From the IMG/VR virus record IMGVR_UViG_3300033182_001695, positions 1 through 44,962 of that record: DNA of 44,962 nt; one strand, given 5' to 3'. Below the pieces are notes generated by a model that saw only the letters and a list, made by a program, of their open reading frames with translations, was not told where the DNA came from and did no database searches. Numbering within the stretch: the first letter of the stretch is position 1; the number at the start of each line of letters is the position of its first letter. The DNA comes from a virus. This document shows, piece after piece, positions 1 to 44,962 of this stretch. The position numbers and the translations under genes were made by a program.

Positions 1-579
1 ATGGACAAAGAACTATTAAGAAAAGAATTTAGAAAAAAAAGATCTGAATTATCAAATGTAGAGGTGCGAGAAAAATCTTATAAGATTGCGCAAAACTTTA
101 TTGAAAATTTATTACCAAAGTTAAAAGTAAAAGAAGGACGAGTTTTTTCTTTATATAAGAGTGCTTATAATGAAGTTGAAACTGATGTTATTGCCAATTT
201 TTTTGCCAAAAAAAATATTAAATTTTCTTATCCAAAAATCACTGCTAAAGACAAACCACTACAATTTATTTTAAAAGAAAATGATTCAGAATTTGTTAGT
301 AATAAAGACTATCCAGATATATTAGAAATCCAGAAAGGCATCAAAACTGTACCAAAATGCATAATATTACCACTTCTATCATTTGACTCAAAAAAGAATA
401 GATTAGGCATGGGAGGCGGTTTTTTTGATAGAACAATTAACGCTCTTAGAGCATTTAATTCAAACATCATCACAATCGCCCTAGCCTATGATTTTCAAGA
501 GTTCGACGGGGTTTTACCTGTGGAGAAATTTGATCAAAAAGTTAATTTTATTGTTAGCGAAAGTACAATAATTAGCTAG
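1..579 (+). CDS. 5-formyltetrahydrofolate cyclo-ligase
   Basis: This 192-residue protein is predicted to convert 5-formyltetrahydrofolate to 5,10-methenyltetrahydrofolate with ATP in the cytoplasm (one-carbon metabolism). The amino end MDKELLRKEFRKKR is the usual basic helix. The carboxyl half carries PLLSFD followed by GMGGGFFDR (about residues 137-145), which matches the family GxGxGYYDR nucleotide and substrate loop with Phe for Tyr. The length is normal for the family. The ATG is the first base of the window, so its promoter and ribosome site are outside it. It is the first host gene on this side of the prophage. In many proteobacteria the gene lies beside ssrS or zapA; neither is visible here. 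The family assignment is secure; the start cannot be checked. Confidence 0.9.
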   Translation: MDKELLRKEFRKKRSELSNVEVREKSYKIAQNFIENLLPKLKVKEGRVFSLYKSAYNEVETDVIANFFAKKNIKFSYPKITAKDKPLQFILKENDSEFVSNKDYPDILEIQKGIKTVPKCIILPLLSFDSKKNRLGMGGGFFDRTINALRAFNSNIITIALAYDFQEFDGVLPVEKFDQKVNFIVSESTIIS

Positions 580-756
580 ATGTCTTTTATTTACTGGTTC
601 TAAGAGTAAAAAAAAATATCATTTTTTTTAAATAAAATAGTTGCTTTCATATTTTTTATATATAGCGTAATTTTCATCAACTTGTAGTTGAAGTGAGTGT
701 ACGCTTACTTCAAAGCGTGTTGTATTTTTTATTATTAACAATAAATAGATCTAACA

Positions 757-1029
757 ATGCATAAAACAGATTTAATTAAAGAAATTGCTAAGCAGACTGG
801 TTTATCTCAAAAAGATTCAGCTGCAGCTTTAGAAGCTTTCTTAAAAGCTACTACAAAGTCACTTAAAAAAGGACAATCTGTGACTTTAATCGGATTCGGT
901 ACTTTTAAAGTAGTTAAAACTGCTGCTAGAAAAGGACGTAACCCTCAAACTGGTAAAGAAATCCAGATCAAAGCTTCTAAAAGAGCTAAATTTACTGCTG
1001 GTAAAGCATTAAAAACTGCTGTTAAATAG
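757..1029 (+). CDS. HU-family DNA-binding protein
   Basis: This 90-residue protein has the full-length HU/IHF fold: helices at the amino end (MHKTDLIKEIAKQTGLS), then the beta-arm segment GFGTFKVVKTAARKGRNPQTG around residues 47-67, including the RNPQTG tip that inserts into the DNA minor groove. It should act as a nucleoid-associated dimer that bends DNA. Phage lambda-type integrases need IHF or HU, so this neighbour could support recombination at the adjacent tRNA-Asp site, but that is inference. The gene is monocistronic: 177 bases separate it from the upstream gene and a strong hairpin terminator follows. It is more HU-like than IHF-like; the exact paralogue cannot be told. Confidence 0.93.
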   Translation: MHKTDLIKEIAKQTGLSQKDSAAALEAFLKATTKSLKKGQSVTLIGFGTFKVVKTAARKGRNPQTGKEIQIKASKRAKFTAGKALKTAVK

Positions 1030-1042
1030 TTTCTTTGAACTT

Positions 1043-1078
1043 AACCCTTATAGGAAAAATTTTCTATAAGGGTTTTTT
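1043..1078 (+). terminator. Rho-independent terminator of the HU gene
   Basis: An 11-bp perfect stem, AACCCTTATAG at 1043-1053 pairing with CTATAAGGGTT at 1064-1074, has a 10-base loop and runs into a T tract (1073-1078). It sits 14 bases after the HU stop codon. Confidence 0.88.
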
Positions 1079-1241
1079 CTTGCTTGATATTTAAGAAGTT
1101 AGGAAATAAATTCTGCGGTTCGTTTTTTTTGTTGTTATTTTTTTAAGTGATAACATTAATGAACTTTATAGTAACGTAGTTTTAATCCGAGAAACGCGTT
1201 GCTAATATTAGTTCGGTCTTCATCTATTAGATTGTAGGGCC

Positions 1242-1266
1242 GAAAACAGCCGTTTAGGCTGTTTTC
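1242..1266 (+). repeat. 10-bp hairpin directly upstream of tRNA-Val
   Basis: GAAAACAGCC (1242-1251) and GGCTGTTTTC (1257-1266) form a perfect stem with loop GTTTA, ending two bases before the first tRNA base. No T tract follows, so it is not an ordinary terminator. It could be a processing signal in the tRNA leader or the edge of a palindromic repeat element. The rest of 1079-1241 holds nothing I recognise, apart from a weak TATAGT box near 1167. Confidence 0.5.
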
Positions 1267-1268
1267 TC

Positions 1269-1344
1269 GGGTGATTAGCTCAGTTGGTAGAGCATCTCCC
1301 TTACAAGGAGGGGGTCGGGAGTTCAAGTCTCTCATCACCCACCA
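1269..1344 (+). tRNA. tRNA-Val (anticodon TAC)
   Basis: The cloverleaf is complete. The acceptor stem is GGGTGAT (1269-1275) with ATCACCC (1334-1340), followed by an encoded ACCA (1341-1344). The anticodon loop CTTACAA (1300-1306) carries anticodon TAC at 1302-1304, and the T loop is TTCAAGT. Confidence 0.95.
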
Positions 1345-1350
1345 TCCGCT

Positions 1351-1434
1351 TTCGTTGCACCTTTGGTACAACTACAGCGCGATTGGTGATTTTTAGTTTA
1401 AATATTGCGCTGTAGCCCAAAAGGCGTAAGCGAA
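1351..1434. repeat. 84-bp imperfect palindromic element after tRNA-Val
   Basis: The two ends are inverted copies of each other: TTCG (1351-1354) pairs with CGAA (1431-1434), CCTTTGG pairs with CCAAAAGG, and the core CTACAGCGC (1372-1380) pairs perfectly with GCGCTGTAG (1407-1415) around a 26-base AT-rich loop. It lies exactly between the CCA end of tRNA-Val and a partial copy of tRNA-Asp. It resembles the Rickettsia palindromic elements that invade intergenic and RNA loci, but I have not matched it to a named family. Confidence 0.6.
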
Positions 1435-1451
1435 TCGGGGGTGTAGCTCAG
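1435..1451 (+). repeat. 17-bp duplicate of the tRNA-Asp 5' end
   Basis: Positions 1435-1451 are identical to 1606-1622. The shared string is one T and one C followed by the first 15 bases of the tRNA-Asp gene (GGGGGTGTAGCTCAG). The copy stops in the D loop and is followed by unrelated DNA, so it cannot make a tRNA. The two copies bracket 154 bp of hairpin-rich DNA, as a target-site duplication or an abortive gene copy would. Confidence 0.75.
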
Positions 1452-1605
1452 GTTTTTTTTCAAAAAATAGCATCTAACATGCTATTTTTCCAAGAAAAAC
1501 GGGCAAAGGAGCGAAAGCGACGCATGCCCAGTATCTCAATCATCTTCGAAGCGAAGCTGAGAAAAGTGATTGAAGATTTGAATCATAATGATAGTTTAGT
1601 TTTTT
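1452..1605. other. Hairpin-rich insert between the tRNA-Asp fragment and tRNA-Asp
   Basis: This 154-bp segment holds three successive hairpins: AAAAATAGCAT (1463-1473) with ATGCTATTTTT (1479-1489), which could be a bidirectional terminator; GGGC (1501-1504) with GCCC (1526-1529), enclosing GCG/CGC; and TCTCA plus CTTCG (1534-1548) with CGAAG plus TGAGA (1552-1562). An alternative stem joins CAATCA (1537-1542) to TGATTG (1567-1572). There is no credible coding sequence. A small palindromic mobile element and a structured tRNA leader are the two readings I consider. Confidence 0.5.
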
Positions 1606-1607
1606 TC

Positions 1608-1684
1608 GGGGGTGTAGCTCAGCTGGTTAGAGCGCCTGCCTGTCACGCAGGAGGCCGCGGGTTCGAGTCCCGTCACTCCCGCCA
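1608..1684 (+). tRNA. tRNA-Asp (anticodon GTC), prophage attachment gene
   Basis: The acceptor stem GGGGGTG (1608-1614) pairs with CACTCCC (1674-1680), followed by G and an encoded CCA (1682-1684). The anticodon stem CCTGC/GCAGG encloses CTGTCAC, with GTC at 1642-1644. The T arm is GCGGG-TTCGAGT-CCCGT. A tyrosine integrase gene begins 245 bases downstream, the standard arrangement for a phage integrated at the 3' end of a tRNA gene. Confidence 0.96.
1652..1684 (+). other. Presumed left attachment site (attL core)
   Basis: The 3' third of tRNA-Asp immediately precedes phage-type DNA and the integrase gene. Integrases with the DUF4102 arm-binding domain usually recombine within a tRNA T arm and 3' end, rebuilding the tRNA. 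The matching attR copy is not in the window, so the exact core is unknown and the limits given are approximate. Confidence 0.5.
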
Positions 1685-1700
1685 CCGATCCATTTCAAGA

Positions 1701-1770
1701 AGTCCAATAAAGTCCGTTTAGCCCTTGATAAATAAAGGTCTACTCTCTATAATAAGTCCAAGTTAGTCCA
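1701..1770 (+). repeat. AGTCCA direct repeats, candidate integrase arm sites
   Basis: AGTCCA occurs at 1701, 1755 and 1765, with AGTCCG at 1711. They form two pairs, each with its members exactly 10 bp (about one helical turn) apart. They lie between the attachment tRNA and the integrase gene, where arm-type binding sites for P4-like integrases are expected. Confidence 0.45.
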
Positions 1771-1800
1771 AAGAATTTTATTAAAATCCATAAAAAAAAT

Positions 1801-1845
1801 GGGTATAATATGGGGCATATTTATACCCTATTAAAAATATACCCA
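1801..1845 (+). promoter_or_regulatory. Palindromic operator with -10 box ahead of the integrase
   Basis: GGGTATAA (1801-1808) and TTATACCC (1821-1828) are perfect inverted arms, and the dyad continues inward as ATATG (1808-1812) and CATAT (1816-1820). A third half-site, TATACCCA, follows at 1838-1845. TATAAT at 1804-1809 is embedded in the left arm and would serve as a -10 element, although I see no good -35. This looks like a repressed promoter for the integrase. The GGGTATA core resembles the GGGTAT and GGTATAG units in the 43-bp repeats at 3381 and 5525. Confidence 0.5.
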
Positions 1846-1928
1846 CTTTTTTACTGGATTGAAATAAAATTTAATTGTTACATTAATATGTTTTTGACCT
1901 TCAACTTTAACAACCTGATAAAAAACTA

Positions 1929-3101
1929 ATGTTAAATGATCTTACTATTAAAAAATCTAAACCTAGAGATAAGCCATATAAAATTACTGATGGCGAGGGA
2001 ATGTATTTAATGATGCATCCAAATGGAGGAAAATATTGGAGACTAAGATATAAAATTGCTGGCAAAGAAAAAACTCTAGCACTTGGTACCTACCCTATGA
2101 TTTCCTTGGCAGAGGCAAGAGAGAAAAGATTTGAAGCAAAGAAAAAAATAAAGGAAGGCATTGACCCTTCAGAACAAAAAAAATTAGAAAAGATAACACG
2201 TATAATTGAGACAGAAAATTCTTTTGAAGCTGTAGCTCATGAATGGCATAAAAAACAAAAGGAACGATATACAATCAAACATCACAAAGCTGTACTAACT
2301 AGATTGCAAAAGGATGTTTTCCCTCTACTCGGCTCACGACCAATTGGACAAATTAAAGCTCCAGAACTTTTAGCAACAGTTAGAAAAATCGAAGCAAGAG
2401 GTGCTATTGATTTAGCTCATCGAGCATTGCAAACTACTGGTCAAATTTTTCGTTATGCTATTGCAACTGGCAGAGCAGAACGTGATATTTCGGTAGATCT
2501 GCGTGGAGCACTTACTGTAAGAAAGAAAGTTAATCATGCTAATTTGAAGGAAGATGAATTACCAGAATTCCTGCAAAAACTTGAAAACTATCAAGGAGAA
2601 CAACGCACAAAAATGGCTTTACAAATTTTGGTTCTAACATTCGTAAGAAGCTCTGAATTACGTGGTATGAAATGGGATGAAGTCAGTTTTGAGAAAAAAG
2701 AGTGGCATATACCAGCAGAACGTATGAAAATGAGAGAAAAACACATAGTGCCACTTTCACAACAAACAATCAAACTACTAACACAAATAAGAAAAACACA
2801 TAATAATCCTGAGTTTGTATTTCCAAGCCATAGAAATCCTAGCAAATCAATTAGTGAAAATACTTTGATCTTTGCAATTTATCGCATGGGATACCATTCA
2901 AAAGCAACCGCACATGGATTCCGCTCTACTGCTTCAACAATTTTAAATGAGAAAAATTTCCGTGCTGATGTTATAGAAAAACAACTTGCTCATGGCGAAC
3001 GAAATAAAGTTCGTGCCTCCTATAATCATGCTCAATATTTACCAGAACGTAAAGAAATGATGCAATGGTGGGCAGATTATTTAGACGGACTAAAAAAATA
3101 A
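1929..3101 (+). CDS. Tyrosine-type site-specific integrase (DUF4102 arm domain)
   Basis: This 390-residue phage integrase should insert and excise the prophage at the adjacent tRNA-Asp. Residues about 1-90 form the arm-DNA-binding domain typical of P4-like integrases (DGEGMYLMMHPNGGKYWRLRY, then LGTYPMISLAEAR). A core-binding SAM-like domain covers about 100-190. The catalytic domain follows, with Arg240 (FVRSSEL), His329 and Arg332 (HGFR), His355 (LAHGE) and nucleophile Tyr365 (SYNHAQ). All catalytic positions are present, so the enzyme should be active. The gene reads away from the tRNA. The ATG lies 16 bases after the nearest upstream TATA-like stretch without an evident Shine-Dalgarno sequence. 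The length is normal for the family. Confidence 0.95.
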   Translation: MLNDLTIKKSKPRDKPYKITDGEGMYLMMHPNGGKYWRLRYKIAGKEKTLALGTYPMISLAEAREKRFEAKKKIKEGIDPSEQKKLEKITRIIETENSFEAVAHEWHKKQKERYTIKHHKAVLTRLQKDVFPLLGSRPIGQIKAPELLATVRKIEARGAIDLAHRALQTTGQIFRYAIATGRAERDISVDLRGALTVRKKVNHANLKEDELPEFLQKLENYQGEQRTKMALQILVLTFVRSSELRGMKWDEVSFEKKEWHIPAERMKMREKHIVPLSQQTIKLLTQIRKTHNNPEFVFPSHRNPSKSISENTLIFAIYRMGYHSKATAHGFRSTASTILNEKNFRADVIEKQLAHGERNKVRASYNHAQYLPERKEMMQWWADYLDGLKK

Positions 3102-3120
3102 ATTATTCAAAGAAACTTTT

Positions 3121-3345
3121 TTATTTATCCTTATCATAACTTTGTATCAAAGATCTTATATCTTCTACTCGCCAAGCAGTCGCTCTCTCTGATATTTTTA
3201 CAGGCTTTGGATATTTTCCATCTTTAACACCTTGCCACCAAGTTGATTTTCCTACAGGAAATATTTTTAGGATTACTGGAAGACGAACAAAACCAATTTC
3301 TGGTAATAATTGATTAGAGTTTTTTACTATCATTGTTAAGCTCAT
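3121..3345 (-). CDS. AlpA-family excisionase/transcriptional activator
   Basis: This 74-residue AlpA-type winged-helix protein has the diagnostic run FPVGKSTWWQGVKDGKYP (about residues 29-46), then KPVKISERATAWRVEDI, the usual recognition helix and wing. In P4 and cryptic prophage CP4-57, AlpA activates integrase or excision genes. It lies tail-to-tail with the integrase, 19 bases apart. Its upstream region holds one copy of the 43-bp operator-like repeat, 36 bases before the start, so it is probably under prophage repressor control. The first ATG is preceded only by an A tract; an in-frame ATG four codons later is an alternative start. Confidence 0.82.
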   Translation of the reverse strand: MSLTMIVKNSNQLLPEIGFVRLPVILKIFPVGKSTWWQGVKDGKYPKPVKISERATAWRVEDIRSLIQSYDKDK

Positions 3346-3380
3346 TTTTTTTAAATTATGAACTCAACTTAAAGTTATAG

Positions 3381-3423
3381 GGGTATAGAAATCGGTATAG
3401 CGATAGTATTAAAATAGGTATGA
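3381..3423 (+). repeat. 43-bp inverted repeat, copy A (operator-like)
   Basis: This sequence matches the reverse complement of 5525-5567 at 40 of 43 positions. It contains three spaced half-sites: GGGTATAG at 3381-3388, GGTATAG at 3394-3400 and AGGTATGA at 3416-3423. It lies in the upstream region of the minus-strand AlpA-like gene, so it is likely an operator, possibly with its promoter. The two copies face each other around the repressor and two unknown genes. Confidence 0.75.
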
Positions 3424-3459
3424 ATTTTAATTATATAAGAGAAATTTAACCTTAAGCAA

Positions 3460-3996
3460 CTATTGAATGATGTCTCTAATAACTCTCGTAACGACTCCCC
3501 ATATTCTACCAATAGAACTTTTATCAATCTCTATATCAGGACAATTATCATTATCAGAGACTAACAGCATTTTATTTCCTTCTTTTATTAATTTTTTTAA
3601 AACTGCATTGCCTGTACTAGTAGTGGCAATTACAATATTATTATGTTGAAAATCCCTATTTTGATTAACTAACAAAATATCATTTTCCAATATTCCAGAT
3701 TCCTTCAAATGACAACCTGATACCTTAACCATAAAGTGATCTTCTATATTACTTACAAAAAATTGGTCTTTTGCTATATGGTTTTTAAATTGCTCTCTAC
3801 TTGTAATAGATGGTACTCCATTCTCAACTTTCATTTCATATAAAGGAAGACTGTGTCTTTTATATTTTGCTATAAGTTTTATATCATCATTTGTTATATC
3901 TTCTGGTATGCGCCTAGACTTTGTTTTTACTGCTTCTGGCTTTCTCCCTGCTCCAGTTCTATATCCGCCATGTTGCTTTTTTGCACTAGATCTCAT
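3460..3996 (-). CDS. UmuD/LexA-like (S24) repressor with degenerate protease site
   Basis: This 178-residue protein is the candidate prophage repressor. The amino end is basic with GYRTGAGRKP (residues 11-20), an AT-hook-like stretch rather than a clear helix-turn-helix. Residues about 51-175 align by eye with the UmuD fold: FMVKVSGCHLKESGI (88-102), then ENDILLV and IWGVVTRV near the end. UmuD and LexA have GDSM with a catalytic Ser in the first segment; here it reads GCHL, with His96 at the Ser position. The partner Lys is kept (Lys134 in VLKKL). The cleavage-site region reads NGVPS. Autocleavage is therefore probably lost or altered. The gene is transcribed away from a candidate operator at 4045-4073 and is divergent from two unknown genes. 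An alternative role is a UmuD-like polymerase subunit. Confidence 0.78.
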   Translation of the reverse strand: MRSSAKKQHGGYRTGAGRKPEAVKTKSRRIPEDITNDDIKLIAKYKRHSLPLYEMKVENGVPSITSREQFKNHIAKDQFFVSNIEDHFMVKVSGCHLKESGILENDILLVNQNRDFQHNNIVIATTSTGNAVLKKLIKEGNKMLLVSDNDNCPDIEIDKSSIGRIWGVVTRVIRDIIQ

Positions 3997-4044
3997 CTGT
4001 AAAATTGTCTTAAAATGACACAGTATTATTAATAAATCCGTTAA

Positions 4045-4073
4045 AACTTGATTTATGTGGTAACAATCAAGTT
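4045..4073. promoter_or_regulatory. Inverted-repeat operator between divergent repressor and unknown gene
   Basis: AACTTGATT (4045-4053) and AATCAAGTT (4065-4073) are perfect 9-bp arms around an 11-base spacer. They sit midway in the 140-bp gap between the minus-strand repressor start (3996) and the plus-strand start at 4137. This is the expected place for a repressor or antirepressor to bind. Confidence 0.55.
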
Positions 4074-4136
4074 AAATAGGAACAATGTACACTCAAAGGA
4101 TATCTTTTGAAGCTTATTGTTAAACCATAAAATTCT

Positions 4137-4556
4137 ATGATCACAAATAATAATAATGAAGTTTTATTTGAAAAATCTTTCAATATTTCTCAAAACCTAT
4201 CTAAATTGATAAATAATTTTACATTCCACACAGATCCAAAAGATGGAATTAAAGATGTAAAAATTAAAGATATAACAGTGGTATCCCCATGTGAAAGTTA
4301 TAATTTCTCTTTTTCTGTTAATAACAACAAAAAAGCCATACTGGATGCAATAAAAGCAAAGAATATTTCTATAAGATGTATTGCTGTCAAAGCTATAAGT
4401 CTTGATGTAATTTTTTATGATGGATTTCTTGACAAGAATAAAAAAAGAATAGCTGTAAAAATAAATTATTTTGCTCAAATCAAAACTTCTGTTAAACATC
4501 CTGTTATAAAAAAATACTTAGAGTATTGGGGACTGCTAAAAGCACAGAATCTATGA
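4137..4556 (+). CDS. Unknown protein in immunity region
   Basis: I do not recognise this 139-residue protein. It is Asn- and Lys-rich, starts MITNNNNEVLFEKSFN, and has mixed beta-type hydrophobicity (KDITVVSPCESYNFSFSV, ISIRCIAVKAISLDVIFY) without a signal peptide or membrane helix. It is the first gene transcribed rightward from the divergent operator region opposite the repressor, the position of cro, exclusion or defence genes in other temperate phages. Another unknown gene follows after 24 bases, so the two are probably co-transcribed. No Shine-Dalgarno sequence is evident. The open frame and placement support a real gene; the function is unknown. Confidence 0.6.
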   Translation: MITNNNNEVLFEKSFNISQNLSKLINNFTFHTDPKDGIKDVKIKDITVVSPCESYNFSFSVNNNKKAILDAIKAKNISIRCIAVKAISLDVIFYDGFLDKNKKRIAVKINYFAQIKTSVKHPVIKKYLEYWGLLKAQNL

Positions 4557-4580
4557 AGGGTATTTCAGTGAGTTTAATTA

Positions 4581-5504
4581 ATGTCTCATTCTTCGATGGC
4601 TACCACATTAAAAAATCATATTTCCAAAGAGTCCTTTTTATTTGCCTGCGAAATTTGCGAAAATGACGATCCATCAATAACTTATAGAGTAGCCACCCAC
4701 TTTGCTGATGAAATGAATAACCTCGTATTAAATAATGCATTTATAACAGACAGTCTTAACTACTGCCTGAATAAAGATGGGGATATTGAGGATTTATATT
4801 TTAAGAATAGTGAACCTGGATATATTGATAAAAATAACAATTTCATTCCCATCTCCCTTAAAAGCCTTACAAAATTTAATCTAAAGCTAGATTGGGTGGT
4901 GAAAAATATTTGCACTAATTGTGAAATTTCTTTCGATAAATATTCAGAAGAAATTGTGCCAAATTTATTATGGCATGTAGGATTCATTAATATTGACATG
5001 AAAATTCCTGTTTTCTTCGCTAGAAAAATAACAAAAGAAGAAGCTTTTGATAAAATTCAAAAAACTTTAAGTAGTAGAAAATCATCATTGGAAGGCATAA
5101 TTCTAACTAGCTGTAGTAATATTCCTAGCTATTTTAACTCGAAGATTGCTGGTAATAAAATTATATCTATCAGAAATTGTTTATCTGCTGATAAGAAAGA
5201 TTTTAATATTGATAAAAGTATTTTAAAATCAGCACTCCTTAAGGCAGGTAAAGATGGTTTTTCTACTGGTTATAGAAGTGCTTGCTTCAATAATGAATAT
5301 TTTAGATTTACTAAACAAGAAGCTGACGTACTAGAATTTTTATATAAGGCTGGAAAACCAGTTCATAAAGATGAGATCATGGTTGAGGTAACAGAAAGCA
5401 GCACAGAACTAAAAACATTATTTCGCAGCTCTGACTCAAAGAATATTCGAAAAAATATTCTGCAACATGATAAAAAAGGCTATTATTGGTTAAACCTAAA
5501 TTAG
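4581..5504 (+). CDS. Unknown protein with possible carboxyl-terminal winged helix
   Basis: This 307-residue protein does not match a family I can name. The first 230 residues are globular and contain scattered Cys (CEICENDD near 24-31, ICTNCEISF near 111-119), suggesting but not proving metal binding. The last 70 residues read FRFTKQEADVLEFLYKAG, then KPVHKDEIMVEVTESS and a closing KKGYYWLNL, with the spacing of a helix-turn-helix and wing as in response-regulator or replication-initiator output domains. It follows the 139-residue unknown gene and ends just before copy B of the 43-bp inverted repeat. A DNA-binding regulator, an exclusion factor and a defence effector are all possible; I cannot choose between them. 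Confidence 0.62.
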   Translation: MSHSSMATTLKNHISKESFLFACEICENDDPSITYRVATHFADEMNNLVLNNAFITDSLNYCLNKDGDIEDLYFKNSEPGYIDKNNNFIPISLKSLTKFNLKLDWVVKNICTNCEISFDKYSEEIVPNLLWHVGFINIDMKIPVFFARKITKEEAFDKIQKTLSSRKSSLEGIILTSCSNIPSYFNSKIAGNKIISIRNCLSADKKDFNIDKSILKSALLKAGKDGFSTGYRSACFNNEYFRFTKQEADVLEFLYKAGKPVHKDEIMVEVTESSTELKTLFRSSDSKNIRKNILQHDKKGYYWLNLN

Positions 5505-5524
5505 AACTGCTTTTTTCTTCAAAA

Positions 5525-5567
5525 TCATACCTATTTTAATACTACCACTATACCGATTTCCATACCC
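5525..5567 (-). repeat. 43-bp inverted repeat, copy B (operator-like)
   Basis: This is the inverted partner of 3381-3423, with 40 of 43 identical positions. It ends 88 bases before the HTH gene at 5656, so both copies lie upstream of a small HTH gene that points away from the enclosed 2.1-kb segment. Confidence 0.75.
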
Positions 5568-5623
5568 TACTCTTTCTAACTTTGCATCATCATAATTATC
5601 AGCTCTCGTTGAGATGTGGTGAT

Positions 5624-5643
5624 TTTGATTTTTATTAATCAAA
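5624..5643. promoter_or_regulatory. Short inverted repeat ahead of the early operon
   Basis: TTTGATT (5624-5630) and AATCAAA (5637-5643) form 7-bp arms, 12 bases upstream of the first early gene. Its half-site TTGATT is shared with the operator at 4045-4073, so the same protein might bind both. Confidence 0.35.
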
Positions 5644-5655
5644 GCAAAGTAAATC

Positions 5656-5874
5656 ATGACTAAAGAAAAATACTTAACTGAGCAAGACCTCGCCAAAAGA
5701 TGGGGTTTTGATCCAAGAACGCTGCGAAGATGGCGTGAGGAAAATAAAGGCCCTGCATATATTAATATGTGTGGGAAGATCCGCTACACAGAAGAATTTA
5801 TCAAGGAGTTTGAAAACGAGAATCTGAAAAAGAAGAAGCCTCTTAAATTAGGAAAGGAGGTGTCAAATGACTAG
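5656..5874 (+). CDS. Helix-turn-helix DNA-binding protein (MerR/excisionase-like)
   Basis: This 72-residue protein begins TEQDLAKRWGFDPRTLRRWR (residues 8-27), a typical HTH_17/MerR-like recognition motif, followed by a wing (GPAYINMCGKIRYTEEFIKEF) and a Lys-rich tail. It is the first gene of the rightward early operon and lies downstream of operator copy B. Proteins of this type act as excisionases or early activators in temperate phages. It overlaps the next gene by 8 bases, and the ribosome site AGGAGG for that gene lies inside its last codons. Confidence 0.8.
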   Translation: MTKEKYLTEQDLAKRWGFDPRTLRRWREENKGPAYINMCGKIRYTEEFIKEFENENLKKKKPLKLGKEVSND

Positions 5875-6349
5875 TAAAATTACATTATCACAAGCTTCAA
5901 ATATTCATATTGGAGAATTAGCCGATCTAGCAGCCGACCAGTTATTAGACTTGCAAAGTCAAGCTTCAGATCATTTTGAAAAAGCAAAAAGGCTTAAAGA
6001 ATGGATTGATGGTGCTATCAGCATCAAATATCAGAATGACATTACTACCCTTAGAAATAAGAAAAACAAAGTAACTGGCACAATCCATTTTCAAGATGGA
6101 GATTTTAAAGTTATATCAAATATTCCAAAAAAAGTCAACTGGGATCAAGACAAACTACAAAAAGCAGTAAGTGATATTAAAGAGTCTGGAGATGACCCTT
6201 TGGAGTATGTAAGTATTACCTACAAAGTATCAGAGACAAAATATAACGCTTGGCCAGAGCATATCCAAAAAGTCTTTAGAAAAGCACGCCTTTTAAAAAT
6301 TGGCAAAGAGACCTTCAAACTAGAAAAGCAAGGAGGTGATGATGAGTAA
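5867..6349 (+). CDS. Conserved early phage protein of unknown function
   Basis: This 160-residue protein starts at the ATG six bases after a perfect AGGAGG (5855-5860). The amino half has a helical segment (ADQLLDLQSQASDHFEKAKR), while the centre contains HFQDGDFKVISNIPKKVNWD and later YNAWPEHIQKVFRKARLLK. It is soluble, without membrane segments. Proteins like this commonly precede the phage RecA-like ATPase in alphaproteobacterial prophages, and here it overlaps that gene. A role in recombination is inferred from context only. Confidence 0.72.
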   Translation: MTSKITLSQASNIHIGELADLAADQLLDLQSQASDHFEKAKRLKEWIDGAISIKYQNDITTLRNKKNKVTGTIHFQDGDFKVISNIPKKVNWDQDKLQKAVSDIKESGDDPLEYVSITYKVSETKYNAWPEHIQKVFRKARLLKIGKETFKLEKQGGDDE

Positions 6350-7199
6350 TTTACCAATAATAAGTGCTGATGAAAGACTAAAAGAGTCAAAAGGCATTAA
6401 AGGCTGTATCTTCGGTAAAAGTGGAATTGGTAAAACTTCTCTACTTTGGACTTTAGATGCAAAATCAACTCTATTTTTTGATCTCGAAGCTGGCGACCTA
6501 GCAGTTGAAGGATGGCAAGGTGACACAATCCGTCCTAAAACATGGGAAGAATGTTGTGACTTTGCTGTCTTTATCGGTGGCCCCAACCCAGCACTTCGAC
6601 CAGATCAAAAATTTTCTCAGGCACATTTTGACGCTGTTTGTCAAAAGTTCGGTGATCCTAAATCTCTCGATAAATATCAAACAATTTTCATCGATTCAAT
6701 AACTGTTGCTGGTCGTCTTTGCTTCCAACATTGCATGGGACAACCAGAAGCAATAAGTGAAAGAAGCGGTAAACCAGACACTAGAGGCGCTTATGGTTTA
6801 CATGGTCGTGAAATGATCGCTTGGCTAACTCACCTACAACATACCAGAAATAAGAACATCTGGTTCGTTGGCATCTTGGATGAAAAAGTTGATGACTTCA
6901 ATCGCAAAATCTTTATTCCCCAAATCGAAGGGTCAAAAACAGGTCTAGAGCTACCAGGCATTGTTGATGAGGTTATTACTATGTCTGAGATCAAACAAGA
7001 AGAAGGTGATCCCTACCGAGCTTTTATCTGTCAAACCATTAACCCTTTTGATTATCCAGCTAAGGATAGATCAAGGCGTTTAGAGGTAATTGAAGAACCC
7101 CACCTTGGCAAGCTTATGAAGAAAATTAAGGGTGACGCCAAGCCAATCAACGAGCATCTAAAAACTAATTTTAATAATATTAACTCAAATAATAAATAA
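6342..7199 (+). CDS. Phage RecA-like ATP-binding protein (AAA_24 type)
   Basis: This protein of about 285 residues has Walker A GKSGIGKT at residues 25-32 (counted from the ATG at 6342) and a Walker B-like strand (TIFIDSIT) near 110-117. AGGAGG at 6331-6336 is best spaced for the ATG at 6342; GTG at 6336 and ATG at 6339 are in-frame alternatives. This ATPase family accompanies phage single-strand annealing or SSB-like proteins and helicases, and is taken to load or drive recombination and replication factors. The downstream SSB-like gene starts after 3 bases. Confidence 0.82.
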   Translation: MSNLPIISADERLKESKGIKGCIFGKSGIGKTSLLWTLDAKSTLFFDLEAGDLAVEGWQGDTIRPKTWEECCDFAVFIGGPNPALRPDQKFSQAHFDAVCQKFGDPKSLDKYQTIFIDSITVAGRLCFQHCMGQPEAISERSGKPDTRGAYGLHGREMIAWLTHLQHTRNKNIWFVGILDEKVDDFNRKIFIPQIEGSKTGLELPGIVDEVITMSEIKQEEGDPYRAFICQTINPFDYPAKDRSRRLEVIEEPHLGKLMKKIKGDAKPINEHLKTNFNNINSNNK

Positions 7200-7202
7200 A
7201 CT

Positions 7203-7781
7203 ATGTGGAACGATTTTAATAATGCTGAAAATCAGCAATCTTTTGATGTAATTCCTAATAATACATTAGCAAAAGTAAGAATGACCATAAAACCAGGTGG
7301 TCATGACGATCAAAATCAGGGTTGGGATGGTGGCTATGCCACTAGAAACCAAGTTACTGGATCGGCTTATCTTTCTTGTGAATTTGTAGTTTTGGAAGGA
7401 GAATTTGCCAGAAGAAAAGTCTGGAGTTTAATTGGGCTTCACTCTCCTAAAGGGCCAGAATGGTCAAATATGGGAAGGAGCTTTATTAAGGGTATTTTAA
7501 ACTCTGCTAAAGGCATATCTGAAAATGATGATTCGCAAAAAGCACAAAGCGCTAGAAGAATCAATAGCATAGCAGATTTAAACCATATTGAATTTGTGGC
7601 TAAAATCACAGTTTCTCAGGATCAAAATGGCAATAATAGAAATGAAATAAAATCTGCCATAACCGCTGATCACAAAGATTATGCTAAAATTATGGGCAAT
7701 ATAGCCGTGCCAGATCAACCATCACAGCAACAAAATCCAACCAATAACACAAATAATAATCGGCCAGCTTGGGCTAAGTAA
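7203..7781 (+). CDS. SSB-like phage protein (DUF669 type)
   Basis: This 192-residue protein has the pattern WNDFNNAENQQSFDVIP, then KVRMTIKPGGHDDQNQGWDG, typical of a widespread alphaproteobacterial phage family resembling DUF669. The core EFVVLEGEFARRKVW is OB-fold-like. A flexible Gln/Asn/Pro-rich linker leads to a conserved-looking tip, NRPAWAK. Single-stranded DNA binding is the likely role, fitting its place between the RecA-like ATPase and a helicase. It has no Shine-Dalgarno sequence. Confidence 0.75.
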   Translation: MWNDFNNAENQQSFDVIPNNTLAKVRMTIKPGGHDDQNQGWDGGYATRNQVTGSAYLSCEFVVLEGEFARRKVWSLIGLHSPKGPEWSNMGRSFIKGILNSAKGISENDDSQKAQSARRINSIADLNHIEFVAKITVSQDQNGNNRNEIKSAITADHKDYAKIMGNIAVPDQPSQQQNPTNNTNNNRPAWAK

Positions 7782-7796
7782 AAATCATAAATAAAA

Positions 7797-9488
7797 ATGA
7801 TACTTAGACCTAGGCAACGAGAGTTCGTTAGCCAGAGTATTGCTGCTTTAAAGAAGCATGGTAATACTCTGGCTATTGCTCCCACAGGATGTGGTAAAAC
7901 TTTAATGCTATCTGCTGTTACTAAAGAAATTATTGGTAGCAACAATAAAGCATTAATCCTCGCCCATCGTGATGAGCTGACAAGCCAGAATAGAGATAAA
8001 TTCTTAAAGATTAACCCTCACACTTCTACATCAGTTTTTGATGCGAAAGAGAAGTCTTTTAATGGGCAAGTGACCTTTGCTATGGTTCAAACCCTAAGTC
8101 GCGAGAATAATTTAAAACTTTTACCAAAAATTCATCTTTTGGTAATTGACGAAACGCACCACGCAACTTCTGAAAGTTATCAAAAGGTAATTATTCGATT
8201 AAAAGAAATTAATCCAAATCTTTTAATTTATGGGGTTACAGCAACACCAAATAGAGGTGATAAGAAAAGTCTAAGCAAAATATTTTCTAATATTGCTGAT
8301 CAAATAAAAATATCAGAGCTTATTGCTTCTGGCCATCTTGTTCCACCTAAAACTTATATTATCGATGTTGGAACTCAAAAAACCCTAAAAGAAGTTAAAA
8401 AAACAGCTGGTGATTTCGACATGAAGGAAGTTGAAGAAATCATGAATAAATCGCCAATCAACGATGCAATTATTAAGCATTGGCAAGATAAAGCAGGAAG
8501 TAGAAAAACAGTTATTTTTTGCTCAACTATCAATCATGCCATATCAGTAAATAAGAGTTTCAATGAAAAGGGAATAAAATCAGTTCTAATTCATGGTAAC
8601 CTTACTGATGAAAACCGTAAATCGATTTTAGAGTCTTTTGAAAACAAAGATGCTCAGGTAATAGTTAATGTAGCTGTTCTAACTGAAGGCTGGGATTATC
8701 AGCCAACATCATGCGTTGTTTTACTTCGCCCCTCATCATTTAAATCAACAATGATTCAAATGATCGGTCGTGGGCTTCGTGTTGTTGATCAGGTTTTACA
8801 CCCCAATATCAAGAAAGATGATTGTGTAATTTTAGATTTTGGAACTTCCTCTCTAACTCATGGTTGCTTAGAAGTTGATGCAAATCTTGAGGTAGCAAAA
8901 AGAAAAGAAAGTGGGCAATCAGAAAGTTTGCCACAAAAAAGCTGTCCTGAGTGTAATTCCCTAATTCCAATAGCCTCAAAAGAATGTCCGCTTTGTGAAG
9001 CAAATTTAGAAGAAAGTGAAAATCAAGGAAAAGAGGAGTTATCCAATTTTGGAATGTTAGAGATTGATATTCTAACAGCAAAATCAAACTTTATGTGGTG
9101 CGATTTATTTGGTGACGAATCTTCCTTTATGGCAACAGGATTTAATGGTTATGCTGGAGTGTTTTTGCTAGAGAATAATTGGTATGCCATTGGAAGTGAT
9201 AATTTTAATATAGAGGTTATCTTTATTGGCAAAAAGCAAATTTGTTTAGCCAAAGCTGATGATTTTTTAAATAAATTTGAGACCTACGAGAACGCTCACA
9301 AATCAAATAAGTGGTTACACCAACCTGCATCAATAAAGCAAATTAACTGCTTACCCAGCAATTATAGAAACGATTTTAGCCTCACCAAATATAAGGCAGC
9401 AGTTCTGCTTAAATTCTTTTTTAATAAAAAAGCTATTCAAGAACTCCTATTTGAAGTGAGCAAAGAAATAGAAGGTGGTGAGTCATGA
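7797..9488 (+). CDS. Superfamily 2 DEAD/DEAH-type helicase
   Basis: This 563-residue protein contains APTGCGKT (motif I, 28-35), DETH (motif II, 118-121), TATP (motif III, 148-151), a helicase C domain with HGNLTDENR and TEGWD, and QMIGRGLR (motif VI, 321-328). It is related to RadD/YejH and phage DNA helicases that unwind or remodel DNA during replication. A zinc ribbon follows (Cys383, Cys386, Cys397, Cys400), then a 150-residue carboxyl domain I cannot assign. The stop codon overlaps the start of the next gene (ATGA), indicating coupled translation. Confidence 0.9.
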   Translation: MILRPRQREFVSQSIAALKKHGNTLAIAPTGCGKTLMLSAVTKEIIGSNNKALILAHRDELTSQNRDKFLKINPHTSTSVFDAKEKSFNGQVTFAMVQTLSRENNLKLLPKIHLLVIDETHHATSESYQKVIIRLKEINPNLLIYGVTATPNRGDKKSLSKIFSNIADQIKISELIASGHLVPPKTYIIDVGTQKTLKEVKKTAGDFDMKEVEEIMNKSPINDAIIKHWQDKAGSRKTVIFCSTINHAISVNKSFNEKGIKSVLIHGNLTDENRKSILESFENKDAQVIVNVAVLTEGWDYQPTSCVVLLRPSSFKSTMIQMIGRGLRVVDQVLHPNIKKDDCVILDFGTSSLTHGCLEVDANLEVAKRKESGQSESLPQKSCPECNSLIPIASKECPLCEANLEESENQGKEELSNFGMLEIDILTAKSNFMWCDLFGDESSFMATGFNGYAGVFLLENNWYAIGSDNFNIEVIFIGKKQICLAKADDFLNKFETYENAHKSNKWLHQPASIKQINCLPSNYRNDFSLTKYKAAVLLKFFFNKKAIQELLFEVSKEIEGGES

Positions 9489-9859
9489 AAGTATGTGCGC
9501 TTTGTTACAAAGAAGCAGGAGGATTTGGTTTTATTAAACCTCCATTAAGGGCTGGTTACTCAAGGAACTCAAGACATAGAAAGTATTTTTGTTCCAGAAA
9601 CTGCCAAGAGATTTTTAGTAAACTTTTTAAAAAAAATGAAATGATAGATATTACAAAAATGGAAAAGGAAGCAATTGAATCAACATTAAAACCACTTGGT
9701 AAATTTATCGCTGAAATTGGAATGGATCGTCCAGTTAGTTCTTACACAAGAGAAGAAGCACTTTGTTTGGCCGAGATTGTTGTTACTGCTTACCAAGAAT
9801 TTATGCAAAGCAAAGAAGATGATAGCGATATCATTAGTGGAGGTAAAGTGCATGCTTGA
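9485..9859 (+). CDS. DUF6511-like zinc-binding protein
   Basis: This 124-residue protein begins with CALC (residues 4-7), and FCSRNCQEIF (near 35-44) completes a four-Cys zinc site. The carboxyl half reads EIGMDRPVSSYTREEALCLAEIVVTAY, the conserved part of a phage family I take to be DUF6511. It overlaps the helicase by 4 bases and the nuclease gene by 8. A role in phage replication is inferred from the operon. Confidence 0.75.
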   Translation: MKVCALCYKEAGGFGFIKPPLRAGYSRNSRHRKYFCSRNCQEIFSKLFKKNEMIDITKMEKEAIESTLKPLGKFIAEIGMDRPVSSYTREEALCLAEIVVTAYQEFMQSKEDDSDIISGGKVHA

Positions 9860-10613
9860 TTTTAACCACCACCCTACATTATCAGAAAAAATTAGTGATC
9901 TAATTGATAAGTCCCTAACACAAAAACATGAAAACCAAAAACCTAGAAATTACCTTGGAGGTTCAAGACTAGGAGTAAAATGTAATCGTGCTTTACAATT
10001 TGAATATACTAATACCCCAAAAGATGAAGGTCAAAATTTCACAGGTAAAATATTAAGAATATTTCAGGCTGGTCATGTTTTTGAAGATCTCGCAATTAAA
10101 TGGCTAAGAGATGCGGGCTTTGAATTAATCACCAATAAGAAAAACGGCGATCAGTTTGGTTTTAGTGTGGCTAATGGTAAAATTAGAGGGCATATTGATG
10201 GAATAATTTTCAACGCTCCAAATAGTCTGGATCTTTCATTTCCAATGCTTTGGGAGTGTAAATCTATGAACGACAAATCTTTTAATGAAACTGTTAAAAA
10301 AGGATTAGTTGTTTCAAAGCCAGTTTATGCAAGTCAAGTAGCTGTTTATCAGGCTTATATGGAAGGTTCAATTCCTAACATTTCAGAGAATCCTGCTCTT
10401 TTTACTGCGATCAACAAAGATACGGCAGAACTTTATTTCGAGTTAATTCCATTTGTTAAATCTCTAGCTCAAAGGATGAGTGATAAAGGAGTTAATATTC
10501 TAAGGGCCACCGAAAGTCATGAATTGTTACCAAGAATATCCAACGATCCCTCTTATTTTGAGTGTAAGTTCTGCCCTTGGCAAATTAGATGTAGAGAGGT
10601 GAGCAATGGATAA
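9852..10613 (+). CDS. Cas4/RecB-like PD-(D/E)xK nuclease with four cysteines
   Basis: This 253-residue protein starts at ATG 9852; an in-frame extension to 9696 only overlaps the previous gene and is unlikely. The nuclease core is His75 (GHVFED), Asp116 (GHIDGI), Glu135 and Lys137 (WECKS). Cys44 (GVKCNRAL) with Cys238, Cys241 and Cys247 at the end (CKFCPWQIRC) reproduces the Cas4/AddB iron-sulfur arrangement. It probably acts as a single-strand exonuclease with the neighbouring helicase and SSB-like protein. There is no cas gene or CRISPR array nearby. It overlaps the primase gene by 8 bases. Confidence 0.85.
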   Translation: MLDFNHHPTLSEKISDLIDKSLTQKHENQKPRNYLGGSRLGVKCNRALQFEYTNTPKDEGQNFTGKILRIFQAGHVFEDLAIKWLRDAGFELITNKKNGDQFGFSVANGKIRGHIDGIIFNAPNSLDLSFPMLWECKSMNDKSFNETVKKGLVVSKPVYASQVAVYQAYMEGSIPNISENPALFTAINKDTAELYFELIPFVKSLAQRMSDKGVNILRATESHELLPRISNDPSYFECKFCPWQIRCREVSNG

Positions 10614-12723
10614 GTTTTTAGATTTTAATAATGCCAATAATCAAAAAGAAATTAATCGTGAGAAGATTGATGTTGAGCAAATCAGAAGTAATCTTTTAAA
10701 CAGAATTGAGGATGTTCTTTTTTACCTATTTCCAAGTGGCAGGATTCAAAATAAGCAATTTTATATTGGAAATATTAAGGGTGAACAAGGCAAAAGCCTA
10801 GTCATTCAACTTACTGGTGATAAGCAAGGTAACTGGTTTGATTTTGCAACTTCACAAGGTGGTGATATTTTCACCCTTTGGCAAGAAGTGATGGGATATC
10901 AAAAATCAGACTTTCCAAAGCTCTTAAATGAAATTAATGAGTGGCTTGGAAATACTCCAGCTATTTCCAAAACACAAATAACTAAAAAATCCCCTCCATT
11001 AGATAATTTAGGCAAACCAACTGCTGAGTGGAATTACTTTGATAAAAATAACAAATTACTGGCTGTTGTATCTCGCTATGATACTGATAAAGGAAAAGAG
11101 TTCAGGGTCTGGGATATAAAATCAAGAAAATCAAAAGCACCGGAAATAAGGCCACTTTACAACATCCCTCACATAAAGGACTCAAACAAAATTATTCTTG
11201 TTGAAGGTGAAAAAAGTGCTGACGCTTTAATTGAATTTGGCTTTGCTGCTACAACTGCTATGTTTGGTGCAAATGCCCCATTAGATAAAACTGACTGGTC
11301 ACCACTTAAAGATAAGGAGGTGATAATTTGGCCTGATAATGATGAGGCTGGAATCAGTTATGCTAAAAAGCTCTCAGATCATCTTCAAGGCACAGCATTA
11401 TTTATTTCTACTTTAACACCACCAGAAGGCAAAGAAGAAAAATGGGATGCCTATGATGCTATAAAAGAAAAGTTTGATGTGAGAAGCTTCTTAAATAAGG
11501 CAAAAAATAATAGTTTGAATCTGCCGATTTATCTTATCACAGAATTATTAAATGATAATTCCCCAATGCCAAGAGACATAATTTCACCAAGATTATTAAC
11601 TCCTGGCGGGATGTTAGTTATTGGAGGTGCGCCTAAAGTTGGTAAAAGTGACTTTTTAATTAACTTTCTAATGCACATGGCAGCTGGTGAGAAATTTCTT
11701 GGCTTCAAACCACCGAAGCCATTAAAAGTGTTTTACCTTCAGGCCGAGATTGGCTATCACTATATGAGAGAGAGAGTTCAAAAGCTTAAAATCTCAAAGA
11801 ATATAGCTACAAGAGCAGCAAAGAATCTGTCCATCACTTCCAATGTTCACATGATTTTAAATGATGGTGGTATTGAGGCAGTTAAAAGAGCCATAAAGAT
11901 AAGTTTTGGAGAAGAAAAGCCAGATATCATTTGTATTGACCCTATTAGAAATTTATTTGATGGGGGAAGCGAAAATTCAAGTGAAAATGATAATAGTGAT
12001 ATGCTTTTCTTCTTACAAAATCGAGTTGAAAAGTTGCGCTCTATTATCAACCCAGATATGGGCATTATTCTTTGTCATCATACCAGAAAAATTAAAAAGA
12101 AAGATTTAGAAGAAGATCCATTTCAAGCATTTTCAGGGGCTGGTAGTTTAAGAAGTTTTTATTCAAGCGGACTTATTCTTCATCGCCCAGACGAGCTTGA
12201 ATCAAGAATACATCTTTATTTTGAGCTTCGTAATGGCTCTTCAATTCCACGCAAAATAGTAGAAAAAGAAGATGGCAAGTGGGTTGAATTAAATCCAATG
12301 TCCGAGCGTTTAGTTCGTCAAAGCTATGGTGAAAAATTAGACGCTGAACGAGACCGCAGAGGTGATATTATTATTGATCTAATTAGATCAGAAGCGTTAA
12401 CCGGTAATTTCTATACCAATAATCAATTTGCCGAGAAATTTGAAAACAAACATGGTCTTGGCCATATCGATTCAATCAGAAGAAGAATATCAGTTTTAAG
12501 CACAAAAGGCTTCATTAAATATAAGAAAAGCTACTCAGAGCTTGGACTCAAGCAAATAAAGTCTAGGTACGGAATATTGTGCGTTAAAGACATGAAATAT
12601 AAAGGCAATGACAGAACAAAAGACATACTTCCAACTCATTATAAATCACCGAATTTTGGAACAATTTTAGAAGTAGAAGGCATCAATATTTGGCCAGAAC
12701 ATGAGGGGGGAAAAGATGAATAA
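10606..12723 (+). CDS. TOPRIM primase fused to RepA-like ATPase/helicase
   Basis: This 705-residue replication protein has an amino domain with GNWFDFATSQGGDIF (75-89), as in zinc-less phage primases. A TOPRIM domain follows, with VEGEKSADAL (Glu200) and WPDNDEAG (242-249). An AAA/RecA-fold ATPase then has GGAPKVGKS (340-348) and IICIDP (441-446). The last 120 residues look like winged-helix DNA binding (DSIRRRISVLSTKGFIKY). It should prime and unwind DNA at the phage origin. Iteron-like repeats begin immediately after its end. It has a purine-rich ribosome site and overlapping starts on both sides. Confidence 0.88.
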   Translation: MDKFLDFNNANNQKEINREKIDVEQIRSNLLNRIEDVLFYLFPSGRIQNKQFYIGNIKGEQGKSLVIQLTGDKQGNWFDFATSQGGDIFTLWQEVMGYQKSDFPKLLNEINEWLGNTPAISKTQITKKSPPLDNLGKPTAEWNYFDKNNKLLAVVSRYDTDKGKEFRVWDIKSRKSKAPEIRPLYNIPHIKDSNKIILVEGEKSADALIEFGFAATTAMFGANAPLDKTDWSPLKDKEVIIWPDNDEAGISYAKKLSDHLQGTALFISTLTPPEGKEEKWDAYDAIKEKFDVRSFLNKAKNNSLNLPIYLITELLNDNSPMPRDIISPRLLTPGGMLVIGGAPKVGKSDFLINFLMHMAAGEKFLGFKPPKPLKVFYLQAEIGYHYMRERVQKLKISKNIATRAAKNLSITSNVHMILNDGGIEAVKRAIKISFGEEKPDIICIDPIRNLFDGGSENSSENDNSDMLFFLQNRVEKLRSIINPDMGIILCHHTRKIKKKDLEEDPFQAFSGAGSLRSFYSSGLILHRPDELESRIHLYFELRNGSSIPRKIVEKEDGKWVELNPMSERLVRQSYGEKLDAERDRRGDIIIDLIRSEALTGNFYTNNQFAEKFENKHGLGHIDSIRRRISVLSTKGFIKYKKSYSELGLKQIKSRYGILCVKDMKYKGNDRTKDILPTHYKSPNFGTILEVEGINIWPEHEGGKDE

Positions 12724-13096
12724 TATATCAAAAAATGAAGTTGGGATGAGAAGTTGGGATGAAAAATCCCAACTGCACAACTTCCCTCTCAAGCCAGTAA
12801 ATACCGAAGTTGTGCAGTTTTTGTTGAAGTTGGGACTTTTTAAATTCGTCAAACTGTGTTCAAGCCAGATTCTACAAAGCTTTATTGAAGTTGGGACGAC
12901 CTCCAAAAAATGGTCAAAAAAATTGAAGTTGGGATACGCCTGCCAACTTGCTGTGGAACTGGCCTTAAGCCTCTTTTTGAAGTTATGGGATTGTAACCCC
13001 CCATATAAATATGGGGGTATGAAACCCCCCATATTATTTTATGGGGTTTACCAAATCGCATTCGAAATTTTATTAACTAATCAAACTAAGAAATGA
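12716..13096 (+). CDS. Possible protein gene overlapping iteron-like repeats
   Basis: This 126-codon frame begins at an ATG five bases after GAGGGGGG, overlaps the primase stop by 8 bases, and ends in TGA overlapping the ATG of the RuvC-like gene. Those junctions match the other coupled early genes. Against it, the protein is low in recognisable features, and the DNA repeats it contains fall in different reading frames, as expected if the DNA rather than the protein is conserved. I see no domain. It may be translated only to couple its neighbours. Confidence 0.4.
   Translation: MNNISKNEVGMRSWDEKSQLHNFPLKPVNTEVVQFLLKLGLFKFVKLCSSQILQSFIEVGTTSKKWSKKLKLGYACQLAVELALSLFLKLWDCNPPYKYGGMKPPILFYGVYQIAFEILLTNQTKK
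12737..12990 (+). repeat. GAAGTTGGGA iteron-like repeats, candidate replication origin
   Basis: GAAGTTGGGA or close variants occur at 12737, 12750, 12826, 12887, 12925 and 12979 (the last as GAAGTTATGGGA), and an inverted unit TCCCAACT lies at 12767-12774. A perfect 12-bp inverted repeat, CTGCACAACTTC (12773-12784) with GAAGTTGTGCAG (12806-12817), sits among them. The units are read in more than one frame. Repeats beside a primase-helicase gene are the usual layout of a phage origin. Confidence 0.5.
12998..13049. repeat. Two related GC-armed palindromes
   Basis: CCCCCATAT (12998-13006) and ATATGGGGG (13009-13017) form a perfect stem with a two-base loop. A second copy pairs CCCCATA (13027-13033) with TATGGGG (13040-13046) and continues as AAA/TTT beyond a bulge. 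They follow the iteron-like repeats and may be part of the origin or a transcription attenuator. Confidence 0.5.
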
Positions 13097-13548
13097 AAAC
13101 ACAAAAAATTCTAGCTCTTGATCTTGGTACAAAAACAGGATGGGCATTGCAAGACACAAATCAAATAACCAGCGGTATTGAGTTATTCGCTGCTGGTCGT
13201 TTTGAAGGCGGAGGTATGCGTTATCTGCGTTTTAAGAAATGGCTTGAGGAAATTAACAAGCTTTGTGATGGCATTGACCAAATTCATTTTGAAGAAGTAA
13301 GACGACATATTGGGGTTGATGCTGCCCATGCTTATGGTGGCTTTTTGGCTCACCTTTCAAGTTGGTGTGAAGAAAAACAAATCCCCTATTCTGGAGTTCC
13401 AGTTGGAACAATCAAAAAACACATCACCGGCAAAGGAAATTCAAATAAACAAGCAATCATCAATGCCGTTAAAGCTCTTGGTTTTAGCCCTACAGATGAT
13501 AATGAGGCAGATGCTTTGGCTTTGCTTGATTTAATCAGAAATAAATAG
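13093..13548 (+). CDS. RuvC-like Holliday-junction endonuclease
   Basis: This 151-residue protein has the RNase H-fold pattern ALDLGTKTGWA (Asp10), HFEEV (Glu67/Glu68) and DDNEADALALLDLI (Asp140), with the acidic metal-binding positions of RuvC and phage RuvC-like resolvases. It should cut branched DNA before packaging or during recombination. The length is typical. Its ATG overlaps the stop of the preceding frame. Confidence 0.88.
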   Translation: MKTQKILALDLGTKTGWALQDTNQITSGIELFAAGRFEGGGMRYLRFKKWLEEINKLCDGIDQIHFEEVRRHIGVDAAHAYGGFLAHLSSWCEEKQIPYSGVPVGTIKKHITGKGNSNKQAIINAVKALGFSPTDDNEADALALLDLIRNK

Positions 13549-13550
13549 CC

Positions 13551-13769
13551 ATGCACAAGAAATACAGAAGCCCACTGGGTAAGATTCAAATTGATAAAAT
13601 TGATCCAGAAGCAGTCAAAAAGAAAGGCTGGGAGCGAGATGGTATTTTGGTCATCAATGTTAATGACAAAAGGCTGTCATGGCCAGAAAAAGAACTGATT
13701 AAGCAAATTGGAAATAGAATTTATAAAACTAAAATTAAGGAGAAAAATAATGGAAAAACAACAACTTGA
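13551..13769 (+). CDS. Small conserved phage protein
   Basis: This 72-residue protein starts MHKKYRSPLGKIQIDKIDPE, continues with KKKGWERDGILVINVNDKRL, and has SWPEKELIKQIGNRIY near the end. Similar short proteins recur between the resolvase and DUF6362 genes of alphaproteobacterial phages; the function is unknown. It starts 3 bases after the resolvase stop and overlaps the next gene by 20 bases in another frame. AAGGAG for that gene lies within it. Confidence 0.7.
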   Translation: MHKKYRSPLGKIQIDKIDPEAVKKKGWERDGILVINVNDKRLSWPEKELIKQIGNRIYKTKIKEKNNGKTTT

Positions 13770-14127
13770 CGAACAACAAATCATAGCAATGTTAAAAGAA
13801 GCGGTGAGAACTTTAAGACGACTTCCATCTGTCAGAGTGCAAGGCTATTTTTGCTCATGGCCAGAGATTATTTATACCGAAAGAGAAATAATGCGAATGG
13901 ATCAAAAAACCAAAACATGGCCACCAACTCCTGAAGCAATATCGAGAATGGAAATAGCAGTATCGTGGTTAAACCTTCTTGAAACAACCGAACAAAGGAA
14001 GATTGTATGGATGAGAGCAAACAACATTCCTTGGAATGAAATTTGTAAAACTTTTGGAATTTGTCGATCAATGGCTAATAAAAGATGGAAAAAAGCTATA
14101 GAAAAAATCTGTCATAAAAGGGTTTAA
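13750..14127 (+). CDS. DUF6362-like phage protein with HTH
   Basis: The ATG at 13750 follows AAGGAG with a normal gap and gives a 125-residue protein. It shows LRRLPSVRVQGYFCSWPEI (about 22-40), then TPEAISRMEIAVSWL, and a sigma-like helix-turn-helix near the end (IPWNEICKTFGICRSMANKRW). This is the DUF6362 pattern. In lambda-like alphaproteobacterial phages the gene usually precedes the terminase genes; here about 5 kb of accessory DNA separates them. A late-gene regulator is a reasonable guess. Confidence 0.78.
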   Translation: MEKQQLDEQQIIAMLKEAVRTLRRLPSVRVQGYFCSWPEIIYTEREIMRMDQKTKTWPPTPEAISRMEIAVSWLNLLETTEQRKIVWMRANNIPWNEICKTFGICRSMANKRWKKAIEKICHKRV

Positions 14128-14128
14128 G

Positions 14129-14224
14129 ATGACAGAAGAGGACACAAGAGGAAACCTTGAAAAAAAGTAGTGGACACTTTGGGCTTATTTCCGTTATATT
14201 TTTCTCACGATCTAAAAAAGTGTC
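14129..14224 (+). other. Short relic-like segment with inverted repeat
   Basis: ATG at 14129 opens a 13-codon frame (MTEEDTRGNLEKK) that ends in TAG at 14168. It is followed by GACACTTT (14173-14180) and its inverse AAAGTGTC (14217-14224). The first half looks like the start of a truncated early gene. The TGGACACTTT string resembles ends of some IS3-type elements, but no transposase is present. It marks the border between the replication operon and the accessory block. Confidence 0.35.
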
Positions 14225-14247
14225 TAAAAATTTTTATCACAAAATTT

Positions 14248-14835
14248 ATGAACAGAAGAGATGTGCTCTTAAGAGCATTAAGTAAAACTTTCAATCAAAA
14301 CACTATAAATTCTTTTCTTGAATATCAATTAAGCTCATCTGATCTAAATTTTGTTAAATATGCAGTAACTCAAGCTCTACAAACAATAAAGCCAAGACCA
14401 CTTGATTGTGTTTTATTAAGTGCAGTCATAGCTGTAAACATACAAGATCATTCTAATATTCCAGTAGCTCTAATTGGTGGAGATCTAAAATATAAAAATT
14501 TACCAATTTTTACACATCATGGTACACAAGATTTAAATATAGAGGCCATCAATAGCAACGTTCTTAATAGCAAACTTGAAGGACATTTTTGGATAGAAAT
14601 TGGTGATATGATTATAGACAGCTCTATTTTTAGAACTCTATATTCAAATCACTTTCCAGAATATTTAAGAAATGAGATAAAGTCTAAGATAGATGATGAA
14701 AAAGACTATATTATAGCAACTCCAAAAGAAATGATACAACAATACAATTTTGAATATGTTCCTAGATACTCACTATCAGATGAAACAATAAGTGGATTAA
14801 TAGCCGGTGCATTTTTTGAAAATAGAATAAAATAA
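14248..14835 (+). CDS. Possible transglutaminase/papain-like fold protein, phage moron
   Basis: Counting from ATG 14248 the protein has 195 residues; a GTG at 14170 would extend it by 26. Cys54 (LDCVLLSAVIAVN) starts a helix, while GHFWIEIGDMIIDSS (112-126) offers His113 and Asp120 in the order and spacing of transglutaminase-like cysteine hydrolases. The active-site assignment is inferred from pattern only. There is no signal peptide, so it should act in the cytoplasm of the lysogen or host. It lies between DUF6362 and a probable structural gene, where extra cargo genes are often inserted. It might process a peptide or protein; the substrate is unknown. Confidence 0.6.
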   Translation: MNRRDVLLRALSKTFNQNTINSFLEYQLSSSDLNFVKYAVTQALQTIKPRPLDCVLLSAVIAVNIQDHSNIPVALIGGDLKYKNLPIFTHHGTQDLNIEAINSNVLNSKLEGHFWIEIGDMIIDSSIFRTLYSNHFPEYLRNEIKSKIDDEKDYIIATPKEMIQQYNFEYVPRYSLSDETISGLIAGAFFENRIK

Positions 14836-14867
14836 GTAACTAAAAACACTTTCACTATCTTTGCTAA

Positions 14868-15443
14868 ATGGCAATCATTGAATTACAACTCAACGATAAA
14901 ACAACAAAGGAACTAACCCAATTTGCAAAAAAACAACTTCCCTTTATTACTGCAAAAAGCTTAACTAACACTGCACAGGCTTCACAAGCGGAAGTAAGAA
15001 AACACATCAAAGAAGAGTTTCATATCAGGAAAAAAGCTGGTGGTTTTGAAAGTTCAATTAGAATAAAACCAGCAAGAAAAACAGATCTTAAATCTGAGAT
15101 ATTTAGTATGGCTGCCTTTGCTTCTTTACAGCAAGTCGGTGGAACTAAGAAAGCTCGTAGTGGTCGGTTAGCTATCCCCCTTTATGATAATATTGGTGAT
15201 GTTAAGAAACAAACCGCAAGAAACAATCCGTCAGCATATCTCGCAGGTAACGCCTTTAAAATGAGAACAAAATCAGGTCAAGAAGTAATAGCACAGCGTA
15301 AACGTAATGGACTTAGAATTTTATATTTCTTAAAGAGAGATGCTGATGTGGAAAAACGGTTTGAGATGACCGAGAAGACTACAGATGTTGTTAAGAAGCA
15401 ATTTCCTATGATTTTCAGAAAAAACTTGCGTGAGATCGCTTAA
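14868..15443 (+). CDS. Probable phage structural (minor tail-like) protein
   Basis: This 191-residue basic protein starts MAIIELQLNDKTTKELTQF and contains KQLPFITAKSLTNTAQASQ, then VRKHIKEEFHIRKKAGGFESS. Such proteins resemble phage tail-completion or HK97 gp10-like proteins, with an alpha-beta core. Its place upstream of the methyltransferases and far from the tail operon is unusual. No membrane segment is present. The assignment rests on general pattern and is moderate. Confidence 0.55.
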   Translation: MAIIELQLNDKTTKELTQFAKKQLPFITAKSLTNTAQASQAEVRKHIKEEFHIRKKAGGFESSIRIKPARKTDLKSEIFSMAAFASLQQVGGTKKARSGRLAIPLYDNIGDVKKQTARNNPSAYLAGNAFKMRTKSGQEVIAQRKRNGLRILYFLKRDADVEKRFEMTEKTTDVVKKQFPMIFRKNLREIA

Positions 15444-15462
15444 AATCTCCTTAAATATAAAA

Positions 15463-15562
15463 AAAGGTACTGTGAGCGACCTTTCGAATGCGGGTAACGC
15501 GCACCGCAGCACTTTTCTAGCGTTAGAACTTTAAAAAGGGTTCGCACTTGGTTCGCGCTTTT
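15463..15562 (+). ncRNA. Structured GC-rich leader or small RNA candidate
   Basis: AAAGGT (15463-15468) pairs with ACCTTT (15479-15484), and TGCGG (15489-15493) pairs with CCGCA (15504-15508). Two GGTTCGC direct repeats and a run into TTTTT follow at 15538-15562. This 100-bp gap is clearly richer in G+C than its surroundings and ends about 40 bases before the methyltransferase start. It may be a regulatory leader, a terminator cluster or a small RNA. Confidence 0.35.
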
Positions 15563-15602
15563 TCAAATTTTCATTAATAAAAACAATTTTTAAACAAGCT
15601 TA

Positions 15603-16880
15603 GTGTGGATTCATGTACCTTCAGAATTTTGTCCCTCTGTTCAGGAGTTGGAGGAATTGAGCTTGGATTCAAATTGGCTATTCCAGAAAGTAGAACAGTC
15701 GCTTACATCGAGAACGAAGCCTTTGCGTGCGCCATCTTGGAAGCGCGCTTTAAAGACAAAACCTTGGATGAAGCACCTATTTGGTCGGATATTAAAACCT
15801 TCGATGGCAAACCTTGGCGTGGAAAAGTGGATTGCATTACTGGAGGATATCCCTGCCAACCATTTAGTGTTGCAGGAAGAAAACTCGGTGCAAAAGACCC
15901 AAGACATCTCTGGCCAGAAATTAAACGACTCATTACAGAAATCGAACCACCAGTCTGTTTCTTTGAAAATGTCGGCGGACATTTACGATTGGGGTTTGAA
16001 CAAGTCAGCGATGACTTACGATCAATGGGTTACGAAGTTAAGGCAGGCCTGTTTACAGCGCAAGAAGTCGGCGCTCCTCACAAAAGAGAACGACTCTTCA
16101 TATTGGCCTACAGTAATAGCATCGGATCATCTGTCGAATCCAACAAAAACATTGGAGAACTGGCCAACAGTTCTAAGCTCGGATGCAACGATGGGAGCAA
16201 TAATATCTCCGAACGATACCTACAGAAAAACCTCGACAGGAAGTCTGAGGAAAATCAACAAAAATGGCAAGGATGGATCTCTAGGGTTAGCCAGGACAAT
16301 CAAAATGTGGCCAACAGTTCGAGGATCGTCAGCGCACGAACCATGTCAGAGCGAAATCAGGAACAACAACCCCAAGAAAAGATTGGAGGTGGAAGTTCAG
16401 AATTGGCCGACTCCGAGAACGCAGGAGCCAGGAAGCACGAGTCCAGGATATGGAAAAGGATTAAAGAATACTGCTCAGAATTGGAGAACGCCAAACGCTT
16501 CAGATGGCGAAGGTGGAGTGATGGAGTACAAGGACAGCAAAGCAGCAAAATTAAAACTGAGGGATCACAGCGTTCATGCGGTGAAATCATGGGCGACACC
16601 AACAACGAGAGATTGGAAAGATGGGAATGCTCAGAGCGAGAATGTTCCAACCAACTCCCTACTTGGCCGCCAAGCCCCACGAGCTACTCGCAGTGGGGAT
16701 CAGTCCCAGATAACCTTAAACCCGCTATTCACAAACTGGCTGATGGGATGACCAATCGGGTGGACGAAGTTCGAGCCTGTGGCAATGGAGTGGTACCTTT
16801 GGTTGCAGCTTATGCGTGGCGAATTCTTACAGATGGAATGCATCTGGTTAAAGATCAAAGAAAATAATCAAAAAATATGA
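15603..16880 (+). other. Overprinted second frame with WPTP-type repeats, interrupted by TGA
   Basis: The frame two bases ahead of the methyltransferase frame (+1 relative to it) is open for 382 codons (15603-16748). After one TGA (16749-16751) it stays open to a TGA at 16878-16880, which overlaps the ATG of the next gene by the usual 4-base ATGA. From about codon 148 it reads YDQWVTKLRQACLQRKKSA, then six Trp-led repeats (WPTV, WPTV, WPTV, WPTP, WRTP, WATP), TTRDWKDG, LGRQAP and NPLFTNWLMG. The TGA replaces the Trp expected in the familiar phage ending LMGWPIGW, and PIGWTKFEPVAMEW follows it. Similar sequences are annotated as proteins beside or within phage methyltransferases (from memory). 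It may be a true overlapping gene, now broken, or a shadow forced by the methyltransferase. Confidence 0.4.
15605..16867 (+). CDS. DNA cytosine-5 methyltransferase
   Basis: This 420-residue enzyme methylates cytosine at a specific sequence. Motif I is LSLCSGVGGIELGF (9-22), motif IV has the catalytic Cys84 in GGYPCQPFSVAG, motif VI is ENV (121-123), motif VIII is QEVGAPHKRERLFILA (153-168), and the closing motif RACGNGVVP is at 390-398. Between 170 and 330 lies a target-recognition region rich in Asn, Ser and Glu with repeated LANS/LADS units. It starts with GTG and has no clear ribosome site. No restriction enzyme gene is nearby, so it is probably an orphan protecting phage DNA. A second frame overlaps almost all of it. 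Confidence 0.88.
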   Translation: MDSCTFRILSLCSGVGGIELGFKLAIPESRTVAYIENEAFACAILEARFKDKTLDEAPIWSDIKTFDGKPWRGKVDCITGGYPCQPFSVAGRKLGAKDPRHLWPEIKRLITEIEPPVCFFENVGGHLRLGFEQVSDDLRSMGYEVKAGLFTAQEVGAPHKRERLFILAYSNSIGSSVESNKNIGELANSSKLGCNDGSNNISERYLQKNLDRKSEENQQKWQGWISRVSQDNQNVANSSRIVSARTMSERNQEQQPQEKIGGGSSELADSENAGARKHESRIWKRIKEYCSELENAKRFRWRRWSDGVQGQQSSKIKTEGSQRSCGEIMGDTNNERLERWECSERECSNQLPTWPPSPTSYSQWGSVPDNLKPAIHKLADGMTNRVDEVRACGNGVVPLVAAYAWRILTDGMHLVKDQRK

Positions 16881-18199
16881 AGGATAATTTTATCCCAAAA
16901 TTAGCAGAAAATATTGAATTAAAATCTGTAGAAGAGTTAATACCTTATGCCAAAAATGCTAGAACTCACTCTGAGGCTCAAGTAGCCCAAATAGCAAATA
17001 GCATAATTGAATTTGGTTTTACCAACCCAATTCTAATTGATGGAGCTAAGGGTATTATTGCTGGTCACGGAAGATTAATGGCAGCTAAAAAACTTAATCT
17101 TTCTCAAGTTCCAGTTGTTATTTTGGATCACTTAAGCGAAGCCCAAAAGCGCGCTTATATCATAGCTGACAACAAACTAGCCGAAAATGCCGGTTGGGAT
17201 GAAGAAATATTGGCTGGTGAATTAGCGGATTTAAAAGAAGAAAATTTTGATCTGGACTTAATTGGTTTTGAAGATCAGGAATTAGAAAAATTATTTTCTA
17301 ATTTATATGATGATAAGAAACTTCAAAAAGAAGATGAAGTTCCAGAGTTAGAAGAAAAATCAGTCTCAAAAATTGGTGATATTTGGATTCTTGGTAATCA
17401 TAAACTCATCTGCGGTGATTCAACCAAAATAGAAACTTACCAGTCTCTTTTAGAAAATGAGTTAGCTGATATGACTTTTACCGATCCGCCTTATAATGTG
17501 GATTACGATCAAGAGTCACGAAATATTTTGACTAGCAGAAATAGTAATGACAAAGATAAATACGAAAAACAATCGTCAGGTAAGAGAAAAATATCCAATG
17601 ATAATTTAGGCGATGCTTTCCCTCAATTTCTTCTTAGTTGTTGTTCAAATATTTTGTCTTTTACAAAGGGAGCTTGCTATATTTGTATGAGTTCATCTGA
17701 ACTTCATAACTTGCAAAAAGCTTTCATTGAAGCTGGTGGTAAATGGTCAACTTTTATCATCTGGGCTAAAAATCATTTCACTCTTGGAAGGAGTGATTAT
17801 CAAAGACAATATGAGCCAATTCTTTATGGATGGAAAGAAAAAAATGACCATTATTGGTGTGGTGACAGAAATCAAAGCGATGTTTGGTATTTTAACAAAC
17901 CATTAAAAAGCACGCTTCATCCAACTATGAAGCCAGTTGAATTGGTTAAAAAAGCAATTCTAAATTCCAGTAAAACTGACGATATTATCCTCGATCCTTT
18001 TGGTGGTTCTGGTTCAACTTTAATTGCCTGCGAGCAAGTAAAAAGAAGGTGTAGAACCATAGAATTAGACGAGAAATATGTGGATGTTATAATTAAAAGA
18101 TGGCAAGATATCTCAGGCGAAGAAGCAACTTTACTTGAAGATGGAAAAACTTTTAATGATATTTCAAAAGAAAGAATTGATGGAAAAGAACAGCAATGA
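16877..18199 (+). CDS. ParB-like domain fused to DNA adenine/cytosine-N4 methyltransferase
   Basis: This 440-residue protein opens with a ParB/Srx nuclease-like domain: IPYAKNARTHSEAQVAQIA (22-40), GFTNPILID and GIIAGHGRLMAA (59-70). The second domain is a beta-class amino-methyltransferase with DPPY at 203-206 and DPFGGSGSTL at 373-382, the reversed motif order of that class. It should methylate exocyclic N6-adenine or N4-cytosine. The ParB fusion is common in phage enzymes. Its ATG overlaps the terminal TGA of the overprinted frame, and the next small gene starts inside its last codons. Anti-restriction or regulatory methylation is likely. Confidence 0.88.
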   Translation: MKDNFIPKLAENIELKSVEELIPYAKNARTHSEAQVAQIANSIIEFGFTNPILIDGAKGIIAGHGRLMAAKKLNLSQVPVVILDHLSEAQKRAYIIADNKLAENAGWDEEILAGELADLKEENFDLDLIGFEDQELEKLFSNLYDDKKLQKEDEVPELEEKSVSKIGDIWILGNHKLICGDSTKIETYQSLLENELADMTFTDPPYNVDYDQESRNILTSRNSNDKDKYEKQSSGKRKISNDNLGDAFPQFLLSCCSNILSFTKGACYICMSSSELHNLQKAFIEAGGKWSTFIIWAKNHFTLGRSDYQRQYEPILYGWKEKNDHYWCGDRNQSDVWYFNKPLKSTLHPTMKPVELVKKAILNSSKTDDIILDPFGGSGSTLIACEQVKRRCRTIELDEKYVDVIIKRWQDISGEEATLLEDGKTFNDISKERIDGKEQQ

Positions 18200-18368
18200 A
18201 GAACTAATAAAATCTCAAGCTAAAGAGCTTGTCGAAAAACATGGAAAAAAGGCTGTGGAAGTTGCTAATAGGAAAGTTGAAAACCTAAACAATCAGCATA
18301 GCCGAGAAAGCGATTTTAATTTTCAAGTTTTAAGTGAAGTAGAAAAGTTGGTAGAAGATTTAGATTAA
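18180..18368 (+). CDS. Small hypothetical helical protein
   Basis: This 62-residue frame begins at ATG 18180, inside the methyltransferase carboxyl end, and contains NEELIKSQAKELVEKHG, KKAVEVANRKVENL and a closing LSEVEKLVEDLD. It is strongly helical and charged, with coiled-coil character. It overlaps the end of the minus-strand gene at 18360 by 9 bases. It could be a phage accessory factor; I do not recognise it. Confidence 0.5.
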   Translation: MEKNSNEELIKSQAKELVEKHGKKAVEVANRKVENLNNQHSRESDFNFQVLSEVEKLVEDLD

Positions 18369-18641
18369 AGATTGGCAAATTTTAACAGCTTCTTGATTCC
18401 AGAGCTTCATGGCATTTTCTTGATTATCCAAAAAATATTCTAAAGAAGACTTAACCATATACCTAACATCAAGATCGTCACCAAAAACTTTTTGTTCTTC
18501 TAAAATTAAATCAAAAAGTTCATCATCACCAAGTAAATAATAAAGTTTGTCAGAAGCTTCTCTTGCCAGTAGTGGTTTTTTTAACAAAGTTTGTAATTTT
18601 TTAGCTTTCTCAACTGTTTGAGGTAAATTCCAGGTTCCCAT
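18360..18641 (-). CDS. Hypothetical prophage protein
   Basis: I do not recognise this 93-residue protein (MGTWNLPQTVEKAKKLQTLL, then SDKLYYLLGDDELFDLILEE). It looks soluble and helical with acidic patches. Reality is supported by a good ribosome site, AAGGAG five bases before the ATG on the minus strand, and by a well-formed promoter with an operator dyad 40-75 bases upstream. It belongs to a leftward pair with the DUF3489-like gene, opposite to all surrounding genes, so it may be expressed in the lysogen. Confidence 0.68.
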   Translation of the reverse strand: MGTWNLPQTVEKAKKLQTLLKKPLLAREASDKLYYLLGDDELFDLILEEQKVFGDDLDVRYMVKSSLEYFLDNQENAMKLWNQEAVKICQSLI

Positions 18642-18676
18642 TTTTCTCCTTTGTTTTGATTAAAAAAAGCTCCTTC

Positions 18677-18725
18677 AAGCTATGTACATCATAGCTTTAA
18701 GAGCTTACACAGTCAACTCAATTGA
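18677..18725 (-). promoter_or_regulatory. Sigma-70 promoter and operator for the 93-residue gene
   Basis: On the minus strand TTGACT (18716-18711) and TATGAT (18693-18688) are separated by exactly 17 bases. The perfect dyad AAGCTATG (18677-18684) with CATAGCTT (18690-18697) covers the -10 box, and the palindrome TCAATTGA (18718-18725) abuts the -35. Confidence 0.75.
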
Positions 18726-18755
18726 TGCACTTTTTTTAAAGTTTTTTGCATCTTT

Positions 18756-19052
18756 TTAAGCAATTTTATAGATGCGATTTTTACCAGATGCTTTGTCATC
18801 TGTGATATTAACATCATAATTTTTGCGAAGTCTTGATAAAGCACCTCTAGTAGTATGATTTTGCCATTCTAATTTTTCAGCGATTTGCTTAATTGTTGCA
18901 CCATTAGATGATTTAAGCATTTCTACTAATTTGGCTATTTTACTACCTTTTCTAATTGACGAGATTTGTTTGGTGGCAATTTTATCTTTGACTGGCTTTT
19001 GATTAGAATTTTTGTCGTTAGAACAAGATGATTTTTTTTGATTTGCAGACAT
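18756..19052 (-). CDS. DUF3489-like winged-helix protein
   Basis: This 98-residue protein has a basic, low-complexity amino end, then GSKIAKLVEMLKSSNGATIK, EKLEWQNHTTRGALSRLRK and ASGKNRIYKIA. These are the three blocks of DUF3489, a winged-helix family common in alphaproteobacterial prophages. It should bind DNA as a small regulator. AAGGAG lies seven bases before the ATG, and a promoter like that of its neighbour precedes it. Divergent orientation from the terminase genes places its start beside the late operon. Confidence 0.82.
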   Translation of the reverse strand: MSANQKKSSCSNDKNSNQKPVKDKIATKQISSIRKGSKIAKLVEMLKSSNGATIKQIAEKLEWQNHTTRGALSRLRKNYDVNITDDKASGKNRIYKIA

Positions 19053-19100
19053 AATTTACTCCTTAAATTTAGATTAATAAAATGCTCTAAAAGCAGGTAG

Positions 19101-19138
19101 AATATAGCTCTTCGAACAGTTAACATCAAGTCAATTGA
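19101..19138 (-). promoter_or_regulatory. Sigma-70-like promoter of the DUF3489 gene
   Basis: On the minus strand TTGATG (19129-19124) and TATATT (19106-19101) have a 17-base spacer. The palindrome TCAATTGA (19131-19138) sits immediately upstream of the -35, as in the other leftward promoter at 18688-18725. Confidence 0.65.
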
Positions 19139-19179
19139 TCAACAAAATGCAAGAAAAATAAATACGATGAATAAAAAAT

Positions 19180-19662
19180 ATGGAACTTTCACAGAGAGCC
19201 TATGCACGACATCGAGGCATTTCCGAAACAGCTGTGAGAAAAGCCTTGAAAGAAGGTAGAATAACAAAAAATAAAAATGGAAAAATTGATCCAAATTTAG
19301 CAGATAAACAATGGGATAAAAATACTAACCCAGCACAAATTAAAGAAGCCACAAAAGCGGTTGAAGAAGTTAGTAATTACAATTCAAATCTAATTGGCCC
19401 AAGTTATCAACAAAGTCGAGCTATAAAAGAAGCCTATAATGCTAAATTAACCAGACTTCAATTTGAAAAAGAGTCGAAAAAACTCATCTCAGTAGATGAA
19501 GTAAAAATAAGCGCTTTTAATGCAGCGAGAATGACCAGGGACAGGATTCTTAATATTCCTGATCGAGTTATTCCATTGTTGGTTGGTAAGACCGATATTC
19601 ACGAGATGAAAGAAATTTTAAAAGCAGAATTAATAAAAGCTTTAGAAGAACTATCTAAATAA
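19180..19662 (+). CDS. Terminase small subunit (Nu1-like)
   Basis: This 160-residue protein begins with a helix-turn-helix, LSQRAYARHRGISETAVRKA (3-22), that should recognise the packaging site. The middle has YQQSRAIKEAYNAKLTRLQFE, and the end ILKAELIKALEELSK probably contacts the large subunit. This is the lambda Nu1/gp1 layout. It starts the late operon and is followed by the large subunit after 2 bases. The ATG lies in an A-rich context without a Shine-Dalgarno sequence. Confidence 0.85.
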   Translation: MELSQRAYARHRGISETAVRKALKEGRITKNKNGKIDPNLADKQWDKNTNPAQIKEATKAVEEVSNYNSNLIGPSYQQSRAIKEAYNAKLTRLQFEKESKKLISVDEVKISAFNAARMTRDRILNIPDRVIPLLVGKTDIHEMKEILKAELIKALEELSK

Positions 19663-19664
19663 TA

Positions 19665-21530
19665 ATGAATCCAGATGATCTATATCTTAGTAGCTTTAAA
19701 GCTGGATTAACCCCAGACCCAGATTTTGATGTATCCAATTGGGCTGATCATAATCGTATTTTAACATCAGTATCATCAAGTGAGCCTGGACCATGGAGAA
19801 CAGATAGAACTCCTTATTTAAAAGAAATAATGGACTGCCTTTCGCCAAGCAATTCTTGTGAAAAGGTTGTCTTCATGAAGGGTGCGCAAATTGGAGGAAC
19901 AGAATGCGGTAATAACTGGATGGGTTTTGTAATACATCACTCACCAGGCCCGATGTTAATTGTAAATCCTACAGTTGAAACAGCGAAGCGAACCTCGAAA
20001 ATGAGGATTGACCCAGCAATTGAGAATTGCCCAGTTTTAAAAGAAAGGGTTAATGATCCAAGAGCAAGGGATTCTAGCAATACAATGTTGATGAAAGAAT
20101 TTCCTGGCGGAGTTCTTATTTTAACAGGAGCTAATTCGGCAGTTGGTTTAAGATCAATGCCAATTCGCTATTTATTTTTAGATGAAGTTGATGGTTACCC
20201 AGATGATGCAAATAATGAAGGTGATCCAGTAAATTTAGCAATTCAAAGAACCGCCACTTTTAGCAATAAAAAGATATTTATGATATCTACACCGACTATT
20301 AAACATTATAGTCGTATTGAAACCTCTTTTTTAGAAGGAGATCAAAGATATTATAATGTCCCCTGCCCTGATTGCAATGAACTGCAAATTTTAAAATGGT
20401 CAAACATTAAATGGCCAAAAGGTGAACCAGAAAAAGCTTACTATGTTTGCAAAAAATGTGGTAGTAAATGGCAAAATCATCAAAAAGCAGAAATTCTAAG
20501 AAATGGCAGATGGATAGCCAAAAATCCAAATAATGAGAGTAAAACAATATCATTTCACCTTTCTTCTCTTTATTCGCCTCATGGCTGGGTAAGTTGGGGT
20601 GATATTGCTAAAGAGTTTAGTGATGTTCACAAAGACCCACCAAGATTACAAGTCTGGACAAATACCAAATTAGCTGAAACTTGGGAGGATATGTCTGGTG
20701 AGGCTATTGATCCAACTGGTTTAATGAAAAAGCGTGAGAATTTTGGTAAATATTTGCCAAAAGATGTTGCTATTCTTACAGCTGGAGTCGATGTTCAAGA
20801 CAATCGCCTTGAGGTTGAGATTGTTGGTTGGGGTAAAGATGAAGAATCATGGTCAATTGATTATAAGGTTATTTATGGTGATCCGTCAACACCTGACCTT
20901 TGGAATGATTTGGATACAATATTAAACCACACTTTCGTTCATAGTAGAGAATTAGGCAATTTTCCAATTACTGCCATAGCGGTGGACTCAGGTGGTCATT
21001 ACACGGATCATGTTATCAATTATTGCGACAAGAATAAACATAGAAGGTTCTGGGCTATTAAAGGTAGTTCAAATGGATCAGGAGTTCCAATTTGGCCGGT
21101 AAGAGCAAGTCAAAATAAAAGACTTAAAAAACCGGTTTATGTAATTGGTGTTAATGATGCTAAAGAAACCTTAATGCAACGCCTTAGAATTGAAAATAAA
21201 GGTGCTGGTTATTGGCATTTTCCAATCGAAAGAGATGCTGAATGGTTTAACCAAATAACCTCTGAAGTTGTAAAAACTAAGTATGTAAAGGGTCGTCCAG
21301 TTAGAAGTTGGCAACCTAAAAAAGAAGGAACGCCAACAGAAGCTTTAGACTGTAGAGTTTACGCTTTTGCAGCACTTCGTGGTTTAGTTAGAAGCTGGAG
21401 ACTAGATTTAAATCAGCTATCTGAAAAGTTATCTAATTTTCCAATTAAAAGTTCTAATGCCCAAATTCAAAGTCAGCAAACTTCAAGTCAGCCAAGAATA
21501 AGACGAACAAGAAGTAGAGGAATAAGTTAA
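19665..21530 (+). CDS. Terminase large subunit, lambda GpA family
   Basis: This 621-residue packaging motor and nuclease has an ATPase with variant Walker A MKGAQIGGTE (71-80) and Walker B LFLDEVDG (170-177). STP (208-210) is the coupling motif. A zinc ribbon has Cys234, Cys237, Cys262 and Cys265. The nuclease domain begins at TAGVDVQDNRLEVEIVG, with Asp in VDVQD and AVDSGG. The length agrees with GpA. It cuts and pumps DNA through the portal encoded 200 bases downstream; GpA-type enzymes make cos ends, which would be expected here. Confidence 0.95.
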   Translation: MNPDDLYLSSFKAGLTPDPDFDVSNWADHNRILTSVSSSEPGPWRTDRTPYLKEIMDCLSPSNSCEKVVFMKGAQIGGTECGNNWMGFVIHHSPGPMLIVNPTVETAKRTSKMRIDPAIENCPVLKERVNDPRARDSSNTMLMKEFPGGVLILTGANSAVGLRSMPIRYLFLDEVDGYPDDANNEGDPVNLAIQRTATFSNKKIFMISTPTIKHYSRIETSFLEGDQRYYNVPCPDCNELQILKWSNIKWPKGEPEKAYYVCKKCGSKWQNHQKAEILRNGRWIAKNPNNESKTISFHLSSLYSPHGWVSWGDIAKEFSDVHKDPPRLQVWTNTKLAETWEDMSGEAIDPTGLMKKRENFGKYLPKDVAILTAGVDVQDNRLEVEIVGWGKDEESWSIDYKVIYGDPSTPDLWNDLDTILNHTFVHSRELGNFPITAIAVDSGGHYTDHVINYCDKNKHRRFWAIKGSSNGSGVPIWPVRASQNKRLKKPVYVIGVNDAKETLMQRLRIENKGAGYWHFPIERDAEWFNQITSEVVKTKYVKGRPVRSWQPKKEGTPTEALDCRVYAFAALRGLVRSWRLDLNQLSEKLSNFPIKSSNAQIQSQQTSSQPRIRRTRSRGIS

Positions 21531-21534
21531 AATT

Positions 21535-21741
21535 ATGCAAACATTAGAAGAACAATTAACCGAAGTACAGCAAGCGATCTCCGATGTAATAAGCGGGGCG
21601 CAAGAGGCTTGGTATAATGGTCAAAGAGTTAAAAAAGCTGATTTAGCTGTACTAGAAAAAAGAGAAAGCACCCTACTTAGAAGATTGAGACGAAAAGATA
21701 ATGGTGGAATTAGAACAAGATTAGCTACTCCTCATGCCTAG
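21535..21741 (+). CDS. Head-tail joining protein W-like
   Basis: This 68-residue protein starts MQTLEEQLTEVQQAISDVIS, continues with EAWYNGQRVKKADLAVLEKR and ends in a short basic tail. This is the two-helix pattern of lambda gpW and its relatives, which seal the portal after packaging. Its position between terminase and portal matches lambda. It overlaps the portal gene by 8 bases. Confidence 0.82.
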   Translation: MQTLEEQLTEVQQAISDVISGAQEAWYNGQRVKKADLAVLEKRESTLLRRLRRKDNGGIRTRLATPHA

Positions 21742-23314
21742 AATTCCTAAAATAGAAGCAACTTGGCTTGATAAAACTGTGTCCTATTTTAGCCCTGAAT
21801 CAGGTTTAAAAAGGTTAGAAGCTAGAACCAGATTAGCATTAATTGGTGGTTACACAGGTGCAAGGCGTGATCGCAGACAAACTAAAAGCTGGAATACTAG
21901 CGATGGATCAGCTGACAATGTTACTCTTCCTGATCTTCCAATTTTAAGAGAAAGATCAAGGGATTTAGTTAGAAATGCACCTTTAGCCACAGGAGCGGTA
22001 AATACAGTAGTAACAAATGTGGTTGGAACTGGTTTAAAAGTTCAATCTCACATTGATCGTGAAGTTCTAAAACCATTTTTTAAGGATGAAAAATCCTTTG
22101 ATCTTTTTGAAAGAAATGCCGAGAGGATTTTTAGAAATTGGGCAGAAAGCACCGATTGTGATGCTACTAGAAGTCAGGCTTTTAGCGAAATTCAAAATTT
22201 AATTTTAAGATCAGTTTTAGAGAGCGGTGATATTTTTGTCCTTCGACGTAATATTCCTAGAAAAAACAGATCAATTGAATTGGCTTTACAGTTAGTAGAA
22301 GCGGATCGTGTTAATAACCCAGACCATAAAGGCGACACTTATAAATTATCTGCTGGTGTTGAAATGGACAGCAATGGTGCGCCAGTTGCTTACCATATTT
22401 GCAACCAACACCCTGATGATTATGAAAGTGAAAAAATAAAAAAATATACTCGCATACCAGCTTTTGATAAATATGGCAATAGACAGGTATTTCATATTTT
22501 TAACAGAACAAGGCCAGGACTTACCAGAGGAATTCCATATTTAGCACCGGTAATCGAAAGTTTAAAACAATTAGACCGATATTCTGAAGCAGAAATTATG
22601 GCAGCTGTAATATCAGCCATGTTTACTGTTTTTGTAAAATCTGAAGAGGAAGAAGGTCTTGCTCCGATTCCTGGACTTGGTGGTGGAAATAGTCAAACAA
22701 AAGATGACGATTATAAATTAGCGCCAGGTGCAATATTGGATCTTCAACCAAATGAAGACATCCAAATTGCTGATCCAAAAAGACCAAATCAGGCATTTGA
22801 TCCCTTCGTTCAAGCGGTGCTTCGTCAAATTGGTGTAGCCTTAGAATTACCTTTTGAAATTTTAATAAAACATTTCACAGCAAGCTACTCAGCAGCACAG
22901 GCAGCATTGGTTGAAGCGTGGAAGTTCTTTTCTTCAAGAAGAAAATGGCTCTCTATTCAACTTTGCCAGCCAATTTATGAGATGGTTATTACTGAGGCAG
23001 TTGCCAAGGGTCAATTAAAAGCACCAGGATTTTTCAATAATGAATTAATCAGAAAAGCTTACTTAGGCGCAGAATGGATCGGCCCACCAAGAGGTCAAAT
23101 CGATCAATTAAAAGAAGTTAAAGCTGCAGAGCTTAGAGTTAATATGGGTATTTCCACATTGGCTGAAGAAACTGCAATTTTAACTGGTGGTGATTGGGAG
23201 CGTAAATATCCACAAATTCTAAAAGAACAAAACCTTAAGAAAGAAGCTGGGTTAATTCCTGATACTAATAATCAAAACAATTTTGAATCAGAAAAAAACA
23301 ACAAGAATGAATGA
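21734..23314 (+). CDS. Portal protein, lambda GpB family
   Basis: This 526-residue protein forms the dodecameric portal. Landmarks are RERSRDLVRNAPLATGAVNT near 75-94, LVEADRVNNPD near 190, IFNRTRPGLTRGIPYLAPV near 251-269 and FEILIKHFTASYSAAQAALV near 376-395. The length and order agree with the lambda portal family (phage_portal_2). It overlaps the protease gene that follows. Confidence 0.94.
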   Translation: MPRIPKIEATWLDKTVSYFSPESGLKRLEARTRLALIGGYTGARRDRRQTKSWNTSDGSADNVTLPDLPILRERSRDLVRNAPLATGAVNTVVTNVVGTGLKVQSHIDREVLKPFFKDEKSFDLFERNAERIFRNWAESTDCDATRSQAFSEIQNLILRSVLESGDIFVLRRNIPRKNRSIELALQLVEADRVNNPDHKGDTYKLSAGVEMDSNGAPVAYHICNQHPDDYESEKIKKYTRIPAFDKYGNRQVFHIFNRTRPGLTRGIPYLAPVIESLKQLDRYSEAEIMAAVISAMFTVFVKSEEEEGLAPIPGLGGGNSQTKDDDYKLAPGAILDLQPNEDIQIADPKRPNQAFDPFVQAVLRQIGVALELPFEILIKHFTASYSAAQAALVEAWKFFSSRRKWLSIQLCQPIYEMVITEAVAKGQLKAPGFFNNELIRKAYLGAEWIGPPRGQIDQLKEVKAAELRVNMGISTLAEETAILTGGDWERKYPQILKEQNLKKEAGLIPDTNNQNNFESEKNNKNE

Positions 23315-24662
23315 TATTTTAAAAATTGCCAAATATTGGGCAGTTGAGCCTGATTTCTTGAAAACCATCTCAAAAGAATCCTTATCAACAAAATCAGAAA
23401 AGAGCCTTGATAACACAAGGTCGGTAAAAGTTAGAGATGGCACAGCTATAATTCCTATTCATGGGCCAATAACAGCAAGAAACACTCTGTTTAGTTTATT
23501 CATGGGAGGAACATCGCTCGAAACTCTAGCAAAAGATTTTCAAGAAGCTTTAAACAATGAGGATGTAAAAGCAATTCTCTTTGATATTGATTCGCCAGGA
23601 GGAGTCGCTGTTGGCCCATTTGAAATGGCTGAAATGATCTACAAAGCGAGATCAAAAAAGCCGATTTATTCTTACATTGGCAGAAATGGATCATCTGCTG
23701 CTTATTGGTTAGCAAGTGCAACTGAGAAAATTATCGTTAATCCCTCAGCTTTAGTTGGAAGCATTGGTGTTGTTACCACAATTCCAGTTCAAGAAGAACC
23801 GGACATGGATGGCTATAAAAACATCGAGATTGTTTCAAGTAATGCCAGCCTAAAACGACCTGATCCAAGAACAAAAGAAGGCCTAGCTGAAATTAAAAGA
23901 GAACTCAACGACCTTGAATCAACATTTATTAACTCCGTAGCTAAATATCGATCTATTACTCCAGAAGTTGTCAAAAGTGATTTTGGTCAAGGTGGTGTAG
24001 TTATCGGTAAACAGGCAGTTGATAATAACATGGCCGACTCACTTGGAACTTATGAAGAGGTTTTAGCAAATCTTAATCAAAAATTTTCTATTAATTTAAA
24101 TAAAAAAATTATGTCTAAAGACCAAAATAAAGAAATTAATGCAGATCACATTTCTAAAAGCGAAATAACTGCAAACTATATCAATACAGAATTTCCTGAT
24201 GTTGCTAAAGCGATTATTAAGGAAGCATCTGAAGATATTAAAAAAACAGCCTTTGATGAAGGTGTGCAGTCTGGTATAAAATCAGAAAGAGATCGAATTT
24301 TAAGCATAGAAGCTGTTTCTCTTCCTGGCCATGAGGATTTGGTTGAAGAAGCCAAAAAAGATCGATCAATTACTGCTGAAAAATTGGCTCTAAAAATTGT
24401 TGCAGCCGAGAAGCAAAAAGGCAGTTCTTACATAGCTAACACAAAAAAAGCTGAAGAAGAAATGCCAAAAATTGAACCAAATGTTGAAGCTTTGGCCGCG
24501 CAAAAAGAAGAAGTTGATGCCAATCTACCTTTAGAACAAAGAGCAAAATCTCTCTGGGATCAGAACTCTAAATTAAGGTCTGAGTTTGGTGATGATTTTG
24601 AAAACTATCTGGCTTTTGCACAGGCAGAAGAAGCTAACCAAGTCAAAATTTTAAAAAAATAA
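23307..24662 (+). CDS. S49-family prohead protease with scaffold-like tail
   Basis: ATG 23307 gives 451 residues; an upstream TTG at 23283 is unlikely because it only deepens the overlap with the portal gene. Residues 40-265 are SppA-like: DSPGG (95-99), the likely nucleophile Ser130 in RNGSSAAYWLAS, and a Lys dyad candidate in GLAEIKRELNDLES. Residues 270-451 are helical and charged, like a scaffold. ATG 24111 (MSKDQNKEINADH) could start a separate scaffold, as Nu3 does inside lambda C, although no clear ribosome site precedes it. Confidence 0.9.
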   Translation: MNDILKIAKYWAVEPDFLKTISKESLSTKSEKSLDNTRSVKVRDGTAIIPIHGPITARNTLFSLFMGGTSLETLAKDFQEALNNEDVKAILFDIDSPGGVAVGPFEMAEMIYKARSKKPIYSYIGRNGSSAAYWLASATEKIIVNPSALVGSIGVVTTIPVQEEPDMDGYKNIEIVSSNASLKRPDPRTKEGLAEIKRELNDLESTFINSVAKYRSITPEVVKSDFGQGGVVIGKQAVDNNMADSLGTYEEVLANLNQKFSINLNKKIMSKDQNKEINADHISKSEITANYINTEFPDVAKAIIKEASEDIKKTAFDEGVQSGIKSERDRILSIEAVSLPGHEDLVEEAKKDRSITAEKLALKIVAAEKQKGSSYIANTKKAEEEMPKIEPNVEALAAQKEEVDANLPLEQRAKSLWDQNSKLRSEFGDDFENYLAFAQAEEANQVKILKK

Positions 24663-24693
24663 TCTCCCCTTTAACAATTAAATAAAAAAGAAA

Positions 24694-25107
24694 ATGGTTA
24701 AATTAACAAAAGACGTAGCTAGAGACTACGAATTAGGCGATATTAATGAACTTCCAGTTTTAGGTGGTGAAATTCTTTATCGAGGAGCAGCTGTCGGTTT
24801 AGAAGTTGCAAGTGGTTATGCTAGAAGCTTAGTTCCAACTGACAAATTTTTAGGTTTTGCTGAAGATAATGTCGATGCTTCTGACTTAGCTGATGGTGAA
24901 AAAACTATCCGCATCAAAAAAAGAGGATCAATAGTTCTTGAAATTACTGGCGTCACTTTAGCTGATGGTGGTAAAGCGGTTTATGCAACTGATGACAACA
25001 CCTTCACCCTATCAAACACAGGATCAGTTTATGTTGGTCAAATTTCAAGATTTGAGGGTAATGAGAAAGTGGTTGTTGATTTTGATACTTCTCATAATAC
25101 TCCATAA
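24694..25107 (+). CDS. Capsid decoration/cement-like protein
   Basis: This 137-residue protein has VARDYELGDINELPV, then GAAVGLEVASGYARSLVPTD and GKAVYATDDNTFTLSNTGSV, the beta-rich layout of phage structural cement proteins (gp24/DUF2190 types). It would bind the capsid surface and stabilise heads. It lies between the prohead protease and the capsid gene, as decoration genes usually do. Confidence 0.78.
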   Translation: MVKLTKDVARDYELGDINELPVLGGEILYRGAAVGLEVASGYARSLVPTDKFLGFAEDNVDASDLADGEKTIRIKKRGSIVLEITGVTLADGGKAVYATDDNTFTLSNTGSVYVGQISRFEGNEKVVVDFDTSHNTP

Positions 25108-25109
25108 AA

Positions 25110-25571
25110 ATGTTAAAACCATTAACAAATTTAAACTTTGTTAAATCATTTATTCAATGCAGAAATGGAACTAATCAAAACCTTAACACTCCTAATTGGA
25201 CTAACGTCTTATTAACTGATATTTTAGATTTTAATATTGGTAATGGTTTTATAGTTGAAAATGATGCTATTAAATGTTTATTTGATGGTCATATCGATAT
25301 CTACGCCTCTATCAGAGGTGAAAATTCCATTATAGCAAGAACTGCTCATGAAGTCAGAATAGCAAAAAATAATATTTCCTTAAATGCAATAGGTAGCTCA
25401 GGATATATAAGAGAAAATAGCAATCATGATATATCTTCTTCATCTATTAGAACTTTGGCGACTTGCAAAAAAAATGACTTAATAACTGTCCAATGTCACA
25501 GAGAAGCAGCAGATGGAGTTGTAGATATGGTAATTGGTAGCAGCATCTTTTTAATTACACGCATATCTTAA
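25110..25571 (+). CDS. Probable jelly-roll head protein
   Basis: This 153-residue protein starts 2 bases after the cement gene. FIVENDAIKCLFDGHIDIYA and IARTAHEVRIAKNNISL, then NDLITVQCHRE, are reminiscent of C1q/TNF-like jelly-roll domains used in phage decoration and fibre tips. It has no signal or membrane segment. It is probably an extra capsid surface protein; this is inference from fold-like pattern and place. Confidence 0.6.
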   Translation: MLKPLTNLNFVKSFIQCRNGTNQNLNTPNWTNVLLTDILDFNIGNGFIVENDAIKCLFDGHIDIYASIRGENSIIARTAHEVRIAKNNISLNAIGSSGYIRENSNHDISSSSIRTLATCKKNDLITVQCHREAADGVVDMVIGSSIFLITRIS

Positions 25572-25575
25572 AGTC

Positions 25576-25920
25576 ATGAATAAATTAGAATTATTTAACA
25601 ACCAAAAACTAAATGGTATTAGTAATGAAGTTGACTTCATAGGAGGTAGACTTCACCTAATAGCTTATGGTAATTTTGATGGAGCAAAGATCAAATATCA
25701 GGTCAGCTACGATAAAGGTAAAAATTATCATGATTACTTAATTCAAGGAAATGAAATTTTTACTCAGTCTGAACCTGGAAAAGGATTTTATGCAATTGAA
25801 GATGGAGATGTGAAATTAAGAGCAGTTTTAAGCGAAGCAGGAGCAAATACTGATATCAATATTGTTGGTTATCACAATCAATATTACTCACCTAAATACA
25901 ATCTGATTGGTGTTTCTTGA
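25576..25920 (+). CDS. Hypothetical head-region protein
   Basis: This 114-residue beta-rich protein (VDFIGGRLHLIAYGNFDGAK, then YQVSYDKGKNYHDYLI) has no family I can name. It follows the jelly-roll protein by 4 bases and precedes the capsid gene, so a small virion surface role is likely. It contains no Cys and no membrane segment. Confidence 0.6.
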   Translation: MNKLELFNNQKLNGISNEVDFIGGRLHLIAYGNFDGAKIKYQVSYDKGKNYHDYLIQGNEIFTQSEPGKGFYAIEDGDVKLRAVLSEAGANTDINIVGYHNQYYSPKYNLIGVS

Positions 25921-25973
25921 AAAAACACTAACCATTTTTTCTATAACTTTTTAACAATTAAAATAATCAAACT

Positions 25974-26936
25974 ATGCCGAAAGAATTATCATCAAGGGCT
26001 ATTATTGGCCGTTACTATAAAAGACTTAATCAAAAATCAGGAATTGAATGGGTTGAGGCTTTATCAAATTATTTCTTAACAGATCAACCAAGTGAAACTT
26101 ACAAATGGCTAGGTCAATCTCCAGTTATGAGAAAATGGGTTGGTGGAAGACAAGCCAAAGGTTTTACCTCTAATGGTGTAACTATCGACAACCAACACTT
26201 CGAGGCAACTTTGGAAATTGCAACAAGCGACATGAGACGTGACAAAACAGGTCAAATTAATGTCAGAGTTGATGAATTTGCTGACAGAACAAATACTCAT
26301 TGGGCGCAATTACTATCAGACCTGCTTTCTCGTGGTGAAAGCACAGTTTGTTATGATGGTCAATATTTCTTTGATACTGACCATGAAGAAGATAAAAGCG
26401 GTATTCAAAGTAACAAAATTCAAGTTGATCTAACTGAATTTAGCGACCAAATCGATGGTGGTAAAGTTGGTGTTCCAACTGCTCCTAGTGAAGCAGCTTT
26501 AAGATTAGCGATTCTTAGAACTATCCAGCAAATATTATCTTACAAAGATAATATTGGCGAACCCATGAATGAAAATGCTAATAAATTCTTGGTTGTTGTT
26601 CCAACTTCTTTATGGTACATAGCAAGAGCAGCTGTAGCAGCTCCTTTAACTGTCGGAGGTGCAACTAATGCAGTTAAAGTTCTTGATGAGGTGGATATTC
26701 AAATTAGCCAAAATCCAAGATTGGATTGGACTGATAAAATTGCAGTATTTAGAACTGACTCGCCTATTAAATCATTCATTAGGCAAGAAGAGAAAGGAAT
26801 CCAATTAAAAGCTATTGCTGAAGGTTCTGAGTTAGAATTTAAACATGACAAACATTGGTATGGTGTTGATACTTGGAGAAATGTTGGTTATGGCTTCTGG
26901 CAAAATGCCTGCTTAACTGAAATTATTAAATCTTAA
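25974..26936 (+). CDS. Major capsid protein, Mu GpT-like
   Basis: This 320-residue protein has GRYYKRLNQKSGIEWVEAL, then WVGGRQAKGFTSNGVTIDNQ and FEATLEIATSDMRRD, the signature blocks of the Mu-like major head subunit (GpT family, HK97 fold). The end shows DTWRNVGYGFWQNACLTEI. The length matches Mu GpT. Finding it after lambda-type portal and protease genes shows a module exchange at the capsid position. Confidence 0.9.
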   Translation: MPKELSSRAIIGRYYKRLNQKSGIEWVEALSNYFLTDQPSETYKWLGQSPVMRKWVGGRQAKGFTSNGVTIDNQHFEATLEIATSDMRRDKTGQINVRVDEFADRTNTHWAQLLSDLLSRGESTVCYDGQYFFDTDHEEDKSGIQSNKIQVDLTEFSDQIDGGKVGVPTAPSEAALRLAILRTIQQILSYKDNIGEPMNENANKFLVVVPTSLWYIARAAVAAPLTVGGATNAVKVLDEVDIQISQNPRLDWTDKIAVFRTDSPIKSFIRQEEKGIQLKAIAEGSELEFKHDKHWYGVDTWRNVGYGFWQNACLTEIIKS

Positions 26937-26948
26937 TTCCTAAAAATC

Positions 26949-27362
26949 ATGTCTACAAATTATAAAGTAATTTCTGCAAAAGCAGTTTTAGGAGTTGGTT
27001 TAACTTTAAAATTAACTGATAAACAAGCAAGTATCAGAAAAAGTGCGCTAAAACTTAAAAAGAAAGGAGGCATCTATGTTGTTTTAGATCCAGTGGAGTT
27101 TAAGAAAGGTGAAAACATAACTATTGTTGATGGTGCTATTTCAAAATCTGTTTTGGCAAATTTAGAAGATTTATCTCCTCAATCTCAAAATCAGGAGCAA
27201 AAAATTAGTATTAATAAAACTCCTGCTAAAAAGGGAAAAAAAACAAAATCAAATTCAACTCTAACAGTCAAAAATAAACGTAAAAAGTCTGCTCCAGAAA
27301 ATAATGACGAAAAGATCATTAACAATGGAAATATAAATGACTTGCCTACTGCTAATAAATAA
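26949..27362 (+). CDS. Head protein with Lys-rich tail, unknown
   Basis: This 137-residue protein has a compact first half (YKVISAKAVLGVGLTLKLTD, then GGIYVVLDPVEFKKGENITI), followed by about 65 residues of low-complexity Lys, Asn, Ser and Pro that should be disordered. It lies between capsid and head-tail joining genes and abuts the latter. It may be a head completion or DNA-binding factor; the function is unassigned. Confidence 0.62.
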   Translation: MSTNYKVISAKAVLGVGLTLKLTDKQASIRKSALKLKKKGGIYVVLDPVEFKKGENITIVDGAISKSVLANLEDLSPQSQNQEQKISINKTPAKKGKKTKSNSTLTVKNKRKKSAPENNDEKIINNGNINDLPTANK

Positions 27363-27694
27363 TGAGTTTTGACTTTGATGAATTTATTAACAAACCATCG
27401 ATTCAAATATTTGGCATAAGTGCAACCATCACACCAGCAAAAAGTGAATTTGCTTCTTTTAAAATTAATGGAGTTTTTCATGATGATTATAAAGAAGTAG
27501 GTTTTGATGAAGCTGAAAGTTCTATCGCTTCTGCAAAAATAGTAATTGTTATTCGTGATATTGATCTTCCTGATTATTACAAAAAAATTAATCAGGGAGA
27601 TTTTATCGAAGTTAAAGGAAAGAATTACCAAATCATCGATGTACAAATTCATATTCCTGGAAGTAAAAAACTAGTTCTTCATGAGTCATTCTAG
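27362..27694 (+). CDS. Probable head-tail joining protein
   Basis: This 110-residue protein has IQIFGISATITPAKSEFASF, then YKKINQGDFIEVKGKNYQII and DVQIHIPGSKKLVLHESF. The beta-barrel pattern resembles lambda FII-like or other stopper proteins that attach tails to heads. Its order (capsid, small gene, stopper, terminator) fits. It overlaps the next gene by 14 bases. Confidence 0.68.
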   Translation: MSFDFDEFINKPSIQIFGISATITPAKSEFASFKINGVFHDDYKEVGFDEAESSIASAKIVIVIRDIDLPDYYKKINQGDFIEVKGKNYQIIDVQIHIPGSKKLVLHESF

Positions 27695-28178
27695 ATCAAC
27701 AATTAGAAATGCTATAATTGATAAGCTAAAAACGAAGAAAGATAATATCTACTTAACGGACGCAGAAGACAGAATTTATGGTAATAGAGTAAAACCTTTG
27801 TTTGATCAGTTCTTACCAGCAATTTTAGTATATGCTAAAGATGAAAACATCTTAGAAGAAAGGCATGAAACTGATGGTTTTGGCCCATTAAAAAGGGACT
27901 TAGAAATTGCTATTGAAGCAGTGATTCTGGGTGGTGATGACTTTGATGAAAAATTAGATGATTTATCAAATCAAATTGAGTCAGCACTTGATGGTTTTGA
28001 AATTGAAACCAGAAAGTCTGATATTTTAAAACTCAAATCAACCGAAATCGATTCTTCAATAGAAGGTAGTAAAATTTATGGAGCAGTGAGACTGATATAT
28101 TCAGTAACATATCGCACAGCAGTAAAACAGCCTGACTTTAGTGGAACAACACCAACTGATATCGAAAGCAATTTATAA
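27681..28178 (+). CDS. Probable tail terminator/completion protein
   Basis: This 165-residue protein begins SRSTIRNAIIDKLKTKKDNI, has LPAILVYAKDENILEERHE and RDLEIAIEAVILGGDDFDEK, and ends with a strand (GAVRLIYSVTYRT). This helix-plus-sheet order is shared by gpU-like tail terminators. It would cap the tail tube before head joining. Confidence 0.7.
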   Translation: MSHSRSTIRNAIIDKLKTKKDNIYLTDAEDRIYGNRVKPLFDQFLPAILVYAKDENILEERHETDGFGPLKRDLEIAIEAVILGGDDFDEKLDDLSNQIESALDGFEIETRKSDILKLKSTEIDSSIEGSKIYGAVRLIYSVTYRTAVKQPDFSGTTPTDIESNL

Positions 28179-28183
28179 AAACA

Positions 28184-28366
28184 ATGCGAATAAAAATAAT
28201 TTCAAATCACACAAAATATAAAAAAGACCAAATTGTTGAATTAGAAGATAAGGAAGCCATTCCTCTTTTGACTATTGGAAAAGCAATCAGGTCAAGGAAA
28301 GTTGGGTCAGAAACTCCAAAAGAATCTAAAAAAGAAAAAGATAAAAAACAAAAGGACAATGCTTGA
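28184..28366 (+). CDS. Small hypothetical protein with Lys-rich tail
   Basis: This 60-residue protein has a short beta segment (MRIKIISNHTKYKKDQIVEL, then EAIPLLTIGKAIRSRKVG) and a highly basic tail. It overlaps the baseplate V start by 8 bases. Similar small DUF-like proteins occur near head-tail junction genes; the role is unknown. Confidence 0.55.
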   Translation: MRIKIISNHTKYKKDQIVELEDKEAIPLLTIGKAIRSRKVGSETPKESKKEKDKKQKDNA

Positions 28367-28952
28367 TGAAGAGCAAGGATATATTATAAACGATCTTGGC
28401 AGACGATTAGCCAATATAATTAGAATTGGCACTATTTTCGAAATAGATTTCGAAGAAGCTAAAGCAAGAGTAAAGATTGGTGATCTTGAAACTGACTTTT
28501 TACCTTGGGTTAATTCTAATAGCGCAAGTAATAATAGCTGGAATCCTCCAGAAATCGATGAGCAAGTTGTCGTTTTATCTCCAAGTGGCGAACTTAACCA
28601 AGCAGTCATTTTACCATCTCTTTATAAAAGCAATGCTTCTGATAATAGCTCCAATACTCAAAGTGTCACTTACAAGGATGGTTCAAAAATAACCTTTGAT
28701 CATGATGCTGGCAATTTCACCTTAGATTTACAAGGTAACCTAAATCTAGATATCAAAGGAAGTGCAATAATCAAAGTTGCTGGAAATGCAGAAATTGAAG
28801 CAGCCAAAGTTACTTTAAAAGGTGATGTTGATTTAGGAGAATCAGGAGGACAACCAGTTGCTAGAGTTGGTGATAAAGTTGAAATTACGGCTGGATCATC
28901 AGCTGGGCAGTGGCCAATAATATCAGGCTCAAGTAAAGTTAATGCAACATGA
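28359..28952 (+). CDS. Baseplate spike protein, P2 V / Mu gp45-like
   Basis: The ATG at 28359 gives 197 residues; upstream in-frame codons overlap the small gene before it. The amino half (RRLANIIRIGTIFEIDFEEA, then VKIGDLETDFLPWV) is the OB domain of GpV/phage_base_V. The carboxyl half (LDLQGNLNLDIKGSAIIKVA) is a repetitive beta-prism. It punctures the outer membrane at the tip of the contractile tail. It overlaps the W gene by 4 bases. Confidence 0.9.
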   Translation: MLDEEQGYIINDLGRRLANIIRIGTIFEIDFEEAKARVKIGDLETDFLPWVNSNSASNNSWNPPEIDEQVVVLSPSGELNQAVILPSLYKSNASDNSSNTQSVTYKDGSKITFDHDAGNFTLDLQGNLNLDIKGSAIIKVAGNAEIEAAKVTLKGDVDLGESGGQPVARVGDKVEITAGSSAGQWPIISGSSKVNAT

Positions 28953-29281
28953 ATGTTAATACCGGTACTGATATATCAGAAATTGAGCATTTAAAACAAT
29001 CAATTTCAAACATCTTAACTACACCGATTGGATCAAGAGTTATGAGAAGAGATTATGGAAGTAATCTTTTTAACAAGATTGATCGTCCGCTAAACGGTGA
29101 ATTAATCGCAGAAATTTATCTAGATATTGTTGAGTCATTATTCATATGGGAGCCTCGTTTTGAATTAGATCAAGTGATTGTTCAAGGCATAGAAAAAGGT
29201 AAAATCACCATAGATATTGAAGGTAGCTTTTTAAGCAATGGTGAAAAAATAACATTAGAAAATATTGAAATTACACAGTGA
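28949..29281 (+). CDS. Baseplate wedge protein, P2 W / T4 gp25-like
   Basis: This 110-residue protein has LKQSISNILTTPIGSRVMRR followed by DYGSNLF near residues 34-40, the hallmark of the GPW_gp25 family, and ends in beta strands. It starts sheath assembly in the baseplate. Its stop overlaps the J start. Confidence 0.93.
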   Translation: MNVNTGTDISEIEHLKQSISNILTTPIGSRVMRRDYGSNLFNKIDRPLNGELIAEIYLDIVESLFIWEPRFELDQVIVQGIEKGKITIDIEGSFLSNGEKITLENIEITQ

Positions 29282-30126
29282 CTAACTTCACAGCAATAGA
29301 TTTATCAAAGTTACCAGCACCTGATGTAATTGAAAGTCTAGATTATGAAACACTTTTATCTGACTATATTAGTGATTTTGTTGCTAAGAACCCCAATTAT
29401 GCTACCTTATTAGAAAGTGATCCAGCTATAATAATTCTTCAGGTAATGGCCTATAGGGAGCTTTTACTTAGAAATAGAATAAATGAAGCAGCAAAGGCAA
29501 ATATGTTGGCTTATGCTACTGGGGGTGATCTTGATAATTTAGCAGCTTTTTATGGTGTTGAACGATTAGTTGACGAAACCGATGAAAGACTAAAAATAAG
29601 AACACAATTAGCTCTTGAAGGATTTTCGACAGCAGGTCCAATTGGTGCTTATATTTTCCACTCATTATCTGCTTCAAATGAAGTTAAATCCGTGTTGCCT
29701 AAAAGCCCAAATCCTGGTGAAGTTTTAGTTACTATTTTATCGAATGTTGATGATGGTACAGCTTCAAATGACTTAGTTACCACAGTTAATAATAAGCTAA
29801 ATCAAGATGATATAAGACCATTAACCGATCAGGTAACAACTCAAGGTGCAACAATAATAAATTACACAGTTGAAGCGGTAATTACAGTTTATCCAGGTCC
29901 TTCATCTGCGGTGGTAGAAACTGAGGCTAGAACAGCTTTAGAAAAGTTCGTATCTGAAAGGCACGAAATTGATCGAATTGTAGCGATATCAGGAATTTAC
30001 GATGCTCTTCATGTTGATGGAGTTAAGAAAGTCGAATTAACAACTCCGATAAATGACATAATAACGACTGATGAAGAAGCTCCATATTGCACAGATATAA
30101 TAATATCAGTAATAACTGATGAGTAA
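29278..30126 (+). CDS. Baseplate assembly protein J
   Basis: This 282-residue protein starts at GTG 29278. YETLLSDYISDFVAKNPNYA, then EAAKANMLAYATGGDLDNLA and ALEKFVSERHEIDRI are the baseplate_J landmarks. J forms the wedge of the baseplate with W and I. It overlaps W by 4 bases and I by 8, giving a compact translated block. Confidence 0.93.
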   Translation: MTNFTAIDLSKLPAPDVIESLDYETLLSDYISDFVAKNPNYATLLESDPAIIILQVMAYRELLLRNRINEAAKANMLAYATGGDLDNLAAFYGVERLVDETDERLKIRTQLALEGFSTAGPIGAYIFHSLSASNEVKSVLPKSPNPGEVLVTILSNVDDGTASNDLVTTVNNKLNQDDIRPLTDQVTTQGATIINYTVEAVITVYPGPSSAVVETEARTALEKFVSERHEIDRIVAISGIYDALHVDGVKKVELTTPINDIITTDEEAPYCTDIIISVITDE

Positions 30127-30754
30127 TCATAAAACACTTTTACCAGTAAACGTTAGTGAGTTATTAAAAGATTTAGAAAATACCTCTTTAAAAGCAACAA
30201 CTTTAGAAACTTTAAATAGGTATATTACTAATCCTAATCTAGCTCCAGAAGAAATTTTACCTTGGCTTGCCTTTGCAGTATCTGTTGATGATTGGAGTGA
30301 TGATTGGACAGAGGAAGTAAAGCGAAATATTATTAGAGCTAGTATTGAGGTTCACAAGGAAAAAGGAACAATTGGTGCATTAAGAAAAGCTCTAGAAGCT
30401 TTTAACTATGAAAACATAACAGTCGAGGAATGGTTTGATTATGGAGGTCATCCTTATTTTTTTAGAGTATTTTTTGATGTGACTGAACCAGGCTTTGACG
30501 TTAGTGTTTTACCAGAAGTACAAAAGGTTATTGATAACACTAAGAATGCTAGATCACATTTAGAGAGTTTAAAAGCCTTCTTATCAGTTGAGTCTGGCCT
30601 TATGAACTTAGGATCAGTGACTGTATCAAAAGAAATAACTACATTAAGCCCAGTAATTTATGACATTGATGATGAGGTTATCAACCAATCATCTATGCCA
30701 TTTATTGGAACTTTTTTTATCTCAAAAGAAATTACTACAATTCATCCATTATAG
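30119..30754 (+). CDS. Tail protein I (P2 GpI-like), first copy
   Basis: This 211-residue protein has EEILPWLAFAVSVDDWSDDW (about 39-58), then AFNYENITVEEWFDYGGHPY near 98-117, the usual GpI pattern. GpI joins tail fibres to the baseplate. It is followed after 12 bases by a fibre gene. A paralogue starts at 33334; the two share the LLP, ILPW and DDNW/DDW blocks but differ beyond them. Confidence 0.9.
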   Translation: MSNHKTLLPVNVSELLKDLENTSLKATTLETLNRYITNPNLAPEEILPWLAFAVSVDDWSDDWTEEVKRNIIRASIEVHKEKGTIGALRKALEAFNYENITVEEWFDYGGHPYFFRVFFDVTEPGFDVSVLPEVQKVIDNTKNARSHLESLKAFLSVESGLMNLGSVTVSKEITTLSPVIYDIDDEVINQSSMPFIGTFFISKEITTIHPL

Positions 30755-30766
30755 ATAACAAAGCCG

Positions 30767-31786
30767 ATGCCTCAAGACTACTACAGCTTGGTTACAAATA
30801 AAGGACTCATCAAAGAAGCGCAAGCGGGACAAATTGGAGGAAATCCGATTAACTTAACTGAACTTGCAGTTGGAGATTCTTTAGGATCATATTACGAACC
30901 AGACCCTAGTGCTAAATCCTTAGTTAATGAGATTTACAGAACAAACTTAACATCCGCAGTTCTTGATGCCAATAACCCAAATCAATTGATAATTGAAGGA
31001 TTAGTTGATGAAGAAGCTGGGCCATTTTATGTTAGAGAAGTTGGAATTTATGATAGTGATGGAGACTTATTTGCTATAGGCAAATATCCTGAGACTTTTA
31101 AAGCAAATTTTGCTTCTGGTTCTGGCAAAAGGCTGTATATCAGAATGATTATTGCTTTTGTTTCAAAGCCTAATGTTGAAATAATAATTTCGGAAAATAT
31201 TAATTTTGATCCGAATTTTGAAAACAGGATTAACGATGAACTAGACAACAGACTTAAAAAATCAAATAACCTATCAGATTTAGATGATATAAATATCGCT
31301 AAAAACAATTTGGATATTACAGATCTAACTGGAGCAATATTACCCTTCCCTTTTGTAACCCCTCCAAATGGCTGGCTAAAATGCAATGGTGCAGAAGTAT
31401 CCAGAACAACCTATGCAAAACTATTTGATAAGATAGCAACTGCTTATGGTGTAGGTGATGGATCTACAACTTTTAATATTCCTGATCTTAGAGGTGAATT
31501 TATTAGAGGTTTTGATGATGGTAGAGGTATTGATAACAATAGAAATCTAGGAACCGCGCAGAATGATACCATAAAAAGTCACAATCATGACCTAAGAGAT
31601 GATAAGAATCATCCCTACTACGCACTCAGTGACGCTAATCTTGGATCAAAAAGAGGATCAGATGCAGTTTCTTATCATGGTCCACATGAAATAGGTGACG
31701 ATTCTGGTATAAGTCATACCCGTTTTTTTGGCGACAATGAAACCAGACCAAGAAATATAGCACTGATTTATTGTATTAGATACTAA
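30767..31786 (+). CDS. Tail fibre with collar domain, copy 1
   Basis: This 339-residue fibre starts with the P2 H-type amino adaptor (YYSLVTNKGLIKEAQAGQIG, then FYVREVGIYDSDGDLFAIGK). A short linker leads to a tail-collar domain (GWLKCNGAEVSRTTYAKLF, then IPDLRGEFIRGFDDGRG). The tip has SHNH and ends NETRPRNIALIYCIRY. It should bind a host surface receptor. The next gene is a close paralogue that differs most in the tip. Confidence 0.92.
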   Translation: MPQDYYSLVTNKGLIKEAQAGQIGGNPINLTELAVGDSLGSYYEPDPSAKSLVNEIYRTNLTSAVLDANNPNQLIIEGLVDEEAGPFYVREVGIYDSDGDLFAIGKYPETFKANFASGSGKRLYIRMIIAFVSKPNVEIIISENINFDPNFENRINDELDNRLKKSNNLSDLDDINIAKNNLDITDLTGAILPFPFVTPPNGWLKCNGAEVSRTTYAKLFDKIATAYGVGDGSTTFNIPDLRGEFIRGFDDGRGIDNNRNLGTAQNDTIKSHNHDLRDDKNHPYYALSDANLGSKRGSDAVSYHGPHEIGDDSGISHTRFFGDNETRPRNIALIYCIRY

Positions 31787-31792
31787 CCAAAA

Positions 31793-32803
31793 ATGACAAC
31801 TGGATATTACAGCATTATAACAGACATCGGACTAGAAAAGAACGCTAATGCTAGTGCTAATTTAACTAATTTAGATTTAACTCATCTTGGAGTTGGAGAC
31901 AGCAACGGCAGTTATTACGAGCCAGATGGAACACAGAATACCCTACATAACGAACTACATAGAGTAAATCTAACTAATGTAGTTGTTGATGAGAGTAATC
32001 CTAATCAATTAATAGCAGAAGCAATCATAGATGAAACAATAGGCCCATTTTACATAAGAGAAGTCGGTATATTTGATTCCAATGGAGATCTATTCGCAAT
32101 AGGAAAATATCCTGAAACTTTTAAACCAAATTTACCAAGTGGATCAGGGAAAAAGCTGTATATTAAAATGATTCTTGGATTTAGTAGTACTCCAAATGTG
32201 AATTTAATAATTTCCGATGATATTAATCACGATCCAAATTTTGCCACAGCTATCTATAATCTTCTTGATGAAAAGCTGGCTAAATCACAAAACCTAGCTG
32301 ATTTAGAAAGTGTTCAACAAGCTAGAAGTAATTTAGGTCTTGGTAGCGCATCGCTAGAAAATAAAGATTTCCTAGTACCGGTAGCATCTATATTTCCGTT
32401 TTCTAGTAATACTGTCCCTAATGGATACTTAGAATGTAATGGTGCATCGCTCTCAAGAACAACTTACAATGCTCTATTCTCTGAAATTGGAACTACCTAC
32501 GGCTTTAACGATCCTGACACATTCAAAGTACCAGACTTACGAGGTGAGTTTATTAGAGGATTTGATAATGGTAGAGGTGTAGATACAAGCAGATCATTAG
32601 GAAGCTATCAAGACGACTTATTCAAAAGTCACAACCACTCCTATACAGCACTTAGTAGATGGGGAGCAAATCCAGCAGGAGATGCTCCTTATTGGTGTAG
32701 AGGAGATTCTGGGGGTGGTAGTGCCACAGGTCAAATGACTTATAATGGAGGAAATGAAACAAGACCTCGCAATATTGCTCTTAAATACATTATTAAATTC
32801 TAA
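31793..32803 (+). CDS. Tail fibre with collar domain, copy 2
   Basis: This 336-residue paralogue of the preceding gene begins 6 bases after it. It shares YYSIITDIGLEKNANASANL at the amino end, FYIREVGIFDSNGDLFAIGK, the collar block VPDLRGEFIRGFDNGRG, and the ending NETRPRNIALKYIIKF. The tip between SHNHS and NETRP is different and Gly-rich. Two fibres on one particle, or alternative fibres, would widen the host range. Confidence 0.92.
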   Translation: MTTGYYSIITDIGLEKNANASANLTNLDLTHLGVGDSNGSYYEPDGTQNTLHNELHRVNLTNVVVDESNPNQLIAEAIIDETIGPFYIREVGIFDSNGDLFAIGKYPETFKPNLPSGSGKKLYIKMILGFSSTPNVNLIISDDINHDPNFATAIYNLLDEKLAKSQNLADLESVQQARSNLGLGSASLENKDFLVPVASIFPFSSNTVPNGYLECNGASLSRTTYNALFSEIGTTYGFNDPDTFKVPDLRGEFIRGFDNGRGVDTSRSLGSYQDDLFKSHNHSYTALSRWGANPAGDAPYWCRGDSGGGSATGQMTYNGGNETRPRNIALKYIIKF

Positions 32804-32809
32804 TAAATA

Positions 32810-33283
32810 ATGACAAAATTAATTTATAACTACGACCAAGACGGTTATTTCATCGGAAGCCAAAAAGCTGATCTAGATCCACTAGAAAACAAAATAAAAA
32901 AAACCAAGGTATATTTGTTACCATCAAACGCCACCTTCACTAAGATGAAATTAGATCTAGTAGAAAATAAAAGAATAAAATGGAATGGTAAAAAGTGGGT
33001 GTATGAAGATATATTACCTATCCAGGATGATCCTGAGCCGACAGAAGAAGAAAAAATCAAACAACTCAAAGACAATGCCATTGTTTTAAGGAAAGATTAT
33101 ATTCATTCAAAAGATTGGTACATTACACGCGAATATGACCAACCTAACTCATATCCAATTGATATCAAGAACCAAAGAATCCTTGCTAGGTCACAAATTA
33201 ACGAAATAGAAAAAATCGATAATTTAACTGATGCACAAAATATTGAAAAAGACTACGAATTTCTGATAGACAACAAACGATGA
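32810..33283 (+). CDS. Tail fibre assembly-like protein
   Basis: This 157-residue protein starts MTKLIYNYDQDGYFIGSQKA, has NKRIKWNGKKWVYEDI near the middle, and ends in a charged helical segment (KQLKDNAIVLRKDYIHSKDW). It resembles Tfa-type chaperones and DUF4376-bearing fibre partners. It directly follows the second fibre, the normal place for its chaperone. Confidence 0.72.
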   Translation: MTKLIYNYDQDGYFIGSQKADLDPLENKIKKTKVYLLPSNATFTKMKLDLVENKRIKWNGKKWVYEDILPIQDDPEPTEEEKIKQLKDNAIVLRKDYIHSKDWYITREYDQPNSYPIDIKNQRILARSQINEIEKIDNLTDAQNIEKDYEFLIDNKR

Positions 33284-33333
33284 TAAAATAACAAAACTGT
33301 TCTTACACAACAACATAACACTAACAGCTATTA

Positions 33334-33978
33334 ATGAGCAATATTGATCAATCACTACTACCTACTAATGCATCAAATATATTAATAGATTTAGAAAAAT
33401 CATACTCAAAACTCTCTGCATTAGAAGCTAAGAACAAGGACGTATTTAACCCCAACCAAGCAGCAGAAAATATTTTACCTTGGATTGCATGGGGATTTTC
33501 TATTGATGCTTGGGATGATAATTGGAGCCATGAGACAAAAAGAGAAATGATAAACAATACCATTTCTCTACATAAAATTAAAGGAACTAGAAAAGCAGTT
33601 CAAAAAGCTTTGGAAATTATCGGAATCTTTGCTCAAATTGTTGAATGGTGGCAAACTGATCCAAAGATGGTTGTTCATACTTTTGATGTAATAGCCTATC
33701 TAAATGATAATATAGATAAAAGCTCAAAAATCATAATAGACTCAAATACGCAAAAAAAACTAATTGGTCTTATTAACAATGTAAAACCTGCAAGAAGTCA
33801 CTTTAACCTCAAATTAGGAGCAAGATTCAAATCCAGCGCTTCTTATACGACAATATTGAGAGCTAAGGAATTTGCTAATTTTAATTTTTCTACAAAGTCA
33901 ATTTCATTTCAAAACTCTTATTTGAGCTTAGCTAAAATTAAACTCAGTTCTCTACAAACAATATCTTTTAATGCCTGA
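33334..33978 (+). CDS. Tail protein I (P2 GpI-like), second copy
   Basis: This 214-residue protein repeats the GpI pattern: NILPWIAWGFSIDAWDDNW near 47-65, then HKIKGTRKAVQKALEIIGIF, and EWWQTDP. It starts a second fibre module (I, adaptor, spike, chaperone) 50 bases after the first. Carrying two GpI genes is unusual for a P2-type tail. Its last base pairs overlap the adaptor gene. Confidence 0.88.
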   Translation: MSNIDQSLLPTNASNILIDLEKSYSKLSALEAKNKDVFNPNQAAENILPWIAWGFSIDAWDDNWSHETKREMINNTISLHKIKGTRKAVQKALEIIGIFAQIVEWWQTDPKMVVHTFDVIAYLNDNIDKSSKIIIDSNTQKKLIGLINNVKPARSHFNLKLGARFKSSASYTTILRAKEFANFNFSTKSISFQNSYLSLAKIKLSSLQTISFNA

Positions 33979-34507
33979 TTATCTATCAATAGTTATTACC
34001 AAAGCTGGTAAAGAAGCTGCATTTAATGCTGCAAATACTGGATTCGAATTAGAAATATCCGACATTGCGTTTGGTGATTTTGCTTGGAATCCAGTAAATG
34101 ACGATGAAGCAACTAAATTACAAAATGAAATCTTACGAGTTCCAATAATTTCTGGAGAAAAATTAGGAAGTTCACAAATTCATTTAAACGCTAAATTAGA
34201 TGGAGATACTGAGTTTGTAATTAGAGAAGTTGGTATTTTTTTAAAAGATGGCACGTTATTTGGGATTTATAGTAGTACATCTCAAGATTTAGCCCACAAA
34301 ACATCTGGTGTGGAGTTAATTCTCACATTTGATTTAATATTATCTACCTTACCACCTGATAGTGTTTCAATAGTAATTGAAGGAGGTGAGCCAGCTTATC
34401 CTTCAATCATCAATGAGTTAATAAAAATAACTCTAGGCAACATCAAAACATCCATAGTTCAAATTGATAACTTAGTTCACAGAACAACAAAACTATTAAA
34501 ATCATAA
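33971..34507 (+). CDS. Short tail-fibre adaptor without collar domain
   Basis: This 178-residue protein contains only the amino adaptor found in the two longer fibres (YLSIVITKAGKEAAFNAANT, then FVIREVGIFLKDGTLFGIYS). There is no collar or receptor-binding tip; the end is a short helical segment. The next gene encodes a beta-helix protein, so adaptor and tip are probably separate chains of one spike. Confidence 0.82.
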   Translation: MPDYLSIVITKAGKEAAFNAANTGFELEISDIAFGDFAWNPVNDDEATKLQNEILRVPIISGEKLGSSQIHLNAKLDGDTEFVIREVGIFLKDGTLFGIYSSTSQDLAHKTSGVELILTFDLILSTLPPDSVSIVIEGGEPAYPSIINELIKITLGNIKTSIVQIDNLVHRTTKLLKS

Positions 34508-34516
34508 TATTATAAA

Positions 34517-35788
34517 ATGACTCTAGAACAACAAGTTGCAACATTAAATGAAAATGTTGGAAATTTAGCCACTAAATCCAATGATCTTACAAAAAGCATC
34601 GAAGATAAGCTACAAGAATATGAAGATTGGAAAAATAGTATTAGTAGCGATAATCCTGTGGTTCTACAAGTTGGTATAGACAAGGAATTTAAACATCCGA
34701 TAGATGCAGCAAAACATATAGAAGAAAATGACAGACTGACAGGAGATATTCTATGGAAATTGGAAATAGATCCAGGAATTTATGAATTTCCACATCAAGG
34801 AATCCAAAGTATGACTTTTTCTCATAATAAAAATATTCAAATTATTGGCAACTCTGACAATATTAGCGATGTAACGTTTAGATATACTGGTGATGAGCAT
34901 CGCTATATGATCATTGCTGAAAGAAATAGTCACATTGAAGTCAGAAATATCTCATTTCAAGGAATCACCCAATTTACCACAACTTTTGTCACTCAAATAT
35001 ATGATAGAAGTCTAAGATCAGGAATGGCAGGTGGTGGACTAGCTCATGGAATATTAGCTAGATTTAATAGCTCCGCTATTATTAAAGATTGCAATTTTTA
35101 TCGTCTATGGCGTGCAATTCATTGTCATGATAATTGTAGAATGGAAATTACAAATATTACAGTATCTGAAGCACATGGAGGAGTTTACTGTAACTCTAAT
35201 AGTAAAATTCACATATCTAGATCTTCCATTCAAGGAGTTGGAGTAAGTAATAGCGCTTCCACAAGTTCTTGGTCAGCTCTTGCTGCCCATCACTCAAGTC
35301 TCATTTTTTCTTATGGTGTAGATTGCAGGAATTTTCACATGGGCCTTTACTGTCACTGGTCAAGTGATTTTCATTTTCACCGCTCATATGATTATGACAG
35401 CGATGGAATTACGCAAATTAATATAAAAGACGGTCATGTAGAAAATTGCTATCACGCATTTCATGTTGCCCATTCTAGTAGTGGTAATATCAATAATACT
35501 TTAATCAAAGGTATGCAATCTCATGGAATTATAGCCACTCAGGCTTCTAATCTTCATGCTGCAAATAATGTAAGAGTGGATGGAGCTGAGATTGGATATT
35601 ACGCACTTCATCAATCAACCATACAAGCAAATGATAGTTCAGCCAAAAATTGTCGAAGTTCTGGATATCACTCAAGGCATAAATCAGAACTCCATGCTCA
35701 TCGTGTTTCTGTCGGTGGCAATGCAATAAATTATACACCAAGCGGAGCTTCAAGTCTTGGAAACTATGACGCCTATATCTATCGCTAA
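34517..35788 (+). CDS. Right-handed beta-helix tail spike
   Basis: This 423-residue protein has an amino coiled coil (about 1-45: LEQQVATLNENVGNLATKSN), then a parallel beta-helix of short repeated turns (NISFQGITQF, CNFYRLWRAIHCHDN, ISRSSIQGVG). It is rich in His, Ser and Asn, with strings such as HWSSDFHFHRS near 280-290. Pectate-lyase-like spikes bind or cleave surface polysaccharides. I cannot identify catalytic acids. It lacks a signal peptide, as expected for a virion protein. Confidence 0.82.
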   Translation: MTLEQQVATLNENVGNLATKSNDLTKSIEDKLQEYEDWKNSISSDNPVVLQVGIDKEFKHPIDAAKHIEENDRLTGDILWKLEIDPGIYEFPHQGIQSMTFSHNKNIQIIGNSDNISDVTFRYTGDEHRYMIIAERNSHIEVRNISFQGITQFTTTFVTQIYDRSLRSGMAGGGLAHGILARFNSSAIIKDCNFYRLWRAIHCHDNCRMEITNITVSEAHGGVYCNSNSKIHISRSSIQGVGVSNSASTSSWSALAAHHSSLIFSYGVDCRNFHMGLYCHWSSDFHFHRSYDYDSDGITQINIKDGHVENCYHAFHVAHSSSGNINNTLIKGMQSHGIIATQASNLHAANNVRVDGAEIGYYALHQSTIQANDSSAKNCRSSGYHSRHKSELHAHRVSVGGNAINYTPSGASSLGNYDAYIYR

Positions 35789-35807
35789 TCTTCAATAATA
35801 TCTCAAA

Positions 35808-36368
35808 ATGCAATTAGTAATTCAAAATGATCTTGTAATCGCAAGTCACAGTGATAATCAATTTATCAAAAATTTTTATGAAAACTGTGAAATAATCTGG
35901 GTTCCAGATAGCACTAAACTAGATATAGATAATGCAGAATTATCAATCGATTTACCAAAGGATCCGAGACTAAATTGGACTCTAGAAGAAAATCAACAAA
36001 ATGCCCTATCGGCAATTGAATATATTGCCGAAGAATTACGCATTAAATCTTTGTCTAATATGCCGGGCAAAATTGCTTCTTATGAAGCAAAAGCAACCAT
36101 TGCCAAACGCATAGCTGAATCTCGAAAACCAGATCCAAATGATGTATCTCTACTACAATTAGAAGCTGATAGTAGAAATATTCAAGTTAATGAATTGGTT
36201 CAATTAATCATTCAAAAATCTACTAAATTTTCTGAAATCTCCACAACAATTGATGGTAAAATCCAACAAACAAAACTTTTAATTAATAGTTCCAAGACAG
36301 CAGAACAAGTCTGGACTCATCTGAAAAACTTTGAATCAGAGATCGAAGAAATAATCACGAACAAATAA
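35808..36368 (+). CDS. Second tail-assembly-like protein
   Basis: This 186-residue protein has a beta-type start (MQLVIQNDLVIASHSDNQFI), then a long helical part with ARISK-like charge (NMPGKIASYEAKATIAKRIA). It follows the spike as the chaperone follows the fibres. It does not share clear blocks with the first assembly-like protein. It is probably a spike chaperone or a fibre-domain protein; moderate certainty. Confidence 0.6.
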   Translation: MQLVIQNDLVIASHSDNQFIKNFYENCEIIWVPDSTKLDIDNAELSIDLPKDPRLNWTLEENQQNALSAIEYIAEELRIKSLSNMPGKIASYEAKATIAKRIAESRKPDPNDVSLLQLEADSRNIQVNELVQLIIQKSTKFSEISTTIDGKIQQTKLLINSSKTAEQVWTHLKNFESEIEEIITNK

Positions 36369-36388
36369 TAACATAACAAAATTACATA

Positions 36389-37606
36389 ATGTCTGAAAAA
36401 TTTTTACATGGTGTTGAAATATTAGAAATAAATGATGGAGCACGCCCTATTAAAACAGCTAAATCATCAGTTATTGGACTTGTTGGAACAGCGCCACGAG
36501 GCCCAGTAAATACACCAACTTTAATTCTTGGTTCAAGAAAACAAGCAGTTGAAATCTTTGGTGAAAACAATGATGACAACAAAGACTACACTATACCAAA
36601 AGCTCTTGATGGAATATTTGATCAAGCTGGTGCAATGGTTGTTGTTATCAATGTTTCTGATCCTGACAATATCTCACATCAAACAAGTGGAGAGCTTGAT
36701 CCTACAAATATTAGTGCTGCTGATATTGTTGGTGGTGTAGACGGAGTAACTGGACAATATAAAGGTGTTCACGCTCTTTTAGCAGCCAATACAGAGCTTG
36801 CAGTAACACCAAGAATCCTAATAGCGCCAGGATTCACACATGATATGCCAGGTGGAAATGCTAATCCTGTGGTTTCAGAATTACTTGGAATAGCAGAAAA
36901 TCTAAAAGCGGTTATTATTGCTGATCTTCCAAATACCAATGACATAGATGCAATTGATTATGTTGGTAATTTTGGCTCTGCCAGAGTATTCGCTATTTAT
37001 CCTTGGGTAAAAGTTCTTGATAGCTTGGGAGCTATTGTTGAAGAACCGGCATCCGCAAGAGTAGCAGGATTAATTGTTAAATCCGATAATGAGCGAGGGT
37101 TTTGGTGGTCACCATCAAACCAAGTTATTAATGGTATTGTTGGAATTTCTAAATCGATAGATTTTGTTCTTGGCGATGTTAATGCAAAAGCCAATTATCT
37201 AAATGAAAACAACATCACAACTATAATTCAAGAAAGTGGTTTTAGATTGTGGGGTAATAGAACTTTATCTGCTGATCCTAAATGGGCATTCTTACAAGCT
37301 AGACGAACTGCTGATATGATTAATGATAGTTTATTAAAGGCTCATTTATGGGCAGTAGATAGAAATATCACTAAAACCTACATAGAAGATGTTTTGGAGG
37401 GAGTTAATAATTACCTGAGATACCTAAAGAATATCGGAGCGATTATTGGCGGAACTGCTTTTTCTGATCCCGAATTAAACACCCCTGATCAAATAGCTCA
37501 AGGGAAAGTTACTTTTGAATTTGATTTCACACCTCCTTATCCAGCAGAACACATCATCTTTAGATCAAGAATGGTGGATGACTATTTAGAAGAAATTGTC
37601 AGTTAA
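36389..37606 (+). CDS. Contractile tail sheath protein (P2 FI)
   Basis: This 405-residue protein has LHGVEILEINDGARPIKTAK at the start, VGTAPRGPVNTPTLILGS near 33-50, SGFRLWGNRTLSADPKWAFL near 281-300, and PPYPAEHIIFRSRMVDDYL near the end. These are the sheath_FI blocks. It polymerises around the tube and contracts on infection. A contractile tail follows from its presence. Confidence 0.95.
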   Translation: MSEKFLHGVEILEINDGARPIKTAKSSVIGLVGTAPRGPVNTPTLILGSRKQAVEIFGENNDDNKDYTIPKALDGIFDQAGAMVVVINVSDPDNISHQTSGELDPTNISAADIVGGVDGVTGQYKGVHALLAANTELAVTPRILIAPGFTHDMPGGNANPVVSELLGIAENLKAVIIADLPNTNDIDAIDYVGNFGSARVFAIYPWVKVLDSLGAIVEEPASARVAGLIVKSDNERGFWWSPSNQVINGIVGISKSIDFVLGDVNAKANYLNENNITTIIQESGFRLWGNRTLSADPKWAFLQARRTADMINDSLLKAHLWAVDRNITKTYIEDVLEGVNNYLRYLKNIGAIIGGTAFSDPELNTPDQIAQGKVTFEFDFTPPYPAEHIIFRSRMVDDYLEEIVS

Positions 37607-37637
37607 TCTTTTTAATAATCAAAAATAATAAGAAACA

Positions 37638-38138
37638 ATGATTCCAAAAATATTAAAGAATTTCAACCTCTTCGTTGATGGTAGAGGTTATGTTGGTAAA
37701 TGCGATGAGGTTAATCCACCTAAACTCAATATTAAAGCAGAAGAATATAGAGCGGGCGGAATGGACGCTCCAATTTCCATTGATATGGGAATGGAAAAAT
37801 TAGAAGCCAGTTTCATGCTTTCAGAATATGATAAGGATATTTTAAAGCAGTTTGGTCTAATTAGTGGCAATGGCGTTCAAATCACTTTGAGAGGTGCATT
37901 ACAAGACGATACATCTACTTCACCAATTATTATAAAGCTTCGTGGAATGTACACAGAAATAGATATGGGCAAATTCGCAGCAAGTGAAAAAGGAACTTTA
38001 AATTGCACTATATCTTGTCGCTATTACTCACTTGAAATCGATGGCGAACAACTAATTGAAATTGATATTGATAACATGACTCGAATTATCGGTGGAACTG
38101 ATAAAATGACCGAGATCCGCGATGCTATTGGTATCTAA
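37638..38138 (+). CDS. Major tail tube protein (P2 FII)
   Basis: This 166-residue protein has MIPKILKNFNLFVDGRGYVG, then KAEEYRAGGMDAPISIDMGM and EIDMGKFAASEKGTLNCTIS, as in the P2 FII family. It forms the inner tube beneath the sheath. Its order after FI matches P2. Confidence 0.94.
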   Translation: MIPKILKNFNLFVDGRGYVGKCDEVNPPKLNIKAEEYRAGGMDAPISIDMGMEKLEASFMLSEYDKDILKQFGLISGNGVQITLRGALQDDTSTSPIIIKLRGMYTEIDMGKFAASEKGTLNCTISCRYYSLEIDGEQLIEIDIDNMTRIIGGTDKMTEIRDAIGI

Positions 38139-38154
38139 CCTAAAATAAATAATC

Positions 38155-38439
38155 ATGCAAAATATAAAATTAAATTACCCGATTGAATCAAATGGACAAA
38201 ATATTAGTGAACTAAACATGAGACGATCCAAAGTAAAAGATCGTCTTTTAGTAGCTAAAATGAAAAACGCTCCAGATGAAGAAAAAGAAATTCGTTTATT
38301 TGCTAACTTGTGTGACCTAGAACCAAAAGCTATTGAAGAATTAGACGAAAGTGATTATGCAAATCTACAAAAAGCCTATATGGATTTTTTCAAATCCGAG
38401 GGGATATCATCAGAGCCGTCATTATCCTCTCAAAAATAA
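38155..38439 (+). CDS. Tail assembly chaperone GpE
   Basis: This 94-residue protein begins MQNIKLNYPIESNGQNISEL and has RLFANLCDLEPKAIEELDES with DYANLQKAYMDFF, the pattern of the P2 E tail assembly chaperone. It is the unshifted product of a gene whose end carries a slippery heptamer; the longer product is listed separately. E-type chaperones coat the tape measure during tail assembly. Confidence 0.88.
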   Translation: MQNIKLNYPIESNGQNISELNMRRSKVKDRLLVAKMKNAPDEEKEIRLFANLCDLEPKAIEELDESDYANLQKAYMDFFKSEGISSEPSLSSQK

Positions 38440-38537
38440 CTAATTGGCAATTATCTGAAATTTTAGAATTAACAGAAGAGGAATTTTGTCTCTTCTATGA
38501 TGAAGCAATTATTATCCAAAAAGAAAGTGTAGAATAA
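38155..38537 (+). CDS. Tail chaperone GpE-E' frameshift product
   Basis: A -1 shift at 38385-38391 joins the first 79 codons of E to the overlapping frame, which ends at TAA 38535-38537, giving about 127 residues. The extension reads IRGDIIRAVIILSKITNWQL, then SEILELTEEEFCLFYDEAII, a GpE'-like helical tail. The extension frame has no usable start of its own. The tape measure begins 2 bases later, as in P2. Confidence 0.82.
38385..38391 (+). promoter_or_regulatory. -1 ribosomal frameshift site TTTTTTC
   Basis: T TTT TTC is a perfect X XXY YYZ heptamer in the E frame. Slippage by -1 moves TTT TTC to TTT TTT and continues as CAA ATC. P2 uses the closely similar TTTTTTG at the same place in its E gene. 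Confidence 0.82.
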
Positions 38538-38539
38538 AA

Positions 38540-40945
38540 ATGCCAAATAATAGTAAAGCATCAGTATCGGTTATAATTGGTGCTGACCTTGGCAAATCTT
38601 TTAAAGGTGCTTTTGGATCAGCAAATAAACAATTATCTAGCCTTGGAAAAGCAATAAATCAAACTAGTCAAAAAGCTAGTCAAATTGAGGCATGGCGCAA
38701 TTCTGCTAGAGCTACAAGAGAAGCATCAACTGCTTACAAAGCAGCAAAACAACAGCTTGATGTTTTGAAGGTAGGAATTACAGCAACCAATAATCCTTCA
38801 AAACAACTTCAAAATAATTTTAGAAAAGCTCAAAAACTAGCTGATAGAACAAAGAAATCTTTTTTAAATACTACCCGCTCAACTCGTGAGATGGGCAAAG
38901 CCTTAAAAGCTTCCGGTGTTGATATTAGAAATTTTAATCGTCAGCAGACAAACCTTAATAAAAGGCTAAATGTTCTAAAGAACAGACAAACAGCAATAAC
39001 CAAGAATCAATCTGCAAAAGAAGCGAATTTACAAAAAAGAGCAGACCATCGATCTCAAATGTTCGATGCAGTTGCTCTTGGTGGTGCATTATTTTCTATT
39101 GTAAAGCCAGCAGCAGATTTTGAACTTGCTATGGCCAAAGTTGGTGCAATTACCAATGAAGCTGCTGATAGCAAAGGTTTTAAGGATTTAACTAAACAAG
39201 CAAGAGAGCTAGGTAGAACCACACAATTTACAGCAAGCCAGGCTGGTGAAGCTATGCAGTTTCTTGGTATGGCTGGTTTAAATACCAATCAAATTTTAGA
39301 AGCAACCCCATCTGTTTTAAATTTGGCAATTGCTGGAAATATGGACTTGGGAAGAACTGCTGATATTACATCTAATATTCTTACTGGTTTCAATATGGAA
39401 GCCTCAAGAACTGCCGAAGTTTCTGATATTTTGGCTCAAGCAAGCAGATCAACAAATGTTGATGTTGAGATGCTGGGGCAAACTATGAAATTTGTTGCAC
39501 CAGCGGCAGCAGCAGTCGGTGGAACTTTAGCAGAAACAGCCTCTTTAGCTGGTGTTTTGGGTGATGCTGGTATTCAAGCTACAATGGCAGGAACTATGCT
39601 CAGATCAGCATATTTGAGATTAGCTGCTCCTGCAAAAGCTGGTGCAAAAGCTCTTGGCAAAATGCGTGATGAGATGGGAATTTCCGCTGAAGAAATGCCA
39701 GATGTTTCTAAAGAAGCACTTTTAGCTCAAAAAAGATTATCAGGGATTGGGGTTAAGGTTTTTGACTCTACTGGTAAAATGAGATCAATGGTCTCAATTT
39801 TACAAGAAATGGCGGTGGCTCTTAAAGACGCAAGTGATGAGGAAAAATTATCAACAGTAAAAGATATTTTTGGCACTCGTGCAGCAAGTGGAGCTTTGGC
39901 AATTTTTAAATCGATCGAATCAGGAAGGCTAGATGAAGTTGTAGACAAAATTAATAATGCTAATGGTGCTGCTGAAGAAATGGCACAAAGGCTAAGAAAT
40001 ACTACTCATGGAGCTTGGAAAGAATTTTTATCTGCAACTGAATCAATTGGTATTTCTCTTGGTTCTGTTTTACTCCCTGCTTTTAGTAATATTGCTAGAG
40101 AGGCAGCAAATGTAGCAAGTAAAATTAGTGCTTTAGCTGAATCTCATCCAGTTTTAACCAGAAATATTGGTTTAGCTGTTGCTGGGTTGATTAGTTTTAA
40201 AATTGCAGGTATAGGTCTTGGCTATGCTTTTACTTTTTTGAAAGGTGGATTGCTGACAATTAAAGGAGGATTTATTGCTCTTAGAACAGCAATATCTCTC
40301 ATTGGAATTGCTTTGCCACCGGTAATTGCAGCTGTAAAAGCCTTGAGTATAGCAGTTTTAACAAACCCTATTGGACTGGTGGTCGCTGGAATTGCAGCAT
40401 CGGCTTTTCTTTTGATCAAATATTGGAAGCCAATTAGTAGCTTTTTTAAGGAAATTTTTGAAGGCATTGTTGGTTGGGTGCAAAAAGCCTTTAATTGGGT
40501 TGGTAAATTAATAGAGCCATTAAAGAAGGTTACAAACTTAGCTGGCAAGGCAGTTAATTTTGTTTTTGGTGACGATGAAGAAAATAGTCAAAATGACGAA
40601 AATTCAAATCAAAGAGCAGTTGTTGGAAATGTAGTTAGAACTTTTGAAAGAGAAAATGTTGGAGATCCAAATCAACAACAATTCTTCACAACAAATAATG
40701 ACAATCAGCAACAATTTTTTACCACCAATAACAATAATCAGAAGAAAGAGTTTCTTAATACCAATAATAGTATTTCAAGAATCGCTGATAATAACACCAG
40801 ATCAAATATTTCAATTTCATCACCGATCACAATTAATAGTACCGGCAATAATGATGAGAAAAAAATAGCTGATCAAGTTAAAATGGCTCTTGATGAAACC
40901 TTCCGTCAATTCGATGTTAGAAAACAGGCTTTAAATTACGATTAA
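38540..40945 (+). CDS. Tail tape measure protein
   Basis: This 801-residue protein has an amino coiled-coil part (residues about 40-180), then a conserved tape-measure core (FELAMAKVGAITNEAADSKG, then ARELGRTTQFTASQAGEAMQ). It has hydrophobic segments near 540-635 (NIGLAVAGLISFKIAGIGLG, then LTNPIGLVVAGIAASAFLLI) and a Gln/Asn-rich region near 700-745. It is P2 T-like and sets tail length; the hydrophobic part may form the channel in the inner membrane. Its start is 2 bases after the E' stop. Confidence 0.93.
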   Translation: MPNNSKASVSVIIGADLGKSFKGAFGSANKQLSSLGKAINQTSQKASQIEAWRNSARATREASTAYKAAKQQLDVLKVGITATNNPSKQLQNNFRKAQKLADRTKKSFLNTTRSTREMGKALKASGVDIRNFNRQQTNLNKRLNVLKNRQTAITKNQSAKEANLQKRADHRSQMFDAVALGGALFSIVKPAADFELAMAKVGAITNEAADSKGFKDLTKQARELGRTTQFTASQAGEAMQFLGMAGLNTNQILEATPSVLNLAIAGNMDLGRTADITSNILTGFNMEASRTAEVSDILAQASRSTNVDVEMLGQTMKFVAPAAAAVGGTLAETASLAGVLGDAGIQATMAGTMLRSAYLRLAAPAKAGAKALGKMRDEMGISAEEMPDVSKEALLAQKRLSGIGVKVFDSTGKMRSMVSILQEMAVALKDASDEEKLSTVKDIFGTRAASGALAIFKSIESGRLDEVVDKINNANGAAEEMAQRLRNTTHGAWKEFLSATESIGISLGSVLLPAFSNIAREAANVASKISALAESHPVLTRNIGLAVAGLISFKIAGIGLGYAFTFLKGGLLTIKGGFIALRTAISLIGIALPPVIAAVKALSIAVLTNPIGLVVAGIAASAFLLIKYWKPISSFFKEIFEGIVGWVQKAFNWVGKLIEPLKKVTNLAGKAVNFVFGDDEENSQNDENSNQRAVVGNVVRTFERENVGDPNQQQFFTTNNDNQQQFFTTNNNNQKKEFLNTNNSISRIADNNTRSNISISSPITINSTGNNDEKKIADQVKMALDETFRQFDVRKQALNYD

Positions 40946-40947
40946 TA

Positions 40948-41442
40948 ATGGCATTAGATTTTTTCAAAAATATCAGCAGTAAGCTAACTGTTAATAGCTT
41001 AGTTAAGGTTGATATGATGATGATTCTTGGTGTTTATAGATTTGTCATAAAAAATGCAGCCTTTCAAACACTAAAAAGACAAAGCGAATATAAGTGGCAA
41101 GAAGTTAATAGAATTGGCAGCAATCCAACTTTGCAATTCACAGGATTTGGTGTTGAAACCATCGATTTGGAAGGAGTTATTTACCCTCATTTTAAAGGAG
41201 GATTAAAACAGGTAACTTTAATGCGTGCTGAAGCTGGTCTTGGCAAACCTCTATTTTTAATTTCAGGAAATGGCTTTGCTTTTGGTAGATGGTGCATCAC
41301 CAGAATTACTGAAAATCAAAGTTATTTCCTAAATGATGGCGTACCAAGAAAAATTGAATTTACTCTAACTCTTAAACGCTATGGCGAAGATAAAGAAAAA
41401 GGAATAAAAGGATCAATCAAGCAAATTATAAATTCTTTATAA
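40948..41442 (+). CDS. Tail protein U (P2 GpU)
   Basis: This 164-residue protein has MMILGVYRFVIKNAAFQTLK, then YKWQEVNRIGSNPTLQFTGF and GVETIDLEGVIYPHFKGG, the P2 GpU pattern. It works in tail completion or termination. It starts 2 bases after the tape measure stop. The next gene on this strand (X) is separated by a minus-strand insertion. Confidence 0.93.
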   Translation: MALDFFKNISSKLTVNSLVKVDMMMILGVYRFVIKNAAFQTLKRQSEYKWQEVNRIGSNPTLQFTGFGVETIDLEGVIYPHFKGGLKQVTLMRAEAGLGKPLFLISGNGFAFGRWCITRITENQSYFLNDGVPRKIEFTLTLKRYGEDKEKGIKGSIKQIINSL

Positions 41443-41444
41443 CC

Positions 41445-41984
41445 CTAAGAATATTCTTTAACCTTCTGCATTATTTTGTCGTATATCAAATCACCATCCT
41501 GAATATCTAATAGCTCTAATGACGAATCTTGATTAGAACCAGTAACTGCATTAGTTAAAATTTTTATTGTAGATAAATTCTTCTTCGCCTGAAATGGTCC
41601 CTGTGTAATAGTAACCTCCCTTATATCTTTATACAAAACCTTAGTTTTTTTCTTGAAACCAAAAATACCACCATAAATTTCTATATAATTCGACCCAATT
41701 CTAAACTCGGCAACCAAATATACTTTTTTTATAATCTTCATAACATATAACTGTAAAATTGGATATAACATTATAAAGATTATAAACAGCAAAAAAGTTA
41801 AATTATGTCGATACCAAACCCCTAGGGCTAGAAGAATAAAATTTGATATAAGGGTGTATAATATAGAGCTGACAAACAATAAAACAAAAATGACTCTATA
41901 AAAAATAATAAAATCATAATATTGAGGCTTTATAACCAAAATATTATCTTCGATCTTTTTAGCGTTTTTATTTGAATTTATCAT
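41445..41984 (-). CDS. Bacterial PH-domain membrane protein, phage moron
   Basis: This 179-residue protein has two membrane helices (about 27-50, IFYRVIFVLLFVSSILYTLI, and about 62-82, LTFLLFIIFIMLYPILQLYV). It then has a bPH_2/DUF304-like domain: FRIGSNYIEIYGGIFGFKKK, LYKDIREVTITQGPF and a closing DGDLIYDKIMQKV. It runs against the tail operon in the only large gap between U and X, which in P2 are adjacent. Minus-strand cargo genes in late operons are often expressed by the lysogen. Superinfection exclusion at the inner membrane is a hypothesis. No strong promoter is seen in the AT-rich 41985-42062 gap. Confidence 0.75.
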   Translation of the reverse strand: MINSNKNAKKIEDNILVIKPQYYDFIIFYRVIFVLLFVSSILYTLISNFILLALGVWYRHNLTFLLFIIFIMLYPILQLYVMKIIKKVYLVAEFRIGSNYIEIYGGIFGFKKKTKVLYKDIREVTITQGPFQAKKNLSTIKILTNAVTGSNQDSSLELLDIQDGDLIYDKIMQKVKEYS

Positions 41985-42062
41985 TGTAATTCAAGTTAAA
42001 TTTGATCAAGCGACTTACTAGAAGCCAGCATATAATAAAGATTAAAAAAAAATCAATTTAAG

Positions 42063-42272
42063 ATGACAATTATCTATACAACAAAAGATGGCGATGTTTT
42101 GGATCAAATTTGCCAAGAATATTATGGTGCAACTTCAGGAGTGGTTGAGAAAGTTTTAGAAGCTAATCGCCATCTTGAATTAGAACCTGATGTTTTAAGT
42201 GCTGGCACAAAAATAACTCTGCCAGAAATCAATCAAAACGAGAAGCAAGAAACTGTTAAACTCTGGTCGTGA
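42063..42272 (+). CDS. Tail protein X (P2 GpX, LysM-like)
   Basis: This 69-residue protein has GDVLDQICQEYYGATSGVVE, then LEANRHLELEPDVLSAGTKI and TLPEI, the GpX/LysM pattern. It belongs to the tail or baseplate assembly set. It ends in TGA overlapping the D start. Confidence 0.92.
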   Translation: MTIIYTTKDGDVLDQICQEYYGATSGVVEKVLEANRHLELEPDVLSAGTKITLPEINQNEKQETVKLWS

Positions 42273-43252
42273 AACCTAAATTTGAAATTACTGCTGATGA
42301 AGTTGATGTTACTGAAACCATCTCAAAAAGATTAGTCTCATTAAATATCACGGATGAAACTGGTCTTGTATCTGATAAAGCCGAAATATTACTCGATAAT
42401 AGAGACTCTGCTTTAGAAATCCCTTCGACAGGTGCAATTCTAAAAATATCAATTGGCTATGAAGGTAAAGAGCTAAATTTGATGGGCAGCTATATTGTTG
42501 ATACTGTTGAATTGATGTCCCCTCCATTAAAAATGAGGATAATTGCCAAAGCAACAAATACCAAGATCAAGAATCTAAATAGCAAAATCAGATCACCAAA
42601 AAGCAAGTCGTGGAATAACAGCACTCTAATTGGCATAGTTGAGTTTATTGCTAAGGATAATAAATTTGAAGCAATCATCGATGAAGAATTTGATCAAATT
42701 TTTATTAAGCACATAGATCAAACTGACGAGAGTGATATTTCTTTTTTAAGTAGGTTGGCCAGAGATTATGATGCTTTTATCAAATTTATAGATGACAAGC
42801 TCATTTTTATCAAAAAAGGCACAGGGACATCCATTTCAGGAATTGAACTGCCAGAAACCGAAATCTCAGAATCTGAAATCACCAATTGGAATTTTAACAT
42901 TAGTGAGAGAGGTAAATTTGGCAAAGTAAAAGCCAGATGGCATAATTTTGGAGATGGAAAAGAAAAAACCATATTAATTGGTGAAGAAGAACCTGTGTAT
43001 TCTATGAGATATATTTTTGCCACGCAAGAAAGAGCTAATGAAGCAGCTAAGGCAAAATTGTCTGAATTTCAAAGAGGAATTAAAAAACTAAGTATTTCAA
43101 TTGCTGGAAATCCAATTCTTACAGCTGAAAGCAAGTTAATAATATCAAATATCAAATATTTAAGAAATCTGATATGGGTTGTCACTAATGTTACTCACAG
43201 CATAAGTGATCAAGGATACATAACCCAAGTAAATGCAATTCTTAAAAATTAA
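42269..43252 (+). CDS. Late control protein D (P2 GpD)
   Basis: This 327-residue protein starts at GTG 42269. Landmarks are ITDETGLVSDKAEILLDNRD, then QTDESDISFLSRLARDYDAF and ERANEAAKAKLSEFQRGIKK. GpD forms the baseplate hub or tail tip carrying the spike. It ends the P2-like tail block. Confidence 0.93.
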   Translation: MKPKFEITADEVDVTETISKRLVSLNITDETGLVSDKAEILLDNRDSALEIPSTGAILKISIGYEGKELNLMGSYIVDTVELMSPPLKMRIIAKATNTKIKNLNSKIRSPKSKSWNNSTLIGIVEFIAKDNKFEAIIDEEFDQIFIKHIDQTDESDISFLSRLARDYDAFIKFIDDKLIFIKKGTGTSISGIELPETEISESEITNWNFNISERGKFGKVKARWHNFGDGKEKTILIGEEEPVYSMRYIFATQERANEAAKAKLSEFQRGIKKLSISIAGNPILTAESKLIISNIKYLRNLIWVVTNVTHSISDQGYITQVNAILKN

Positions 43253-43261
43253 TCAAAACAA

Positions 43262-43558
43262 ATGCTAGATAAAGAATCTAAATCAAACATCAAAAGGTCT
43301 TCTGCTGGAAATTACATAATGCCGGAAGGTGAGTTTGAGCAACTTATTAAGAGAGCTTCAAAAGAAGGAGCAAGATTAGCTCTGAGTGAGATTGGTCTTG
43401 ATGATGATAATGCTCATTTAGACATTAGAGATTTAAGAGGCTTACTAAATGCTTTTAGAATGGCCAAAAAACATAGTTTTAAAGTTTTTATTAAATGGCT
43501 AGTGGTTGGAATAATGACTCTAATTACTGCCGGATTCCTATCATTCATAACAAAATAA
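43262..43558 (+). CDS. DUF6127-like membrane protein
   Basis: This 98-residue protein has MPEGEFEQLIKRASKEGARL (20-39), then LSEIGLDDDNAHLDIRDLRG and one carboxyl-terminal membrane helix (VFIKWLVVGIMTLITAGFLS). The pattern matches DUF6127 of alphaproteobacterial phages. It starts the lysis region; a holin-like or accessory role is possible but unproved. Confidence 0.8.
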   Translation: MLDKESKSNIKRSSAGNYIMPEGEFEQLIKRASKEGARLALSEIGLDDDNAHLDIRDLRGLLNAFRMAKKHSFKVFIKWLVVGIMTLITAGFLSFITK

Positions 43559-43563
43559 CAAAA

Positions 43564-43959
43564 ATGGAAAATTTTATTTTAAAAAGAAAATACAGAAATG
43601 GCGAAGCTACGCTTGGCACTCTTTTAAACGAAAGTGAAAAAGAAATTTGCAAAACCTTAGAAAACCCATGGATTGATAATGAACAAGGAGTTTCTTGTAT
43701 TCCTGAAGGTTTTTATGAGGTAGTAAGTGATGACACAGGCAGATTTAGATATTGGAAAATCCTAAATGTAGAAGGCAGATCAGTCGTAGAAATTCACAAT
43801 GGCAATACGACAAATGATACTGAGGGCTGTATAATATTTGGTAAAAAATGGGGATTCCTTAACGATGAATTGGCGGTTTTAACTTCAAAACCAACCTTAA
43901 ATCACCTTAAAAGAAAAAAAATCCTACCAGATAGATTCCACCTACAAATAACCAGTTAA
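43564..43959 (+). CDS. DUF5675-like protein
   Basis: The ATG at 43564 gives 131 residues; upstream in-frame codons overlap the previous gene. GEATLGTLLNESEKEICKTL, then EGFYEVVSDDTGRFRYWKI and VVEIHNGNTTNDTEGCIIFG with conserved His and Cys match DUF5675. These proteins lie near phage lysis genes and have the HGN and DTxGCI patterns of an L,D-transpeptidase-like fold. A cell-wall activity is conjecture. Confidence 0.78.
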   Translation: MENFILKRKYRNGEATLGTLLNESEKEICKTLENPWIDNEQGVSCIPEGFYEVVSDDTGRFRYWKILNVEGRSVVEIHNGNTTNDTEGCIIFGKKWGFLNDELAVLTSKPTLNHLKRKKILPDRFHLQITS

Positions 43960-43979
43960 AAAATCAAAAAAAGAAAATC

Positions 43980-44243
43980 ATGAAAAACGTTAATATTTTA
44001 AATTTTATTCAAGACACCAATGGCAATAACTCATCAAAAAGACTTGGTGGTCTTTGTTGTTTAGCGCAAGGTTCATTAATGAAACTTGGACTTTTTTTAT
44101 ATGGTCTCACTCACAAGACAGTTACTTCATTTGAAAAGCTGGATGGCTGTGCTGATTCAATGATTTATGTTGGCGCTGCTCTTCTTGGTTGGGGCGTATT
44201 TGAAAAAGTGGTTAATAACAAGAAAAATAAAAAGAAATGCTAG
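43980..44243 (+). CDS. Small membrane protein, holin candidate
   Basis: This 87-residue protein has one clear hydrophobic segment near 30-45 (QGSLMKLGLFLYGLTHKTVT) and another near 60-75 (SMIYVGAALLGWGVFEKVV), then a Lys-rich end. Two short membrane segments and a charged tail fit a class II holin. It overlaps the spanin gene by 7 bases. Confidence 0.55.
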   Translation: MKNVNILNFIQDTNGNNSSKRLGGLCCLAQGSLMKLGLFLYGLTHKTVTSFEKLDGCADSMIYVGAALLGWGVFEKVVNNKKNKKKC

Positions 44244-44452
44244 AAGGAATATTTATTAAATTGGCCATCCTATCTGGTAGTATTGTTGCTTTATTTATTT
44301 TTGGCTATCACAAAGGAAAAAATGATGAAAAAGTTAAACAACTAAAAGCTAATGTTAAAGATGCTATTAAAACTAAAAAAAGGCGTAAAAAGCGTAGTTC
44401 TGATGATATTGCTACTGTTAAGCGTAGGATGCGTAAGTACACAGTTGAATAG
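44237..44452 (+). CDS. Inner-membrane spanin (Rz-like)
   Basis: This 71-residue protein has an amino membrane helix (FIKLAILSGSIVALFIFGYH) and a highly charged periplasmic helix (KNDEKVKQLKANVKDAIKTK). This is the i-spanin layout, shorter than lambda Rz. The o-spanin frame starts inside it. Confidence 0.68.
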   Translation: MLEGIFIKLAILSGSIVALFIFGYHKGKNDEKVKQLKANVKDAIKTKKRRKKRSSDDIATVKRRMRKYTVE

Positions 44453-44576
44453 TTTTTGCTTATGGGCAAAACCGATAATTATTACTAAAGAAGAAAATGA
44501 AATTTTATTGTCAGATAACACTTTAAGGCAAATTGATGATTATAATCAAGAATTTGAAGAAAGATGCTATAAATGA
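44352..44576 (+). CDS. Outer-membrane lipoprotein spanin (Rz1-like), embedded
   Basis: This 74-residue protein in a second frame overlaps the Rz-like gene by 101 bases. It has a signal peptide with lipobox LLSVGC (residues 22-27), so Cys27 should be lipidated. The mature part has FCLWAKPIIITKEENEILLS, then LRQIDDYNQEFEERC, similar to phage Rz1-like proteins with FCxxAxPI. An internal ATG at 44403 is an alternative start. With the i-spanin it would fuse the membranes at lysis. Confidence 0.75.
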   Translation: MLKMLLKLKKGVKSVVLMILLLLSVGCVSTQLNSFCLWAKPIIITKEENEILLSDNTLRQIDDYNQEFEERCYK

Positions 44577-44674
44577 AATAATACTACTATTTCTACTTGA
44601 TAAGTATTTTAAACGAAGCATTCATTGGGTTTAAGCCATGTATCTCACAATGTTTTAAACAATAAAATCATAAT

Positions 44675-44962
44675 ATGAACGATATAATTTTAACCGGTTT
44701 TATAGAAGATGCTCGCAACGAAAAATGTAGCGATGCAGAAGTTGTAAGATTATCACAAATTTTTGCAGGATTATTTCCTGCTTTTGCATCAGATTCTAAA
44801 AAGAGCAAAGAAAATAATATGTGGTATTGCAAAGTAATTGGTGGATTTTCTTTAACAACTAGAAGAACAAAATCTGATAAAGATTTCGATTATTTCACCG
44901 GAAGTTTTGAATCAGGTGAAAAAAATCTGAAAATTTTTGTCAAAGTTAAAAAGAATAACTAG
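44675..44962 (+). CDS. Hypothetical protein at window end
   Basis: This 95-residue protein (MNDIILTGFIEDARNEKCSD, then RLSQIFAGLFPAFASDSKKS and ENNMWYCKVIGG) is complete, its stop being the last bases of the window. I do not recognise it. It follows the lysis genes after about 100 bases of non-coding DNA in which I see no terminator. Whether the prophage continues beyond it is unknown. Confidence 0.55.
   Translation: MNDIILTGFIEDARNEKCSDAEVVRLSQIFAGLFPAFASDSKKSKENNMWYCKVIGGFSLTTRRTKSDKDFDYFTGSFESGEKNLKIFVKVKKNN

Follow-up and report, generated by a model that had tools for sequence, protein, structure and literature searches.

A phage C5-cytosine methyltransferase apparently encoded as two subunits in overlapping frames of one gene

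Introduction

The beta polypeptide of M.EcoHK31I is reported to be translated from an alternative frame inside the alpha gene. In this heterodimeric C5-MTase (YGGCCR), the large subunit carries motifs I-VIII and X, motif IX resides on the small polypeptide and the predicted TRD has been placed on the large subunit (PMC3404938). M.AquI (CYCGRG) also consists of two polypeptides, is split after motif VIII and has motifs IX and X on its beta polypeptide. A single chain is found in the Mycobacterium phage FreddyB, where gp73 contains motif VIII, LPTP repeats, AFPEWMMGWPAGW and GNGVCP. In the record of phage K1G, a 'putative C-specific methylase' and an 'Mte8-like protein' are overlapping frames that are both annotated as genes.

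Here we analyse a methyltransferase gene on a DNA of 44,962 nucleotides, the IMG/VR virus record IMGVR_UViG_3300033182_001695, which in its whole length is called the window. M.EcoHK31I is the nearest described system, the likeness being one of motif layout as given in PMC3404938. As in that enzyme, the large-subunit frame of the window has motifs I-VIII and X and lacks IX, and motif IX lies on a second ORF in an overlapping frame that is under selection in the relatives, although the window copy is truncated by a TGA. Unlike M.EcoHK31I, most of the relatives start both frames at most 5 nt apart and both frames run to near whole-gene length. In addition, the WPTP/central region is constrained in beta, whereas the TRD of M.EcoHK31I was assigned to the large subunit. 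M.AquI shares the split after motif VIII, and two of the related loci, L044 and L070, resemble it further with IX and X in the second frame, whereas motif X belongs to alpha in the window and in most relatives. FreddyB gp73 has its elements in the same order as the window but all in one frame and on one chain. K1G differs from most relatives since its beta start is located about 25-30 codons inside alpha and not 2-5 nt away. No restriction enzyme partner was recognised adjoining the window gene in an unsystematic look.

Results

Two open frames in the window gene

The frame of the methyltransferase is termed A (alpha), the +1 frame B (beta) and the third frame C. The features of the gene are as follows.

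15603..15607, + strand: overlapping start codons GTGTG, with the beta GTG at 15603 and the alpha GTG at 15605; the NTGTGG arrangement is also present in 48 other loci
15605..16867, + strand: frame A coding sequence of alpha (420 aa), with the C5-MTase motifs I-VIII, a stop-free unconstrained spacer and motif X
15603..16751, + strand: frame B (+1) ORF of beta, 382 aa up to the TGA that truncates it; passenger N-half, WPTP repeats and the start of motif IX
16070..16102, + strand: motif VIII GAPHKRERLFI in frame A; the constraint passes from A to B within about 15-30 nt downstream
16104..16601, + strand: six W-led beta repeat units (WPTV/WPTP/WRTP/WATP), read in the window, with homologues found
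16664..16696, + strand: alpha segment WPPSPTSYSQW directly 5' of LMG; apparently A-constrained in the pooled relatives, not in the small comparison of the window
16716..16748, + strand: beta LNPLFTNWLMG, the first part of motif IX by sequence comparison
16749..16751, + strand: beta TGA at the site of the relatives' TGG (Trp), by comparison with relatives
16752..16880, + strand: remainder of frame B past the stop (PIGWTKFEPV...); its end TGA at 16878 overlaps the ATG of the next gene at 16877 (ATGA)
16781..16798, + strand: motif X GNGVVP in frame A, from reading the sequence

In frame A, PCQPFS is found at 15851 and FFENV at 15959. The first-pass annotation had described frame B as open for 382 codons, with six Trp-led units, LNPLFTNWLMG and, past a TGA at 16749, PIGWTKFEPV, continuing to a TGA in an ATGA overlap with the next start. 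All of this was confirmed. Frame B is open from the GTG at 15603 to the TGA at 16749-16751, LNPLFTNWLMG occupies 16716-16748, the final TGA is at 16878 and the Trp-led units are exactly six: WPTV at 16104, 16161 and 16308, WPTP at 16404, WRTP at 16482 and WATP at 16590. Its statement that the methyltransferase frame contains all motifs had to be corrected, as frame B is where motif IX and the middle segment under constraint are found. The next gene (16877-18199), overlapped by the end of frame B, reads as a ParB-like/N6- or N4-type DNA methyltransferase and is followed by terminase genes.

Constraint alternates between the two frames

Substitution rates were determined at the codon positions of frame A in ungapped pairwise comparisons, with pooled evidence from about 120 related loci. 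The pooled rates at A positions 1, 2 and 3 were.187,.134 and.370 in the N-part,.284,.088 and.126 in the middle, where the free position A1 is the third position of B, and.173,.073 and.324 downstream of LMG. The changes gather at A3 until motif VIII, then at A1 as far as LMG and at A3 again beyond it, and the switch points are located within about 15-30 nt of motif VIII and about 30 nt past LMG. A short A-constrained patch ahead of LMG in the pooled relatives corresponds to the WPPGPxxxxxW segment. When the window was compared with its own relatives, the pattern was the same overall, with rates of.424 at A3 in the N-part,.375 at A1 in the middle,.464 at A1 in the LMG segment and.368 at A3 in the C-part; unlike in the pooled relatives, the small sample ahead of LMG appeared B-constrained. 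In the middle, the window and its nearest relative are 45% identical in beta and 32% in alpha.

By these comparisons, constraint alternates between A and B and does not act on both over the same bases. Classical overprinting, with both proteins constrained on the same bases, was ruled out by this alternation. The overprinting proposed by the first-pass annotation holds in so far as dual-frame coding appears real, but the second frame probably supplies the enzyme's own central/motif IX portion and not an unrelated protein. It had also been cautioned that a conserved methyltransferase can force patterns into the other frame. The reverse was found: B is the constrained frame from motif VIII to LMG, where the methyltransferase frame is merely stop-free, and A is the constrained frame elsewhere.

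Both frames avoid stop codons

The stops expected in an idle frame were obtained by synonymous codon shuffling of the constrained frame. In the middle of the window gene, frame A has 0 stops vs 8.7 expected when the frame-B codons were shuffled (p=0.003, the minimum for 300 shuffles), and frame C has 11 vs 10.4 expected. In the relatives, the frame-A middle has 0 stops vs 188 expected (58 loci), a count that omits the broken-frame loci L018, L020, L044 and L070 (29 stops, about 31 expected). Frame B of the N-part has 1 stop vs 77 expected (63 loci), and from the start tag onward 0 vs about 125. These totals are not independent events because the loci are kin, and the contrast with frame C serves as the control: here, the middle had 329 stops vs 325 expected over all 63 loci and the N-part 254 vs 251.

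A second sample was picked solely by the DNA pattern of the beta motif IX. It gave 2 stops vs 150 expected for the frame-A middle and 0 vs 92 for the frame-B N-part, with controls of 219 vs 199 and 380 vs 303. One branch of C5 methyltransferases in this sample is separate and of the PCQDIS type, and its layout is the same; of the 80 loci, 15 were left unplaced by the script and a single one carried its motif VIII in frame B. Since the unconstrained regions are open in both frames, translation through both would be the best explanation. Taken together, the comparisons of sequences indicate that the dual-frame layout is real, conserved and widespread in many distant phages.

Paired start codons

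The start codons of alpha and beta are mostly 2-5 nt apart (ATGTG, ATGNATG), with offsets of -4, +2 or +5 nt. The start reads NTGTGG in 49 loci; beta would begin at its NTG and alpha 2 bases further on, at the GTG that overlaps it. This GTG is the sole alpha start after the upstream stop in 27 of the 49, and a Shine-Dalgarno-like 4-mer is in place in 31 of them; upstream of the GTGTG of the window no clear Shine-Dalgarno sequence was seen. Other clades have ATGNATG, with alpha leading and beta at +4, or a leading beta with alpha at +5. In K1G-like phages and in Bacillales the beta start is internal to alpha. The N-terminal 6-mers encoded by the same bases occur in 19 variants in beta, whose MW[IV]xP is the less variable, and in 32 in alpha.

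Two initiations are favoured over a frameshift or readthrough by the separate start codons of the two frames, usually at a distance of 2-5 nt, and by the conserved N-terminal peptide of frame B. We infer that both initiations would take place at one site, which makes a frameshift unnecessary. The expression by frameshift or readthrough suggested in the first-pass annotation is therefore the less favoured route.

The predicted alpha and beta polypeptides

Frame A matches PF00145 in Pfam (1.3e-41) and PHROG 363 (5.9e-64). The core of a C5-cytosine DNA methyltransferase is present (I-VIII with PCQ, ENV and RxR, plus X), and the predicted structure resembles M.HhaI and M.HaeIII. The AF2 pLDDT of alpha is >90 for most of residues 1-170 and 95 around 400-410, the site of motif X. 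From 190 to 393 it is mostly below 50, with values <50 at 190-275, 307-351 and 371-393. Motif IX is absent from alpha, which in the predicted model is also without a confident central domain, and the alpha middle does not appear to be a recognition domain. In a single-chain C5-MTase, TRD and motif IX belong to one chain read in one frame; here, the LMG segment was found in B and the middle was constrained only in B.

When the WPTP segment of the window was analysed by tblastn, it matched phage records that are mostly annotated as methylases. A search with the frame-B protein of Klebsiella phage KpV2811 gave matches in 225 phage records, N15 and K1G among them; in 198 of these the match covers at least 80% of the protein. 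Most of the records listed annotate only one frame, as 'C-specific methylase', 'Mte8-like', 'hypothetical protein' or 'DNA methyltransferase'. In the loci inspected first, the WPTP/LMG segment is in the +1 frame with respect to motifs I-VIII, and in frame B of the relatives the full motif IX-type consensus reads LNPxFVEWLMGWPxGWT. The actinophage FreddyB is the one case among the script-classified loci with WPTP repeats within the alpha frame; its methyltransferase carries motif VIII, the LPTP repeats, MMGWPAGW and GNGVCP on one chain. The beta profile aligns to the repeat and motif IX region of this chain (hhalign probability 94, E=1e-7). The number of beta repeats varies.

A single-sequence scan of viral_contigs gave no match, a sequence search of beta against the PDB returned chance matches only and no relative, and beta modelled alone gave no confident fold (pLDDT 49.8). 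The assignment of beta as a recognition subunit is thus based on position and homology. Judged by its homologues, frame B encodes a genuine protein family. By its alignment, this is probably the central/motif IX region that alpha is missing and not an unrelated overprinted protein.

A stop codon in the beta frame of the window

The site of the window TGA at 16749 is TGG in 80 of 80 pattern-matched relatives, although the pattern permitted TGA. This agrees with the nonsense change suspected earlier, which is specific to the lineage. The residues next to the TGA are also off consensus, with LFTNW in the window vs LFVEW or LFTEW in near relatives. A change of the code by which TGA is read as Trp was rejected, since TGA closes 11 of the 48 long ORFs of the window, in some cases within an overlap with the start that follows. 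The TGA may be a sequencing error. Otherwise it removes part of the beta motif IX, and with beta cut at this point the beta of the window, and with it the enzyme, is probably impaired.

Loci with other arrangements

Some relatives are off the common layout (L018, L020, L041, L044, L070, L142 and L148). Past motif VIII, frame A of L018, L020 and L041 is interrupted by several stops, and an ATG reopens it ahead of motif X. This in-frame ATG precedes the motif X segment at L018:3677, L020:3800 and L041:about 3413, the last with AGAGGAGG upstream, suggesting a third fragment and an enzyme in three pieces. The Streptomyces loci L142 and L148 have the WPTP repeats in B and LMG (IX) and X in A, an intermediate arrangement.

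Discussion

We consider it highly probable that the gene specifies a two-subunit C5-MTase encoded by two overlapping frames of the same strand. In alpha, motifs I-VIII and X would fold into the catalytic core, with about 200 central residues as a disordered spacer that needs only to be stop-free. Beta, in the +1 frame, would contribute what lies between VIII and X in single-chain relatives, namely the WPTP repeats and motif IX. The N-half of beta would be an out-of-frame passenger across the alpha core. Both subunits would be initiated from one site by the starts 2-5 nt apart, which would set their stoichiometry, and would assemble into one enzyme that marks the phage DNA; in the window copy, beta is truncated and the function probably impaired. 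The alternating constraint, the openness of both frames, the paired starts, the homology and the TGA vs TGG comparison were computed here. We infer that both frames are translated, that their products assemble into an active enzyme and that function is lost in the window copy, the alpha-beta enzyme being deduced from position, single-chain homology and the analogy to M.EcoHK31I. Against this reading stand the placement of the predicted TRD of M.EcoHK31I on the large subunit, the poor model of beta and its lack of a PDB relative, the missing Shine-Dalgarno sequence ahead of the GTGTG of the window and the relatives with other layouts.

To explain frame B by the methyltransferase protein sequence and its codon bias, as a by-product, is scarcely credible. 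LADS/LANS-type repeats of alpha with TTG GCN RAC codons do read WPTP in frame B, but the conserved frame in the middle is B, with substitutions dominating at B3, and beta is more similar than alpha to the nearest relative (45% vs 32%). Moreover, frame B is kept in L018 and L020 despite 14 and 8 stops in frame A, and the constraint and stop-avoidance tests contradict this reading. Beta could also be a protein in its own right, with a function apart from the methyltransferase and no link to it but the overlap; it has its own start, a variable number of repeats and a sliding-clamp-type motif at a terminus in some clades. We regard this as very unlikely, since alpha would be left without motif IX or a confident central domain and beta supplies the very segment that matches the single-chain relatives (FreddyB alignment; L090).

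A programmed frameshift would produce one long chain, read in frame A to motif VIII, shifted +1 into B and mostly returning for motif X. The constraint switch within 15-30 nt of motif VIII would fit such a site, as would the stop-rich frame-A middle of L018, L020 and L041 and the motif X in frame B of L044 and L070. A frameshift leaves unexplained why frame B is stop-free upstream of VIII (1 vs 77), why frame A is open through the middle (0 vs 188) and why the paired starts and the MWxxP N-terminus of beta are conserved, and we hold it to be unlikely.

The two-subunit layout is a variant of the known split-MTase kind, and its extent in phages and the paired starts are undescribed in the literature found. 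No account of the layout in phages was seen there, REBASE and most subscription journals being outside the scope. With somewhat less assurance than for the window gene, we favour a large and old class of phage methyltransferases with two subunits from one gene in two frames and one ribosome landing site of overlapping AUGUG-type starts. The idle halves would be stop-free filler and the choice of start would set the ratio; some lineages would have lost the filler and obtain motif X from a third internal start. Near end-to-end overlaps on the same strand are usually reported singly, whereas here one can be tested over many unrelated phages and prophages with a clear map of the constrained frame by region. 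The paired starts 2-5 nt apart may offer a simple model of how one ribosome binding site gives two proteins in a set proportion. Since most records list one frame only, these enzymes are incompletely annotated, and a specificity prediction or cloning with a single frame would miss half of the enzyme.

DnaN (sliding-clamp)-type pentapeptides (QLDLF, QLALF, QMSLF, QLTLF) occur near the extreme ends of beta in several clades. The beta of the window has none. They are found at the C-terminus in L006, L018, L020, L125, L126, L129, L131, L135, L138 and L148 and at the N-terminus in L139, L144, L155 and L160, hinting that the enzyme may ride the replication clamp.
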